The position numbers were made by a program, and so were the translations under genes. From Microbacterium sp. Nx66 (GTDB lineage Bacteria > Actinomycetota > Actinomycetes > Actinomycetales > Microbacteriaceae), in contig NZ_LR880474.1 in NCBI RefSeq assembly GCF_904066215.1, forward strand, positions 2,170,001 to 2,234,000: DNA of 64,000 nt, read 5' to 3'. Under the pieces are notes generated by a model. The model saw only the letters and a program-made list of their open reading frames with translations. It did no database searches and had not been told where the DNA came from. Numbering within the stretch: position 1 is the first letter of the stretch; each line of letters opens with the position of its first letter. Below are positions 1 through 64,000 of this stretch, one piece after another.

Positions 1-1128
1 GCCCGCTTCATCTCCATCCTCAACGTGCACGCGGGGGTGCGCACCGGCCACCAGCCCGACACGCGTCAGCTGCTCCCTGCCCTCGGCTCGTTCAAGCCCA
101 CCTTCCTCCTCGCGGTCCCCCGCGTGTTCGAGAAGGTCTACAACTCCGCCGAGCAGAAGGCCGAGGCGGGCGGCAAGGGCAAGATCTTCCGCGCCGCCGC
201 CGACGTGGCGATCGAGCACTCCCGGCTGCTCGAGGAGGGCAAGAAGATCCCGTTCGGGACGAAGCTCAAGTTCGCGCTCTTCAACAAGCTCGTCTACTCC
301 AAGCTCCGCGAGGCCATGGGCGGCAACGTCGTCTACGCGGTGTCGGGCTCCGCTCCCCTCGGCGCGCGCCTCGGTCACTTCTTCCACAGCCTCGGCGTGG
401 TGATCCTCGAGGGGTACGGCCTGACCGAGACCACGGCGCCCGCGACGGTGAACCTCGCCTCGAAGTCGAAGATCGGCACGGTCGGTCCCGCCCTTCCCGG
501 CGTCGGGGTGCGTCTGGCCGACGACGGCGAGATCGAGGTGCGCGGCATCAACGTCTTCAAGGAGTACTGGAACAACCCGGAGGCCACCGCCGAGGCGTTC
601 AGCGACGGCGGCTGGTTCCACACCGGCGACATCGGCAGCTTCGACGCCGACGGCTTCCTCACGATCACGGGGCGCAAGAAGGAGATCATCGTCACGGCGG
701 GTGGCAAGAACGTCGCTCCGGCCGCACTCGAGGACCCGATCCGCGCGAACCCCATCGTCGGGCAGGTCGTCGTCGTCGGGGACCAGCGCCCGTTCATCTC
801 GGCCCTCGTCACCCTCGACCCCGAGATGCTGCCGACCTGGCTCGCGAACAACGGCCTCGACGAGAAGATGACCCTCGCGGAGGCTTCGACGAACGCGCAG
901 GTCCGTGCCGAGGTGCAGCGTGCGGTGGACGCGGCGAACGAGCGGGTGTCGCGCGCCGAGTCCATCCGCAAGTTCACGATCCTGGACTCGGAGTGGACGG
1001 AGGCCTCCGGCCACCTCACCCCGAAGCTGTCGATCAAGCGGAACATCATCATGAACGACTTCGCCGACGAGATCTCCGCGATCTACGACGAGCCGGTCGC
1101 CACGACCAACGTCGCCATCGGCGGCTGA
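1..1128 (+). CDS. Long-chain fatty-acid--CoA ligase (AMP-binding), 3' part
   Basis: The gene enters the window already in frame (the frame is open from base 1), so about 375 C-terminal residues are visible and the start lies upstream. It carries the ANL-superfamily motifs: YGLTETTAP near visible residue 139, GWFHTGDIG near residue 205, and the hinge and C-terminal region GRKKEIIVTAGGKN. This class activates fatty acids to acyl-CoA through an acyl-adenylate at the cytoplasmic membrane. The insertion around residues 175-235 and the ending resemble the FadD15-like actinobacterial ligases. It ends at a strong bidirectional hairpin shared with the convergent deformylase operon. Substrate chain length cannot be read from the sequence. 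Confidence 0.9.
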   Translation, partial: ARFISILNVHAGVRTGHQPDTRQLLPALGSFKPTFLLAVPRVFEKVYNSAEQKAEAGGKGKIFRAAADVAIEHSRLLEEGKKIPFGTKLKFALFNKLVYSKLREAMGGNVVYAVSGSAPLGARLGHFFHSLGVVILEGYGLTETTAPATVNLASKSKIGTVGPALPGVGVRLADDGEIEVRGINVFKEYWNNPEATAEAFSDGGWFHTGDIGSFDADGFLTITGRKKEIIVTAGGKNVAPAALEDPIRANPIVGQVVVVGDQRPFISALVTLDPEMLPTWLANNGLDEKMTLAEASTNAQVRAEVQRAVDAANERVSRAESIRKFTILDSEWTEASGHLTPKLSIKRNIIMNDFADEISAIYDEPVATTNVAIGG

Positions 1129-1156
1129 CCCGCGCGTCGACCCACCCCCTTCTGAC

Positions 1157-1196
1157 CGAACCGGCCCCTTGCCCTCGTGCGCAAGGGGCCGGTTCG
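1157..1196. terminator. Bidirectional intrinsic terminator
   Basis: A perfect 16-bp stem (1157-1172 with 1181-1196) has an 8-base loop. It lies between the convergent acyl-CoA ligase and deformylase genes and can serve both strands. There is no long T tract, as is common in high-GC actinobacteria. Confidence 0.8.
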
Positions 1197-1219
1197 TACG
1201 TGAAGGGGTGGGTCGGCGG

Positions 1220-1711
1220 CTAGAACCAGGAGCTCTCGCGAACCTCGCGCATCGCGACCTTCCGGGTCTCGGGGTCGAGCCGGGAGAGGAAGAGCTTGCC
1301 GTCGAGGTGGTCGGTCTCGTGCTGGAGCGCCTGCGCGAGCAGCCCGTCCCCCTCGAGCACCACCGGCTGTCCATCGAGGTCGATCCCCTCGACGCGGGCC
1401 CAGGGATGGCGCTGGGCGTCGTGCCAGAGTCCCGGCACCGACAGGCAACCCTCCCCCGTCGGCTCGGGCTCGCCGCGGACCTCGGTCAGCACGGGGTTCA
1501 GCACGTAGCCGATCTCGCCGTCGACGTTGTAGCTGAAGGCGCGGAGCGCGACGCCGATCTGCGGCGCGGCCACGCCGGCGCGGCCCGGGAGCTCGACGGT
1601 CTCCAGGAGATCCGTGACGAGCGCACGCACGCCGTCGTCGATCTCCTCGATGGGTGCGCACACCGTCCGCAGGACCGGGTCGCCGAAGATGCGGATCTCG
1701 CGAACCGTCAT
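1220..1711 (-). CDS. def: Peptide deformylase
   Basis: A 163-residue protein with all three deformylase motifs: GVAAPQIG (residues 46-53), EGCLSVPG (metal-ligand Cys about 89) and QHETDH (HExxH, His131/Glu132/His135). It removes the N-formyl group from nascent proteins on the ribosome using a divalent metal such as Fe2+. Its ATG overlaps the stop of the upstream MinD/ParA-like gene by one base (TGATG), so translation is probably coupled. Length is at the short end for type I enzymes but complete. Confidence 0.95.
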
Positions 1712-3231
1712 CAGGCGGCCTTCGCCCGGAGGCCCTCGACGAGGAGCGCCGCGAGTTCCCTCGCCGCCTTCCGCGTCTCGGGGAGGAGGTTCGCGAAGAC
1801 GATCGTCCCGCCCGCGGCGATCTGCGGGTCGTACGGCACGCGCACGACGCTGCGGGCCCGCGACGCGAAGTGCGCCTGGAGCTCACCCAGCCGCACGAGC
1901 GGCGTCCCGGGCGTGGACTGGTTGAGCACCACGATGGCGTCGCGCGCCTGCTGCGCGTACCCGTTGGACTCCAGCCACGTGAGGGTCTCGGACGCCAGCC
2001 GCGCCTCGTCGACGCTGAGTCCGGAGACGATGACGATCTGGTCGGCGAGGTCGAGGGTCGCCGACATCACCGAGTGGACGATCCCCGTGCCGGTGTCGGT
2101 GAGGACGAGGGAGTAGTAGTGCGCGGCCACATCGGCCACGTCGCGATAGTCGTCGTCGCTGAAGGCCTCGGCGACACGCGGGTCGGCGTCCGAGGCGAGC
2201 ACGTCGAGGCGCGTCGCATCCCGTGCCACGATCGCGGAGATGTCGTGGAACCCGCGCACGTCGTCCCGGATGCGGACGAGGTCGCGCACGGACTTGCCAT
2301 GCTGCGCGCGCTGCACCCGGTCGGCGAGCGTTCCGCGGTCGGGGTTCGCGTCCACGGCGATGACGCGGTCCTCCCTCGCGTCAGCGAGGGCCATGCCGAG
2401 GAGCGCGGTGACCGTGGTCTTGCCCACGCCGCCCTTCCGCGAGAGCACCGGCACGAACCGGGCACCGCCGGCGAGCGGGGCGGCGATCCGCGCCGTGAGC
2501 TCCTTGCGCTCGCGCGCGCGACGGCCGTCGCCGATGTTCAACCGGCGTCCGGACAGCGTGTAGAGCAGGTGACTCCACCCGCCCTCGGGTTCCGGCTTGG
2601 CCACGCGGTGCGGGTCGAGGAGGCGATCGGAGGTGAGGAGATCTGCGGACTCGCGGGCGGACTCGCCCAGCTCCCCCAGACGCTTCGCGGTGAGGGTCAC
2701 GTCGGTCCGGGGCGCCGGACGTGCGTGCGCGGATGCGACGGGCTTGTCGTCGGCTTCGGGCATCGTGGTCTCCTTCTGCACGGGCGCCTGAGGGGCACGC
2801 GCCGGTTTCGCGGCCGGGACCTCCGCACGGTCGGCGCCGGCCTTCGCGAGGAAGCGGGCGGCCGCCTCCTCCTCCTCCTCCGCGACCAGGTCAGCCGCGG
2901 GCTCGGCAGCCGGCACGGAATCCTCCGGCACGGAATCCTCCACCACGGGCTCCTCCACCACGACGGCGTCGATCACCTCGTCGAGTCGCGGAGCATCGAG
3001 GACGGGCTTCGGCGCCGCGGGGAGGGTGAGGTCGTCGACGATGAGGTCGATGCCGACCTCCCCGTCCACGACACCGTCGTCGGCGAGGTCGTCATCCTCC
3101 TCCGCCGGCAGGGTCACCCGCACCTGCGCGGTTCCGCCGAGGATGCCGATGCCGGCGGTGTCGACGGATGCGGCGTCGTCGAGCACCCCCAGCGGACTGT
3201 CCTCGGGGTCGGCGTTGTTCTTCGCGGTCAC
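1711..3231 (-). CDS. MinD/ParA-like P-loop ATPase with long acidic N-terminus
   Basis: 506 residues. The first about 240 are acidic, Pro/Ala-rich and low complexity. The rest is a SIMIBI ATPase with a deviant Walker A motif [10 protein letters not shown] near residue 264 and a later DTGTG in place of the usual switch region. Such proteins position cell-envelope or chromosome machinery, but no ParB, MinE or secretion genes lie beside it, so its cargo is unknown. GTG is chosen as start because GGGAG lies about 7 bases upstream. It is co-transcribed with def (one-base overlap). The disordered N-terminus may recruit partners; that is inference. Confidence 0.75.
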
Positions 3232-3296
3232 GTGTCACTCCCAACCTGTGCGGGCCTCGGGATGCGCCCAGGGTGCGCGGCCTCGCCCGCACAAGA

Positions 3297-6200
3297 TTAG
3301 TGCGCCGGTCGGATCACGACCAAAAGATCGCCCGCGTCCACCTGCTGCGTCTCGGAGATGGCGTGCCGCTCCACGACCCCGTCCACGGGGGCGGTGATGG
3401 CGGCCTCCATCTTCATCGCCTCGATCGACGCGACCGGCTCGCCCGCGCGCACCGTCGCTCCCACCTCGGCCTTGAGGGTGACCACGCCGGAGAACGGCGC
3501 CGCCACCTGGCCGGGGACGGACGTGTCGGCTTTCTCGACCTCGTGCGCATCGACCGAGATGGAGCGGTCCCGCACGAACACCGGGCGGAGCTGACCGTTC
3601 AGCGTGGTCATCACCGTCCGCATGCCCTTGTCGTCGGCCTCGCCGATCGCCTCGAGCCCGACGTAGAGCTGGACGCCGCGATCGATCTCGATGAGGTGCT
3701 CCTGGCCGGGGACCAGCCCGTACAGGTAGTCGCCGGTGTCCAGCACGGACAGGTCGCCGTACTGCTCCCGTCGTTCGGCGAACTCGGCCGCCGGAGCCGG
3801 GAAGAGCAGAGTGTTCAGGCGGGAGCGTCGTTGCGCGCTCGTCCCCGCCAGCTCGGCCTCGTCCTGGTCGGTGAGAGCCGTGAGCCCGGTCCGCACGGAA
3901 CGACCGGCGAGCACCTTGGACCGGAACGGCTCGGGCCAGCCTCCGGGGAGGTCGCCGAGCTCACCCGCCATGAAGCCGACCACGGAGTCGGGCACGTCGT
4001 ACTTCTCCGGGTTCGCCTCGAAGTCCGCAGGGTCGGCCTTCACGGCGGCGAGATGCAGGGCGAGATCGCCCACCACCTTCGACGACGGGGTGACCTTCGG
4101 CACGCGTCCGAGGATGCGGTCGGCCGCGGCGTACATGTCCTCGATGAGCTCGAAGTCGTCGGCGAGCCCGAGGGCCTTGGCCTGCTGTCGGAGGTTCGAC
4201 AGCTGCCCGCCCGGGATCTCGTGGTGGTACACGCGGCCGGTGGGTCCCGGGAGCCCCGACTCGAACGGCGCGTACTGGCGACGCACCGCCTCCCAGTAGG
4301 GCTCCAGATCCGAGACGGCCGCGAGCGAGATCCCGCTGTCCCGCTCCGTGTGGGCGAGGGCGGCGACGAGTGACGACAGCGACGGCTGACTGGTCGTGCC
4401 CGACAGCGGCGCCGAGGCGGCGTCCACCGCATCCACGCCGGCGGCGCTGGCGGCGAGCAGGGTCGCGAGCTGCCCGCCGGGGGTGTCGTGGGTGTGCAGG
4501 TGCACGGGCAGGTCGAAGCGCTCACGGAGCGCCGAGACGAGCGTCGCGGCCGCAGCGGGGCGGAGCAGGCCCGCCATGTCCTTGATCGCGAGGATGTGCG
4601 CGCCGGCCGCGACGATCTGATCCGCCAGCTTCAGGTAGTAGTCGAGGGTGTAGAGCTCCTCTGCCGGGTCCAGCAGGTCTCCGGTGTAGCAGAGCGCCAC
4701 CTCGGCGACGGCGGTCCCCGTGGCGCGGACCGCCTCGATCGCCGGCCGCATCTGCTCCACGTCGTTCAGCGCGTCGAAGATCCGGAAGATGTCGACGCCG
4801 CTTGCCGCTGCCTCCGCCACGAAGGCCTCGGTCACCGCGGTCGGGTACGGCGTGTAGCCGACCGTGTTCCGGCCGCGCAGGAGCATCTGGATGGCGACGT
4901 TCGGGAGGGCGGCACGCAGCTTGTCGAGCCGCTCCCACGGGTCCTCGCCGAGGAAGCGCAGCGCGACATCGTACGTGGCGCCACCCCAGGCCTCGACCGA
5001 CAGCAGCTCCGGGGTGAGACGGGCGAGGTACGGGGCGGCGGCGACGAGGTCCTTCGTGCGGACCCTGGTCGCGAGCAGCGACTGGTGCGCGTCGCGGAAG
5101 GTCGTGTCGGTGATCGCGAGGGCGGTCTGCGCGCGCAGGCCGCGGGCGAACTCCTCGGGGCCCACCTCGAGCAGCCGCTGCCGGGAGCCGGGCGCCGGCT
5201 CCGTGCTGAGGTCGATCGGCGGGAGCTTGGTCGCGGGGTCGATGACGCCGGGGTGCGCGCCGTGCGGCTTGTTCACCGTCACGTCCACGAGCCAGTTGAG
5301 GATCTTCGTGCCGCGGTCCTTCGAGGCGCGACCGCGGAGCAGCTCCGGGCGCTCGTCGATGAAGGACGTGCTGACGTCGCCGCGGATGAAGGCCTCGTCA
5401 TCGAGCAGCGCCTGGAGGAAGGGGATGTTCGTGGAGACGCCGCGGATGCGGAACTCGGCGAGGGCACGGCGCGCGCGGGCCACGGCGGCCGGGAAGTCGC
5501 GGCCGCGGCAGGTCAGCTTCGCGAGCATCGAGTCGAAGTGCGGGCTGATCTGGGCACCCTGGTGCACGGTGCCGCCGTCGAGCCGGATCCCGGCACCGCC
5601 GGGCGAGCGGTAGGTGGTGATCTTCCCGGTGTCGGGACGGAAGCCCTGCGTCGGGTCCTCCGTGGTGATGCGGCACTGCAGCGCGGCACCCCGCAGGTGC
5701 AGGTTCTCCTGCTGCAACCCGAGATCGGCGAGGGTCTGCCCCGCGGCGATGCGCATCTGGCTCTGCACGAGATCGACGTCGGTGACCTCCTCGGTCACCG
5801 TGTGCTCGACCTGGATGCGGGGGTTCATCTCGATGAAGACGACCTCTCCCGCGCGCTCCCCCGCCGTCTCCAGCAGGAACTCGACGGTGCCGGCGTTCTC
5901 GTAGCCGATGGAGCGGGCGAAGGCGACGGCATAGCCGTGCAGGGCCCTGCGCACGTCGTCATCGAGGTTGGGGGCGGGAGCGATCTCGACGACCTTCTGA
6001 TGCCGCCGCTGCACGGAGCAATCCCGCTCGAACAGGTGCACCGTCTCACCGGTCTTGTCCGCGAGGATCTGCACCTCGATGTGCCGCGGGCGCACGACGG
6101 CCTGCTCCAGGAACATCCGGGGGTCGCCGAAGGCGCTGCCGGCCTCCCGCATCGCCTCGGCGAGGGCCGGTCCGAGGTCGCCGAGCGTCTCGACGCGTCG

Positions 6201-6704
6201 CATGCCGCGGCCGCCACCACCGGCGACGGCCTTGGCGAAGAGGGGGAAGCCGATCTCCTCCGCCTGGGCGACGAGCGCGTCGACGTCGTCGGAGGCCTCG
6301 GTCGAGCGGAGCACGGGGACGCCCGCCTCGACCGCGTGCCGCTTGGCCTCGACCTTGTTGCCGGCCATCTCCAGCACCTTCGCGGGAGGACCGATGAAGA
6401 CGATGCCGTGGGCGGCGGCCTTCTCCGCGAGCTCCGGGTTCTCCGAGAGGAAGCCGTAGCCGGGGTAGATCGCGTCGGCACCCGACTCGGTGGCCACGCG
6501 GATGATCTCGTCGACGTCCAGGTAGGCGCGGACGGGATGGCCCCGCTCGCCGATCTCGTACGCCTCGTCGGCCTTGAGCCGGTGGACCGAGCCGCGGTCC
6601 TCGTGCGGGAAGACGGCGACGGTGCGCGCCCCCACCTCCACGGCCGCTCGGAATGCTCGGATCGCGATCTCGCCACGATTCGCCACAAGGATCTTCTGGA
6701 ACAT
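3297..6704 (-). CDS. pyc: Pyruvate carboxylase
   Basis: 1135 residues from the ATG at 6704, preceded by AGAGGTG five bases away. An upstream in-frame GTG would only add 14 residues with no homology character. Domain order is typical: biotin carboxylase/ATP-grasp (about 1-450, with GGGGRGM and EMNPRIQVEHTVTE), carboxyltransferase (about 530-800, TTFRDAHQSLLATR, lysine in AIKDMAGL), linker, and a biotinyl domain whose AMKM motif puts the biotinylated lysine at about 1098. It carboxylates pyruvate to oxaloacetate to refill the TCA cycle. It is a single-chain enzyme, monocistronic by spacing. Confidence 0.97.
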   Translation of the reverse strand: MFQKILVANRGEIAIRAFRAAVEVGARTVAVFPHEDRGSVHRLKADEAYEIGERGHPVRAYLDVDEIIRVATESGADAIYPGYGFLSENPELAEKAAAHGIVFIGPPAKVLEMAGNKVEAKRHAVEAGVPVLRSTEASDDVDALVAQAEEIGFPLFAKAVAGGGGRGMRRVETLGDLGPALAEAMREAGSAFGDPRMFLEQAVVRPRHIEVQILADKTGETVHLFERDCSVQRRHQKVVEIAPAPNLDDDVRRALHGYAVAFARSIGYENAGTVEFLLETAGERAGEVVFIEMNPRIQVEHTVTEEVTDVDLVQSQMRIAAGQTLADLGLQQENLHLRGAALQCRITTEDPTQGFRPDTGKITTYRSPGGAGIRLDGGTVHQGAQISPHFDSMLAKLTCRGRDFPAAVARARRALAEFRIRGVSTNIPFLQALLDDEAFIRGDVSTSFIDERPELLRGRASKDRGTKILNWLVDVTVNKPHGAHPGVIDPATKLPPIDLSTEPAPGSRQRLLEVGPEEFARGLRAQTALAITDTTFRDAHQSLLATRVRTKDLVAAAPYLARLTPELLSVEAWGGATYDVALRFLGEDPWERLDKLRAALPNVAIQMLLRGRNTVGYTPYPTAVTEAFVAEAAASGVDIFRIFDALNDVEQMRPAIEAVRATGTAVAEVALCYTGDLLDPAEELYTLDYYLKLADQIVAAGAHILAIKDMAGLLRPAAAATLVSALRERFDLPVHLHTHDTPGGQLATLLAASAAGVDAVDAASAPLSGTTSQPSLSSLVAALAHTERDSGISLAAVSDLEPYWEAVRRQYAPFESGLPGPTGRVYHHEIPGGQLSNLRQQAKALGLADDFELIEDMYAAADRILGRVPKVTPSSKVVGDLALHLAAVKADPADFEANPEKYDVPDSVVGFMAGELGDLPGGWPEPFRSKVLAGRSVRTGLTALTDQDEAELAGTSAQRRSRLNTLLFPAPAAEFAERREQYGDLSVLDTGDYLYGLVPGQEHLIEIDRGVQLYVGLEAIGEADDKGMRTVMTTLNGQLRPVFVRDRSISVDAHEVEKADTSVPGQVAAPFSGVVTLKAEVGATVRAGEPVASIEAMKMEAAITAPVDGVVERHAISETQQVDAGDLLVVIRPAH

Positions 6705-6787
6705 GCACACCTCTGAGAGCTCGATGCACGGCCGAGGCACGCACATGGGGCGGGGCTGAGTGTTCCCCCAGCCTAGGGGAAGGTAAC

Positions 6788-7609
6788 GTGGAGTCCGTGC
6801 ACGTACTCAGCGTCAGCTCTCTCAAGGGGGGCGTCGGCAAGACGACCGTGACACTCGGGCTGGCCTCCGCGGCTTTCGCCCGGGGTGTCCGGACGCTCGT
6901 CGTCGACCTCGACCCGCAGTCCGACGTCTCCACCGGGATGGACATCCAGGTCGCCGGACGACTCAACATCGCCGATGTGCTGGCGAACCCGAAGGAGAAG
7001 ACCGTCCGCCAGGCGATCACCTCCAGCGGCTGGGCGAAGGTCCACCCCGGCACGATCGACGTGCTGATCGGAAGCCCGTCCGCCATCAACTTCGACGGCC
7101 CGCACCCGAGCGTCCGCGATGTGTGGAAGCTCGAGGAGGCGCTCGCAGCGGTCGAGGCGGACTACGACCTCGTGCTCATCGACTGCGCGCCGTCGCTGAA
7201 CGCCCTCACCCGCACCGCGTGGGCCGCGAGCGACCGCGTCATGGTCGTCACCGAGCCCGGCCTCTTCTCCGTGGCCGCCGCGGACCGTGCCCTGCGCGCG
7301 ATCGAGGAGATCCGCCGCGGTCTCTCACCGCGCCTCCAGCCGCTGGGCATCGTGGTCAACCGCGTGCGCCCGCAGTCGATCGAGCACCAGTTCCGCATCA
7401 AGGAGCTGCGAGACATGTTCGGCCCCCTCGTGCTCTCGCCGCAGCTTCCGGAGCGCACCTCGCTGCAGCAGGCGCAGGGCGCCGCGAAACCGCTGCACAT
7501 CTGGCCCGGCGACTCCGCTCAGGAGCTCGCCGCGGACTTCGACCAGCTCCTCGACCGCATCATCCGCACGGGTCGCGTCCCCGTTCCGGAGAACGGACCG
7601 CAGAGCTGA
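6788..7609 (+). CDS. ParA-family ATPase (orphan)
   Basis: 273 residues with KGGVGKTT at 13-20 and the ParA switch and Asp motifs (DLDPQSDVSTG, LIDCAPSL). It is a dimerising ATPase of the ParA/Soj type. GTG at 6788 is used because GGGGAAGG lies just upstream; the next GTG, three codons on, is possible. No parB or parS-like repeat is nearby, unlike the chromosomal pair beside the origin, so it is probably a positioning ATPase for another cargo. It is divergent from pyruvate carboxylase and convergent with the MerR gene across a hairpin. Confidence 0.85.
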   Translation: MESVHVLSVSSLKGGVGKTTVTLGLASAAFARGVRTLVVDLDPQSDVSTGMDIQVAGRLNIADVLANPKEKTVRQAITSSGWAKVHPGTIDVLIGSPSAINFDGPHPSVRDVWKLEEALAAVEADYDLVLIDCAPSLNALTRTAWAASDRVMVVTEPGLFSVAAADRALRAIEEIRRGLSPRLQPLGIVVNRVRPQSIEHQFRIKELRDMFGPLVLSPQLPERTSLQQAQGAAKPLHIWPGDSAQELAADFDQLLDRIIRTGRVPVPENGPQS

Positions 7610-7621
7610 CACCGCGGAACG

Positions 7622-7660
7622 ACGAAACGGCCATCCTCTTCGAGGGTGGCCGTTCTTCGT
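7622..7660. terminator. Bidirectional hairpin terminator
   Basis: An inverted repeat ACGAA..ACGGCCATCC / GGGTGGCCGT..TTCGT with one G-T pair and a two-base bulge. It lies between the convergent parA and merR genes. Confidence 0.6.
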
Positions 7661-7677
7661 GAAGCGGGGGTGGAGCG

Positions 7678-8223
7678 TCAGGCGGAGCGCTTGGCGCGAC
7701 GGGTGGAGAGCTCGTCGACGGGGTCCGGCGCGGAGGCATCGAAGGCGACGAGCGTCGACTCCACCTCGCGCAGCACCTTGCCGACCGCGATCCCGAAGAC
7801 GCCCTGACCGCGGCTGACCAGGTCGATCACCTCGTCGTTCGAGGTGCAGAGGTAGACGGACGCGCCATCGCTCATGAGGGTCGTCCCCGCGAGATCGCGG
7901 ATGCCGGCGCGACGGAGCTCGTCCACCGCGGTGCGGATCTGCTGCAGGGAGATGCCCGTGTCGAGCAGGCTCTTGACGAGCTTCAGGACGAGGATGTCGC
8001 GGAAGCCGTAGAGACGCTGCGAGCCGGAGCCGTTCGCGCCGCGCACCGTGGGCTCGACGAGCTCGGTGCGGGCCCAGTAGTCCAGCTGGCGGTAGGTGAT
8101 GCCGGCCGCACGGGCTGCCACGGCGCCGCGATAGCCGACCTCGTCGTCCATCGCGGGCAGACCGTCGGTGAAGAGGAGTTCGGTCACGAACCGCGGGTCG
8201 CCTGCGAGCTCATCCGCATTCAT
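7678..8223 (-). CDS. MerR-family regulator (Rv1830/ResR-like)
   Basis: 181 residues. The N-terminal winged HTH contains AGITYRQLDYWARTELVEPT and a MerR-style helix with SQRLYGFRDILVLKLVKSLLDTGISLQQI; the C-terminus is an uncharacterised sensor region. Position in the MerR - MerR - FHA cluster matches M. tuberculosis Rv1830-Rv1828-Rv1827, where the Rv1830 product is a growth-related regulator (ResR/McdR). The DUF151 nuclease gene that sits between them in mycobacteria is absent here. GGGAGGA precedes the ATG. Target genes are not visible in the window. Confidence 0.85.
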   Translation of the reverse strand: MNADELAGDPRFVTELLFTDGLPAMDDEVGYRGAVAARAAGITYRQLDYWARTELVEPTVRGANGSGSQRLYGFRDILVLKLVKSLLDTGISLQQIRTAVDELRRAGIRDLAGTTLMSDGASVYLCTSNDEVIDLVSRGQGVFGIAVGKVLREVESTLVAFDASAPDPVDELSTRRAKRSA

Positions 8224-8322
8224 CTGAAATCCTCCCTGGAACGGTTATCTCCACGGTAGAGCAGGGTCCCGGCACCGGCAACGACATCCGTGCGACGCCG
8301 AAGGTGTGTCGCAATCAGTTCG

Positions 8323-9009
8323 TTACGAAAGGATCCGCGTGAGCGCATCCTTCACGAACAACGTCCGGACGTCGTCGATCCGAGTGGCCAGCTCCGGCGC
8401 CAGTTCGTTGGCGCGGGCCCGCGAGGTGGCATCGGTGCGACGCAGCAGCGTGGACAGCGCCGACTCGATGAGCGAGACCTCCCGCTCCGCGCCCTGCCGC
8501 AGGGAACGGAGATGACGCGGCTCGATGCCGTGCCGGTCGAGGGCCACGAGCCCGCGGAGCAGCGCGACCGTGGACTCCGAATAGGTCTCCTGTGCGGTGA
8601 TGACGCCGGTGCTGATCGCGTCGTTGAGGAGCTGCGGTCCGGCGCCGGCAGCGGCCAGGAGCTCGTCGCGACGATAGCGCCGCGGCGCCGGGGCGATCGA
8701 GGGCGGCGGGGCGAGCGCGGCCGTCTCGCCCGTGGCCTCCGCCTCGTCGAGCTGCTCGCGGATCACGCTGAGGGGAAGGTAGTGATCCCGCTGCAGGGTC
8801 AGTCCCAGACGGAGGCGCTCGATGTCCGAGGAGGAGAACTTCCGGTAGCCGGACTCGGTGCGGGAGGGACGGACGATGCCCTGCACCTCGAGGAACCGCA
8901 GTTTGCTGGAGGTCAGGTCGGGGAACTCCGGGGTGAGACGTGCGAGCACCTGACCGATACTCAGCAGGCCCGCGGACGCCGAGCGTTCGCGGGCGGGAGT
9001 TGCCGCCAT
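8323..9009 (-). CDS. ftsR: FtsR-like MerR-family regulator (Rv1828 type)
   Basis: 228 residues. The HTH starts LLSIGQVLARLTPEFPDLTSSKLRFLEVQGIVRPSRTESGYRKFS, the typical Rv1828/FtsR DNA-binding domain, followed by an Ala/Pro linker and a helical C-terminal domain. In Corynebacterium, FtsR activates ftsZ. The start codon overlaps the stop of the FHA gene by one base (TGATG), so the two are translated together, as in the conserved garA-ftsR pair. Assignment rests on motif and synteny. Confidence 0.85.
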   Translation of the reverse strand: MAATPARERSASAGLLSIGQVLARLTPEFPDLTSSKLRFLEVQGIVRPSRTESGYRKFSSSDIERLRLGLTLQRDHYLPLSVIREQLDEAEATGETAALAPPPSIAPAPRRYRRDELLAAAGAGPQLLNDAISTGVITAQETYSESTVALLRGLVALDRHGIEPRHLRSLRQGAEREVSLIESALSTLLRRTDATSRARANELAPELATRIDDVRTLFVKDALTRILS

Positions 9010-9491
9010 CAGGCGTTCGCCGCGCGGTCGAGCGGGGACGCGAAGAAGTTCAGACGGAACTTGCCGACGCGCAGCTCGGAGCCGTCCGCCAGGGGGCTGC
9101 GGTCCACGCGCTCGCCGTTCACGTAGGTGCCGTTGAGGGAGCGCTGATCGATGATCTCGAACGTCGTCCCGTTGCGGGTGATCTCCGCGTGACGGCGGGA
9201 CACCGTGACGTCGTCGAAGAAGATGTCGGCCTCCGGGTGACGACCGACCGTGGTCACGTCGGTGTCGAGGAGGTACCGCGCACCGGCGAGCGCACCGGAA
9301 CGGACGAGCAGCAGAGCCGAGCCCGAGGGCAGCGCCGCGATGGCCGACTGCTCGACATCGGTCAACTCCACGCCGAACGGCACGAACGACAGATCGGAAT
9401 CGTGTCCGAACGTCTGCGTCACGTCGTGTCTCGGCTCGCCGGAGCGATGGATGGCGGCTTCACCGGCCGGTCGGCTGTCGCTGTCTGTCAC
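9009..9491 (-). CDS. garA: FHA-domain regulator of 2-oxoglutarate metabolism (GarA/OdhI-like)
   Basis: 160 residues. An FHA domain occupies about residues 75-150 with GRHPEADI (Arg84), VSRRH (Ser98, His101) and LNGTYVNG. The N-terminal tail has a threonine-rich DVTQTF segment (Thr25/Thr27) where GarA and OdhI carry their regulatory phosphothreonine. In relatives the unphosphorylated protein inhibits 2-oxoglutarate dehydrogenase and is switched off by PknB/PknG-type kinases. The tail motif is not the canonical ETTS, so the exact phosphosite is uncertain. GTG start with AGGAGG about seven bases upstream. Confidence 0.9.
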   Translation of the reverse strand: MTDSDSRPAGEAAIHRSGEPRHDVTQTFGHDSDLSFVPFGVELTDVEQSAIAALPSGSALLLVRSGALAGARYLLDTDVTTVGRHPEADIFFDDVTVSRRHAEITRNGTTFEIIDQRSLNGTYVNGERVDRSPLADGSELRVGKFRLNFFASPLDRAANA

Positions 9492-9579
9492 TGTGCCCTC
9501 CTGGCTGTCCAGACTATCCGATCCGGAGGGGTGCGCGGGAGGCCGCTTTCACACTCAGCGGTCCCATACCGGGGATTCA

Positions 9580-9591
9580 TAGGCTGGACTC
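9580..9591 (+). promoter_or_regulatory. -10 element of leaderless copC mRNA
   Basis: TAGGCT ends exactly six bases before the GTG start at 9592 and no Shine-Dalgarno is present. This spacing puts the transcription start at the start codon, the actinobacterial leaderless arrangement. Confidence 0.55.
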
Positions 9592-10242
9592 GTGAAGACC
9601 ACAGCTCTGCGCCGCCCGGCGGCCCCGATCGCCCTCGCAGCCACCCTCCTCGCCGCATTCCTCGTCCTCTTCTCCCCGCTCTCCGCGTCCGCCCATGACG
9701 CGCTCGTGTCGTCGTCGCCTGCGGCGGACAGCTCCGTGGAGACGCTGCCCTCCGAGCTCACCCTCACCTTCAGCGCGGAGCTCATCGACGGCGAAGGAGC
9801 GACGGAGCTGACCGTCACGGATCCGGCCGGTCAGTCCGTCATCGACGGCACTCCCACGGTCGAGGGCGCCATCGTGACGCAGCCCCTGCTCGGCTCCGGG
9901 CCCGCCGGTGAGTACCACGTCGTCTGGAAGGTCGTCTCGAGCGACGGCCACCCGACCTCCGGCGAGTTCTCCTTCACCGTCACGGTCGGCGACGAGGCCA
10001 CGCCGTCGGACGAGCCCACCACCGCTCCCCCGACGTCGGCGCCGCCGACGGAGCAGACCGCCGCCCCCGAGGCGACCGCGACGACGGCACCGGACGCGGG
10101 AGACGATGCGGGAGCCCCTTCGGGGTGGATCTGGGTGCTCGCGATCCTCGTGCTCGCCGCGCTGGCCCTTGTCGTCTGGCTCGTCCTGCGCCGCCGCCGG
10201 GGACCGGCTCCGACCGATTCCGCTACCCCCTCGGAGCGATAG
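9592..10242 (+). CDS. CopC-domain, membrane-anchored extracytoplasmic protein
   Basis: 216 residues. A Sec signal peptide ends at ASA about residue 34, leaving His35 as the mature N-terminus (the first copper ligand in CopC folds). The CopC domain continues to about 130, with SSDGHPTSG supplying a second histidine. A Pro/Thr/Ala linker (about 135-175) follows, then one membrane helix (WIWVLAILVLAALALVVWLVL) and an Arg-rich cytoplasmic end. Such proteins bind copper outside the cell. No copD or copper exporter is adjacent; instead lpd follows nine bases downstream. Confidence 0.85.
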   Translation: MKTTALRRPAAPIALAATLLAAFLVLFSPLSASAHDALVSSSPAADSSVETLPSELTLTFSAELIDGEGATELTVTDPAGQSVIDGTPTVEGAIVTQPLLGSGPAGEYHVVWKVVSSDGHPTSGEFSFTVTVGDEATPSDEPTTAPPTSAPPTEQTAAPEATATTAPDAGDDAGAPSGWIWVLAILVLAALALVVWLVLRRRRGPAPTDSATPSER

Positions 10243-10251
10243 GCTTAAGGC
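10240..10251 (+). promoter_or_regulatory. -10 element of leaderless lpd mRNA, overlapping the copC stop
   Basis: TAGGCT at 10240-10245 overlaps the copC TAG stop and ends six bases before the lpd ATG. The same hexamer and spacing precede copC, so lpd probably has its own leaderless transcript besides any read-through. Confidence 0.55.
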
Positions 10252-11649
<1,398 letters not shown>

Positions 11650-11660
11650 TCCGACGCCTC

Positions 11661-11698
11661 GAGAAGGCCCGGTCCGCGCAGGCGGACCGGGCCTTCTC
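11661..11698. terminator. Strong bidirectional terminator
   Basis: A perfect 17-bp stem (11661-11677 with 11682-11698) with a four-base loop. It separates lpdA from the convergent FAD monooxygenase gene. Confidence 0.85.
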
Positions 11699-11701
11699 GC
11701 G

Positions 11702-12823
11702 TCAGAGGCCGCGCATGGTGATGAGACCGGTCGTCCACGGGCGCAGCGCGGAGGAACCGAGCGTACGCACCAGCCCCTCCCGCACGGCGACGACCGGGGC
11801 GACCGCCGGAGCCCCCATCGCCATGAAGAACGCGGAGCGATGATGCGCCTTCCGCGCCGCCCGCTGGACCTCCCGGGCGAAGCCGTCGAGGACGGGGGCG
11901 GCGCCGCGGTCGGTCCGGCGCAGCGCCGCGACCAGCCGGAGCGCATCCGCCCAGCCGAGGTTCATGCCCTGGCCGCCGATCGGGCTCACCTCGTGCGCGG
12001 CGTCGCCGAGTAGCACGATCCGTCCGCGGTGCAGCCGTCGAGCCGCGTGCTGGGCCGCGCGGAACGAGGAGACAGGCGCGGTGGGGTCGACCTCGAGCCT
12101 CTCCCCGGTCCGGTGACCGACGATGTCCGCCAGCTCGGCGGCTGTGGACACCGTCCGACCACGGTCTTCGCGCACCACCCAGCGGCGCCGGCCGCCCGGC
12201 AACGGGAAGGACTCGACGAGGCCGTCCGGCTCGAAGTACAGCACGGCGCGATCGTCGGCCGGCGGATCATCGACGTCGAGCATCGCGTAGCCTGCGGTTC
12301 CGGTGCGCGCCCGCCACCCCGCACCGAACGCCTCCCGCAGGGGACTCCGGACGCCCTCGGCGACGACGACGATCGACGCCGTCTCCTCCCGACGTCCGTG
12401 CTCGCCGTCGATCCCGACCCGCACGAACGGCCCCTCGTCGCGGACCGAGCGGACGACGGAGCCGGACTGCAGCGCATCCGGTTGCAGCGTCCGGAGACGG
12501 TCTCGCAGCAGCTCCTCGGTGCGGGGCTGCGCGAGCGTCAGGATCGGACGCTCGGTGGTGAAGGTCAGGGCGGCGAGTCGCCGGCCGCGGCTGCGGACCT
12601 CGCCGCCGGACAGGCGGAGCGCCTCGGAGCGCACGCCAGTACCCACTCCCGCGGCGTCGAGGGCATCGAGCCCCGGTCGATGGATCCCGATCGCCCGCGT
12701 CTGCGTGCCCGGCTCGGGGCGACGCTCGCACACCCGCACCCGGCGACCGTCCTGCCCCACGAGGCAGGCGAGGAGCAGCCCGACCGGACCGCCACCCACC
12801 ACGAGGACATCATGGTCGACCAT
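11702..12823 (-). CDS. FAD-dependent monooxygenase of the type III PKS cluster
   Basis: 373 residues from ATG 12823, preceded by GGGAGGG; a GTG two codons earlier is an alternative. Group A flavoprotein hydroxylase features: GGGPVG near residue 10, an Arg-rich strand (ERRPEPGTQTRA), and LLGDAAHEVSPIGGQGMNLGWADA binding FAD. By analogy with the srsABC logic of Streptomyces phenolic lipids, it may hydroxylate the aromatic product of the neighbouring polyketide synthase. Its 5' end overlaps the methyltransferase by 14 bases, so all three genes are one transcript. Confidence 0.85.
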   Translation of the reverse strand: MVDHDVLVVGGGPVGLLLACLVGQDGRRVRVCERRPEPGTQTRAIGIHRPGLDALDAAGVGTGVRSEALRLSGGEVRSRGRRLAALTFTTERPILTLAQPRTEELLRDRLRTLQPDALQSGSVVRSVRDEGPFVRVGIDGEHGRREETASIVVVAEGVRSPLREAFGAGWRARTGTAGYAMLDVDDPPADDRAVLYFEPDGLVESFPLPGGRRRWVVREDRGRTVSTAAELADIVGHRTGERLEVDPTAPVSSFRAAQHAARRLHRGRIVLLGDAAHEVSPIGGQGMNLGWADALRLVAALRRTDRGAAPVLDGFAREVQRAARKAHHRSAFFMAMGAPAVAPVVAVREGLVRTLGSSALRPWTTGLITMRGL

Positions 12824-13535
12824 CGCCACCCTCCCAGCGCAGTTCGAGCCGAGCGGGCAGGTGCGACCGGACCTCCCAGCCCGGCGGCGCGACGGCCGCG
12901 AGCTCCCGCGGGGTATAGGAGCGGCGGATGCTCAGGAGGCCGTCGACTCGGATGAAGGAGCCCGCGAGAAGGTTTCCCGCGAACGGCCGGGTGCCCACGG
13001 CGAACGCCCCGTAGGCGAGGCGGCTGCGGGCGATGTCGTGGTGGGAGACGAGTCCGCGATCACGGACCAGGGCGCGGGAGTCGTCGAGCACCGCGTGCAG
13101 CGCTGCGGCGTCGAGGTGATGGAGGACGTGGTTGGAGAGCACGACGTCATAGGTGTCGCCCGCCGCCACGAGGTCCCCGGAGAACGCGTGGCGATAGCGG
13201 ATCCCTGCACCGTCGTCGTGTGCCGAGGCCCAGCGGATCGCACGCTCGTCGGCGTCCAGGGCGGTGACATCGGCGCGGAGGCCGTCGCGACGCAGTCTCC
13301 GGACCAGATCGCGGCACAGGTCGCCACCACCGGCGCCGATGTCGAGGATGCGCAGCACACGCCCGGCCGCCGCCCGGGGACGGATGTCCCGCCGATACAG
13401 CCGTCCGGGGCGCGAGACGACCGCGTTGACGGCGCTGAAGCGCCGATACGTGCGACCGAGCGCCTCCTCATCCGCGTCGGGGTCGTCCATGAGCTCGACG
13501 AGGTCGACGGCACGCGCCGACAGGTCCAGGCTCAC
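12810..13535 (-). CDS. Class I SAM-dependent methyltransferase of the type III PKS cluster
   Basis: 241 residues. SAM-binding motif I is LDIGAGGGDL (about residues 63-72), followed by an acidic loop (VTALDADERA) and VVLSNHVLHHL as motif IV/post-motif. It resembles UbiE-like small-molecule O/C-methyltransferases rather than the ICMT-type SrsB. Its start overlaps the synthase stop by four bases. Inferred role: methylation of the polyketide product. Confidence 0.85.
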   Translation of the reverse strand: MSLDLSARAVDLVELMDDPDADEEALGRTYRRFSAVNAVVSRPGRLYRRDIRPRAAAGRVLRILDIGAGGGDLCRDLVRRLRRDGLRADVTALDADERAIRWASAHDDGAGIRYRHAFSGDLVAAGDTYDVVLSNHVLHHLDAAALHAVLDDSRALVRDRGLVSHHDIARSRLAYGAFAVGTRPFAGNLLAGSFIRVDGLLSIRRSYTPRELAAVAPPGWEVRSHLPARLELRWEGGDGRP

Positions 13536-14689
13536 GGTGCGGGCGCGACCACGGTCAGCAGCGCGCTCTCGGCGGTGAGCCCTGGGCCGAAGGCCATCGC
13601 CGCCACGCGGTCACCGGGATCCGCGCCCTCCTGCTCGAGGACGCGCTTCAGCACGAACAGCACGGTCGCACTCGACATGTTCCCGTACTCCCGGAGCGTC
13701 TCGCGCGCGGGTCGCAACTGCACGTCGCTCAGGGCCATCCGCTCCTGTACCCGGTCGAGGATGCTGCGCCCGCCGGGGTGGATCGCCCAGTGGCGCACCC
13801 GCTCGCCCACCCGGCCGGCGGCGAAGGCCTCCGCCAGGTCGTCCTCGCGACCGTAGAGCGGCGTGAGCGCCCCGATGATCGACTCCCCGATGATCTGTGG
13901 GACGGCGGTCGAGAGGATCATCTCGAAGCCCGAGTCGCCGATCGTCCAGGCCATGTCGTCCACGCCCTCCGGCACGATCGCGGTGTGGAAGCCGTCCAGC
14001 CGGAGCGCGGGGACGGCGGTGGGCAGGTCCCGAGCCGTCACGATCCCGGCGGCAGCCCCGTCCGCGAACAGGGAGGAGGCCACGATGGTGTCCGGATCCT
14101 CGGAAGAGCGCAGATGCAGCGTGCAGAGCTCGACGCTGACGACGAGGACGACCGCGTTCTGATCGGCCGCGCAGAACTGTGCGGCCGCGCGCAGGGCCGG
14201 CATCGAGGCGTAGCACCCCATGAAGCCGAGGTGATAGCGCTGGACGGCATCGGACAGGCCGAGCCCGCGCACGATCTCGTACTCGGGGCCCGGGGCATGG
14301 AAGCCGGTGCAGGAGACCGTGATGACGTGCGTCACGTCCGCCCGGTCCAGGTCGGGGTCCGCCTCGAGGGCGCGGCGCGCGACCTCGGCGAAGAGACGGG
14401 AGGCCTCACGCGTGTAGACGTCGTTGCGCGCCTTCGTTCCCGGCGCCAGCAGCCGTCCGGAGGCGCGATCGTAGAACAAGGGCTCATCCTGGTCGGCGTC
14501 ATCGGCCAGCTCCGCGATGACGGTGTGCCGCGTGTCGATGCCGGAGACGTTGAACGACGTCGCCACGATGCGCTGCGCCAGCCGTCCCAGATCGGGCTGG
14601 GCGGCGAAGACGTCGCGTACCTGCTCCTGCACGAGGACGGTCTCGGGGACGATCGTCTGCAGCGATCGGAGCACGGGCGGTCGACTCAT
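13532..14689 (-). CDS. Type III polyketide synthase
   Basis: 385 residues from ATG 14689; a longer open frame upstream has no homology character. The thiolase-fold triad is present: Cys159 in MGCYASMPALR, His304 in WAIHPGGRS and Asn337 in YGNMSS. Such enzymes condense an acyl-CoA starter with malonyl-CoA to alkylresorcinols, alkylpyrones or tetrahydroxynaphthalene. The methyltransferase and flavin monooxygenase immediately downstream suggest a modified phenolic lipid or quinone-like product. Starter preference cannot be told from sequence alone. Confidence 0.92.
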   Translation of the reverse strand: MSRPPVLRSLQTIVPETVLVQEQVRDVFAAQPDLGRLAQRIVATSFNVSGIDTRHTVIAELADDADQDEPLFYDRASGRLLAPGTKARNDVYTREASRLFAEVARRALEADPDLDRADVTHVITVSCTGFHAPGPEYEIVRGLGLSDAVQRYHLGFMGCYASMPALRAAAQFCAADQNAVVLVVSVELCTLHLRSSEDPDTIVASSLFADGAAAGIVTARDLPTAVPALRLDGFHTAIVPEGVDDMAWTIGDSGFEMILSTAVPQIIGESIIGALTPLYGREDDLAEAFAAGRVGERVRHWAIHPGGRSILDRVQERMALSDVQLRPARETLREYGNMSSATVLFVLKRVLEQEGADPGDRVAAMAFGPGLTAESALLTVVAPAP

Positions 14690-14751
14690 GTCGTCACTCA
14701 ACCACCCCGGAGCCGGACACGGAAAGGGGTTGCATCCGGAGAGTCCGCGGC

Positions 14752-15363
14752 CTAGAAGCCGAGGGCGCGGGCGAGCTTCGAGTCGGAGCTCGCCTCTCGG
14801 CCGCCGACCGCGCGCACGGCGCTTTCGATCGCCGCGAAGAACGCCGTGCGGCCGGCGTCGTCGGAGGGGCCTGCGGGCCCGAGTTCGACCTCCCACTCGC
14901 GCCACGCACGTCGCGCCCCGGTGCGCAGGTCGGTCGCCTGGACGTGGTCGTCGACGAATTCCGCCACGACGCCGTCCTGTCCGGTGAGGAGGTACGCCGT
15001 CCTGTCGTTCTCGATACGGGCGAGAGGTTCCAACGGCGCGGTCGTCCAGGCGGCGATCGCCTCGCGCACCGCCGTCGGGATCTCCTCGTCGCCGAGGGGC
15101 CAGCCCTGCTCGACCCGGCCGTCACCCTGCCGCGGACCCTTGATGTGCCACCCCTGGTCCGGTCCGCCGGAGCGACGACGCAGGGCGACACCAGCACGGG
15201 CCAGCGCGCCGTCCGCGGTGTCCAGATAGCGGGCGTCGAGGGCACGGTGCTCGGCAGGCGAGACGGCATCGACACCGGGGATCGCCGCCCAGTCCGGCAG
15301 CGGAGTCCCCTCGTCGACGTCGTACTTGCGCTCGACCTCGACGGTGCGAGAGGGCTCAGTCAT
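14752..15363 (-). CDS. CYTH-domain phosphohydrolase
   Basis: 203 residues. The N-terminal EVERKY (residues 9-14) is the ExExK signature of CYTH triphosphate tunnel enzymes. Further charged strands (RYLDTAD, ALRRRSGG, WHIKGP, ARIENDRTAY, EFVDDHV, EWEVELG) supply the tunnel. Family members hydrolyse inorganic triphosphate or thiamine triphosphate. No CHAD domain is fused. It overlaps the small upstream gene by eight bases. Confidence 0.88.
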   Translation of the reverse strand: MTEPSRTVEVERKYDVDEGTPLPDWAAIPGVDAVSPAEHRALDARYLDTADGALARAGVALRRRSGGPDQGWHIKGPRQGDGRVEQGWPLGDEEIPTAVREAIAAWTTAPLEPLARIENDRTAYLLTGQDGVVAEFVDDHVQATDLRTGARRAWREWEVELGPAGPSDDAGRTAFFAAIESAVRAVGGREASSDSKLARALGF

Positions 15364-15571
15364 CCTCGAGCGTGAGGTCCTCGAGGGCCTCCTCGAACCA
15401 GTAGTCGACCTCGGTGGGGCCGTCGCCCTCGCCTGTGTTCTGCGGCTCGCCGCGGCGGTTGTAGACCACCTGCGTCTCGCTGTAGGGGACGATCAGCTTG
15501 TCGTCCGCGTCGTCGTCGAGGGGGATGATCTGCCCGTCCAGCGGGCCGCCGTGAAGTCGTGCGAGTGCCAT
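15356..15571 (-). CDS. Small acidic conserved protein
   Basis: 71 residues beginning MALARLHGGPLDGQIIPL and ending in an acidic helix (WFEEALEDLTLEDD). No domain recognised. The start is fixed by its short overlap with the CYTH gene and the protein-like N-terminus; the ribosome site is weak. Translational coupling to the CYTH enzyme suggests a related role. Confidence 0.7.
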   Translation of the reverse strand: MALARLHGGPLDGQIIPLDDDADDKLIVPYSETQVVYNRRGEPQNTGEGDGPTEVDYWFEEALEDLTLEDD

Positions 15572-15618
15572 GTGCCCAGGGTAGCGCCGCCCTCCCCCAT
15601 TCGGTGCGACCTGCACGG

Positions 15619-16089
15619 TCAGCCGCCGAGGACTCCGAGGACGGCCCCCGCGATCATCCACGGCCCGAAGGCGATGCGCGTCCTCCGGTCGGCCCGTCCC
15701 GCGGCGAGGAGCACGAGCGCGAAGACCGCCCCGAGTACGAAGGCGGACGACGCGCCCAGGAGGAACGCGCCCCAGCCGTGCCACGCCAGGAGGAGTCCGA
15801 TCACGAGGGCGAGCTTCACGTCTCCTCCTCCCATGCCCGCGTGGCTGATCATCCGCAGCACGGCGTAGAAGCCACCGAGCACGAGGGAGCCGAGCAGGCC
15901 CCGGCCGAGCGGCGCCGCGTCTGCGGTGACGACGGCGTCGACGGAGACCGCCACGACCAGCAGGGCCAGGGTGGGCAGCACGATGCGGTTCGGCAGTCGG
16001 TGCGTGCGGACGTCGATCACGGCGAGCAGGATGCCGATCCCGAGGAGGGCGCCGTGCACGAGACCGAGGAGGGCGAGACGGATGTCCAT
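15619..16089 (-). CDS. Prepilin peptidase (A24 family)
   Basis: 156 residues, about five membrane helices. The two catalytic aspartates are visible: Asp26 in AVIDVRTHRLPN and Asp90 in GMGGGDVKLA. It lacks the N-terminal methylase domain, like TadV/FppA-type archaeal-style prepilin peptidases. It would cleave type IV or Flp pilin leaders at the inner membrane. No pilin or tad genes lie in the window, so its substrates are elsewhere. Confidence 0.88.
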   Translation of the reverse strand: MDIRLALLGLVHGALLGIGILLAVIDVRTHRLPNRIVLPTLALLVVAVSVDAVVTADAAPLGRGLLGSLVLGGFYAVLRMISHAGMGGGDVKLALVIGLLLAWHGWGAFLLGASSAFVLGAVFALVLLAAGRADRRTRIAFGPWMIAGAVLGVLGG

Positions 16090-16192
16090 CCCGGCAGGGT
16101 AGGGAGATCCGGGACGGCGCGGAGCGCCCTGTGGACAACCAGGCGGCGATGTCGGATGTACGAACTAGCGTCAGTCTCATCACTTGCTTTAT

Positions 16193-16208
16193 TCGTACAT
16201 ATCTTCGA
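16193..16208 (+). promoter_or_regulatory. LexA (SOS) box upstream of imuA'
   Basis: TCGTACATATCTTCGA matches 14 of 16 bases of the actinobacterial SOS palindrome TCGAACATATGTTCGA. It ends ten bases before the imuA' ATG, so LexA bound here would block transcription of the mutasome operon. Confidence 0.7.
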
Positions 16209-16218
16209 GGATGGATAC

Positions 16219-17004
16219 ATGGGGATCGGGCTCGATGCGATGACCGCGCTCTCTCCGACCAGCGACACCCGCGCCGGAGAGGTGCTGCGACTGCGCCGCG
16301 AGATCAGCCGGATGCAGCGACGGCGCAGCGAGCACACGCTCCTCCCCCTCGATCCCGCCTTCGCGGCGCTGCTGCCGGAGGAAGGGCTGCAGACGGGCAC
16401 CTCGTACACCGTCTCCCCCTCGCCCGCCCTCGTGCTCGCGCTGCTCAGCGCCTCCTCCGGTCGGGGCCACTGGTGCGCGGTGATCGGCATGCCCACCCTC
16501 GGGGTCGAGGCCGCCGCCGCCTACGGCATCGATCTGAGCCGGCTGATCCTCGTCCCCGACCCGGGAGACCGCTGGCTCGCGGCGGCGTCCGCATTGGCCG
16601 AGGTGGTGCCCCTGATCGTCGTGCAGCCGACGACGAGGGCACGGGACGCCGATGTCTCCCGGTTGAGTGCCCGCCTGCGCGACCGCGGGGCCACACTGCT
16701 CGTGGCGGAGGAACCGGGCGCCGGGCGCTGGGCGCAGAGCGAGGGGACCATCCGACTGCACGACCCTGATTGGCGCGGGCTCGGCGAGGGGTGGGGGCTG
16801 CTCTCGGACTGCACGGTGACGGTCACCGCGCGGACCAGGCACAGCCCCCGCGCCTCGAGCGTGCGCGTGCGACTTCCCGGCGGACACGGAGCCGTGGAGA
16901 CCGCGGCCGCGGAGCTGACCGCCCTGCCGCCGCTCGCTTCCTCCCCGACGGACAGCGCTGCGTCCGCGTCCTCCGACCTCCTCTTCTGGGCGGAGGCGGG
17001 ATGA
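16219..17004 (+). CDS. imuA': ImuA'-like RecA-fold accessory protein of the SOS mutasome
   Basis: 261 residues from ATG 16219, which has GAGG upstream and lies just after the SOS box; longer starts would run through the operator. The protein has a weak RecA-like core (GTSYTVSPSPALVLALLSASSGRGHWCAVIGMP, then RLILVPDPG) without a clean Walker A, as in actinobacterial ImuA'. In mycobacteria it works with ImuB and DnaE2 in DNA-damage mutagenesis. Its stop overlaps the imuB start (ATGA). Confidence 0.85.
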   Translation: MGIGLDAMTALSPTSDTRAGEVLRLRREISRMQRRRSEHTLLPLDPAFAALLPEEGLQTGTSYTVSPSPALVLALLSASSGRGHWCAVIGMPTLGVEAAAAYGIDLSRLILVPDPGDRWLAAASALAEVVPLIVVQPTTRARDADVSRLSARLRDRGATLLVAEEPGAGRWAQSEGTIRLHDPDWRGLGEGWGLLSDCTVTVTARTRHSPRASSVRVRLPGGHGAVETAAAELTALPPLASSPTDSAASASSDLLFWAEAG

Positions 17005-18536
17005 ACGCTCCTCTCCGCGTCCTCGTGCTCTGGTTCCCCGACTGGCCACTGCGGGCGGTGCTGGGCGGAGGGCCGCATCCGCCGACGGCCCTGGTGCAGG
17101 CGAACACGGTCGTCGCCTGCACCGCCTCGGCGCGGGCGCACGGCGTCCGCATCGGGCAGCGCCGCCGCGTCGCCCAGGGCCTGCTCTCCTCGCTGCAGGT
17201 CCTCCCCCACGACGCCGAGAAGGACGAGCGCGCCTTCGTCCCGGTGCTGCAGCTCATCGAGAAGCACGCCCCCGGCGTCACACTCCTGCGCCCCGGCCTC
17301 GCGATCCTGCGCGCCCGCGGCATCGCCCGCTATCACGGCGGAGAGGCCGAAGCGGCGGCGGCGCTGTCCGCGGTCCTCGCTGCGGCCGGCTTCCCCGAGG
17401 TGCGTGTCGGCGTCGCCGACGGCCCCTTCACCGCCGAGATCGCGGCCCGCGGCGCCGCCGCCTGCACCGTCGTCCCGCCCGGCGGATCCCGCGAGTTCCT
17501 GGCCCCCTATCCCGTGCAGGTACTCCGCGACGAGCAGATCAGCGATCTCCTCCTCCGCCTCGGCGTGCGGACCCTCGGCGAGTTCACCGCGCTCGCCCCT
17601 CTCGACGTCCGCGACCGCTTCGGCGAGCACGGCGCCCGCCTGCAGGCCCTCGCCGCCGGCGCCGATTCCCGCCCGCTGGCCCCTCGGCCGCCGGATCCCG
17701 AACTGGCCAGGACCATCGAGTTCGAGTCCCCTCTCGGCGGCACCGACCAGGTGGCCTTCGCCGTGCGGCAGACCGCCGATGCCGTGATGCTCGCCCTGGC
17801 GGATGCATCCCTCGTGTGCACCGAGGTGCGGATCGACCTGACCGACGACGACGGCGTCGTCCACTCCCGCACCTGGCTGCATCCGACGAGCTTCGACGCC
17901 GCCGACCTCGTGGACCGCGTGCGCTGGCAGCTGGAGGCGCTGGCCGCCCTGACCGCCCGCGAACCCGTCGATGAGGCGAGGGCATTCGGGGGCATCGTGG
18001 CCGCCCGCCTCCTCCCCGTCGCCGTGGACGACGCCGCCCACCACCAACCGGGGCTCTTCGGCTCGGGTACCGATGAGCGGCTGCACCACGCGGTCTCGCG
18101 GGTGCAGACCATGCTGGGGCATCAGGGCGTGGTCACCGCCGCCCTCTCCGGAGGGCGCTGGCTCGCCGACCGCCAGGTGCTCACGCCATGGGGCGAGCGT
18201 CCGGTGCCTCCGCGTGATCCGCGGTCCCCCTGGCCGGGGAGCCTCCCGGATCCCCTCCCCTCCGAGGTGTTCCGGCCCCCGCGTCCCATCGGCGTCGTCG
18301 CGGCGGACGGGAGCACGATCGACGTCGATGACCGCGGCGCCCTCACGCACGATCCCGCCCGCATCGACGGGGCGACCGTGCAGGCCTGGGCCGGCCCGTG
18401 GCCCGTGCACGAACGGCGCTGGAGCACGGGCGGCGGCAAACGAGGACACCGGCTCCAGATCGTCGACGACCGCGACCGCGCCTGGCTGGTCTTCCTGGCC
18501 GGCGAGCGCTGGTGGGCCGAGGGGAGGTACCGCTGA
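17001..18536 (+). CDS. imuB: ImuB, inactive Y-family polymerase adaptor
   Basis: 511 residues, beginning with the characteristic VLVLWFPDWPL. Y-family palm, finger and little-finger regions follow, then a C-terminal extension. A beta-clamp binding motif QPGLFG occurs at residues 349-354. ImuB connects DnaE2 and ImuA' to the sliding clamp and is usually catalytically dead. The 1-4-base overlaps at both ends make this a strictly coupled three-gene operon. Confidence 0.93.
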   Translation: MNAPLRVLVLWFPDWPLRAVLGGGPHPPTALVQANTVVACTASARAHGVRIGQRRRVAQGLLSSLQVLPHDAEKDERAFVPVLQLIEKHAPGVTLLRPGLAILRARGIARYHGGEAEAAAALSAVLAAAGFPEVRVGVADGPFTAEIAARGAAACTVVPPGGSREFLAPYPVQVLRDEQISDLLLRLGVRTLGEFTALAPLDVRDRFGEHGARLQALAAGADSRPLAPRPPDPELARTIEFESPLGGTDQVAFAVRQTADAVMLALADASLVCTEVRIDLTDDDGVVHSRTWLHPTSFDAADLVDRVRWQLEALAALTAREPVDEARAFGGIVAARLLPVAVDDAAHHQPGLFGSGTDERLHHAVSRVQTMLGHQGVVTAALSGGRWLADRQVLTPWGERPVPPRDPRSPWPGSLPDPLPSEVFRPPRPIGVVAADGSTIDVDDRGALTHDPARIDGATVQAWAGPWPVHERRWSTGGGKRGHRLQIVDDRDRAWLVFLAGERWWAEGRYR

Positions 18537-21500
18537 TGGGCTGGCACAATCCGCCGTTGACCTGGGATCAGCTCGAACGCACTCTCAGCGGGGAACCCAT
18601 CCCCGAAGCGGCCTCCGCACCCCCGGGACTCCGACCGGATCCCGGGCCGGTGAGTCGCCCGCGGAAGCTCGTCCCCCCGGCCCTCCCGGAGCGGCCAGAG
18701 GAGGCGGTGCCCTATGCCGAGCTGCACGCGCACTCGTCCTACTCGTTCCTCGACGGGGCGTCCTCCCCCGACGACCTGCTCGCGGAGGCCGAACGTCTCG
18801 GCCTGAGCGCGCTCGCCCTCACCGACCACGACGGGTTCTACGGTGCCGCCCGCTTCGCCGAGCTGGCGGAGCTCATGGAGCTGCGCCTGCAGACCGTCTA
18901 CGGCGCCGAACTCTCCCTCGACCTCCCTTCCGCTCCGCAGGGGGCCGCCGATCCGCCGGGCACGCATCTGCTCGTGCTCGCCCGGGGCCTCGAGGGATAC
19001 CACCGTCTGTCGGGGGCGATCACCGCGGCCCAGCTGCGCGGCGGGGAGAAGGGGCGCCCGGTCTACGACCTCGACGAGCTGGCAGCGACCGCCGACGGGC
19101 ACTGGACGATCCTCACCGGCTGCCGCAAGGGGGCGGTACGGCAGGGGCTGGAGGCCGGAGACGCCGCTGCGCCGCTGCGTCACCTCGTCGACCTCTTCGG
19201 GCGCGACAACATCGCCGTCGAGCTCTTCGACCACGGCGATCCGCTGGACACCCGGCGCAACGACACCCTCGCCGACCTCGCCCGTCGGATGCGGCTGCCC
19301 GTCGTGGCGACCAACAACGTGCACTACGCCCGCCCGGACCAGGCCCCTCTCGCCGAAGCGGTGGCCGCGGTCCGCGCGGTCCGGAGCATGGACGAGCTCG
19401 ACGGCTGGCTGCCGGCCCACGGGGGTGCGCATCTGCGCAGCGGGGCGGAGATGACCGCCCGCTTCCGACGGTACCCCGGCGCGATCTCCCACGGTCTGGA
19501 GCTGGCCGCGGCCTCGGCCTTCCCGCTCCGGATGGCGCGTCCCGCCCTCCCCCGCCAGGACGTGCCGTCGGGGCACACCCCGATGAGCTGGCTGCGGCAC
19601 CTGGTCTGGGAGGCGGTCCCGTCGAAGTATCCGCGGCTGGACGAAGACGGCCGTCGGCGCATCGCCCGTGAACTCGACGTGATCGAGGAGAAGGACTTCC
19701 CCGGGTACTTCCTCATCGTGCACGGCATCGTGGCGGAAGCACGGCGACGCGGCATCCTCTGCCAGGGCCGGGGTTCCGCTGCGGCGAGCGCGGTCTGCTA
19801 TCTGCTGGGCATCACCGCGGTCGACCCGATCCTCTACCGCCTCCCCTTCGAGCGCTTCCTCGCCACCACCCGCACGGAGGAGCCGGACATCGACGTGGAC
19901 TTCGACTCGCGGCGGCGGGAGGAGATCATCCAGTGGGTCTATCGGGAGTATGGCAGGGAGCGGGCGGCTCAGGTGGCGAACGTCATCCAGTACCGCCCGA
20001 AGAACGCGGTCCGCGACATGGCCAGAGCCCTGGGGCACTCGCCGGGGCAGCAGGACTCCTGGTCGCGGCAGGTGGACGGCTGGGGGTCGGGACTCGAACC
20101 CGTCGAGGGGCACGACATCCCCGACACCGTGCTCGACTACGCGGCCGAGCTGCTGAAGGCTCCGCGGCACCTGGGGATCCACTCGGGCGGCATGGTGCTC
20201 ACCGCCCGGCCGGTCGGTGAGGTGGTGCCGGTCGAGCACGCCCGCATGGAGGACCGCACCGTCATCCAGTGGGACAAGGACGACGCCGCCTTCATGGGGC
20301 TGGTGAAGTTCGATCTCCTCGGCCTGGGCATGCTCGCGGCACTGCAGCACTGCTTCGACCTGGTCCGGGAGGCGACGGGCGAGGAGTGGACGCTGGAGAC
20401 CCTGCCGAAGGAGGAGGCCGGCGTCTACGACATGCTCTGCCGGGCCGATTCGATCGGCGTCTTCCAGGTGGAGTCCCGCGCGCAGATCGGGCTGCTCCCC
20501 CGGCTGCAGCCGCGACGCTTCTACGACCTCGCCATCCAGATCGCCCTCATCCGCCCCGGGCCCATCCAGGGCGGCGCCGTGCACCCGTTCGTCCGGCGCA
20601 AGATGGCGAAGGACAGGGTGGACGAGGCGAACCGGGAGCGGGAGGCCAGGGGCGAGCCCCCGGAGGACTTCCCCATCCCGTACCCGCACAGCGACCTCGA
20701 GGACATCCTCGCGCGGACTCTGGGCATCCCCATCTTCCAGGAGCAGCTCATCCAGATGGCCACGGCCGTCGGCGACTGCACCGCCGATGAGGCCGACCTG
20801 CTGCGCCGCGCGATGGGGTCGAAGCGAGGTCTGGAGAAGATCGAGAAGGTCAGGGACAAGCTGTATGCGGGGATGGCCCGCCGCGGGCTCGTCGACGAGG
20901 CCGCCGACCGGATCTATGCGCAGATCCAGGCGTTCTCGAACTTCGGGTTCGCCGAGTCCCATTCGCTGTCCTTCGCGCTGCTCGTCTACGCGAGCTCGTG
21001 GTTGAAGCTGCACTACCCGGCAGCCTTCCTCGCGGGTCTGCTGCGCTCGCAGCCGATGGGCTTCTACTCCCCTGCGACCCTCACGGCGGATGCCCGTCGG
21101 CACGGCGTGGAGGTCCGCCGCCCGGATCTGCATCTCTCCGGCGCCACCGAGACCCTCGAACCCCTCACCCCGGACGCGGCGGGCACGACCGGGAGGGACG
21201 ACTGCCTGGCCGACCCGCAGCCGCCCGTGCACCGGTTCGACAGGAACGCACCGGACGAGTCCGCGACGCACCGCAGGGACGGACGGTTCGCGGTGCGTCT
21301 GGGCCTCAGCGGCATCCGCGGGATCGGGGTGCCGATGGCGGAGCGCATCGTCGCCGAACGGGAGGCTCACGGTCCCTACCGCGATCTGCACGACCTCGTG
21401 CGTCGCACCGATGCCACGGCCGCACAGGTGGAGGCCCTCGCCACCGCCGGAGCCTTCGCCTGCCTCGGGTTGGAGCGCCGGGAGGCCATCTGGCTCGCCG

Positions 21501-21991
21501 GGGCCGCCGCGGAAGACCGCGCCCGGTTCCTCCCGGGGACCACGATGGCGGTGCAGCCGCCGCTGTTCGCCGACCAGACCAGCTACGAGCGCCTCTCGGC
21601 CGATCTCTGGGCCACGGGCATCTCGACCGACGACCACCCGATGACGCACTTCCGCGGCGACCTCCGGACTCGCGGCGTCCTGACCGCCGCGGACCTGCAG
21701 CGCCACGAGACCGGACGACGCGTCGAGGTGGCCGGTCTCGTCACCCATCGACAACGACCCGCCACCGCCGCCGGCGTCACGTTCGTCAACCTCGAGGACG
21801 AGAGCGGGTTGGTGAACGTGATCTGCTCGACGGGGGTCTGGGGACGGTTCGGTCGCATCGCCCGAGAGTCCCCCGCGCTCATCATCCGCGGCATCCTCGA
21901 GCGCTCACCGGAGGGGGTCGTCAATGTGCTCGCCGACGCCTTCGAAGACCTCCGCACGGGGGTCATGCACCGCTCGCGGGACTTCCGATGA
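18536..21991 (+). CDS. dnaE2: Error-prone DNA polymerase III alpha subunit DnaE2
   Basis: 1151 residues. PHP domain at the N-terminus (ELHAHSSYSFLDGASSP, then TDHDG), C-family polymerase core (GRGSAAASAVCYLLGIT, PDIDVDFDSRRR, KFDLLGLGML, ALIRPGPIQGG, FGFAESHS), helix-hairpin-helix region (GLSGIRGIGVPMAE) and an OB fold (VEVAGLVTHRQRPATAAGVTFVNLEDE). It is the translesion polymerase of the SOS mutasome. Start ATG 18536 follows GGGGAGG and overlaps the imuB TGA by one base. Confidence 0.97.
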   Translation: MGWHNPPLTWDQLERTLSGEPIPEAASAPPGLRPDPGPVSRPRKLVPPALPERPEEAVPYAELHAHSSYSFLDGASSPDDLLAEAERLGLSALALTDHDGFYGAARFAELAELMELRLQTVYGAELSLDLPSAPQGAADPPGTHLLVLARGLEGYHRLSGAITAAQLRGGEKGRPVYDLDELAATADGHWTILTGCRKGAVRQGLEAGDAAAPLRHLVDLFGRDNIAVELFDHGDPLDTRRNDTLADLARRMRLPVVATNNVHYARPDQAPLAEAVAAVRAVRSMDELDGWLPAHGGAHLRSGAEMTARFRRYPGAISHGLELAAASAFPLRMARPALPRQDVPSGHTPMSWLRHLVWEAVPSKYPRLDEDGRRRIARELDVIEEKDFPGYFLIVHGIVAEARRRGILCQGRGSAAASAVCYLLGITAVDPILYRLPFERFLATTRTEEPDIDVDFDSRRREEIIQWVYREYGRERAAQVANVIQYRPKNAVRDMARALGHSPGQQDSWSRQVDGWGSGLEPVEGHDIPDTVLDYAAELLKAPRHLGIHSGGMVLTARPVGEVVPVEHARMEDRTVIQWDKDDAAFMGLVKFDLLGLGMLAALQHCFDLVREATGEEWTLETLPKEEAGVYDMLCRADSIGVFQVESRAQIGLLPRLQPRRFYDLAIQIALIRPGPIQGGAVHPFVRRKMAKDRVDEANREREARGEPPEDFPIPYPHSDLEDILARTLGIPIFQEQLIQMATAVGDCTADEADLLRRAMGSKRGLEKIEKVRDKLYAGMARRGLVDEAADRIYAQIQAFSNFGFAESHSLSFALLVYASSWLKLHYPAAFLAGLLRSQPMGFYSPATLTADARRHGVEVRRPDLHLSGATETLEPLTPDAAGTTGRDDCLADPQPPVHRFDRNAPDESATHRRDGRFAVRLGLSGIRGIGVPMAERIVAEREAHGPYRDLHDLVRRTDATAAQVEALATAGAFACLGLERREAIWLAGAAAEDRARFLPGTTMAVQPPLFADQTSYERLSADLWATGISTDDHPMTHFRGDLRTRGVLTAADLQRHETGRRVEVAGLVTHRQRPATAAGVTFVNLEDESGLVNVICSTGVWGRFGRIARESPALIIRGILERSPEGVVNVLADAFEDLRTGVMHRSRDFR

Positions 21992-22024
21992 CCCCGGTGC
22001 GCGAGGGGCCCCGGCTTCCGGCCG

Positions 22025-22405
22025 TCACCAGAAGCGTTCGGTCTCCTCCGGCGGGGGCCGATCCGATCCACCCCAACGATCAGCCTCGGCCTTGGCCGCG
22101 TTGACCGCCTCGTCCGCGCCCCGCAGAGCGATGCCCGCGCCGCTGGCCGAGGGCCCGATGGGATCGAGGAGCAGCGACGTCCGCGGAGCGACGCCCACCG
22201 CTACCGTGCAGTCGAGGACGCGACCGATCCAGTGCGTCACCTCGGCCCGCGGCTCCTCGGCGCGACGGTAGCGGATACCGGTATCGAGGTCGAGCAGCGA
22301 GAGGACGACCGGCTCCTCCGTCTGCGGGTCGACGAGTTCGGAGACCTCGACCCGGTGCCCGACCGGGAGCGCGACCTGACCGGCGAAGACGAGCATCCTG
22401 TCCAT
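22025..22405 (-). CDS. Hypothetical protein
   Basis: 126 residues, soluble, starting MDRMLVFAGQVALPVGHRVEVSEL. A short beta-rich N-terminal part is followed by an Ala/Glu-rich helix and an acidic tail ending in FW. No family recognised. The leader strand upstream is the gene-free structured stretch at 22.47-22.67 kb, which could regulate it if transcribed leftwards. Confidence 0.6.
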   Translation of the reverse strand: MDRMLVFAGQVALPVGHRVEVSELVDPQTEEPVVLSLLDLDTGIRYRRAEEPRAEVTHWIGRVLDCTVAVGVAPRTSLLLDPIGPSASGAGIALRGADEAVNAAKAEADRWGGSDRPPPEETERFW

Positions 22406-22470
22406 GCCCCCACCCTACGGAACGGCTGGCATCGGCGACAGGGATCGGAGCCGCGCAGAATTTTCGAAGA

Positions 22471-22665
22471 AATCTTTGTCCCCCAAATGGCGGACAAGGA
22501 GATTAAGGGATATCCTGCTCTCGTAGCGGGGGCTACCGGCTGAATCTCTGGGGGATCAGCCGTAGAGACAGCGAGACTTCGCCGCCTCCCCAACCGTCCG
22601 GGTAGGACGGTGAGCCCTCTCGGCAGCACCGAGTTGGGGCGGTCCCGTCGAGAGGGCATACCCCG
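22471..22665 (+). ncRNA. Candidate structured RNA (possible degenerate c-di-AMP riboswitch)
   Basis: Inside the 387-base gap 22406-22792, no convincing gene exists but pairing is dense. An outer AATCT..TTGTCC / GGACAA..AGATT helix spans 22471-22506 and a TAGC/GCTA hairpin sits near 22524-22535. CGGCTGA/TCAGCCG (22537-22543 with 22556-22562) has a TCTCT loop that pairs with AGAGA at 22564-22568 (H-type pseudoknot). CCGTCC/GGACGG and a long CCCTCTCG/CGAGAGGG arm follow. The stretch GCGGGGG..GGCTGAATCTCT resembles part of the ydaO/yuaA c-di-AMP riboswitch core, but the normally invariant 3' core is only partly matched. Strand and function are uncertain. Confidence 0.4.
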
Positions 22666-22792
22666 CGGCTAGCCGCCGTCCCGCCGAGCGTCAACCCCGG
22701 CGAACGCGCGCGCCCGCCGGACTACGGTCGTGCACCATGACGCCTCTCCGCAGTCTCCGACGCCACTCCGGCGCGCACACCGCCGGAGGCGG

Positions 22793-23008
22793 TCAGTCGT
22801 CGGCGGGCTCGTCGAGGCCGTCCTCGTCCAGGGGCACCTCGATCCGCTGCTCCGCGGCATCCGCGGGATCCGCCTCGATGGGGTGCGGCTCCGGTGCCGA
22901 GGGGGTCGGCGCTTCCGGGTCCTCGGGAGTCTCCGCGGCGAGGCGCTCCTGCTCCTGCAGGTCGGCTTCGGGCTTCACATCGTCGATCGGATGGTCATTC
23001 AGGGACAT
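22793..23008 (-). CDS. Small acidic hypothetical protein
   Basis: 71 residues starting MSLNDHPIDDVKPEADLQEQERL, rich in Glu, Asp and Pro and probably disordered. AAGGAGGAG six bases before the ATG makes the start firm. It is divergent from the DUF72 gene. About 65 bases upstream is a TCAAGCCCCT element also found at the same distance before the gene at 27355, suggesting a common, perhaps stress-related, promoter. Confidence 0.65.
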   Translation of the reverse strand: MSLNDHPIDDVKPEADLQEQERLAAETPEDPEAPTPSAPEPHPIEADPADAAEQRIEVPLDEDGLDEPADD

Positions 23009-23066
23009 GGCTTCTCCTCCTTCGGTGTGGATGTCTCCAGCTTGCCGACGCCGGATGACAGCGGCA

Positions 23067-23076
23067 AGGGGCTTGA
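23067..23076 (-). promoter_or_regulatory. Shared TCAAGCCCCT promoter element (copy 1)
   Basis: On the minus strand TCAAGCCCCT lies 59-68 bases before the ATG at 23008. An identical decamer occurs 56-65 bases before the ATG at 27355, and both are followed 18-20 bases later by a similar GG(G/C)AAG(A)CTGG block. The two may be -35 and -10 regions of an alternative sigma factor; this is inference. Confidence 0.35.
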
Positions 23077-23092
23077 CCCGAGGGAGGCGGCG

Positions 23093-23956
23093 ATGACGCG
23101 GACGGGCGGTGGAGGCCGGGTCCGCATCGGCGTCTCCGGATGGCGGTACGCCCGGTGGCGCGGCGACTTCTACCCGCGCGGCCTGCCGCAGCGACGAGAG
23201 CTCGAACACATCGGATCGCTGTTCCCCACGGTCGAGCTCAACGGCTCGTTCTACTCCCTGCAGCGGCCGGACAGCTACCGGCGGTGGGCGGCGAGCGTTC
23301 CCGAGGACTTCGTGTTCGCGGTCAAGGGCTCGCGCTACGTCAGTCACATGCTCCGGCTGCGGAACGTCGAGCAGGCGCTGGCGAACTTCTTCGCGTCGGG
23401 GGTCCTCGCCCTCGGTCCCCGCCTCGGACCGATCCTCTGGCAGCTCCCCGAGCGTCAACGCTTCGACGCCGAGCTCCTGGAGTCGTTCCTCGACACCCTT
23501 CCCCGGACGACGGCGGAGGCCCTCGCGCTCGCTCGACGTCATGACGAGCGGCTGCAGGACCGGGCGTGGCTGGAGATCGATGCCGACCGCCCACTCCGGT
23601 ACGCCCTCGAACCGCGTTCCGACTCGTTCGCCGATCCGTCGAGCCTGCGTCTTCTGCAGGAGCACGGCACCTCCCTCGTCGTCGCCGACACCGCCGGGAA
23701 GTGGCCTCGCTTCGACGTCCTCACCGCGGACCTCGTCTACGTCCGACTCCACGGTGCGCAGATGCTCTATCACAGCGGGTACACGGACGCGGAGCTGCGG
23801 GAGTGGGCGGCCCTCATCCGCGGATGGGCGGACGGCTCAGGAGCCGACGACGGGAAGCCGCGCGACGTCTACGTGTACTTCGACAACGACGCCCGCGGGC
23901 ACGCGCCCCATGACGCCATGGCCTTGAGCACCCTCGTCGCGGACATGCCCTCCTGA
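23093..23956 (+). CDS. DUF72 family protein
   Basis: 287 residues. RIGVSGWRYARWRGDFYP at the N-terminus is the classic DUF72 (YecE-like TIM barrel) opening, followed by ELNGSFYSLQRPDSYRRWA and the C-terminal VYVYFDNDARGHAPHDA. Biochemical role is unknown for the family. ATG 23093 follows GGGAGG. It is convergent with the flavin reductase gene. Confidence 0.9.
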   Translation: MTRTGGGGRVRIGVSGWRYARWRGDFYPRGLPQRRELEHIGSLFPTVELNGSFYSLQRPDSYRRWAASVPEDFVFAVKGSRYVSHMLRLRNVEQALANFFASGVLALGPRLGPILWQLPERQRFDAELLESFLDTLPRTTAEALALARRHDERLQDRAWLEIDADRPLRYALEPRSDSFADPSSLRLLQEHGTSLVVADTAGKWPRFDVLTADLVYVRLHGAQMLYHSGYTDAELREWAALIRGWADGSGADDGKPRDVYVYFDNDARGHAPHDAMALSTLVADMPS

Positions 23957-23971
23957 CGCGGCGAGCACGGC

Positions 23972-24553
23972 CTACCGATCGCCGACGTGACCCGGCGCGG
24001 TGAGCGAGAGGACCCGCTCGACGAACGCCGCGTACTCCTCCATGTAGTGCGCGAGGAACTTCTCGGTGTCGGCGTCGTGCACCGTGCCGTCGGCACCGAA
24101 CACCTCGGGCCGGAACGCGATGTACGCCTCCGGGGCGTTCAGCTGCGGCGCGTTGAGGAAGCTCAGCACGCTCCGCATCGACGACTGCATGACAGCGGTG
24201 CCGATCGCCCCGGTCGAGGCGCCGATGATGCCGGTGGGCTTCCGCGCGAAGGAGTTGTGCCCCCACGGCCGCGAACCCCAGTCGATGGCGTTCTTCAGCG
24301 CACCGGGGATGGAGCGGTTGTACTCCGGCGACACGAGCAGCAGACCGTCCGCCCCCTCGACGGCACTCTTGAACGCGGTGACAGCGGCGACGGGTTCGAG
24401 CTCGTCGTCGCGGTTGTAGAGCGGGAGGTCCCGGATGGGGATCTCCACGAGCTCCAGGTCGGGCGGGGCGAGCCGCACGAGCGCCGTGGCGAGGACGCGG
24501 TTGATCGAGTCCGATGCGAGGCTGCCGATGAGGTAGCCGATCCGATGGGTCAT
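23972..24553 (-). CDS. NADPH-dependent FMN reductase
   Basis: 193 residues with the flavodoxin-like reductase pattern: IGSLASDSINRVLATAL (FMN phosphate loop) and SPEYNRSIPGALKNAIDWGSRP in the middle. It belongs to the NAD(P)H:quinone/azo reductase group and probably handles quinones or other electrophiles. It is divergent from helR; the intervening 128 bases hold the RAE. Confidence 0.9.
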   Translation of the reverse strand: MTHRIGYLIGSLASDSINRVLATALVRLAPPDLELVEIPIRDLPLYNRDDELEPVAAVTAFKSAVEGADGLLLVSPEYNRSIPGALKNAIDWGSRPWGHNSFARKPTGIIGASTGAIGTAVMQSSMRSVLSFLNAPQLNAPEAYIAFRPEVFGADGTVHDADTEKFLAHYMEEYAAFVERVLSLTAPGHVGDR

Positions 24554-24600
24554 GATGAGGTCCCCTCGTCTCCCTGCACTTCCAGGATATCGCCGGGGTG

Positions 24601-24620
24601 GGGGCTTGCCACAAGGCCCC
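24601..24620 (+). promoter_or_regulatory. Rifamycin-associated element (RAE) upstream of helR
   Basis: An inverted repeat GGGGCTTG..CAAGGCCCC matches the known RAE consensus that precedes rifamycin-resistance genes in actinobacteria (remembered as GGGGCTTGCGGCAAGGCCCC). It lies 62 bases before the helR GTG. It predicts that helR is induced by rifamycins. Confidence 0.8.
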
Positions 24621-24681
24621 CCTCGCGAGGCAGAATCGACGGCTCGCGTGCCCCCGCCCGCTCTCGCGAAGGAGACCTCCG

Positions 24682-26811
24682 GTGCTCGACCCCTTCACCC
24701 TGCCCGACGACCACGCGGCGAAATCCGCGGATGCCCTCATCGCCGTCGATCGTGCCCACCTCCGGCGTCTCGGCGCCGCGCTGTCCCGGGAGCGGGACGC
24801 CCTGACCGCTCGTCTCGCCCTCGTCCGTCGGCAGGCCGCGGACGCCGGTGTGACGGCGGTCGACCGCGACCTCGAGATCCGACGGCTCAGTGCGACCCTG
24901 CGCCTGCGGGAGCGCTTCGACATCGACATGTGCCTCGGGCGGATGACCCCTGCGGAGGGCCCGCCCGTGTACATCGGGCGCGCCGGGGTGTCCGACGCGG
25001 ACGGCACCCGTCTGCTGGTCGACTGGCGGGCTCCGGCAGCCGAACCGTACTTCGCGGCGACCTGGGAGGACCCCCGGGGACTCATCTCCCGGCGACGGTA
25101 CCGATGGAACGCAGGCCGGATCACGGACTACTGGGACGAGGCCCTGTCGCCGGAGGGTCTCGACGGTGCGGCATCCCTCGACGATCAGTCCGCGTTCCTC
25201 GCGAGCCTGGAGGCGCACCGCACCGGGCGGATGCGGGACGTGCTGGCGACGATCCAGGCGGATCAGGACGCCATCGTTCGCGCCCCCTCCCCCGGCGCTC
25301 TCGTGGTGGACGGCGGGCCCGGCACCGGGAAGACGGTGGTCGCGCTGCACCGGGCGGCGCACCTCCTGTACGCCGAGCCGCGGCTGACGAACGGCGCCGG
25401 CGGCATGCTCCTCGTGGGTCCGAACCCGCAGTACCTCGGCTATGTGGAGGACGTGCTGCCGAGTCTCGGCGAGGACACGGTGCGGTTGTGCACCCTGCGC
25501 GACCTCACACCCGAGGGCGCGGGCGCGGTCGCAGAGCAGGACCCCCGCGTGGCCGAGCTGAAGCAGGGCCTCGACCCGGACCAGGTGATCGAGGCGGCGG
25601 TCGCCGTCCTGACCCGGCCACCGAGGCACGCGCTCCGCATCGAGACGCCGTGGGCCGATCTGTGGATCAGCCGAGACGACTGGGGCGAGCTGTTCGCCGC
25701 GGCCGATCCCGCCTCCCCGCTCAACGAGGCCCGCGACGAGGTGTGGGAGGAGCTGCTGGAACTGCTCGTCGACCAGGTGCACGGCGAGGACGTTCCGGAG
25801 TCCTCGATCCGCCGGTGGCTGCGGCAGGACGACGAGCTCACCGGGACCTTCGTACGGGCGTGGCCGCTGCTGGCGCCGGAAGCGGTGGTCGCCGCGCTCT
25901 GGGCGTCCCCGACGCTGCTCGCGCAGTGCGCCCCCGACCTCGCGCCCGAGGAGCTCGCCCTGCTGCACCGTGCCGAGGGGGCGCCCTGGACCGATCCCGA
26001 TCTTCCCCTCCTCGACGCCGCGCACCGCCGGATCGGCGATCCCGAGGTCGTCCGCGAGCAGCACCGTCGGCAGGGCGCGGCGGCCGCGGCGCAGGAGCAG
26101 ATGTCGGCGGTGGTCGAGCACCTCGTCGCGAGCGACGACAGCGAGATGAAGGTGATGTCGATCCTGCGAGGTCAGGATGCGCGCAACGTTCTCGCCGGAG
26201 CGGACGTGCCTCCCCCGCTCCCGCCGGACGAACTCGCCGGCCCCTTCGGTCACATCGTCGTCGACGAGGCCCAGGAGCTGACCGATGCGCAGTGGCGCAT
26301 GCTGATCGCACGGTGCCCCTCCCGCAGCTTCACCGTCGTGGGCGACAGGGCCCAGGCGCGGAGGGAGTTCACCGAGTCGTGGTCCGCCCGCCTCGAACGT
26401 CTCGGCCTGCGGAACGTGCGGGTCTCCTCGCTCCGGGTGAACTACCGCACTCCGGCCGAGGTCATGGCGCTGGCCGCACCGACGATCCGCGAGGCTCTGC
26501 CCGACGCGAACGTCCCGACCTCCGTGCGGGAGAGCAGCATCCCGGTCCGCTACGGCGCGGTGGCCGAGCTCGACGCGGTGCTGGACACGTGGGCAGCGGC
26601 GAACCCCGAGGGCGTCGCCGCCGTCATCGGCGACGAGAGTGCCGTGCCGCGCCCCCGGGTGCGCGCGCTGACGCCGGAGGAAGCGAAAGGGCTGGAGTTC
26701 GACCTCGTGGTCCTCGTGCGCCCGGAGGCCTTCGGCTCCGGGCGCACGGGGGCGGTCGACCGCTATGTGGCGATGACCCGCACGACGCGCGAACTCGTCA
26801 TCCTCCGCTGA
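24682..26811 (+). CDS. helR: RNA polymerase recycling motor ATPase HelR (HelD-like)
   Basis: 709 residues from GTG 24682 (AAGGAGA upstream). An N-terminal coiled coil (about 10-75) is followed by an SF1-type ATPase: Walker A GGPGTGKT at about 210, Walker B VVDEAQE at about 526, and late motifs GDRAQARREF and RVNYRTPAEVM. Length and architecture fit the actinobacterial HelR/HelD factors that pull stalled or rifamycin-bound RNA polymerase off DNA. The RAE upstream strongly favours HelR over an ordinary UvrD helicase. It is monocistronic and ends at a short hairpin. Confidence 0.9.
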   Translation: MLDPFTLPDDHAAKSADALIAVDRAHLRRLGAALSRERDALTARLALVRRQAADAGVTAVDRDLEIRRLSATLRLRERFDIDMCLGRMTPAEGPPVYIGRAGVSDADGTRLLVDWRAPAAEPYFAATWEDPRGLISRRRYRWNAGRITDYWDEALSPEGLDGAASLDDQSAFLASLEAHRTGRMRDVLATIQADQDAIVRAPSPGALVVDGGPGTGKTVVALHRAAHLLYAEPRLTNGAGGMLLVGPNPQYLGYVEDVLPSLGEDTVRLCTLRDLTPEGAGAVAEQDPRVAELKQGLDPDQVIEAAVAVLTRPPRHALRIETPWADLWISRDDWGELFAAADPASPLNEARDEVWEELLELLVDQVHGEDVPESSIRRWLRQDDELTGTFVRAWPLLAPEAVVAALWASPTLLAQCAPDLAPEELALLHRAEGAPWTDPDLPLLDAAHRRIGDPEVVREQHRRQGAAAAAQEQMSAVVEHLVASDDSEMKVMSILRGQDARNVLAGADVPPPLPPDELAGPFGHIVVDEAQELTDAQWRMLIARCPSRSFTVVGDRAQARREFTESWSARLERLGLRNVRVSSLRVNYRTPAEVMALAAPTIREALPDANVPTSVRESSIPVRYGAVAELDAVLDTWAAANPEGVAAVIGDESAVPRPRVRALTPEEAKGLEFDLVVLVRPEAFGSGRTGAVDRYVAMTRTTRELVILR

Positions 26812-26827
26812 GAGACCGTCCGGTCTC
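26812..26827. terminator. Short hairpin between helR and DUF2188 gene
   Basis: GAGACC / GGTCTC with a four-base loop directly after the helR stop and overlapping the stop of the convergent gene. It is short, so only a weak terminator is claimed. Confidence 0.4.
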
Positions 26828-27038
26828 AGACGTCGTCCGGGTCGCCGCCGTCGGTGATCGTGCCGGTCGGCTCGCTCTCCTCGACCTCATGGCGGGCGCC
26901 GTGCTCGGAGGCGAGCGCTTCACCCTCCTCGATCGCCTCATCGCGGCTGGTGTAGCTGCGGGAGAGCTCCGGCGCGCCCTCCACCTCGTTGACCCACTGG
27001 CCGTTCTTCGAGCGGGTGACGATCGACGTGATGGCCAT
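26826..27038 (-). CDS. DUF2188 domain protein
   Basis: 70 residues. NGQWVNEVEGAPELSRSYTSRDEAIEEGEALASEHGARHEV is the DUF2188 pattern (small strand-helix fold), followed by an acidic tail. Its start overlaps the upstream stop by one base (TGATG), so it is co-translated with the acidic protein at 27038-27355. Members are often stress-linked small proteins; function unknown. Confidence 0.8.
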   Translation of the reverse strand: MAITSIVTRSKNGQWVNEVEGAPELSRSYTSRDEAIEEGEALASEHGARHEVEESEPTGTITDGGDPDDV

Positions 27039-27355
27039 CAGACGTCCCCCGGTCCCAGGTCGCCCTGGCCTTCTTCGCCGAGATCGGCGAGGACCGGATC
27101 CTCCCCTTGGCTCTCCGGCTGCGGCGCGGAACCCGGCAGGTCCGCCGCCGGCACCTGGTCGTCGGGGTCCGGGATCTCGTCCGGATCACGGCCCGTCGCG
27201 GTGGTCGCGTCCAACTCCTCCGGCGTCGCACCCTCGTCGAGGGCTTCCGTGCGCTCCCATTCCGCCTGAGCGGGATCGTTGCTCGGGTCGGCCTCGGTGG
27301 TCGCGTCGCCGTCGCGCAGCGGCTGACCGCCGACGTCGTCGGGTGTCGATTCCAT
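27038..27355 (-). CDS. Acidic low-complexity hypothetical protein
   Basis: 105 residues, mostly Asp, Glu, Pro, Ala and Thr, starting MESTPDDVGGQPLRDGD. No fold recognised; probably disordered. AAGGAGGAG precedes the ATG, and the same TCAAGCCCCT element as at 23 kb lies about 60 bases upstream. First gene of a two-gene unit with the DUF2188 protein. Confidence 0.65.
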   Translation of the reverse strand: MESTPDDVGGQPLRDGDATTEADPSNDPAQAEWERTEALDEGATPEELDATTATGRDPDEIPDPDDQVPAADLPGSAPQPESQGEDPVLADLGEEGQGDLGPGDV

Positions 27356-27410
27356 ATCTCCTCCTTCGATCGGGCTGGCCCCAGTCTTCCCGCCGGAGCC
27401 GCTGTCATCG

Positions 27411-27420
27411 AGGGGCTTGA
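27411..27420 (-). promoter_or_regulatory. Shared TCAAGCCCCT promoter element (copy 2)
   Basis: The second copy of the decamer, 56-65 bases before the ATG at 27355 on the minus strand. See the copy at 23067 for the comparison. Confidence 0.35.
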
Positions 27421-27470
27421 GGAGACCTCGCCGAGCAGCTAGGTTCCCGGAGCGTCGGGAGAGGGCGGGT

Positions 27471-28256
27471 TCAGTTGCGCCCGGCCATCACGCCGCCGTC
27501 CGCGTCCCAGACCGCTCCGGTCACCCAGCCGGCCCGGTCGGACAGCAGGAACGCGGCGACCTCGGCGATGTCCTCCGGGGTCCCCACGCGGCCCAGCGGG
27601 TGGAAGGCGTCGAAGCTCGACACCACCTCGTCGACCTCGTCCTTCGGGATGAAGCCTTCGTAAATGGGGGTGCGCACGACCGCCGGGGCGATCGCGTTCA
27701 CGCGGATGCCGTGCGACGCCAGCTCCATCCCCAGGTGCTGTGTGAGCGAGTGCAGGCCGGCCTTGGCCATCGAGTACGCCGACGACGGCGTCGCGGAGAT
27801 GGCCTGGTGCGCCCACATGGAACCGAGGTTGACGACGGCTCCGCCGCGGCCCTGCGCGACCATGCCGGAGACCACCGTCTGGGTGACGAAGAAGGTCGCC
27901 CGGTTGAGGTCCAGATATGCGTCGTAGTCGGCTTCGGTGTGCTCGAGGAACGGCTTCGGCGCGAAGACGCCCGCCGCGTTGACGAGGAGATCGGCGTCGG
28001 CGTGCTCCGCGGCGAGGCGGGCGCGGAGCGCCGCCACACTCGCGGGGTCCGTCAGGTCCGCCTGCACAGTGATGGCGTCGATGCCGTGGCTGACGAGAGA
28101 CGCCCGCGCCGCCTCCAGCTTCTCCCCGCGCCGGCCGACGAGGACGACGGTCGCGCCCTCCCGTCCGATCCGCTCGGCGATGGCGAGACCCATCCCGCTC
28201 GTGCCCCCGATCACGATCGCGGTGCGTCCGGTGAATTCCCTGTCGAGCTCGGCCAT
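27471..28256 (-). CDS. Short-chain dehydrogenase/reductase
   Basis: 261 residues from ATG 28256 (GGAGGAG nine bases upstream); a longer in-frame start adds only 17 unlikely residues. Nucleotide motif GGTSGMGLA (about 17-25), NAG-type motif LVNAAG, catalytic Ser in NLGSMWA and YSMAK (Tyr-x-x-x-Lys). It is a classical NAD(P)-dependent oxidoreductase of unknown substrate. The LysR gene just upstream and the operator copy between them suggest it is the regulated target. Confidence 0.9.
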
Positions 28257-28353
28257 TGTGCGGCTCCTCCTCTCCGTCATGGACGGCGAGAGCCGTCTCG
28301 TCTCCACGCTACGAAGCGAGAGCCCGCCGCAGTAGACGAGCGCGCATGATGGA

Positions 28354-28373
28354 GTGATAACGACTGCTTATGA
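28354..28373. promoter_or_regulatory. Putative LysR operator upstream of the SDR gene
   Basis: GTGATAACG..TTATGA, an imperfect palindrome overlapping the lysR stop. It agrees at 16 of 20 bases with the site covering the lysR start (29270-29289) read on the other strand. It lies about 100 bases before the SDR start. Confidence 0.6.
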
Positions 28374-29273
28374 CCGGACGGCGGCGGGATCCAGCGAGAG
28401 CGCGGCGGTGAGCTCGGCCAGGTCGTCCGCGAGCGGGGAGGAAGGATCCCAGACGGCCTCGTAGAAGATCTCCACGTCCATGCCGCGTTCACGCAGCGTG
28501 CGGTGCGGCGCGTCCGGGGACGCGAGCTTCGATCGCGGGATCACCGCCGTGCCGAGGCCGAGCTTGGCCCACTCCTCGAGCACACGGTAGGTCGCGGCCT
28601 CGCCGTCGTAGGCGCTCAGCGGAACGTCGTTCGCAGCGAAGAGATCGGTGGTGAAGGTCGTCAGCCCGCACGTGTCCGGCATCAGGATCAGGGGTGCGTC
28701 CGTCAGGTCGCTGAGCTCCACGGGGCCGTCCGGCGACGGCTCCTGGTCGACGACGACCACGGGCTCCGCGTCGACGATACGGTGCCGGAACCGCGGCATG
28801 GGGGCGACGGACGGGACGAGGATGAGGTCGAGCTCCCCGGCGGAGAGCTCGCGCCGCAGGTCGGCGACGTTCGCCTCGCGGAGGACGAGCTGCCGCGGCG
28901 CCGGAGAAGCGGGAAGTGCACACACGGCCGTGTAGGCACGAGCGACGATGGCCGGGTTCATGAGCGGGGAGACGCCGACCCGCACCCGTGCGTCGGCCGA
29001 CCGGTTCCAGCGCGCGGCCTCGGCGGCCACCTGGTCCACGGCGAGGAGCGCGCGGTCGATGACCGGGAGCAGGTGCGCACCGAAGGCCGTCGGGACGACT
29101 CCGCGGGGCGAGCGCTCGAACAGGCGCTCTCCCAGACGATCCTCGAGCTTGGAGATACCGGTCGAGAGAGCGGGCTGCGTCACGCCGTAGGCACGCGCGG
29201 CGGCACCGAAGGAGTGGGTCTCCGAGACGGCCTGGGCATAGCGGAGGGCTTCGACGCTCACGCGGTCACTCAT
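28368..29273 (-). CDS. LysR-family transcriptional regulator
   Basis: 301 residues. N-terminal winged HTH (LRYAQAVSETHSFGAAARAYGVTQPALSTGISKLEDRLGERLFER) and a periplasmic-binding-like effector domain beginning near residue 95. The protein's own start codon lies inside a GTGATAACG..TATGA site, with a second copy before the SDR gene, indicating autoregulation and control of the SDR. Effector unknown. Confidence 0.92.
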   Translation of the reverse strand: MSDRVSVEALRYAQAVSETHSFGAAARAYGVTQPALSTGISKLEDRLGERLFERSPRGVVPTAFGAHLLPVIDRALLAVDQVAAEAARWNRSADARVRVGVSPLMNPAIVARAYTAVCALPASPAPRQLVLREANVADLRRELSAGELDLILVPSVAPMPRFRHRIVDAEPVVVVDQEPSPDGPVELSDLTDAPLILMPDTCGLTTFTTDLFAANDVPLSAYDGEAATYRVLEEWAKLGLGTAVIPRSKLASPDAPHRTLRERGMDVEIFYEAVWDPSSPLADDLAELTAALSLDPAAVRS

Positions 29274-29289
29274 AGCCCGACGTTATCAC
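29270..29289. promoter_or_regulatory. Putative LysR operator at its own start codon
   Basis: Minus-strand GTGATAACG..CTATGA covers the lysR ATG. Binding here would repress lysR. It is the partner of the site at 28354. Confidence 0.6.
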
Positions 29290-29332
29290 CGCGCGACGGG
29301 CGGTCGGGCCGTTCGCGGCAACCCGCGCGCGG

Positions 29333-29785
29333 TCAGGCGTAGCCGAGGTCCGGCGCTCCGACCCAGAAGAGGCCCTCCTTCGCGTCCGCGGGGAGGAGGC
29401 CTTCGATCCACTCGGCGACGATGACGAGGACGGCTTCCTCCAGGCGATCCCGCGTCCACCGGCGCGGGCGCGAGGGCACCGCGGGCTCCCAGCCGTCCGC
29501 GGTCCACTCGACCCCGAACAGATGGCGCTGCTCGTCGAGACGTCGGTCCAGCGCGAAGGCGTCAGCCCCCTCGAACCGCGCCCAGACGTCGAACGGGCCC
29601 TCGCCGTCCTGGTCGACGAAGACGTCGATGAGGATCGCCTCCACACCGTTCTCCGCCTCGACGGCGGCTCGGTGCAGGTCCCCCAGGGCGGCGGCGACGC
29701 GCTCGCTCTCCGTGTCGAGCACGGTGCGCAGGGCACGGGCGTACGATTCCGCATCATCCCCGCGCGCTCCGGGCTCAGCGCTCAT
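29333..29785 (-). CDS. DUF6389-like hypothetical protein
   Basis: 150 residues, acidic, mixed alpha/beta: YARALRTVLDTESERVAAALGDLHRAA as a leading helix pair, then strands with VDQDGEGPFDVWARFEG. It resembles small Microbacteriaceae proteins of the DUF6389 type, but this is a soft match. The ATG would overlap the stop of the upstream large gene by four bases if that gene's apparent frameshift is corrected, so it is its downstream partner. Confidence 0.65.
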   Translation of the reverse strand: MSAEPGARGDDAESYARALRTVLDTESERVAAALGDLHRAAVEAENGVEAILIDVFVDQDGEGPFDVWARFEGADAFALDRRLDEQRHLFGVEWTADGWEPAVPSRPRRWTRDRLEEAVLVIVAEWIEGLLPADAKEGLFWVGAPDLGYA

Positions 29786-32700
29786 CGCTCCGGCTCCGTC
29801 TCGGTGTCGAGGTTCCTGCCCACGGCGATCTCGCGGATCGCCGACGCGAGCGCGTCCCTCGACCGTCCGTGCGGGAAGGGGCCGGCTGCGAAGTTAGCAA
29901 GCTGCGGCCGTCGGGGAGAGCCGGCGTCGCGGGGTCGACGTCGCCGTGCACGAGGAGGGTCCGCACCAGCGGCGCCAGCGCGGTCTCCTCCATGTCGCGA
30001 TCCAGCAGCTGCACGAACGGATGACCCTCCGGGAGCGTCGCGACGGGTGTCGGGCCCGGGATCGCGCCCTTCTCGAGGAGGCGTCGCAGTACCGGCTCGT
30101 CCTCCGCGTCCAGCGTGGGGTTGGCGAAGAGGACGTTGACCGGGCTCAGGAACGACAGGGAGGAGGACGCGTCGAGGCGCTGGTCCAAGAGCCAGAGCGC
30201 GAGTTCGCGGCGGCGGTCGGCATGCGGGTTGCTGAGCGCGGCGTCGAGGAGGAACCGGTATCCCGGAGCATCGACGACGACGTCGAGGAGATCGTTGAGC
30301 GTGCCCGTGAGTGCGAGATCGGGGAACACCCCGAGGCCCGCGTAGACCTGCTCGATCTCCTCCCGCTCGGGCACCCGATCGAAGACGAAGCTCGCGTACG
30401 GCGCATCCAGCAGGGTCGGCGGCCCCATGCGGTCCCCCATCCGCAGCGCCCACTGGAGCTGCGGCACCCCCAGGGCTTCGGCGTAAATGGTCTCCAGGGG
30501 GTTCGTCGTGTCCACGTCGTCCGGGTCGAGGGCAGAGCGCACCCGTCGCAGCATCCCTTCCGAGGCGCGCCAGTCGACGTCATCTCGCCAGAACACGGCG
30601 TGCACGGCGGGCAGGGTCGTCGCGCCGGGGAGGAGGCCGCCGGTCTCAGCGGGGCCAGGGGCCGAAGCCTCGCGATGCACGACTGGGAAGAACCCTCCCT
30701 GGTCTCGGTCCACCACGAGCGACAGCAGGTCGTCGGGCACCCCGCCGAACAGGGCAAGCTGTTCCTCGAAGGTGGGCTCGGGTCGCGCGGCGGCGTCGGG
30801 ACCCGTCGGATGCGACAGGAGGAGGCCGCGCCCGTCGTGGGTGAAGTGCCACGTCCAGAAGTGGTCGCCGGTGCGGAAGCCGCCGCGCATCGCATCGGGG
30901 ACGAGGGATGCGCCCGCGAGCGGCGGGCCGTTCCACGGCACGGGTTCGGACGCGGGGGCGCCACCCACGAGGGCGGAGACGTCGGAGATGATCCGGGAGC
31001 GGATGCGGAGCTCCCAGGGACTGCTCCCCCGCGCGAGGTCGAGCACGGCGTCCGGTCGCGCGATGACGATGATGACTTCGGGGTCGTCGCCGTACGAGGG
31101 GTCGGGTGTCCCGGCGACGACAGCCACCGCGTGGCCGTTCACCCACCAGAGCGGCGCGGTGAGCAGTCCGGTGGCGCGCATGACACGGGTGAGCGGGCTG
31201 CGGCGATCGATTCCGGTCTTCTCGTTGCGGGCGTGGATCTCCCCCGCCGCTCCCCACCGTTCGCCCATGATGCGGATGAGGTCGTCTGCCCAGGCCTGGA
31301 GTGCATCGACCGTCCAGCGCTCCCCCGAGGCGAGCACGACGCGGAGCGCCCGACCGTGGTCGTCGCGGAGCCCGCGTCCGCCGATCTCGAACGTCCGATC
31401 CGCCCAGTCGGCGTCCTCCGGCGAGCGCTCCCACCACGCTCTGGTGACGCGCTCGATGTCCGCCACGAGGTCGTGATGGTCGCCGCTCGTCGGTACCGCG
31501 TAGCCGAGGCGGTCCGTGTCGGACGGGCGGTCCTGCTCCGGGTACGGGCACGCGGCGAAGACCTGCTCGAACCAGGCGCGCCGCTCGTCGCCCTCCCGGG
31601 ACATCTCGTCGAGGGTGAGCGCGCCTCCGAGGCGATACGGCTGCCGCACCGCGGCGCCGAAACCGAAGTCGTCCATGCCGAAGTCGTTGCGGCGGCCGAT
31701 CTCCATGAGCGAGGGCGAGACGCACCAGTGCGCTCCGTCGAACCACACCGCGCCGGTGATGACCGGCACAGGTTCGTCGCCGAGCATGCGGAACTCCAGG
31801 TCGTGCTCCGCGACCGCGCCGCGGGCGTCCTCGCCACGGGCGGCGATGAGGGCACGGAGGTCGTCCGGCACCCTGTCGAGCATGCGCGCGGCCAGAATCA
31901 GCCACGCCTCCGCCAGATCCGCTTCCCGTTCGGAGGAGTCCACGACGTCCGCCGCCTCGCCACCGTGCTGCTGCGCCACCTCGGCGAGGAACTGCGCCGG
32001 CGCTTCGTCCGCGAACGTCGACGTCGGGTCCTGGATGAGGACGAGGATGCGGCCGTCGTCCGTGAACGTCCAGACCGTCGTCACCCCGCTGCGAGACTGC
32101 AGGCTGAAGCGGGACGCCGGGGTGTCGACGTCGCGCAGCCGCACCTCCCCGGCGCCGAACAGTGTGCTCAGCAGCCAGGCGCGGCGCCGCAGCTCGAGCG
32201 GATGCTCGCCGTTCATGAGGAGGTCGTTGTGCATGTCCTCCTCGGGCAGGAGCGCGCTGAGGCTGCCGACGGCGTACTCCCGCGGCAGCACGACCATCGC
32301 CTGGCGCAGCATGCTCTGCCGCGGTTCGGCGTCCCAGTTCGTGACCAGCACGCAGTACAGATCGCCGCGGTCCCACATCTCCGCCTCCGGGATGCCGACC
32401 GAGACGAGGACGACGTCGAGGATGCCCTCCGGATCCTGGTTCTCCCCCACGAGCGACGGCTTGCGCACCATCGGCGCGCCCCACGCTTCGTGCAGCGTCC
32501 GGCGCACGCCCTCCGTCCACTCCTCCGCGTAGGCGGCGAATCCGCCCTCAGGGACCACGAGGTCCGCGGGCGGGTTCGGCTGCAGCGACTCGTCGGCGTC
32601 GGGGTCGTAGCCGCCGAGCGGGAGCAGCCAGACCCCCTGCGACTCCTCGACCTCCACCCCCTCGAACGTGAAGGCCTCCCGCGTCTCTCCCGCGAGCAGG

Positions 32701-32843
32701 TGGGCGACAAGCCGGTCGAGGAACCCGGGGACCTCTTCCCTGCCGAACGGCGGTGTGTAGTACGGGAGGTCCTCCTCCGTCTCGTCGCTCGTGTCCGCGT
32801 CGTCCCTGCCGGTGTCGTCGACCATGCCCCACCCCGTCGTCAT
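29775..32843 (-). CDS. Large unknown protein with ankyrin-like C-terminus, apparent 3' frameshift
   Basis: About 1020 residues from ATG 32843 (MVDD at 32825 is an alternative). Acidic N-terminus, then Trp-rich soluble regions without a recognised domain. From about residue 890 it has helical repeats of ankyrin character (NPLETIY.., LLEKGAIPGPTPVATLPEGHPFVQLL, LLVHGDVDPATPALPDGRSLL). The last about 45 residues as read are Arg/Ser-rich shadow sequence. Shifting one frame near 29893-29905 gives NFAAGPFPHGRSRDALASAI.. and a TGA at 29782 that overlaps the next ATG in the usual ATGA. A one-base deletion (mutation or sequence error) is therefore likely. Confidence 0.65.
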   Translation of the reverse strand: MTTGWGMVDDTGRDDADTSDETEEDLPYYTPPFGREEVPGFLDRLVAHLLAGETREAFTFEGVEVEESQGVWLLPLGGYDPDADESLQPNPPADLVVPEGGFAAYAEEWTEGVRRTLHEAWGAPMVRKPSLVGENQDPEGILDVVLVSVGIPEAEMWDRGDLYCVLVTNWDAEPRQSMLRQAMVVLPREYAVGSLSALLPEEDMHNDLLMNGEHPLELRRRAWLLSTLFGAGEVRLRDVDTPASRFSLQSRSGVTTVWTFTDDGRILVLIQDPTSTFADEAPAQFLAEVAQQHGGEAADVVDSSEREADLAEAWLILAARMLDRVPDDLRALIAARGEDARGAVAEHDLEFRMLGDEPVPVITGAVWFDGAHWCVSPSLMEIGRRNDFGMDDFGFGAAVRQPYRLGGALTLDEMSREGDERRAWFEQVFAACPYPEQDRPSDTDRLGYAVPTSGDHHDLVADIERVTRAWWERSPEDADWADRTFEIGGRGLRDDHGRALRVVLASGERWTVDALQAWADDLIRIMGERWGAAGEIHARNEKTGIDRRSPLTRVMRATGLLTAPLWWVNGHAVAVVAGTPDPSYGDDPEVIIVIARPDAVLDLARGSSPWELRIRSRIISDVSALVGGAPASEPVPWNGPPLAGASLVPDAMRGGFRTGDHFWTWHFTHDGRGLLLSHPTGPDAAARPEPTFEEQLALFGGVPDDLLSLVVDRDQGGFFPVVHREASAPGPAETGGLLPGATTLPAVHAVFWRDDVDWRASEGMLRRVRSALDPDDVDTTNPLETIYAEALGVPQLQWALRMGDRMGPPTLLDAPYASFVFDRVPEREEIEQVYAGLGVFPDLALTGTLNDLLDVVVDAPGYRFLLDAALSNPHADRRRELALWLLDQRLDASSSLSFLSPVNVLFANPTLDAEDEPVLRRLLEKGAIPGPTPVATLPEGHPFVQLLDRDMEETALAPLVRTLLVHGDVDPATPALPDGRSLLTSQPAPSRTDGRGTRSRRRSARSPWAGTSTPRRSRSDER

Positions 32844-32880
32844 CGAAACAGCCTTGGGACGAGCATACGGACGCGTGGCG

Positions 32881-33234
32881 TCAGGCGTCCTCGGAGTCGA
32901 TGAGCTCGAGGAGCTTCCGCAGCTCGTCCCTGATCTCCGTGTGGTCGTACTGCCCGGCGCGGCTCTCACCCGAGATCACGCCGGAGCGACGGACCTTCTG
33001 GAAGTCGCCGAAGGGAAAGCTGTACGCCTTCTTCGTCTCGGGGTTCTCGCTCTTGTCGATGCCGAGGTGCCAGTGGGAGAACTCCGTCCATCCGTGCTCG
33101 TCGATGAAGCGGTTCTCGTCCTCTGCGCTCGGCGCTGCCTCGGACCAGTCGTCGCGTTCATCCCGCACGACCTTGCCGTCGCGGACGAGGGAACGCGCGA
33201 GCTTCAGCGCCGGTCGGTTCAGTTCGATAGCCAT
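32881..33234 (-). CDS. Hypothetical protein
   Basis: 117 residues, soluble, with HGWTEFSHWHLGID and FPFGDFQKVRRSGVISGESRAGQYDH, then a Leu/Glu helix. It looks like a compact conserved actinobacterial protein but I do not recognise the family. It is the first gene of the unit leading into the large unknown protein (37-base gap). Confidence 0.65.
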   Translation of the reverse strand: MAIELNRPALKLARSLVRDGKVVRDERDDWSEAAPSAEDENRFIDEHGWTEFSHWHLGIDKSENPETKKAYSFPFGDFQKVRRSGVISGESRAGQYDHTEIRDELRKLLELIDSEDA

Positions 33235-33291
33235 GGGGGAACGCTAGGACGCGGAGTGACGGTGCTGTACCCCCTTGACGGGGGATGCAGG

Positions 33292-33323
33292 AGGCCCGGA
33301 GACTCGTGCGGGTCTCCGGGCCT
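33292..33323. terminator. Terminator of the catabolic operon
   Basis: A 12-bp stem (33292-33303 with 33312-33323), AGGCCCGGAGAC / GTCTCCGGGCCT, lies 74 bases past the permease stop. Confidence 0.7.
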
Positions 33324-33396
33324 TCTCGGTCGGGCTGCTGGCACTACGTGATCTGGCGCGGGTGGCCGAAGAGAGCACCCGCGGAGACCCCCGGTC

Positions 33397-34860
33397 TCAG
33401 CCGCCGATCTGCGTGCGCACCGTCCGTCCTGCGAGCACGGCGTACAGGCCGATCGAGACCAGGAGTCCGATCGGCACCGAGAGGTCGAGCCCGCCCAGCG
33501 CCGCGCCGAGCGGGCCGGTCCACACCGTCGTCGACAGGAACATCGCGGTGGCGAAGCCACCGGCGACCACGGAGACGAGACCCGGGATGCCGAAGCCGCG
33601 GGTATACCAGAACCTACCGCCGGAACGTTCGTCGAACAGGTCGGTCCCGGAGTAGCGGTTGCGGCGCAGGACGATGTCGGCGACGTAGACGCCCATCGTG
33701 GGCACGGAGATGATCAGCAGGAACTGCAGCATCAGGTTGACGGCGCTGATCAGGTCGGATGCGACGACGAGCACGATCGTGAACGCGCAGCCGAGCGCAC
33801 CGATGAGGATCGCGGAGGGGATGCGGCGGATCGGCACGCCGATCGACTGCAGTGCCATGCTGGCCGTGTAGGTCGTCATGCCGTTGAGCGAGATGCAGTT
33901 CACCAGGACGCCGAGCACGAACAGCGGGGCGAGCCAGACCGGCAGCTTCTCGAGCAGGGAGTACTCGATGCCGTTCGCGAGACTGTCCGGCCCGATGGAA
34001 CCGCCCAGCACGACGCCGAAGGCGGTGATGAGCACCGCGGGGAAGAGCTGTCCCAGCGCGGTCGCGCCGATGATGCCGGACGCTGTGGTGTCGCGTGGCA
34101 GATAACGGGCCATGTCGGCGCTGTTGCTGAACGACAGCGGCGACGATGCCATCAGCGCGAACGCGATCGTGACGCTCACCCACAGCGGCAGCCCGCTGAG
34201 CGGCTCGGGCTGCGCGAACCCCCAATCCAGCGCGGGGGCGATGAAGCCGATGACGAGTGCGAAGATCACGAACAGCCCGATCGAGATCGCCAGGTAGGCC
34301 TTCAGGATGAGGGCGTGACCGTACACGGCGACGATCACGGTGATCGTCGAGACCACGACCGCCACCAGGATCGATGCCGCGATCGGATCGGGGAAGCCCC
34401 ACCGCACGAGCAGTTCGCCGCCGATGAACGACGCCGCCACCCAGTTCAGCGCGAGGAAGACCCCCGAGATGAACCAGCCGTAGAACGCGATGACGATCTT
34501 GTTGCCGTGGATGCCGTAGATCGCACGCTGGACCACTGAGCCGGACGTGCCGGCTGCCGGTCCGGAGATGGCGACGATGCCCGGCAGCAGAGCGAGCACG
34601 CTCGACGCCAGAATCACGAGCAGCGCCTGCCAGATCTCCAGGCCGAGCACGAGCGTCATCGACGCGCCGACCGTGATGTTCAGCACGCTGACGCCCGGTG
34701 CGCTCCAGACGAAGAACAGATCGCGCGCTCTCCCGTGCCGTTGGGCGTCGTCGATGAGTTCGATGCCTCGGGTCTCGGGGGTGTTCGCGGAGTCGATGAA
34801 CTCGGACTCGGATCCGGGCGCGACGGCACCAGGAGCGGGGATGGCGGATGTGTCGGACAT
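33397..34860 (-). CDS. NCS1-family permease (cytosine/purine/allantoin type)
   Basis: 487 residues from ATG 34860 (GGAAGGA upstream). About twelve membrane helices, with the NCS1 start RGIELIDDAQRHGRARDLFFVWSAPGVSVLNITVGAS and NSADMARYLPRDT in the middle. The family imports nucleobases, hydantoins, allantoin or related small N-compounds. As the last gene of the deiminase/amidase operon it most likely brings in that pathway's substrate. Confidence 0.9.
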   Translation of the reverse strand: MSDTSAIPAPGAVAPGSESEFIDSANTPETRGIELIDDAQRHGRARDLFFVWSAPGVSVLNITVGASMTLVLGLEIWQALLVILASSVLALLPGIVAISGPAAGTSGSVVQRAIYGIHGNKIVIAFYGWFISGVFLALNWVAASFIGGELLVRWGFPDPIAASILVAVVVSTITVIVAVYGHALILKAYLAISIGLFVIFALVIGFIAPALDWGFAQPEPLSGLPLWVSVTIAFALMASSPLSFSNSADMARYLPRDTTASGIIGATALGQLFPAVLITAFGVVLGGSIGPDSLANGIEYSLLEKLPVWLAPLFVLGVLVNCISLNGMTTYTASMALQSIGVPIRRIPSAILIGALGCAFTIVLVVASDLISAVNLMLQFLLIISVPTMGVYVADIVLRRNRYSGTDLFDERSGGRFWYTRGFGIPGLVSVVAGGFATAMFLSTTVWTGPLGAALGGLDLSVPIGLLVSIGLYAVLAGRTVRTQIGG

Positions 34861-34929
34861 GACGGTCCTTCCAGGACGGGCACCCACCTGCGTCAGTGCA
34901 GGGGGCGTTCGGGATTCAGGAGCGGAAGC

Positions 34930-36573
34930 TCATGGGCGCCGGTAGGCGACCTCGCCGTGCACGAGGGTGAGCAGCACGGCGCCGGTGAGCAGGTCGTCGG
35001 TCGGCGCGGACAGCGGGTCGATGTCCAGCACGGCGACGTTCGCGAAGAAACCGGGCGCGATCCGGCCGTAGGCGTCGTCGATCGCGCCGACGTAGGCCGC
35101 GCCGGACGTCGCCGCCGCGACTGCCTGCGCGGCGGTGAACGCGCGCTCGGGGTGGTACGGCGGCAGCGTGCGGTCGATCGAGGATCGCCCGGACATCGCG
35201 ATGAACAGGTTGTGCAGCGCCTCGTGGGGTGCGGTGGGGGCGTCGGTGCCCAGCGCGACGGGAACGTCGACGTCGCGGAACCAGTTCCACGGGAAGCCGT
35301 CGTGAGCGCGCTGATCACCGAGCATCGCCATCCAGTTGTCCAGGATGGCGGGGTCGCAGTGCACCGGCTGCATGGAGGCGGCGATGCCGTGCGCGCGCAT
35401 CCGTGCGACCGTCTCGGGCGCGACCGACTCCAGATGCTCGATGCGCGGCCGGCGGCCGGTGCCGGTGCCGTTCTCGCGCTCACAGGCCTCGACGAGGTCG
35501 ACGGCGAGTGCGCTCGCCGCGTCTCCGATCGCGTGCATCGCGAGCTGCAGGCCGGCGCGGTCGGCGGCGATCGCGACCGGCGTCGCAGCCTCGCGGCTCC
35601 AGATCGGGTCGGCGTTCGAGCCGTCGGCATACGGACGCACCATCGCGGCGGTGCACGCGTCGATCACGCCGTCGAGGATGAACTTCACCCCGACGACCTT
35701 CAGCCACGGCGTGCCCGTGGCTGCGAGTTCGTCGCGCAGCTGCACCGCACGCTCGACCTGCGCGAGATCGGCGGCCGGGTCGCCGGTGGAGCTCAGCCAC
35801 CAGTGCGCGGTGACCGGGAACGGCAGCCGACCGTCGCGGTCGAGCCGACGCCGCAGCGCCGCGATCGACTGCTCTGTCATCCCCATGTCGGCGGCGCCGG
35901 TCACGCCGGCCGCCAGGTACGCGCTGAAGGCGAGGTCGAGGTGGCGGTCGACCTCCTCCTCGGTCCGGATGCCGTCGAGATACTCCGCCAGCAGATCCAT
36001 GGCCGCGGTCTCGAGCAGGAACCCGGTCGCCTCTCCGTCCTCGTCCCGCACGACCTGGCCGCCGGTCGGGTCGACGGTATCGCGGTCGATGCCTGCTGCG
36101 CGCAGCGCGGCTGTGTTCACCCAGGTGCTGTGCAGGTCGTTCGCATCGAGGAAGACCGGGATGTCGTCGATCACTTCGTCGATCATCGCCGCGGTCGGCT
36201 GGGTGACGCCATCAGGCAGCGCGTCGAACAGCCAGCTGACACCCTCGATGATCGTCGCGTCCGGGTTAATCGCCCGTGCCTCGAGCAGCCGCTGCTGGAT
36301 CTGTGCCACCGAGGTGCAGTCGCGGAGTTGCACCTTGCCCTGCGCGTGGCCGAACATCGCCAGGTGCGCGTGCGCCTCGATGACACCGGGCATCACGAAG
36401 GCCCCGTCAAGGTCCACGACCGCGGCACCCTCTCCTGCCGCGGAGCGGACCTCCGTCTCCGTGCCGACAGCGAGGATGCGATCGCCGCGCACGGCGAACG
36501 CGGACTGCACCGGAGCATCCGCGAGCCCGTCGAAGACGATGGCGTTGCGATAGACGGTGGCGGTGTCGGTCAT
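34930..36573 (-). CDS. YtcJ-like metal-dependent amidohydrolase
   Basis: 547 residues. Metal motif IEAHAHL (HxH), KFILDG (possible bridging Lys), MHAIGD, RIEHLE and ALGTDAP (catalytic Asp) fit the amidohydrolase superfamily, YtcJ/N-substituted formamide deformylase branch. Terminal composite beta domain at residues 1-60 and the end. It probably hydrolyses an amide or formamide made by the operon. It sits 19 bases after the C45 gene. Confidence 0.9.
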   Translation of the reverse strand: MTDTATVYRNAIVFDGLADAPVQSAFAVRGDRILAVGTETEVRSAAGEGAAVVDLDGAFVMPGVIEAHAHLAMFGHAQGKVQLRDCTSVAQIQQRLLEARAINPDATIIEGVSWLFDALPDGVTQPTAAMIDEVIDDIPVFLDANDLHSTWVNTAALRAAGIDRDTVDPTGGQVVRDEDGEATGFLLETAAMDLLAEYLDGIRTEEEVDRHLDLAFSAYLAAGVTGAADMGMTEQSIAALRRRLDRDGRLPFPVTAHWWLSSTGDPAADLAQVERAVQLRDELAATGTPWLKVVGVKFILDGVIDACTAAMVRPYADGSNADPIWSREAATPVAIAADRAGLQLAMHAIGDAASALAVDLVEACERENGTGTGRRPRIEHLESVAPETVARMRAHGIAASMQPVHCDPAILDNWMAMLGDQRAHDGFPWNWFRDVDVPVALGTDAPTAPHEALHNLFIAMSGRSSIDRTLPPYHPERAFTAAQAVAAATSGAAYVGAIDDAYGRIAPGFFANVAVLDIDPLSAPTDDLLTGAVLLTLVHGEVAYRRP

Positions 36574-36592
36574 GGTGGTCCCTTCGATCGGG

Positions 36593-37696
36593 TCAGAGCG
36601 CGAGCGTCAGATGCGGGCGGGTGGCGGTTTCAGCCGGAGTGCCGTCGAGCACGTCGGCCCGACGACCGACGGGGTCGAGCACGACAGTGGCCAGGCTGGC
36701 CCACCGCTGTCCCATCGGAAGCGCGAGGTCGGGTAGGCAGGTCACCGGAGGCTCGCCGTCGCCGGTCACGAGCATCGCGCGCAGCTGCTCGGCATCCGTC
36801 AGTGCGCCGGCCGACAGCAGTCGGCCCCGCAGGAAGTCCCAGCGCTGACCGGAGTCGGGCTGGTACAGCCAGGTCTTCTCGTGCGCCGCTGGTTCTTCGG
36901 TGAGGAAGTGATTCGTGCGCAGCCAGGTGCCCTCGGTGATCGCGGGCGCGGAGAACACGCCTTCGGGGCTGATGTCGAGCAGCACGGCGTCGCCCGCGGC
37001 GTCGAAGAGCGCGAACGAGCCGGAGCTCGTGACCGGCGCCTCGCGCACCAGTTCGACGGCGTGCGCGACACTGGAGGCCTCCTCGAGCACGAGAGCGGCG
37101 AGCACATGCATCGGGATGCCCTCGGGCCGGTCGGACCGATGCCCCAGGATGTTGAAGTGCAGCGCGACGCCGGCGCTGTTCACGCCGATCTTGCCGAGGA
37201 TGCCGCATTCGGTGAGCCCGGCATAGTCGTGGACACCGCCGCGAGAGATGATCGTGTGCCAGTACGGCGCGATCTCCATGTGCCAGTCCCACGTCTGCAC
37301 GCCGAGGGTGCGCGCGCGGCCGTCCGCATCGCGGATCGAGCGCACGATGGTCGAGCACTCTCCTGGCGGTACGGCGACGCTGCGGGACAGGATCTCCGTG
37401 CGGCCGTTCAATGCTGCGACGCGCCAGATCTCGACGTCCGCACCGGCGGCGATGCCCTCGATCTGCGCGCGCAGCGCCGGACGGTGGGCGTCGACCGCGT
37501 CGAGCAGCCGCTCGGCGTCGTCGCGCACGGTCTTCTCGTCGACGGCGCCGAGGCGGAAGAGCCGATCATACGCGGCGATCGTGCCGGGCAGAGTCGCGCG
37601 CAGCTGCATGCCTCGCTCGGCGCCGCGCCGGAGCGGATCCGCGGCATCGGCCGTGATCTGCAGGCGCCGCTCCGGGCGCGGGAAGGGCGACGTCAC
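36593..37696 (-). CDS. C45-family autoproteolytic acyltransferase/hydrolase
   Basis: 367 residues from GTG 37696, which overlaps the amidase stop by four bases (GTGA). The probable nucleophile is Cys in PPGECSTIV, followed by TWDWHMEIAPYW, GLTECGILGKIGVNSAGVALHFN and RTNHFL, the pattern of the acyl-CoA:6-APA acyltransferase/C45 Ntn hydrolases. Such proteins self-cleave before Cys and hydrolyse or transfer acyl groups on amides. A role in removing an N-acyl group from the imported substrate is inferred. Confidence 0.85.
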   Translation of the reverse strand: MTSPFPRPERRLQITADAADPLRRGAERGMQLRATLPGTIAAYDRLFRLGAVDEKTVRDDAERLLDAVDAHRPALRAQIEGIAAGADVEIWRVAALNGRTEILSRSVAVPPGECSTIVRSIRDADGRARTLGVQTWDWHMEIAPYWHTIISRGGVHDYAGLTECGILGKIGVNSAGVALHFNILGHRSDRPEGIPMHVLAALVLEEASSVAHAVELVREAPVTSSGSFALFDAAGDAVLLDISPEGVFSAPAITEGTWLRTNHFLTEEPAAHEKTWLYQPDSGQRWDFLRGRLLSAGALTDAEQLRAMLVTGDGEPPVTCLPDLALPMGQRWASLATVVLDPVGRRADVLDGTPAETATRPHLTLAL

Positions 37697-39414
37697 GAGA
37701 GTTCCTCTCCGGGAAGAGCGGGAGTGCGCGGCGGCGCGGTGCGGCGATCGCCGGTCGCCTCGAACGCGGCGGCGAGGCGCAGCAGGGCGGTGTCGTCCCA
37801 GCTGCGGCCCGCGATGGTCAGACCCACCGGCATCCCGATGTCTGCCATCGTGCCCATCGGCACCGTGACGGTCGGGATGCCGAGATGACGGATCGCGAGA
37901 TTGCCGTTCGCGACCCACACGCCGTTGCGCCACCCCGCGTCGGCGGATGCCGGGTTCACGTCCATGTCGGCGGGGCCGACATCGGCGACGGCGGGGAAGA
38001 TCACGGCGTCGAGGCCGAGCGCGTCCATCCACTCCTCGAGGTCGACGCGGCGGGTCTCCTCGAGCCCGCGCACACCCTCCTCGAGATGCGGGATGTCGGT
38101 GAATGAGGCGTACGGGCGCTCGCGGACGAGGGCCGGATACCCGGCGATCTCGTCATCGAAGCCGGTGTAGCGATCCGGGAGGGCACCTCCCGGATGCGGG
38201 AAGATGCGCGCGCCATCGACGAGTTCGAGCCGATCGAGCGCGGGGTCGCCGTTCGCGCGCAGGAAGTCGTCCCACGCCCAGGCGGAGAGATCCTCGATCT
38301 CGGAGCGCAGGAACCGCTCGGACACCAGTCCCCTGGTGCTCAGGGTCGGCGCCCCGGCGCGGTCGCCCTCGTAGTTGGTGACGACCGGGAAGTCGACGTC
38401 GACCACGTGGGCGCCGGCGTCTTCGAGGTCTCGGCGCGCCTGCTCCCAGAGGTCGATGACGGACGCCCGGGTCACGATGCCCTGCCCGGTCGCGCCTCCG
38501 ATGGTGGTGCCGGTGCCGGCATCCGGATCGGCATTGACGTACATGCGCGGCACACCGAAGCGGCGGCCGGCGAGAACGGAACGAGGGTCGGCCGCGGCGA
38601 GGTCTCGGTACGACGACGGACGCACCTCGGATGCGGCAGGAATACGCACCCACGGCTGGGCGCGCCAGAAGTCGCCGCGGACGTCGGCGTCGTCGGCGAC
38701 GATCACGTCGAGCACCTCGAAGAGATCGGCCATCATACGGGTGTGCGGCACCACGACGTCCATCGTGGGCACCAGCGGCCAGTTGCCGCGCACCGAGATG
38801 ACGCCGCGGCTGGGCGTGTATGCGCAGAGGGCGTTGTTCGACGCCGGTGCCCGACCGCTCGACCAGGTCTCCTCGCCGAGTCCGAAGGCAGCGAAGCTCG
38901 CGGCGGTCGCGGTGCCCGATCCGTTCGAGGAGCCGGATCCGAATGCGCTGGTCAGCCAGTCGGCGCTGTACGGACTCTCCGCCCGTCCGTACACACCGCG
39001 CTGCATCCCGCCGTTGGCCATCGGCGGCATATTGGTCAGGCCGAGGCAGATCGCCCCGCCGGCCCTGAGCCGTTCGATCGTGAACGCGTCCCGCTGCGCG
39101 ACCAGATCCGCGAACGCCGGGGAACCACATGCCGCGGTGAGCCCTGCGACGAGGTAGCTGTCTTTGGCCGTGTACGGGATGCCGTCCAGCGGGCCGAGCG
39201 AGTGCCGGGCCGCTCTGCGGGCATCAGACGCCGCGGCCTCAGCGAGGGCGTCGGGGTTGCGGACGACGACCGCGTTGAGGGCGGTCTCGGTGCCGGGTGC
39301 GTCGTACGCGTCGAGGCGCGCGAGATAGGCCTGCACCAGCGCGACGCTGGTAGCCGCACCGGTCTCGAGCGCTCGCCGCAGGTCCGCGATGGATGCTTCG
39401 ACCACGTCGATCAT
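37693..39414 (-). CDS. Amidase-signature hydrolase
   Basis: 573 residues from ATG 39414. Lys in GIPYTAKDSY and the Ser-cis-Ser region SGSSNGSGTATAASFAAFGLGEET give the Ser-Ser-Lys triad; the usual GGSSGG is here GSGSSNGSG. It could cleave a carbamoyl or acyl amide. Start overlaps the deiminase stop (ATGA), so it is tightly coupled. The nearest named use would be N-carbamoylputrescine or allophanate-like substrates, unproven. Confidence 0.88.
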   Translation of the reverse strand: MIDVVEASIADLRRALETGAATSVALVQAYLARLDAYDAPGTETALNAVVVRNPDALAEAAASDARRAARHSLGPLDGIPYTAKDSYLVAGLTAACGSPAFADLVAQRDAFTIERLRAGGAICLGLTNMPPMANGGMQRGVYGRAESPYSADWLTSAFGSGSSNGSGTATAASFAAFGLGEETWSSGRAPASNNALCAYTPSRGVISVRGNWPLVPTMDVVVPHTRMMADLFEVLDVIVADDADVRGDFWRAQPWVRIPAASEVRPSSYRDLAAADPRSVLAGRRFGVPRMYVNADPDAGTGTTIGGATGQGIVTRASVIDLWEQARRDLEDAGAHVVDVDFPVVTNYEGDRAGAPTLSTRGLVSERFLRSEIEDLSAWAWDDFLRANGDPALDRLELVDGARIFPHPGGALPDRYTGFDDEIAGYPALVRERPYASFTDIPHLEEGVRGLEETRRVDLEEWMDALGLDAVIFPAVADVGPADMDVNPASADAGWRNGVWVANGNLAIRHLGIPTVTVPMGTMADIGMPVGLTIAGRSWDDTALLRLAAAFEATGDRRTAPPRTPALPGEELS

Positions 39415-40454
39415 GCGGGAACCTCGCTCGTGGCCGGCTGCTGCTGAGTGATGCAGTGGATGCCGCCGCCGCGCGCGAAGATCGGGCGCGCGTCGACGGT
39501 CACGATCCGTCGCCCGGGGTACGCGGCTCCGAGGATGTCCCGCGCACGGGCATCGGCGGCGTCCTCGCCGAACCCGCAGGCGATCACGGCGTCGTTCACC
39601 ACGAGGTGGTTGATGTAGCTCCAGTCCACGTAGCCCTCGTCGTCGCGGAGGGTCTCGGGGGCCGGGACGTCGATGATCTCGAGCGGGCGACCCGCGGCAT
39701 CCGTCTGGTCCTGCAGGAACGCCTTCAGCTCCCGCGTGACGACGTGGTCGGGGTGTCCCGCGTCGTCCTGACGGTGCAGCAGCACCCGGCCCGGAGCGGC
39801 GAATGCGGCAACGATGTCGACGTGTCCGTTGGTGCCGAACTCGTCGTAGTCGCGCGTGAGGCCTCGCGGCAGCCAGATGGCTGTGGTCGCGCCGATCGTG
39901 CGTCCGAGTTCGGCTTCGACGCGGCCTCTGTCGGCGTAGGGGTTGCGGTTCGGGTCGAGCTGCACGGTCTCGGTGAGCAGCACCGTGCCCTCGCCGTCGA
40001 CGTGGATACCGCCGCCCTCGTTCACGAGCACCGAACTGATGTGCTCGGCTCCGACGTGTGCGGCGACGATGCGTGCGACGCCGGCCGACACCTGCCACTC
40101 GGCCCACGCGGGCGCACCCCAGCCGTTGAAGATCCAGTCGACTGCGCCGAGGACGCCTGGCCGATCGTCGTCGAGGACGAAGGTCGGGCCGAAGTCGCGC
40201 ATCCAGAACTCGTCCAGCGGCGACTCGACGATCTCGACGGCCGAGCCGAGCATGTCCCGCGCCCGCGCCATCTCGGTCGGGTCCACGACCATCGTGACCG
40301 GTTCGAACTCGGCGATCGCCAGCGCGACGTCGGTCCACGCGCGGTACGCCGTGTCGCGCCAGGCAGCACCGTCGCCCAGGGTGACGCCCACGCGCGGAAA
40401 CGCCATCCAGGTGCGTTCGTGCCGTTCGCCCTCGTGCGGCATCCGCCAGCCCAT
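39411..40454 (-). CDS. aguA: Agmatine deiminase family enzyme
   Basis: 347 residues. Guanidino-group-modifying motifs: WMRDFGP, NEGGGIHVDGEGT, GTNGHVDI and catalytic Cys in GGGIHCITQQQ at the C-terminus. It converts agmatine to N-carbamoylputrescine and ammonia. It is first in the five-gene operon, with AAGGAG seven bases before ATG, and is divergent from the TetR gene. A related guanidine substrate is possible. Confidence 0.92.
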   Translation of the reverse strand: MGWRMPHEGERHERTWMAFPRVGVTLGDGAAWRDTAYRAWTDVALAIAEFEPVTMVVDPTEMARARDMLGSAVEIVESPLDEFWMRDFGPTFVLDDDRPGVLGAVDWIFNGWGAPAWAEWQVSAGVARIVAAHVGAEHISSVLVNEGGGIHVDGEGTVLLTETVQLDPNRNPYADRGRVEAELGRTIGATTAIWLPRGLTRDYDEFGTNGHVDIVAAFAAPGRVLLHRQDDAGHPDHVVTRELKAFLQDQTDAAGRPLEIIDVPAPETLRDDEGYVDWSYINHLVVNDAVIACGFGEDAADARARDILGAAYPGRRIVTVDARPIFARGGGIHCITQQQPATSEVPA

Positions 40455-40481
40455 GTCATCTCCTTTGCCGACAACGGCTTG

Positions 40482-40497
40482 TTGGTCACATGACCAA
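40482..40497. promoter_or_regulatory. TetR operator palindrome
   Basis: TTGGTCA-CA-TGACCAA, two exact 7-base arms with a 2-base centre, lies in the 72-base gap between aguA and tetR. A second shorter palindrome AGGAA-TG-TTCCT is at 40501-40512, next to a TACACT -10 at 40512-40517. Confidence 0.75.
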
Positions 40498-40526
40498 TAC
40501 AGGAATGTTCCTACACTGGAGGCACC

Positions 40527-41165
40527 ATGTCAACACCCGATACGCATCCTCGGACCAGGAAGACGCCGGAGCAGCGCGCCGGCGAGATCAACGACGCCGC
40601 GATGGCGATAGCCAGGGAGAAGGGACTGTCCGCGCTGACGCTGCGGGCGGTCGCCAGCATGGCAGGGGTGGCGCCGGGGCTCGTCTCGCACTACGCATCC
40701 AGCATGGACGAGTTGGTCGCGCGCACCTTCCGCGAGCTGACGGCCTCCGAACTGGACGACGTCCGCACCCAGGCCGAGACCGAGAGCGAGCCGGCGGCAC
40801 GGATGGCGCGGATGATCTCCACGGTACTCAGCATCGATCATGACGACATCACGCTCGTGTGGGTGGATGCCTGGTCCCTCGGCCGCGGCAGCACGGCGCT
40901 GTCGGTGGCCATCGACGAACAGATGGGCGCCTGGCAGTCGTTCATCGCGCAGCTCATCGAGGAGGGCCGGCGCTCCGGCGTGTTCCGCACCGACGACACC
41001 GATGCCGTGGCCTGGCAGATCCTCGCCATGATCGACGGCATCGCAGCGCATGCGCTGACCCGCCGTACCGACGCCGCGCTGTTCGCCGCTCGGTTGGCAC
41101 AGGCCTGCGAGACGCTGGTCGGCGCGGCCCCGGGGACGATCGCGGAGCTCCTTCCCACGCGCTGA
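40527..41165 (+). CDS. TetR-family regulator of the amide/agmatine operon
   Basis: 212 residues. N-terminal HTH (INDAAMAIAREKGLSALTLRAVASMAGVAPGLVSHYASSMDELV) and a BetI-like ligand domain. It is divergent from the five-gene operon over a perfect operator, so it most likely represses that operon and itself. The ligand is probably an operon substrate or intermediate. Confidence 0.9.
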   Translation: MSTPDTHPRTRKTPEQRAGEINDAAMAIAREKGLSALTLRAVASMAGVAPGLVSHYASSMDELVARTFRELTASELDDVRTQAETESEPAARMARMISTVLSIDHDDITLVWVDAWSLGRGSTALSVAIDEQMGAWQSFIAQLIEEGRRSGVFRTDDTDAVAWQILAMIDGIAAHALTRRTDAALFAARLAQACETLVGAAPGTIAELLPTR

Positions 41166-41229
41166 CGGCCGCGGAGGGCCACATAAGGCGTGCCCTCTTC
41201 GTGCCCTCGGCGATCCCGGGAAGGCAGAA

Positions 41230-41259
41230 GGGCCGGAACCTCTTGCGAGATCCCGGCCC
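41230..41259. terminator. Hairpin between tetR and tRNA-Pro
   Basis: GGGCCGG (41230-41236) pairs with CCGGCCC (41253-41259). It lies downstream of both convergent units. Confidence 0.6.
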
Positions 41260-41265
41260 CCCAAA

Positions 41266-41342
<77 letters not shown>

Positions 41343-41450
41343 TTGTTCTGCACTCTCGCGCAGGCAACTCCCCTATCTTAGCCGCACCCGCGGCCCTCTC
41401 GCGAACCGAGGCGTTGCGGGGTGTCGGAAGCTGCTTGTACCGTCGCCTGC

Positions 41451-42059
41451 ATGTCGACGATCACGACCGCGCTGGCGACGACCGCCCACTGGGATGACGT
41501 GCAGCACGCGCTCACCGGCGGCGGTGACGGGGCGAGCTGCCAGTGCATCTGGCCGGTGCTGCCGAACAAGGACTGGAATCAGACCACCACGCCTCAGCGC
41601 ACCGAGATGTTCCGCGCCGAGATCGACGAGGGTCCCCCTCCGGGACTGGTCGCGTACGTCGACGGCGAGGCCGCGGGCTGGATCCGGATCGGACCGCGCA
41701 CCCCTCAGGCCCGGATCCCCCGCACCCGCATGATCGCCGCGTCGAGCACCGAGCCGTTCGACGACGAATCCGTGTGGGCGGTCACCTGCTTCGTCGTCCG
41801 CAGGGAGCATCGGGGCACCGGGCTCAACGCGGAGCTGCTCGACGCCGCGATCGCGTTCGCCCGGGAGTCGGGCGCCCGCCTCATCGAGGGGTATCCCGTC
41901 GACACCCATGGCGAGAAGCAGCGGGCGAACGATCTGTACCACGGCACACTCGGGACGTTCCTCCGCGCCGGCTTCACGGAGAAGGCGGTGATGAAGCCGG
42001 GGCGCGTGCTCGTCGCCCTGGAAATCACACCGAACCAGGGCGATAGCGTGAAGGCATGA
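41451..42059 (+). CDS. GNAT-family acetyltransferase
   Basis: 202 residues. The acetyl-CoA fold shows VWAVTCFVVRREHRGTGLNAELLDAAIAFARESGARLIEGYPVD, with RREHRGTGL as the pyrophosphate loop, then AGFTEKAVMKPGRVLVAL. The N-terminus has CxC in GASCQCIWPVL, seen in one branch of small GNATs. TACCGT seven bases before ATG and no clear ribosome site suggest a leaderless message. Substrate unknown. It overlaps the next gene by four bases. Confidence 0.88.
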   Translation: MSTITTALATTAHWDDVQHALTGGGDGASCQCIWPVLPNKDWNQTTTPQRTEMFRAEIDEGPPPGLVAYVDGEAAGWIRIGPRTPQARIPRTRMIAASSTEPFDDESVWAVTCFVVRREHRGTGLNAELLDAAIAFARESGARLIEGYPVDTHGEKQRANDLYHGTLGTFLRAGFTEKAVMKPGRVLVALEITPNQGDSVKA

Positions 42060-42511
42060 GCGCCGCGAACTCCTCTCTCGATGATCCCGACCTCGGACCG
42101 CTCCACCGGGCGACCTCCGAACTCGACGACGGTTCCGTCCTCACCCACAACTGGTTCGTCGGCAGCGTCGAAGTCGACGGCCGCACCTACGAGCTGATGC
42201 TCGAGGGCGCATCGCCAGGCGATGTCGCTCCACTGCTCCCGCGGCTGCGCACGGTCGTCGCCGCCCTCCCGGACCTCCGCCGCGTCGCCTCGGACGCCGT
42301 GGTCACGACGTTCAGCACCGGCGATCCGGACCCCACCGAGCTCGACGAGGCAGCGGCCGACCTGGACCTCGAAACCATCGAGGCTTCCGGCGACGGCACC
42401 GTCGTCCTCCACTTCACGGACTCCTGCGGCGAGCACTTCCCGGAGGGCTACTGGCCCGCCGTGCACCTCGATGCCGAGGGTGCTGTGGCCACGGTCACCG
42501 TCGAGTCCTGA
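42056..42511 (+). CDS. DUF2004/DUF2262-like protein
   Basis: 151 residues, acidic, with an N-terminal beta region and the ending CGEHFPEGYWPAVHLDAEGAVATVTVES typical of DUF2004-type proteins. No enzyme motif. It overlaps the GNAT gene (ATGA), and TAGCGT six bases before its ATG offers an internal leaderless promoter. Confidence 0.7.
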   Translation: MSAANSSLDDPDLGPLHRATSELDDGSVLTHNWFVGSVEVDGRTYELMLEGASPGDVAPLLPRLRTVVAALPDLRRVASDAVVTTFSTGDPDPTELDEAAADLDLETIEASGDGTVVLHFTDSCGEHFPEGYWPAVHLDAEGAVATVTVES

Positions 42512-42561
42512 GTCGGGCCGGTCCGATCGACCGCCTTCGAGACGACATGCCCCTCCGGTCA

Positions 42562-42573
42562 TACGATGGAGGG
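42562..42573 (+). promoter_or_regulatory. TACGAT -10, six bases before the lysoplasmalogenase ATG
   Basis: TACGAT then GGAGGG then ATG. The spacing fits leaderless transcription, although GGAGGG could also be a ribosome site. Confidence 0.4.
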
Positions 42574-43242
42574 ATGCAGCGCCGCACCCTCCCTCCCGCG
42601 ATCGTGTGGGCGTTCGTCCCGTACGCCGTGGTCTCCGCCCTGCACGTCGTGCTTCTCGCAATGGACCACGATCTCGCGGCTCCGACGAAGCTGCTGCTCA
42701 TGCCGCTGCTCGCGGTGCCGGTCCTGGTGGCGGCGCGACGGATCCACCCGCCCGTGACGGTGGCCCTCCTCCTCGTCGCCCTGCTGTTCTCCTGGCTGGG
42801 TGACGGCGCGGGTGCGCTGTTCCCCGCGGCACCCGAGCTTCCGCTCATGCTGGGCTTCTTCGGCCTCGCGCACATCGCCTACATCGTCCTCTTCGCCCGC
42901 CACCTGGCGCGCCGCCGCCTGCCGTGGTGGACAGCGATCTATGCCCTCTGGTGGCTCGCGATGATCCTCCTTCTCGGCCCGCACACGGGCCCGCTCCTCA
43001 TCGGGGTCGCGCTGTACGGCCTGCTCCTCGCGGGCACCGCCGCGTTCGCCGCACGATGCCATCCGCTCGTCGTGACGGGCGGCGCGTTCTTCCTGGCGAG
43101 CGACACGATCCTCGCTTTCCGACTCTTCCTCCCCGACGCCCTCCCGGCCTGGAGCAGCCCCGCCGTGATGCTGACATACACGCTCGGCCAGGGGCTGATC
43201 GTCGCGGGCGCGCTCGTCTCCCTGCAGCGGAGGGCCGCCTGA
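42574..43242 (+). CDS. Lysoplasmalogenase-like (YhhN/TMEM86) membrane protein
   Basis: 222 residues with about seven to eight membrane helices. VALLLVALLFSWLGDGAGAL and GGAFFLASDTILAFRLF match the two conserved acidic patches of the YhhN/TMEM86 family. Members cleave the vinyl-ether bond of lysoplasmalogens. The overlap with the S4 gene by one base places both on one mRNA. Confidence 0.85.
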   Translation: MQRRTLPPAIVWAFVPYAVVSALHVVLLAMDHDLAAPTKLLLMPLLAVPVLVAARRIHPPVTVALLLVALLFSWLGDGAGALFPAAPELPLMLGFFGLAHIAYIVLFARHLARRRLPWWTAIYALWWLAMILLLGPHTGPLLIGVALYGLLLAGTAAFAARCHPLVVTGGAFFLASDTILAFRLFLPDALPAWSSPAVMLTYTLGQGLIVAGALVSLQRRAA

Positions 43243-43616
43243 TGGTCGACAGCGCGCGGGTGGACAGTTGGCTCTGGGCGGTGCGCGTCTACAAGACCCG
43301 GTCAGCGGCGACCACCGCATGCCGCGCGGGGCATGTGCGCGTCAACGGCGACAAGGCGAAGGCCGCGCAGGCAGTTCGCGTGGGCGACGAGCTCCGCATC
43401 CGCATCGCGGGCTTCGATCGAATCCTGATCGTGCGCCAGATCCTCGTCAAGCGTGTGGGCGCGCCGCTGGCCGCCCTCGCGTACGAAGACCGAACGCCGG
43501 AACGCGAGCCGCAGGCAGCCCTCGGCGTCCGGGACCGCGGCGCCGGACGACCTACGAAGCGGGAACGTCGAGACATCGATCGCCTTCGCGGACGAGGCGA
43601 TATACAACAGGACTGA
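43242..43616 (+). CDS. RNA-binding S4-domain protein (Hsp15-like)
   Basis: 124 residues: VDSWLWAVRVYKTRSAATTACRAGHVRVNGDKAKAAQAVRVGDELRIR is an S4 domain of the Hsp15 type, followed by a basic tail (RPTKRERRDIDRLRGR). Hsp15 binds stalled 50S subunits with nascent chains. The start overlaps the upstream TGA by one base. Confidence 0.88.
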   Translation: MVDSARVDSWLWAVRVYKTRSAATTACRAGHVRVNGDKAKAAQAVRVGDELRIRIAGFDRILIVRQILVKRVGAPLAALAYEDRTPEREPQAALGVRDRGAGRPTKRERRDIDRLRGRGDIQQD

Positions 43617-43629
43617 ACCCTTCCTTGAT

Positions 43630-43645
43630 TCGAACATACGTTCTA
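43630..43645 (+). promoter_or_regulatory. LexA (SOS) box upstream of the DUF222/HNH gene
   Basis: TCGAACATACGTTCTA matches 14 of 16 bases of the SOS palindrome and overlaps a TAAAAT -10 at 43644-43649, ten bases before the ATG at 43656. Confidence 0.75.
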
Positions 43646-43655
43646 AAATGGAAGT

Positions 43656-45095
43656 ATGACGAACCTCACGACCGCACCCCTCGACCTGGAGGAGCGGCGA
43701 CGCGTGCGAGACGCCTGGGCGGAGACCCGCCGGCGCATCGCGGCGCTGGAGGCAGAGGCCGCGGAGCTGTTGGTCGCGCAGATCGCTTTCCACGACGAGG
43801 ACGTCGCCTCAGCCTCGCACCACCGTGACGCCATCCACCGCTCGATGGTCGCCGAGTTCGCCGCGGCGGGGCGCGTTTCCACCGGCACCATGGAGTTCGC
43901 GTTCGCCGACGCTCTTGCGCTGAGCACGGCGCTCCCCCGCGTGCGGCAGGCCTTCCACGAGGGAACTTTGAGCTCCGCACACGTCCGGGAGGTCGCACGG
44001 GCGAGCGCCATCGTGGACGAGGCCATCCGCAACCGCGTCGTCGCGCCGGAGACGATGGCGCTGTTCGAGACGGCGGTGCTCGTCGTCGCCGAAGCCGAGA
44101 CCGCGGCGCGCACGCGGGTGCATGCCCGCCGCGTCGCCTCCGCTCTCGTCGGCGAGACCATCACGGAGCGACACCGCCGAGCGGCGGACGAGCGCTGCGT
44201 CACAGTGCGAACGGTCGACGACGGCCTCGCGGTCCTGACGGCGATCCTCCCGGAGTGGGCGGCGGTGGCGATCGCCGACCGGCTGAGTCAGCTCACCCGC
44301 ACGGTGCTCCGGGCGCGCGCTGCGGTTCCCGCGCCTGATGCGGGGTCGGACGAAGCGACGCATCCCCTGGCTCCTGCGAACCACGAACTACTGACTGCTC
44401 ACAGCGTCGAAACGGATCGCCCGTGCGATGACACCCGGGCGGGGACTACGATCCCGAGCGCCGACGGCGACACGTACGCCCTCGACCCCGAGGCGGGATC
44501 GGCCCCCTCCGACACTCGCACCTGGAGCCAGGTGCAGGCCGACCTTCTGACCGATCTCCTCCTCACCGCCGATCCGAGCGCCGTCGAGGGCGAAGGCCTC
44601 GCCGGCGTACGCGGGCGCCTGCAGGTGACCGTGGCGGCGACAACCCTCGCCGGACTCGACGACCGTCCCGGCGAACTGGACGGGCACGGTGCTCTCCACC
44701 CGGATATCGCCCGCGCTCTGGCCGGACGAGACGGCGGATGGACGCGCTTGTTCCTCGACCCACACGGGCAGGTCGTCGAAACGGACGCCTACAGCCCGAC
44801 CGAGAGCATGCGCCGGTTGCTCCGCGCCCGCGATCAGCACTGCCGGTTCCCCGGATGCCGCCAGCCGGTACACCGCTGCGACATCGACCACACCCGGGAT
44901 CATGCGAAGGGCGGCCCGACCCGCGTCGACAACCTCGCGCATCTCTGCCGCGGACACCATGTGCTGAAGCACCCCGATGTCCCGGAGCCTCAGCGCTGGA
45001 CGGTACGTCAGCATCCCGGCGGGGTTCTCGAATGGCGAAGTCCCCTCGGCGCGGTCCACACCGATCACGCCCCGCGTCGGGTCGCGTTCGTCTGA
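43656..45095 (+). CDS. DUF222/HNH endonuclease (13E12 repeat family)
   Basis: 479 residues. DUF222 occupies about 20-330 with a variable acidic middle; the HNH domain is at the C-terminus (RDQHCRFPGCRQPVHRCDIDHTRDHAKGGPTRVDNLAHLCRGHHVLKH), with zinc-binding cysteines and His-Asn-His residues present. This is the family of M. tuberculosis 13E12 proteins, several of which are LexA controlled. The SOS box upstream agrees. It stands alone after the S4 gene and is convergent with the NUDIX-NYN gene. Confidence 0.92.
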   Translation: MTNLTTAPLDLEERRRVRDAWAETRRRIAALEAEAAELLVAQIAFHDEDVASASHHRDAIHRSMVAEFAAAGRVSTGTMEFAFADALALSTALPRVRQAFHEGTLSSAHVREVARASAIVDEAIRNRVVAPETMALFETAVLVVAEAETAARTRVHARRVASALVGETITERHRRAADERCVTVRTVDDGLAVLTAILPEWAAVAIADRLSQLTRTVLRARAAVPAPDAGSDEATHPLAPANHELLTAHSVETDRPCDDTRAGTTIPSADGDTYALDPEAGSAPSDTRTWSQVQADLLTDLLLTADPSAVEGEGLAGVRGRLQVTVAATTLAGLDDRPGELDGHGALHPDIARALAGRDGGWTRLFLDPHGQVVETDAYSPTESMRRLLRARDQHCRFPGCRQPVHRCDIDHTRDHAKGGPTRVDNLAHLCRGHHVLKHPDVPEPQRWTVRQHPGGVLEWRSPLGAVHTDHAPRRVAFV

Positions 45096-45144
45096 CCTTC
45101 GCGGGTCATCACGACAGCGGGTCATTCGCGAGCGGTGACGCAGG

Positions 45145-45213
45145 CCACGTCAAACCAAGCCGGGCCGCGCCAAGCCCTGCCACGCCAAGCCACGCCACGT
45201 CGGACCAAGCCGT
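45145..45213. repeat. Degenerate CCACGTC..ACCAAGCCG short repeats
   Basis: The convergent gap after the HNH gene holds two 18-base copies CCACGTC(AA/GG)ACCAAGCCG at 45145 and 45195, 50 bases apart. Between them are further CGCCAAGCC units. No coding frame or hairpin explains it. Confidence 0.55.
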
Positions 45214-45273
45214 GCCAGGCCCCAGCACTGCACGAGTACCTGGATCCGCGGAGCGAAGCGCCCGCGTCTCGCG

Positions 45274-46221
45274 CTACGCGTCGAGAAGACGAAGGAGCCA
45301 GCCGCTCGAGCGCACCTGGGCCCCGGCAGCCTCGACGCGGGACTGCAGCTCGCGGTCACTGGTCACCGCGAGAACCGGCGAACCGCTCGCGACCCGGCGT
45401 TCGACCTCGGCCACGATCGCGTCGTCACCGGCGCCCTCCGCGCGCACGACGTCCAGGGCCGAGCTCGCGACTCCGGCTTCTGCGGCCGCGGCGTGCGCGG
45501 GTGATCCCGCCGCAGCGGCCTCGGCGATGTCCCGCGCGCGACCTTCCACGACGAGCGATACTTCCGGGAACCAGTGATCCCCCGCGAGTCCGAGGTCGTC
45601 CGCGGGCACGGAGAGGCCCGTCAGACGATCGCGCAGTCGTGCCGCGGCTCCGGCGCGATCCTTCCACCAACCGTCCGGGACCGACCCCACGACGTTGGCG
45701 GCGTCGACCACGACCACCGGATGCGCCGACAGTTGAGCCCGCAGCATCGGCCACGCCGCACCGAAGCCGGGGTGCAGGGGCAGCGCGTCCACGTCCTCGA
45801 CGGGTACCCACGACAGCGCGACGCTCTCCGGGTCGCTGATCACGGGGTCGAACGGCGTCCGCACATCGGCGACGACGGTGGTGTACGACCAGATGCCGAG
45901 ATCGAGCACACTCGTGAAGCGGGGCCGCATCGCACCATCCGGCACTCCCGCCTCCTCCTGCGCCTCGCGCACGGCACCGACGATGGCCGCCTCACCCTCG
46001 TGCAGCGCTCCCCCGGGCAGACCCCAGGTGCCGCCGAAGTGGCTCCACGCGACGCGATGCTGCAGCAGGATGCCGCGCTCCGCGTCGACGGCGAGGAGAC
46101 CTGCGGCACCGAAGCGCCCCCAGTACCGCTCGCCCGTGTCGGCGACCACCCAGGCGTCGCCCGGATCGCGAGGCCCCTCGGGGCGACGCGGTTCACCGGC
46201 GGCGGGAGGTACGACAGTCAC
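45274..46221 (-). CDS. NUDIX hydrolase fused to NYN/PIN-like nuclease domain
   Basis: 315 residues. Residues about 30-165 are a NUDIX domain with the box GALHEGEAAIVGAVREAQEEAGV. Residues about 170-315 form a second domain starting VVVVDAANVVGSVPDGWW and containing AGDDAIV and AVTSDRELQ, the three acidic sites of NYN/YacP-type RNases. A pyrophosphohydrolase joined to a predicted RNase suggests nucleotide or RNA 5'-end clearance, but this is inference. It lies just downstream of der on the same strand. Confidence 0.85.
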   Translation of the reverse strand: MTVVPPAAGEPRRPEGPRDPGDAWVVADTGERYWGRFGAAGLLAVDAERGILLQHRVAWSHFGGTWGLPGGALHEGEAAIVGAVREAQEEAGVPDGAMRPRFTSVLDLGIWSYTTVVADVRTPFDPVISDPESVALSWVPVEDVDALPLHPGFGAAWPMLRAQLSAHPVVVVDAANVVGSVPDGWWKDRAGAAARLRDRLTGLSVPADDLGLAGDHWFPEVSLVVEGRARDIAEAAAAGSPAHAAAAEAGVASSALDVVRAEGAGDDAIVAEVERRVASGSPVLAVTSDRELQSRVEAAGAQVRSSGWLLRLLDA

Positions 46222-46283
46222 CCCCTCAGCTTTTCACAGCATCGGGGCTCCGGCGCCACCGCCGCGACATGCGCGGCAACGAG

Positions 46284-47804
46284 TCAGCGCTGACGCTTCT
46301 CGCGCACCCGCATGTTGATCACGATCGGAGTGCCCTCGAACGAATACAGCTCCCGCAGGCGGCGCTGGATGAACCGGCGGTAGCCCGGGTCGAGGAAACC
46401 TGTCGTGAACAGCACGAACGTCGGCGGACGGGTCGAGGCCTGGGTCCCGAAGAGGATGCGCGGCTGCTTCCCGCCGCGCACCGGGTGCGGGTGCTCGGCG
46501 ACGAGCTCGGCGAGGAACGCGTTGAACTTGCCGGTGGGGATCCGGCGATCCCAGTTCTCCAGCGCCGTCTCGAGCGCGGGGACCAGCTTGTCGAGGTGAC
46601 GGCCGGTCTTCGCCGAGATGTTCACGCGGGGGGCCCACGCGACATGCGCGAGGTCCTGCTCGATCTCGCGCTCCAGGTAGCGGCGGCGGTCGGCGTTCTC
46701 CAGGTCGTCGTCGTTCAGGCGATCCCACTTGTTGAACGCCAGGACGAGCGCGCGGCCCGACTCGAGAACGAGGTCGATGATCCGCACGTCCTGCTCGCTG
46801 ATCGTCTCGGAGACGTCGAGCACCACGACGGCCACTTCGGCCTTCTCCAGCGCGGCGGAGGTGCGCAGCGACGCGTAGAAGTCCGCACCCTGCGCCATGT
46901 GCACGCGGCGACGGATGCCGGCCGTGTCGACCAGGCGCCACATCTTGCCGCCGAGCTCCACGACCTCGTCCACCGGATCACGGGTCGTGCCGGCGAGGTC
47001 GTTGACGACCACGCGCTCCTCCCCCGCGGCCTTGTTCAGCAGCGAGGACTTGCCGACGTTCGGGCGCCCCAGGATCGCGACACGGCGCGGGCCGCCGATC
47101 TCCTGCTTCGCGACGGCGGAGACCTCGGGGAGCTTCTTCAGCACGGCATCGAGCAGGTCCGCGACACCGCGACCGTGGATCGCGGAGACCGGGTGCGGCT
47201 CCCCGAGACCCAGGTTCCACAGGGCGGCCGCTTCCGGCTCCTGACGCCCGTCGTCGATCTTGTTGGCGACGAGGAAGACCGGCTTGCCGCTCTTGCGCAA
47301 CAGCTTCACGACGTGCTCGTCGGTCGAGGTGGCGCCCACCATGGCGTCCACGACGAACAGCACGACATCGGACAGGTCGATCGCGACCTCGGCCTGTGCC
47401 GCGACGGACCGATCGATGCCCCGGGCGTCGGGCTCCCAGCCGCCGGTGTCGACGACCGTGAAGCGACGATCGTTCCACTCGGCCTTGTACGTGACGCGGT
47501 CGCGGGTGACACCGGGGGTGTCCTCCACGACGGCCTCGCGACGGCCGAGGATGCGGTTCACGAGCGCGGACTTGCCGACGTTCGGCCGCCCGACGATCGC
47601 CACCACGGGCAGCGCGGGGCTGTACTGGATGCCGTCCTCGCCGAGGGTGATGCCCGCGAGGAGCTCCGCGTCCTCGTCGTCCAGCTCGTAGTCGGCGAGG
47701 CCGGCGCGCAGGGTCTCCGCGCGCTGCTCGGCCAGCTGCTCGTCGAGCTGGTCCATCTTCTCGGCGAGCTGGTCGGGACCGCCTTCGTATTCGTCGTCAG
47801 CCAC
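46284..47804 (-). CDS. der: Ribosome biogenesis GTPase Der (EngA)
   Basis: 506 residues with two GTPase domains, each carrying GRPNVGKS (first about 72-79) with [16 protein letters not shown] and NKID/NKWD, then a KH-like C-terminus. The first 65 residues are an acidic extension ([19 protein letters not shown]), common in actinobacteria. It acts in 50S assembly. GTG 47804 has GAGGAG upstream and overlaps cmk by eight bases. Confidence 0.97.
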
Positions 47805-48495
47805 GGTGTGCTCCTCGGAGTCGTTCGATCACCGAGAGAACGGCGTCGATGGTCTGGGGGAAATCGAGTGCGGTCGAGTCGACGACCTCCACGCCTTCCG
47901 CGGCGTTGAGGAAGTCGACGACCGCGCTGTCGGAGGCGTCGCGCTTGTGCAGGGCGTCCGCGACGGCGGCGGCGTTCTCGCCTGCGAGCTCGCCCGCGCG
48001 GCGGGCGGCACGCACTTCCGGTGCGGCGGTCAGCAGGATGCGGACGGGCGCATCGGGTGCCACGACGGTCGTGATGTCGCGGCCTTCGACCACCACGGCC
48101 GGGTACGGCGCCTCAGCGACCAGTGCCCGGAAGAGCTCGTTGACCTGGGTGCGCACCTCGGGCACCCGCGCCACGCCGCTCACGGCGCCGGACACGCGGG
48201 GCTCGCGGATCGCCTCCGTCACGTCCACGTCGCCGACACGTACCGTGCGGTCATCCGGGTCGAGGCCGAGGCGGACGGGAAAGTCGGCGGCCGCGGCGCG
48301 CACGGCCTCCGCGTCGTCGGTGTCCGCGCCGCGATCGAGCACGTGCCAGGCGAGAGCCCGGTAGGCCGACCCGGTGTCGAGGTAGCCGAAGCCCTCGCGA
48401 CGCGCGATCGCCTTGGACACACTCGACTTGCCGGACCCGGCGGGACCGTCGATGGCGATGAACTTCGTGGCGGAGACGGTGGAGGTGTCAGTCAT
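47797..48495 (-). CDS. cmk: Cytidylate kinase
   Basis: 232 residues from ATG 48495 (the open frame upstream of it is out of character). P-loop GPAGSGKSS near residue 18, [10 protein letters not shown] and [11 protein letters not shown] are signature motifs. It phosphorylates CMP and dCMP. Eight-base overlaps with tyrA and der on either side. Confidence 0.96.
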
Positions 48496-49624
48496 TGGTG
48501 TTCCCTGCGATGCGCCAGCCGCGTTCCTGGAGCCCGGTGATCGCGCCGTGCAGCGCCGCGGGGTCGACACTGATCTCGGCGAGGCCGAACTGCGCGCCGG
48601 GAGAATGCTCCAGCCGCAGGTCCTCGACGTTGACGCCCAGCTCGCCGAGCTCGCCGAACAGGCGCCCCAGCTGACCGGCGGTGTCGTCGACCATGACGAC
48701 CAGTGTCTCGAAGCGTCGGTTCTGTCCGTGCTTGCCGGGGAGGCGCTCGACGCCGTCGTTGCCCTGACGGATGGTCTCCGCGAGCACGCGACGGGCACCC
48801 GGTGCGCCCGGAGCGCGCAGCGCATCGGCGACCTCGCTCAGATCGGTCGCCAGCGCGTCGAGGATCTCGACCACGGGACCGGCGTTGGCGCCGAGGATCT
48901 GCACCCACAGCTCGGGAGCGGACGCGGCGATGCGCGTGGTGTCCCGCACGCCCTGCCCTGCCAGGCGGAGCGCGCCCTCCTCGGCCCCGGCGAGACGCCC
49001 GGCGAGGAGACTCGCGACGACCTGCGGCACGTGCGAGGTGAGGGCGACGGAGCGGTCGTGCTCCTCGGGGGTCATCTCCAGCGGCATCGCGCCGACATCG
49101 AGAGCCAGCGCCTCGACCAGCGCGAGGTCCCGCGCGGTGGTGTCCTCGTCGCGGCACACGACCCACGGCCGTCCGATGAACAGATCGGCTCGCGCCGAGA
49201 TCGCCCCGCCGCGCTCCCGGCCGGCGAGCGGGTGGGAGCCGATGTAGCGGGCGAGGTTCACACCGCGGTCACGGAGCGTGCGGAACGGCTCCAGCTTCAC
49301 GCTCGCGACATCCGTCACGACGGCGTCGGGGTAGCGCTCGAGCTCGGCCTGGATCACGTCGGCGGTCACATCCGGCGGCACGGCCACGACGACGAGCACC
49401 GGGGCGTCGTCATCCTGCGGAAGGCGTCCGGCGCCGTAGTCGACGGCGAGGCGCAGCTGCGCGGGGGACGCATCCGTGAGGACGACGTCGATGCCCTTCG
49501 CGCGGAGCGCGTGGCCGACGCTGGCACCGAGCAGCCCGGCGCCGACGATGCGCACGGTGCCGGACAGGCGCGGCGCGACGGCACCGGCCTTCCGCGCCGC
49601 GGGCGCACTCGTCGTCTGGGTCAT
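48488..49624 (-). CDS. tyrA: Prephenate dehydrogenase with ACT domain
   Basis: 378 residues. Rossmann motif [11 protein letters not shown] near 28-38, SHPLAGRE for prephenate binding, and a C-terminal ACT domain ([29 protein letters not shown]) likely giving tyrosine feedback. It forms 4-hydroxyphenylpyruvate for tyrosine synthesis. In M. tuberculosis tyrA is elsewhere, so its insertion between rluB and cmk distinguishes this lineage's operon. Confidence 0.95.
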
Positions 49625-50418
49625 TCGCTCTCCTGCTCGCCTGGCGCCTCGGCGACACCGGATTCCCGGCGCGCGAGGGTCAACAGCGCGCCGAGTTCGA
49701 TTTTACTCAGTTCCCGCGTCCGGCCCGCCGGGAGGGTTCCCAGGTGCAGCGGACCGAACTGCCGCCGCACCAGTTCGGTGACCGGATGACCGACCGCGGC
49801 CATCATGCGACGCACGATCCGGTTGCGTCCCGAGTGCAGCGTGAGCTCGACGAGGCTCGAGCCCGCCGATGTGTCCAGCAGGCGGGCCCTGTCGGCGGCG
49901 ATGGGGCCGTCCTCCAGCTCGATGCCCTTCGTGAGCTTCGAGATGGTCTGCGCCGTCACCGTCCCTTCCACCTTCGCGATGTAGACCTTGGTGACGCCGA
50001 AGGACGGGTGCGCGAGGACGTGCGCGAGCTCGCCGTCGTTGGTGAGCAGCAGCAGGCCGCTGGTCTCGGCGTCCAGGCGCCCGACGTTGTAGAGCCGCTC
50101 CTCGTAGTCCTTCGTGAAGCGCCGGAGATCCGGACGGCCGCTCTCGTCGCGCATGCTGCTGACCACGCCCGTCGGCTTGTTCAGCATCACGTAGCGCTTG
50201 GACACGTCGAGCTGCACCGCGGTGCCGTCGACGTCGACGAGGTCGCGCTCCGGGTCGATGCGGCGGCCGAGCTCGGTGACCACCTGGCCGTTCACGCGGA
50301 TACGCCCCTCGACGATGTACTGCTCGACGACCCGACGGGACGCGACGCCGGCGGCTGCCAGCACCTTCTGCAGTCGGACGCCCTCGGGGGCTGCGGAATC
50401 GTGGGCGTCGGTGGTCAT
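49621..50418 (-). CDS. rluB: rRNA pseudouridine synthase (RluB family)
   Basis: 265 residues. N-terminal S4 domain (VRLQKVLAAAGVASRRVVEQYIVEGRIRVNG), then GRLDAETSGLLLLTND with the catalytic Asp, and TLHSGRNRIVRRMMAAVGHPV. It probably modifies 23S rRNA near position 2605. The start overlaps scpB and the stop overlaps tyrA, each by four bases. Confidence 0.94.
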   Translation of the reverse strand: MTTDAHDSAAPEGVRLQKVLAAAGVASRRVVEQYIVEGRIRVNGQVVTELGRRIDPERDLVDVDGTAVQLDVSKRYVMLNKPTGVVSSMRDESGRPDLRRFTKDYEERLYNVGRLDAETSGLLLLTNDGELAHVLAHPSFGVTKVYIAKVEGTVTAQTISKLTKGIELEDGPIAADRARLLDTSAGSSLVELTLHSGRNRIVRRMMAAVGHPVTELVRRQFGPLHLGTLPAGRTRELSKIELGALLTLARRESGVAEAPGEQESE

Positions 50419-51038
50419 CGGACCGTCCCTTCGTCGAAGCCGTCGGCGCCGTCATCGAGGAGCGGCGAGATCGGCGGAAGCTCATCCAGAGAGTTGATGC
50501 CGAGATGCTGGAGGAGCGCATCGGTCGTGCCGTAGTTGATCGCCCCGGTCTCGGAGTCGGCGAAGAGCTCGGTGATCAGGCCTCGTGCGAGGAGCGTGCG
50601 GACCACGGAGTCGACGTTGACCGCGCGGATCGAGGCGACCTGGCTGCGGGTGACGGGCTGCTTGTAGGCGATCACCGCGAGCGTCTCCAACGCGGCCTGC
50701 GAGAGCCGGGCCGGAGCCTGGCCGCCGACGAACTCCGCCACGACCGGATCCAGGTCTTCGCGGACGTAGAGCCGCCATCCGCCGCCGACCTCCCGCAGCT
50801 CGAAGCCGCGCCGCGGACCCGCGCCCCGGCCGTCGTAGTCCTCGACCAGCGACTCGACCGTCTGCCGGACGGCGGGCACCGGCGCGCCGACCGCCGCGGC
50901 GAGAGCCACCAGGCCGATCGGCTCGTCGACGATGAAGAGGATCGCCTCCACGCGCTCGCTGAGGGGCAACTCGGCACCCGTCACGGCGTCGGGCTCCTCG
51001 CGGAGCCCGGTTTCCGTCTCGGTCATGTCATCGGTCAT
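50415..51038 (-). CDS. scpB: Segregation and condensation protein B
   Basis: 207 residues with two winged helices and the ScpB core ALETLAVIAYKQPVTRSQVASIRAVNVDSVVRTLLARGLI. It binds ScpA and SMC in chromosome condensation. ATG 51038 overlaps the scpA end; a second ATG four codons later is possible. Confidence 0.95.
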   Translation of the reverse strand: MTDDMTETETGLREEPDAVTGAELPLSERVEAILFIVDEPIGLVALAAAVGAPVPAVRQTVESLVEDYDGRGAGPRRGFELREVGGGWRLYVREDLDPVVAEFVGGQAPARLSQAALETLAVIAYKQPVTRSQVASIRAVNVDSVVRTLLARGLITELFADSETGAINYGTTDALLQHLGINSLDELPPISPLLDDGADGFDEGTVR

Positions 51039-51897
51039 AGTCGGCCCCCAGGGTCGCGAGTGTCTCGTCCGACCAGGAGTCGGCGGCCCAACGGAGCGTC
51101 AGCTCCCCGAGCGGTTCCAGTTGTTCGAAGGACAGCGCCGCGTGCCGGTACAGCTCCAGCACCGAGATGAAGCGGGCCACGACGATGCCCGGCTCGGTGA
51201 CGCCGGCGACGAGCTCGCGGAAGCTCAGCGACTCGGTGCCGCGCAGCAGCGTGACGACGATCGCGGCCTGCTCGCGGATGCTGACCAGGGGCGCGTGCAG
51301 GTGGTCGAGCCCGACGTGCGGGATCTCCTTCGGTGCGAAGGCCAGCAGTGCCAGAGCCGCGAAGTCGTCGGTCGTGAGCGACCAGACGAGCTCGGGTGTC
51401 TGCTTCCGGTGCTTCTCCTCCAGCGGCACCGCGCGCACGTGGCGGCGGTCCTCCCGCTGCAGGCACCGTGCGAACCACGCGGAGACCTCCTTGAACGCGC
51501 GGTACTGCAGCAGACGGGCGAAGAGCAGATCGCGCGCTTCGAGCAGGGCCACGGCCTCGGCATCGACGAGCTCGCCCTGCGGCAGCAGACCCGCCACCTT
51601 CATGTCGAGGAGGGTCGCCGCGACGACGAGGAACTCCGACGCCTGGTCCAGCTCCTCCTCGTCCTCGAGGTCGGCGAGGTACGCGATGAACTCGTTGGTG
51701 ACGGCGCTCAACGACACCTCGGTGATGTCCATCTCGTGCTTGGAGATGAGGGTCAGCAGGAGGTCGAAGGGGCCGTCGAAGTTCGACAGCGAGACCCGGA
51801 AACCGGCGTCGTCGGCGGAGGAAGCCTCCGCAGCGTCGACGGCGTCGGCGAGTGCCGGGCCCTCAGCGGTTCCGAGCTCGTCAGGCGACGGCGCCAC
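51028..51897 (-). CDS. scpA: Segregation and condensation protein A (kleisin)
   Basis: 289 residues from GTG 51897, chosen since it overlaps the parA stop modestly and has GGGAG upstream. Kleisin N-terminus SLSNFDGPFDLLLTLISKHEMDITEVSL and a C-terminal winged helix. It bridges SMC heads. Its place beside ParA and ScpB is the usual actinobacterial order. Confidence 0.94.
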   Translation of the reverse strand: MAPSPDELGTAEGPALADAVDAAEASSADDAGFRVSLSNFDGPFDLLLTLISKHEMDITEVSLSAVTNEFIAYLADLEDEEELDQASEFLVVAATLLDMKVAGLLPQGELVDAEAVALLEARDLLFARLLQYRAFKEVSAWFARCLQREDRRHVRAVPLEEKHRKQTPELVWSLTTDDFAALALLAFAPKEIPHVGLDHLHAPLVSIREQAAIVVTLLRGTESLSFRELVAGVTEPGIVVARFISVLELYRHAALSFEQLEPLGELTLRWAADSWSDETLATLGADYDR

Positions 51898-52771
51898 GGG
51901 CGACCAGCTCCCTGGCCAGCCGCAGGTATGCCTGTGCGGCCGCGTGCTCCGGAGCGAACTCGGTGATCGGGACACCCGAGACCGACGCGTCCGGGAACTT
52001 CACGGTGCGGCCGATCACGGTCTCCAGCACGTCGTCGCCGAACGCCTCCACGACGCGTTCGAGCACCTCGCGCGAGTGCAGCGTGCGCGGGTCGTACATG
52101 GTCGCCAGCAGCCCGTCCATCTCGATGGAGGGGTTCAGGCGATCGCGCACCTTGTCGATGGTCTCGATGAGGAGCGCGACACCGCGCAGCGCGAAGAACT
52201 CGCACTCGAGAGGGATGATGACGCCGTGCGCCGCCGTCAGCGCGTTCACGGTCAGCAGGCCCAGCGACGGCTGGCAGTCGATGAGGATGACGTCGTACTC
52301 CCCCGCCACCTGCCGGAGCACGCGGGCGAGGATCGTCTCGCGGGCGACCTCGTTGACGAGGTGCACCTCCGCGGCCGAGAGGTCGATGTTCGCGGGGAGG
52401 ACGTCGAGACCCGGCACGTTCGAGTGCACGATCGCGTCGTGGGCGTCGCGCTTCGTGTCGAGCAGGAGGTCGTAGACCGTCGGCACGTCGTGCGTCTGGA
52501 TGCCGAGACCGGCGGACAGGGCGCCCTGCGGGTCGAAGTCCACCGCGAGCACCTTGCGACCGTACTCCGCGAGGGCGGCGGCGAGGTTGATGGACGTCGT
52601 CGTCTTGCCGACGCCGCCCTTCTGGTTGCAGAGGGCGATGATGCGCGCGGGGCCGTGCGACTTCAGCGGCGCCGGGATCGGGAAGCCCTGATACGGACGG
52701 CCGGTGGGTCCCATGGGAGTGTCGTCGGCCTTCTGTGCCTTCGCCCTGGACTTCGCCGCTTTCTCAGCCAC
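51881..52771 (-). CDS. ParA-family ATPase (Rv1708-like)
   Basis: 296 residues. A basic N-terminal 25 residues (MAEKAAKSRAKAQKADD) precede the ATPase: [23 protein letters not shown] and LIDCQPSLGLLTVNAL. It matches the second, non-origin ParA that sits before scpA in actinobacteria. No parB is nearby. GTG start with GGAG upstream. Confidence 0.93.
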   Translation of the reverse strand: MAEKAAKSRAKAQKADDTPMGPTGRPYQGFPIPAPLKSHGPARIIALCNQKGGVGKTTTSINLAAALAEYGRKVLAVDFDPQGALSAGLGIQTHDVPTVYDLLLDTKRDAHDAIVHSNVPGLDVLPANIDLSAAEVHLVNEVARETILARVLRQVAGEYDVILIDCQPSLGLLTVNALTAAHGVIIPLECEFFALRGVALLIETIDKVRDRLNPSIEMDGLLATMYDPRTLHSREVLERVVEAFGDDVLETVIGRTVKFPDASVSGVPITEFAPEHAAAQAYLRLARELVARGAVA

Positions 52772-52878
52772 CGGTTCTCCTGCTCCTTCGTGCTTGCTCG
52801 ATTGTAGCGGCCATGCGTTCCCCGGCCGTCCCGGCGCGCGGCGGGCCGCCTCGGGAGGAGGCGCGGATCCGCGCGGGA

Positions 52879-53781
52879 TCAGCGTGCCCGGGGGTGCGAG
52901 GTCGCGTAGATGTCGCGGAGGGCGTCCACCGACACGTGGGTGTAGATCTGCGTCGTCGCGACCGAGGAATGCCCCAGCAGCTCCTGCACCACGCGCACGT
53001 CGGCACCGCCCTGCAGGAGGTGGGTCGCGAACGAATGCCGCAGGGTGTGCGGGGAGACCTCGGCGGTGAGCTGCGCGCGCTCCGCGGCGGAACGGATCAC
53101 CAGCCAGGCGCTCTGCCGCGAGAGCGGAGCGCCCCGCGCGCCGAGGAAGAGCCGGGCCGACGCACGTCCCTTCGCCGCGAGGCCCGGGCGGACCCGGGTG
53201 AGATACGCGTCGACCGCGGCGCGGGCATACGACCCCACGGGGACGATGCGCTCCTTCGAGCCCTTTCCCCGCAGGCGCAGCACCTCGCCGTGCGCCATGT
53301 CGTCGACGTCGAGCCCGACCGCCTCCGACACCCGGGCACCCGTCGCGTAGAGAAGCTCCAGCAGCGCCCTGTCCCGGATGCCGAGCGGCTCCTCGGCCGA
53401 CGGCGCGGCGAGCAGCCGCTCCACTTGGTCGATCGTGAGGGCTTTCGGGAGCCGGCGCGGGGTCTTCGGCGGGCGGAGGCGTCCGGTCGGATCGTCCGCC
53501 TCGATGCCCTCCCGGGCGAGGAACCGGTGCCAGCCGCGCACCGAGGACTGCAGGCGCGCCAGGCTCGTCGCCGCGGGCGGCGGCTCCGCCGAGGCACGGT
53601 CGGCGACGAAACGGTCGACCACCACGGACGTGATGTCCGCGGTGTCGTCGATCCCCTCCGCCGTGAGCCAGTCCCGGTAGCCCTCGAGGTCCCGCCGGTA
53701 GGCGCCGACCGTGTGCGCGCTCAGGCCGCGTTCGATCGTCACGTGACGCAGATACGCGTCGAGAGCGCGATCGAGCAGCAT
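52879..53781 (-). CDS. xerD: Site-specific tyrosine recombinase XerD
   Basis: 300 residues from ATG 53781, two bases after the NUDIX stop. N-terminal SAM-like domain ([30 protein letters not shown]) and catalytic domain with Arg in ATGARVSE, Lys in [21 protein letters not shown] and [14 protein letters not shown] containing the nucleophile Tyr. It resolves chromosome dimers at dif with XerC. Confidence 0.95.
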
Positions 53782-53783
53782 CC

Positions 53784-54372
53784 TCAGCCTCGGTCGCGCA
53801 GCCTCTGCGCCGCGGCCAGCACGCCGATGGAGAGGATGCCGTTGCGCAGGCGTCCTGCCATCACTCCCGCGACGGCGTCTTCCAGCGGCACCCAGGCGAG
53901 CCGGATGTCCGCCTCCTCGTCCTCGCGGTCGTGCGCGGTCTCGGCGGCCGAGAGCCCGGTCGCGAGGAACACCCGGATGAGCTCGTCGTTGCCGCCGGGC
54001 GTCGTCCACGAGGACACCAGCGGCTCCCAGTGGGCGGCGACGAGGTCGGCCTCCTCCGCGAGCTCGCGACGGGCGGCCACCATCGGCTCCTCCCCCTCGA
54101 TGTCGAGGAGGCCCGCCGGCAGCTCCCAGTCGCGGTGGCGGATCGGGTGGCGGTACTGCTGGATGAGCAGCACCCGCCCCTCGTCGTCCAGCGCGAGGAT
54201 CGCGACGGCGCCGGGATGGGCGACGTACTGCCGCACGATCTCGCCGTCGCCGTACCGGACCCGGTCGGAGCGCACGTCCCAGACGTAGCCCTCGTAGACG
54301 AGGTCGCTGCTCAGGACCTCCGGCTCGAAGGACTCGTCGCGCAGCGACTCGTCCGTCGCGCCCATCCCCTGC

Positions 54373-54380
<8 letters not shown>
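53784..54380 (-). CDS. ADP-ribose pyrophosphatase (NUDIX)
   Basis: 198 residues. NUDIX box in [26 protein letters not shown] and [19 protein letters not shown], the ADPRase pattern. Corresponds to Rv1700 between pyrG and xerD. It hydrolyses ADP-ribose to AMP and ribose-5-phosphate. Overlaps pyrG by eight bases. Confidence 0.93.
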
Positions 54381-56067
<1,687 letters not shown>

Positions 56068-56093
56068 CACGGGCTTCTATCCTAACAGTTCGT

Positions 56094-57776
56094 TCAGACG
56101 CCGAGGCTGAGAAGCTCACGGGCGTGGGTGAGTGCGGCATCGGAATCCGCGAGTCCGGAGAGCAGACGGGCCATCTCGGCCTCGCGCTCCTCCCCGTCGA
56201 GCCGCCGCACGCTGGAGGCGGTGACGGCGCCGTCGTTCGATTTCACGACGGTCAGGTGGTTGTTCGCGAAGGCGGCGACCTGCGCGAGATGGGTGACGGC
56301 GATCACCTGCGACTTCTCGGCGAGTCGGGCGAGTCGCCGACCGACCTCGATGGCCGCGGCACCGCCGATGCCGGCGTCGACCTCGTCGAACACGAAGGTG
56401 GGAACCGGGTCGGTCGCCGCGATGACGACCTCGATCGCGAGCATCACGCGCGACAGCTCGCCGCCGGACGCGCCCTTGGCGACGGAGCGGGGTTCGGCAC
56501 CGGGATGCGGCGCGAGCAGGATGGCGACGTCGTCGCGCCCGTGGGTGCTCTCGGCACCAGGCGCCACGGACACCTCCAGGCGTGCGTCCGGCATCGCCAG
56601 CGCGTGGAGCTCGGCGGTCACGGCCTCGCCGAGCCGGACGGCGGCCTCGCTCCGGGCGGCGGTGAGGGCGTCGGCGCGGGCGTCGAGCTCCGCCCTGGCC
56701 GCGTCGCGCTCGGCGGTGAGGCGTTCCAGACGCTCCCCGTCATCGTCGAGCTCGGCCAGCCGTGCGGAACCGGTCTGCCACAGTGCCAGCGCCTCCGCCA
56801 GCGAACCGTGCTGACGGATGAGGACGCCGAGCGCGGCCCGGCGTTCCTCGACGGCTGCCAGCTCGTGCGGGCCGGACTCGTCGAGGTCGGCGAGGAAGCC
56901 GGAGAGCACGCCGGCGGCGTCGGCGATCCGGTAGCCGATGTCGGCCAGGGTCTCGGCGACCTCGGCGAGCTTCGGGTCCGACACGCGCTCGATCGCCCGG
57001 CGTGCCTCCGCGACCAGCGCCGACGCATCGGGCTCGCCCTCCTCGTTCGAGAGGGAGCCGTGGGCCAGGGCGGCCGCGAGCCGCAGCTCCTCCGCGTTCG
57101 CGAGGCGTTCGGCGCGGGCCGTCAGCTCCTCATCCTCACCCTCTTCGGGAGCGGTGGCTTCGATCAGGGCCAGGTCCTCCCGCAGCCGGGCGGCCTCCTC
57201 GGCGCGCCGGTCGCGGTTCGCGGTGATGTCGACGATCTCGGCGTCGAGCGTGCGCCAGTGCTCGAACGCGGCCTGATACTCCTCCAGCGCCCGGGCGATG
57301 GCCTCGCCGCCGAAGCGATCGAGGGCGTCGCGCTGCGCGGCCGCCGATCGCAGCCGCAGCTGCTCGGACTGTCCGTGCACCACGATGAGCTCGTCGGCGA
57401 GCGAGGACAGCACACCCGCCGGTGCGGCGCGGCCGCCGACGCTCGCACGACTGCGGCCTTCGGCGCTGAGGGTGCGCGAGACGTACAGCTCCGCAGTCCC
57501 GGCGCCTGCCGGCTCCAGCTCTCCCCCGGCCTCGGCGACGATGTCGGCGACCTCACCGGTCTCCGGCACGATCCACACACCGGCCACCGACGCCTGCGCC
57601 GCGCCCTTGCGCACGGCGCCGGAGTCGGCGCGCTGTCCGAGAAGCAGGCCGAGACCGGTGACCACCATGGTCTTGCCCGCTCCGGTCTCGCCGGTGATGG
57701 CCGTGAAGCCGGGCCCGAGCGGCAGGACGGCATCGGCGATCACGCCGAGCCCCTGCATGCGCATCTCCTCGATCAT
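56094..57776 (-). CDS. recN: DNA repair protein RecN
   Basis: 560 residues. SMC-like: N-terminal MIEEMRMQGLGVIADAVLPLGPGFTAITGETGAGKT (Walker A 29-36), long coiled coils, and GASGGELSRVMLAIE with VFDEVDAGIGG at the C-terminus. It works in double-strand break repair. ATG 57776 overlaps the NAD kinase stop by four bases. No SOS box was found in front of it. Confidence 0.96.
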   Translation of the reverse strand: MIEEMRMQGLGVIADAVLPLGPGFTAITGETGAGKTMVVTGLGLLLGQRADSGAVRKGAAQASVAGVWIVPETGEVADIVAEAGGELEPAGAGTAELYVSRTLSAEGRSRASVGGRAAPAGVLSSLADELIVVHGQSEQLRLRSAAAQRDALDRFGGEAIARALEEYQAAFEHWRTLDAEIVDITANRDRRAEEAARLREDLALIEATAPEEGEDEELTARAERLANAEELRLAAALAHGSLSNEEGEPDASALVAEARRAIERVSDPKLAEVAETLADIGYRIADAAGVLSGFLADLDESGPHELAAVEERRAALGVLIRQHGSLAEALALWQTGSARLAELDDDGERLERLTAERDAARAELDARADALTAARSEAAVRLGEAVTAELHALAMPDARLEVSVAPGAESTHGRDDVAILLAPHPGAEPRSVAKGASGGELSRVMLAIEVVIAATDPVPTFVFDEVDAGIGGAAAIEVGRRLARLAEKSQVIAVTHLAQVAAFANNHLTVVKSNDGAVTASSVRRLDGEEREAEMARLLSGLADSDAALTHARELLSLGV

Positions 57777-58693
57777 GCCTCGCTCCTCCGTTCCTGTCCG
57801 CGCCATCCCTCGACGGGCAGCTGGAACTTGCGGACGAGACGATTCGTGAACGCGGTGGGGTGCAGTCGCGCGAGGCGGACCGGGCGCGACGAACGACGGA
57901 CGACGACGCGGGCACCCGGCGGAAGGTCGTGGGAACGACGGCCGTCGCACCAGAGGATGCCGGAGCCGTCCGTCCGCTCCAGCATCTCGATCGCCACGGC
58001 CGCGTCGGGGCTCACCACGAGCGGCTTGGCGAAGAGGGCATGGGCCGACAGCGGGACGACGGCGATGGCCTCGACCGTCGGCCAGATGACCGGGCCGCCG
58101 GCGGAGAAGTTGTAGGCGGTCGAGCCGGTCGGGGTGGAGACGACCATGCCGTCGCAGCCGAAGCTCGACAGCGGCCGCCCGTCGATCTCGAGCACCACCT
58201 CGATCATGCGCTCCCGGCTCGCCTTCTCGACGGTCGCCTCGTTCAGAGCCCAGGTCTCGAAGACGACGTCGCCCGAGGCGTCCTTCACCCGCACCGACAG
58301 CGCCAGGCGCTCCTCGACCTCGTAGTCGCGGGCGATGACGCGGCGCATCGCGTCGTCCATGTCGTCCCGGTCGATCTCCGCGAGGAAGCCGACGTGGCCC
58401 ATGTTGATGCCGAGCACCGGGGCACCGCTGTCGCGGACGAGTTCCGCCGCACGGAGGATCGTGCCGTCGCCGCCGAGCACGATCGCGAGCTCGAGGGACG
58501 CCGGACCGGCGGAGGCATCCAGCACCTCGACGTCCGCGAAGAACGCATCGACCGCGGAGAGCTCCGCGTGGTCGTCGGCCGCCAGGACGGGGCGCACTCC
58601 CGCGCCGCGGAGGGCGTCGATCACCCGGCGGGCGGCCGCGACGGTGTCGACGCGACCCGCGTGGGCGACGACCAGGATCCTGCGCTCGTTCAT
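57773..58693 (-). CDS. nadK: NAD kinase
   Basis: 306 residues from ATG 58693. GGDGT at 74-78, GINMGHVGFLAEI and SFGCDGMVVSTPTGSTAYNFSAGG are diagnostic. It phosphorylates NAD to NADP. The start overlaps tlyA by four bases and the stop overlaps recN by four. Confidence 0.97.
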   Translation of the reverse strand: MNERRILVVAHAGRVDTVAAARRVIDALRGAGVRPVLAADDHAELSAVDAFFADVEVLDASAGPASLELAIVLGGDGTILRAAELVRDSGAPVLGINMGHVGFLAEIDRDDMDDAMRRVIARDYEVEERLALSVRVKDASGDVVFETWALNEATVEKASRERMIEVVLEIDGRPLSSFGCDGMVVSTPTGSTAYNFSAGGPVIWPTVEAIAVVPLSAHALFAKPLVVSPDAAVAIEMLERTDGSGILWCDGRRSHDLPPGARVVVRRSSRPVRLARLHPTAFTNRLVRKFQLPVEGWRGQERRSEA

Positions 58694-59487
58694 CGTCCCC
58701 CTGCCAGCCGGTTGATGGTGTCCATCCATTCTGTCGGATTGCTGCCGCCGCCCGGCACGAGGTGGACGAGATACTCCGCATTGCCGTGGGTTCCGAGGAT
58801 CGGGGAAGAGACGATCCCCGCCATCCCCATCCCCGCGTCCCACGCGCTCCACGCCACCCGGGCGACGGCATCGGCACGGGTGGCGGGGTCGGTGACGAGA
58901 CCGCCGCGCACCGCCGTCCGGCCGACCTCGAACTGCGGTTTGACGAGCAGCAGGACATCGGAACCCGGCGCCGCGACGGCGACCACCGCGGGGAGCACGA
59001 GCTCGAGCGAGATGAAGGAGAGGTCGCCCACCACCAGGTCGGGCGAGGCGGACTCCCCCGTCGCCGCGGCGAGACTGTCACGGGTCATGTGCCGCACGTT
59101 GAAGCCCTCGACCGCGGTGACACCGGGGTCTGCCGCGATCGACGGGGCGAGCTGGCCGTGACCGACGTCCACAGCCAGCACGCGCCGCGCGCCGCGCTCC
59201 CGCAGCACCTGCGTGAAGCCGCCGGTCGAGGCTCCCATGTCCAGCACGAGGCGCCCCTGCACGGGAATGGTGAAGCCGTCGAGCCCGGCGATGAGCTTGT
59301 GCGCGCCGCGGCTGACGTAGTGGTCGGCGCCGGCCACCGTGATCGTGTTCTCCTCGCCGACCGCGGTCGAGGCTTTGACGACCGGGCGACCGTCGACGCT
59401 CACGAGACCGTCGGCGATGAGGGTGGCGGCGTGCGTGCGCGAACGGGCGAGTCCTCGGGAGGCGAGGGCGGCGTCGAGTCGCGTCAT
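58690..59487 (-). CDS. tlyA: TlyA-family 16S/23S rRNA 2'-O-methyltransferase
   Basis: 265 residues. S4 domain (RLDAALASRGLARSRTHAATLIADGLVSVDGRPV) and FtsJ-like methyltransferase (VLDMGASTGGFTQVLRERGARRVLAVDVGHGQL, DLVVGDLSFISLE, LVKPQFE). In mycobacteria TlyA methylates rRNA and is needed for capreomycin sensitivity. Overlaps the small upstream gene by four bases. Confidence 0.95.
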   Translation of the reverse strand: MTRLDAALASRGLARSRTHAATLIADGLVSVDGRPVVKASTAVGEENTITVAGADHYVSRGAHKLIAGLDGFTIPVQGRLVLDMGASTGGFTQVLRERGARRVLAVDVGHGQLAPSIAADPGVTAVEGFNVRHMTRDSLAAATGESASPDLVVGDLSFISLELVLPAVVAVAAPGSDVLLLVKPQFEVGRTAVRGGLVTDPATRADAVARVAWSAWDAGMGMAGIVSSPILGTHGNAEYLVHLVPGGGSNPTEWMDTINRLAGGR

Positions 59488-59663
59488 CGTGGTCCCGGAG
59501 TCTCCCGCTGTTCCAGCCGGGATCCGCTCTCGAGCCGTCGAGAGAGTTCATCGTGCAGGGCCGAGTACAAGTCCGCGCGTGCGGAGAGCGGCTGTCCTTC
59601 GATCAGGCGCAGACGACTCCACAGGCCGTCCGTCGGCGCGCTGGTCGTCGTCTCGTCGCTCAC
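59484..59663 (-). CDS. Small conserved protein between HAD and tlyA
   Basis: 59 residues (GTG start): helical, with GLWSRLRLIEGQPLSARADLYSALHDELSRRLE. It matches in place and size the short Rv1693-type gene found before tlyA across actinobacteria. TACAGT six bases before the GTG gives a leaderless promoter inside the operon. Function unknown. Confidence 0.75.
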   Translation of the reverse strand: MSDETTTSAPTDGLWSRLRLIEGQPLSARADLYSALHDELSRRLESGSRLEQRETPGPR

Positions 59664-59669
59664 GCTTCC

Positions 59670-59675
59670 ACTGTA
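59670..59675 (-). promoter_or_regulatory. Leaderless -10 before the tlyA-nadK-recN unit
   Basis: Minus-strand TACAGT is followed by six bases and then the GTG at 59663, the same spacing as at lpdA and copC. Confidence 0.5.
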
Positions 59676-59712
59676 CGCGGCGCCGCCGACGGCCGACGGC
59701 GCCACGCGTGGC

Positions 59713-60762
59713 TCAGGGGCGGTGGAACGGGTCGGCGTACAGCCGTTCGGGAACCCGCAGCACGAACACCGGCGTACCGGACGCCCAGATGGCCGCGGCG
59801 CCGGCGCGGAGGAGGTCGAGCTGCTCGCCGGACTCGGCGACGATCTCGACGTCCGCTCCGTGGACGCGGACGGCGGCACCGTTCACGTCGAACACGCCGT
59901 CGGTCACGGTGGGCTCGGGATACGGCTCGTGCAGACCGCGCAGATCACCGAGGATGTAGGTCGGGCGTGAACCTTCCGGCGCGGCGAGGACGTGCTTGGG
60001 ACGGTCGATGCCGGTCAGCACGAGCGCGGACTCGATGCCGGCGCGGCTGGCGCCCATGATGTCGGTGTCCAGGCGGTCGCCGATGAACAGAGCCTTCGCG
60101 GCACCGAAGCGGGCGAGCGCCTCCTCGAAGATCGGGGTCTCTGGCTTGCCCGCCACCGTCGCCAGGCGACCGATCGCGGTGTGCACGGCGGAGACGAGGG
60201 TGCCGTTGCCGGGGGCGACGCCGCGCTCGCGCGGGATCGTCCAGTCCGTGTTCGTGGCGATCCAGGGGATGCCGCCCTCGTCCTCAGGGACTTTCAGCGC
60301 GAACGCCGCCTCGGCGAGGTCCGTCCAGGCCACCTCGGGCGCGAACCCCTGGACCACGGCCTGCGGAGCGTCCTCGGCGCTGCGCGTCACCGTGTACCCG
60401 GCCTTCTGCACCTCGTCGACGAGCCCGTCGCCGCCGACCACGAGGATGGTCGCCGGCGCGGGAACGATCCCGGACAGCAGACGCATCGCGGCCTGCGGGC
60501 TCGTGACGACGTCCTGCGGAGCGACGTCGAGCCCGAGACTGGTCAGATGCGCGGCCACGGAGGCGTCCGTGCGCGAAGCGTTGTTGGTGATGTAGCCGAG
60601 ACGCACCGCCTGCGCCGCGGCGTTCAGGCTCTCGACCGCGTGCGGCAGAGCCCCCGGACCGGCGTAGACGACGCCGTCGAGATCGGCGAGGACGGTGTCC
60701 ACGCCCTCGAGAGGCGTCCGTCCCGCTCGAGACCTCCGTGCCTTGGGTGTGAAGAGCCCCAC
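59713..60762 (-). CDS. HAD-IIA family phosphatase
   Basis: 349 residues. DLDGVVY (27-33, nucleophile Asp), ITNNASR (motif II), GKPETPIFEEAL and GDRLDTDIMGA (motif IV) are NagD/pNPPase-like. A C-terminal 80-residue extension is added. GTG start overlaps the repeat-protein stop by one base. Corresponds to Rv1692 (glycerol-3-phosphate phosphatase). Confidence 0.9.
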   Translation of the reverse strand: MGLFTPKARRSRAGRTPLEGVDTVLADLDGVVYAGPGALPHAVESLNAAAQAVRLGYITNNASRTDASVAAHLTSLGLDVAPQDVVTSPQAAMRLLSGIVPAPATILVVGGDGLVDEVQKAGYTVTRSAEDAPQAVVQGFAPEVAWTDLAEAAFALKVPEDEGGIPWIATNTDWTIPRERGVAPGNGTLVSAVHTAIGRLATVAGKPETPIFEEALARFGAAKALFIGDRLDTDIMGASRAGIESALVLTGIDRPKHVLAAPEGSRPTYILGDLRGLHEPYPEPTVTDGVFDVNGAAVRVHGADVEIVAESGEQLDLLRAGAAAIWASGTPVFVLRVPERLYADPFHRP

Positions 60763-62945
60763 TACGCCTCCGGCTTCTCGGATGCGGAGGGCGAGTCGTC
60801 CTCCGTCTCGTCGTCCTCGCCGAGCAGTTCGCGCACCTCGTCTTCGATGGACGGCTCGGCGGGCTCGTTCGTGTCGGAGGAGGACGAGTCGTCTCCGGTC
60901 TCCGCGTCGAGAGCCTCTTCTTCCTCGGAGTCGGAGTCGGTGACGGTGTCGTCGGCGGAGTACTCCTCCTTGTCGGACACAACATCCTCGACGGAGACAG
61001 CGTGCTCGTCGGAGAACTCGTCCTCGACGAGACCGTCCTCGACGTAGAGCTCCTCGTCGCCGGCCTCATCGACACCGAGAGCTTCCGCGGCGACCTCGGC
61101 GCGGTGCGCCCAGAACTCCGCCTCGTCCGTGCGTCCGAGATCTTCCAGGACGGCAGCGCGCGCGGCGAAGAGCGCGGGGCTCCACTCGAACGCGCGATCC
61201 GGGTTGAGCTCCGGGATCTCGAGCTCCCCGAGGGCCAGCTCCAGGTCACCCTGGTCCAGCCGGGCACCCGACATCGCGATCGCGAGAGCCACGCGCACGG
61301 GGGTGGTCAGAGCCGATCGGTCCACGGCGCGGCCGGTCTCGAGGGCGCGGTCGGGACGTCCGATGCCTCGCTCGCTGTCGACCATGAGGGCGATCTGGTC
61401 GTCCTTGCCGGAGATCCGGCGATAGGTGCGCAGTTCCCGCAGGGCCAGGGCGAAGTCACCCGTCGCGTAGGCGGTGATGCCCAGGGTCTCCCGGACGATC
61501 GCGATGCGCCCTGCACGACGCGACGCTGCGAGTGCGTGCTCGTGCGCCAGAGTCGGGTCCTCGTCGATCAGCCGAGAAGCCATCGCCAGATGCCGAGCGA
61601 CGAACTCCGCGTTCTCTTTGCTGAGCGTCTTCAGCTCGTTGCGCGCGGAGGGGTGCAGGTCGCGCGCCGTGACATCCTCCGGGACGCGGGGCTCGTCGAA
61701 CCGCGGACGCTCGCTCGCCGCGTTGGCAGGACGCTCCCGCCCCGCACCGCCGCGCTGCGGGAAGGACCGAGACCGGTCACTCCCCCGCTCCCGGTCGAAT
61801 CCGCCCTCGCGGCGCGGAGCGCTGTCACGATTGTTGTACCCGCCTTCGCGACGGGGGGCACCACCGTCACGGTTGTACCCGCCCTCACGGCGCGGGGCAG
61901 TGTCGCGGTTGTAACCACCTTCACGACGTGGGGCACCACCATCGCGGTTGTACCCGCCCTCGCGACGCGGGGCACCACCATCACGGTTGTACCCACCCTC
62001 ACGACGCGGAGCGCTGTCGCGGTTGTAGCCGCCTTCGCGACGCGGGGCGCTGTCACGGTTGTTGTAACCGCCTTCGCGACGAGGGGCACCACCATCGCGG
62101 TTGTAGCCGCCCTCGCGACGGGGCGCACCATCACGGTTGTTGTAACCGCCTTCGCGACGCGGGGCACCATCACGGTTGTTGTAACCGCCCTCGCGACGGG
62201 GCGCACCATCACGGTTGTAGCCGCCCTCGCGACGAGGCGCACCATCACGGTTGTTGTAACCGCCTTCACGACGCGGGGCACCACCATCACGGTTGTAACC
62301 GCCCTCGCGACGCGGGGCACCACCATCACGGCTGTAACCACCTTCACGACGCGGGGCACCACCATCACGGCTGTAGCCACCCTCACGACGCGGGGCACCA
62401 CCATCACGGCTGTAACCGCCCTCACGACGCGGGGCACCACCATCACGGCTGTAGCCACCCTCACGACGCGGGGCACCACCATCACGGCTGTAGCCACCCT
62501 CACGACGCGGGGCACCACCATCACGGCTGTAGCCACCCTCACGACGCGGGGCACCACCATCACGGCTGTAACCGCCCTCACGACGCGGGGCACCACCATC
62601 ACGGCTGTAGCCACCCTCACGACGCGGGGCACCACCATCACGGCTGTAGCCACCCTCACGACGCGGGGCACCACCATCACGGTTGTAACCGCCCTCACGA
62701 CGCGGGGCACCACCATCACGGCTGTAGCCACCCTCACGACGCGGGGCACCACCATCACGGCTGTAGCCACCCTCACGACGCGGGGCACCACCATCACGGC
62801 TGTAGCCACCCTCCCGCCGAGGGCCTCGGTCGCCGGAGTCGGCACGAGAACCGCCGTCGCGGTACACAGGGCGACCTCCGGAAGGACGTTCGTTGCGCTG
62901 GTTCCCGTCGTTGCGACGTGGACGGCGCTCTTCCTCTTCCGGCAT
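60762..62945 (-). CDS. TPR-like protein with RGG-type tandem repeats
   Basis: 727 residues. After a charged start, about residues 38-383 are some 27 tandem copies of [13 protein letters not shown] (13 residues; variants NN, T and S, some 12 residues). A helical, TPR-like domain follows (about 425-640: [51 protein letters not shown]..), then a very acidic tail. Position matches Rv1691. The basic Arg/Gly repeats resemble RGG RNA-binding or condensate-forming tracts; function unknown. Confidence 0.85.
61797..62821. repeat. 39-bp coding tandem repeat
   Basis: About 27 units of 39 bp (some 36 bp), in frame, encoding [12 protein letters not shown](S/N). Units at about 62330-62810 are nearly identical; those at 61800-62330 have drifted (YN, NN and one-codon deletions), indicating recent growth at the protein's N-terminal side. 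Confidence 0.9.
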
Positions 62946-62984
62946 GGTGCTCCCTGTTCTCTGTTCTCTTCGCTCGTAAACGCA

Positions 62985-63014
62985 AAATGGCCACCCAACG
63001 ATGGGTGGCCATTT
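62985..63014 (-). terminator. Intrinsic terminator of the rRNA operon
   Basis: A 13-bp perfect stem (62985-62997 with 63002-63014), four-base loop, and TTTT on the minus strand just after. It lies right after 5S rRNA. Confidence 0.9.
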
Positions 63015-63028
63015 CGACTAAAAGGAGT

Positions 63029-63145
63029 CCGGCGGTGTCCTACTCTCCCACAGGGTCCCCCCTGCAGTACCATCGGCGCTGTGAGGCTTAGCTTCCGGGT
63101 TCGGAATGTGACCGGGCGTTTCCCTCACGCTATGGCCGCCGAAAC
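63029..63145 (-). rRNA. rrf: 5S ribosomal RNA
   Basis: Minus-strand sequence from GTTTCGGCGGCCATAGCG to about CACCGCCGGACT, with conserved CCGAACCCGGAAG, GAUGGUACUG and GGGAGAGUAGG. Ends are set by the terminal helix and may be off by a few bases. Confidence 0.95.
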
Positions 63146-63249
63146 ACTATTGATGTTTCAATCAAACCTAAAGCAATGATGAATCATTGTTGAAGGTAGT
63201 TCTCGACCGTACATCGAGAACCACTCAGTGGACGCAAGCACCAACAAAC

Positions 63250-64000
<751 letters not shown>

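Follow-up and report, generated by a model that had tools for sequence, protein, structure and literature searches.

The rifamycin-associated element (RAE) is linked to the genes rgt, rox and helR, and rifampicin induces helR and arr, according to the passages on this element in a 2022 review (PMC10719064). The part of a second paper that deals with the RAE places inactivating enzymes under its control and describes it upstream of helicases (PMC10194278). The same sections of the 2022 review locate P1, a sense promoter of Mycobacterium smegmatis, some 20 bp upstream of the element. A related system is the helD/pps pair of Bacillus subtilis, in which two convergent promoters at helD, the antisense one stronger than the sense one, were shown experimentally to sense rifampicin; 39 bp separate the two starts, and a 17-bp shortening abolishes induction (relevant sections of PMC12802891). 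As a general bacterial finding, the abstract of PMC6978322 reports that RNA polymerase (RNAP) can remain DNA-bound once it has terminated, and then re-initiate. The 2022 review and the 2026 paper on B. subtilis both call the mechanism of rifamycin sensing by the RAE open, in the passages of each that address it (PMC10719064, PMC12802891).

The helR locus of Microbacterium sp. Nx66 described here shares with the RAE-controlled helR, arr, rox, rph and rgt genes of Actinobacteria the same 19-bp palindrome and the same kinds of gene. Relative to the published portions covered, what is added here is a putative antisense −10 element, equal 19-bp spacers, an asymmetry of strong and weak hexamers and a predicted terminator at the antisense +1. 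The presumed likeness to the B. subtilis alarm is that the sense promoter of a HelD-type gene would face opposition from a stronger antisense promoter, the strengths at the RAE being judged from the hexamers (TAnnnT versus CAnAAT). The geometry is different: in place of convergent promoters with 39 bp between the starts, the two −10 elements at the RAE point away from each other, and their −35 elements are shared and overlap. The re-initiating polymerase offers a further likeness, as a route to a local polymerase at a promoter–terminator unit; the abstract of that paper draws no link to rifamycin sensing. No antisense promoter or terminator at the RAE appears in the sections covered of the open-access PMC literature (CC0, CC BY and CC BY-SA). 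As far as those sections go, a divergent pair of unequal promoters with a frequent antisense mini-transcript is undescribed; the primary RAE and HelR papers (Spanogiannopoulos 2014, Surette 2022 and Hurst-Hess 2022) could describe it in part.

The RAE and helR of Microbacterium sp. Nx66

The window is a stretch of 64,000 nucleotides from Microbacterium sp. Nx66 (contig NZ_LR880474.1, positions 2,170,001 to 2,234,000), and coordinates without a prefix refer to it. A sequence-only reading of this DNA had proposed that a 20-base inverted repeat matching the RAE lies 62 bases before a gene for a HelD/HelR ATPase of 709 residues. The repeat is indeed a RAE, with a length of 19 bp (GGGGCTTGCCACAAGGCCC), and the distance from its end to the GTG at 24682 is 62 bp as claimed. 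This start of helR is inferred, and AAGGAGA precedes it. The pairing of a RAE with a following helR is already known. The features of the locus are the following.

23972..24553, minus strand: gene for an NADPH-dependent FMN reductase of 193 aa (PF03358, 113.6 bits)
24577..24577, minus strand: predicted antisense +1, a G, the 7th base after the antisense −10
24584..24589, minus strand: antisense −10-like hexamer TATCCT, directed away from helR, 19-bp spacer
24601..24619, no strand: RAE palindrome (pattern match), putative common −35 region of two divergent promoters
24606..24611, plus strand: sense −35 hexamer TTGCCA, inside the RAE, 19 bp from the −10-like hexamer
24609..24614, minus strand: antisense −35 hexamer TTGTGG, inside the RAE and overlapping the sense −35 (from the module alignment)
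24631..24636, plus strand: sense −10-like hexamer CAGAAT, weak with C in first place, directed toward helR, 19-bp spacer
24682..26811, plus strand: helR, RNA polymerase recycling ATPase of 709 aa (relative of PDB 6yxu)

The element shows the CTTGNNNCAAG palindrome over 19 bp with GGG/CCC arms and lies just 5' of a rifamycin gene. It departs at 2 of 19 positions from the RAE consensus, and 0.06 matches at up to 3 mismatches would be expected in a shuffled window. A scan of the 3.46-Mb genome, a check that the sequence-only reading had suggested, returns the window site alone for GGGSCTTGNNNCAAGSCCC with up to 2 mismatches, with 9 matches per strand for the reversed control. A looser pattern finds a second, imperfect RAE-like site in the same genome, GGGTCTTCAGACAAGACCC at C1:2597786, with 1 mismatch. 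Rfam gives a single match near the RAE (E 0.87, far below the gathering score), which we take to be a chance match.

The assignment of the ATPase to the HelR family stands as well. The protein matches the model NF041254, 'RNA polymerase recycling motor ATPase HelR', with 1050.2 bits (cut-off 750) over residues 5–709. Its nearest solved relative by sequence is M. smegmatis HelD, in PDB entry 6yxu and seven other entries, a relative over the full length at E 1.4e-95; the window protein nonetheless fits the HelR model and misses the HelD_MYCSM model, where it reaches 362 bits against a cut-off of 1051. The median identity to the 39 blastp matches that adjoin RAEs outside the genus set is 55%. By analogy with its relatives, helR of the window would be inducible and would provide rifamycin tolerance.

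The statement of the earlier reading that arr and rph are missing from the window can be extended to the whole genome. PF12120 (arr) gives 0 matches, and neither an rph nor an rgt relative is found in searches run without a positive control. A query with rox retrieves distant FAD monooxygenases alone, of 33 and 38% identity. One distant rox-like FAD monooxygenase lies inside the window at about 11846–12811, and the long open reading frame at 18398–21991 on the plus strand presumably, judged by eye, encodes a DnaE-type polymerase. The segment of RpoB that forms the rifamycin pocket (locus L262, C1:812691–814517) carries Asn at a position where 20 of 27 genus members have His; Asn is present in 7 of the 27 read, this genome among them. 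The Asn variant may by itself alter rifamycin binding, and hence induction.

A putative divergent promoter module around the RAE

A total of 146 RAE sites was gathered: the site of the window, 21 from a pattern search of the genus, 3 in viral contigs and the other 121 from a scan of GTDB genomes that yields at least this number. The genus pattern matched 129 of 198 genomes, many by chance, and the 21 sites come from 30 fetched loci. Neighbouring genes were assigned by tblastn with references taken from the loci themselves; by these labels, of which some for rox or helR may denote paralogues, 132 of the 146 sites adjoin a gene, namely helR (62), rox (37), rgt (13), arr (10), rph (9) or an MFS transporter (1). 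Among the references, rph and both arr lie above the NCBIfam cut-offs, while those for rox and rgt score best with the rifampin monooxygenase and Rgt models, yet below the cut-off. The MFS reference is a DHA2-like transporter.

With the sites oriented on the neighbouring gene, an antisense TAnnnT stands 19 bp from the TTG of the palindrome in 124 of 132; at the other spacings from 12 to 29 it occurs in at most 1 site each. On the sense side, 129 of the 132 sites have nAnnnT with the 19-bp spacing; in these, as in the window, the −35 of the predicted sense promoter overlaps the palindrome. The composition of the sense hexamer is CAnAAT in 93 of the 132 sites and TAnnnT in merely 2. After a filter at 75% flank identity, which keeps 126 of the 132 sites, CAGAAT is the commonest sense hexamer (66/126). 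Within each gene family, the antisense −10 is almost as invariant as the sense −10. Because both −10 elements keep this fixed spacing of 19 bp, the RAE has the appearance of a −35 common to two divergent promoters that would exclude each other, a strong antisense one and a weak sense one.

P1 of M. smegmatis has no conserved counterpart in this site set: upstream of the RAE there is no sense TAnnnT peak, and the highest count is 9 of 126, at −18. An inverted repeat on the sense side, CCGCAG..CTGCGG around the start, was set aside as not general (mean z of −0.64 overall and −1.88 for rgt). Fourteen sites are without an assigned gene. Three of them (L073, L102, L171), which lie close to the locus end on the gene's side, carry the module; it is absent from the remaining 11, none of which is labelled actinobacterial and which include all 3 RAE matches in viral contigs.

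A search with the two −10 positions and CTTGNNNCAAG, in which the GGG/CCC arms were left free, matches 193 of 394 genomes of the class, compared with 4 of 394 for the reversed control as read off the table. In the 30 loci fetched from 30 of these 193 genomes, the next gene is helR (25), rox (2), rgt (1), rph (1) or an MFS-like gene (1). The arms had not been asked for, yet they are present in most of the arm-free matches among those listed, and thus they seem to be conserved independently.

Predicted antisense start and terminator

In 120 of 126 sites the base at the predicted antisense +1 is a G. The RNA that would begin there tends to fold. For the first 39 antisense nucleotides the mean folding z is −1.30, and further out it is −0.22 and −0.08. 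A stem of at least 7 bp beginning at +1 to +4 is found at 43 of 126 antisense sites; the same strand gives 0–4 when shifted by 40–100 bases, the sense start gives 6 of 126, and shuffles give 40 of 2520. The 8 bases that follow the antisense stem are 57% T (at most 22% in the controls), and this T-rich tract lies on the antisense strand. When all starts are scanned, 47 loci have a stem of at least 8 bp, which in 27 of them begins exactly at +1. Under RNAfold, with a limit on the energy and four or more T demanded, 42 of 126 sites pass; six other places yield 0–5, and of 630 dinucleotide shuffles 30 pass. The antisense RNA of about a third of the loci is predicted from this hairpin and U-tract to be self-terminating, with a length of about 30 nt.

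The form of the hairpin is constant and its sequence varied in Prauserella, Aeromicrobium, Stenotrophomonas (L126, L130) and a Xanthomonadaceae MAG (L145). Covariation of column pairs in a fixed register around the RAE was also tried and discarded; no helix stands out, and the loop lengths vary. Two thirds of the loci fall short of the terminator thresholds. The window is among them, with neither hairpin nor terminator at its antisense start (z of +0.38). In the Microbacterium set, a terminator is present at 3 of 21 sites and lacking at 18.

helR, RAE and the divergent reductase in the genus

HelR scores above its cut-off in 79 of the 198 genomes of the genus sample, and 73 of these 79 loci have a RAE, counted as the exact core or with no more than 2 mismatches, in the roughly 400 bp before helR (63 of 65 with an alignment-placed start and 10 of the remaining 14). 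Among the 63, the antisense −10 is TATCCT in 43, as in the window; one locus (L057) is without an antisense −10, and in another (L221) the sense −10 is displaced by one base.

The predicted antisense promoter of the window points into the FMN reductase gene, which starts 24 nt after the antisense +1. An FMN reductase divergent to helR is found in 9 of the 79 genus loci, the window being one of them, and a Microbacterium MAG (L147) has a similar palindrome, the −10 elements and a divergent reductase. The idea that the hairpin substitutes for a divergent gene was rejected: with 115 of 126 sites scored by a crude GC3 gene caller, a divergent open reading frame is present at 9 and absent at 31 of the sites with a hairpin, against 21 and 54 of those lacking one (p = 0.66). 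As the two are unassociated, the reductase does not just stand in for the terminator. It is an open idea that the FMN reductase acts on the quinone/hydroquinone core of rifamycins.

Spread beyond Actinobacteria and unusual loci

Two loci of Stenotrophomonas maltophilia (L126, L130) and the Xanthomonadaceae MAG (L145) carry the RAE, both −10 elements and an antisense hairpin with T6 before arr, and the Arr of L130 passes the NCBIfam model rifampin_ARR. These arr modules in Gammaproteobacteria would reflect either a passage of the complete module from one phylum to another or its wide use. Five loci with a rifamycin gene are labelled Proteobacteria, and two of these (L153, L166) are without the full −10 pair. 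In three MAG loci labelled Chloroflexi (L132, L150, L180), for which contamination is possible, the −10 pair is present.

In three loci the RAE module is followed by an MFS transporter (L081, where it is DHA2-like, L137, where it is divergent to helR, and L195); such a transporter is a candidate pump for rifamycin efflux. A pair of RAE modules inside a single 8-kb stretch occurs in Rhodococcus oryzae (L084, before helR and rox) and in a Streptomyces (L175, before helR and rgt, which are divergent). In the locus L107 a single RAE is flanked by rgt in the sense direction and, at a distance of 246 bp in the antisense direction, by a HelD relative of 36% identity; its putative antisense promoter may serve a second drug-response gene as well.

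Discussion

We lean towards a reading in which the RAE is a composite promoter whose antisense side holds a polymerase, and in which a rifamycin breaks this hold and brings about expression of helR. The palindrome would carry the −35 elements of two overlapping divergent promoters with equal 19-bp spacers, the antisense one strong (TAnnnT; TATCCT in the window) and the sense one weak (CAnAAT; CAGAAT in the window). Since the −35 region is common, the geometry implies that two polymerases should not bind together, and one RNAP at a time would occupy either promoter. When the drug is absent, the antisense promoter would retain the polymerase and helR would stay low. Because the antisense transcript of many lineages seems to reach no more than about 30 nt, its role would be occupancy and not a product. 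Rifamycin would end the antisense hold, the weak sense promoter would fire, and HelR would then remove the drug-jammed polymerase. We infer that both hexamers work as promoters, and likewise their relative strength, their mutual exclusion and the induction by the drug.

Plain promoter occlusion can be rejected as the mechanism of induction. In a toy model with two exclusive promoters fed from one RNAP pool, it never lifts the sense output once some of the pool carries the drug, with a maximum just under 1.0 across 200000 parameter sets; plain competition for a common RNAP pool does not suffice, and an extra element is therefore needed. A captive-RNAP variant of the model, in which drug-free RNAP lingers on the antisense side and drugged RNAP is cleared, gives more than 5-fold induction in 36% of random sets, a result that shows possibility only. 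We speculate that a polymerase, either long-lived or re-initiating locally, provides the hold in preference to a repressor; as a working hypothesis, one RNAP could be retained at a promoter whose terminator lies 30 bp further on. A stronger version, about which we are tentative and on the whole doubtful, makes RNAP itself the rifamycin sensor at the RAE, with no dedicated regulator: the antisense polymerase would block the shared −35 until the drug kills it in place, it would then be cleared, and the sense promoter would fire.

Several observations speak against the composite promoter: P1 of M. smegmatis lacks a conserved counterpart here, plain competition needs an extra element, two thirds of the loci fall short of a terminator, L153 and L166 are without the full −10 pair, and hairpins do not go with a missing divergent gene. 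The GGG/CCC arms, moreover, exceed a −35 element and would suit a protein operator. The conservation of these arms makes a putative rifamycin-responsive repressor a serious rival. Such a repressor would bind the RAE as its operator and shut both promoters until the drug releases it, and the antisense promoter would be a by-product or would serve the neighbouring gene. Besides the arms, kept in most matches listed though the search left them free, the centre of the palindrome coincides with the −35 of both predicted promoters, where a repressor might be expected to bind, and a further factor is raised as a possibility in passages of PMC10719064 and PMC12802891, although those passages name none. 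A repressor leaves unexplained why rifamycin genes of five kinds, and the Stenotrophomonas loci too, have kept a strong, often self-terminating antisense promoter in front, and why the sense −10 is so weak, with TAnnnT in 2 of 132 sites. We consider this explanation possible, but would not expect it to be the right one.

The antisense side admits two other explanations. The short hairpin RNA could be the effector and repress sense transcription, in cis or in trans, until rifamycin stops its synthesis, and the hairpin at +1 with its U-tract, in about a third of the loci, with a form kept while the sequence varies between genera, is consistent with this. The variable sequence of the stem argues against it, however, as do the geometry, by which the RNA would not overlap the sense transcript, and the two thirds of loci, window included, without a recognisable hairpin; we hold such an effector to be very improbable. 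Alternatively, the sense promoter alone would matter, and the antisense hexamer and hairpin would insulate the locus or serve the upstream gene. A promoter over the RAE, P2, whose −35 overlaps the element, is already published (relevant passage of PMC10719064), and in the window the FMN reductase begins 24 nt after the predicted antisense start. This explanation is unlikely given that the antisense −10 is near-invariant in each gene family, that hairpins begin exactly at the antisense +1 (27 of 47) and that the T-rich tract follows on the antisense strand.

For the composite promoter with its antisense hold, which we favour slightly, the meaning extends beyond this locus. A fixed divergent pair before five rifamycin gene families and in Stenotrophomonas makes the question of RAE sensing directly testable, and the promoter pair points to the polymerase as a possible rifamycin sensor. 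The arm-free module also provides a sharper search pattern, with a known rifamycin gene next to it in 29 of the 30 fetched loci. If RNAP is the sensor, the RAE would be the divergent, overlapping counterpart of the Bacillus alarm, and the sensor module would be movable between phyla as a complete unit along with arr.
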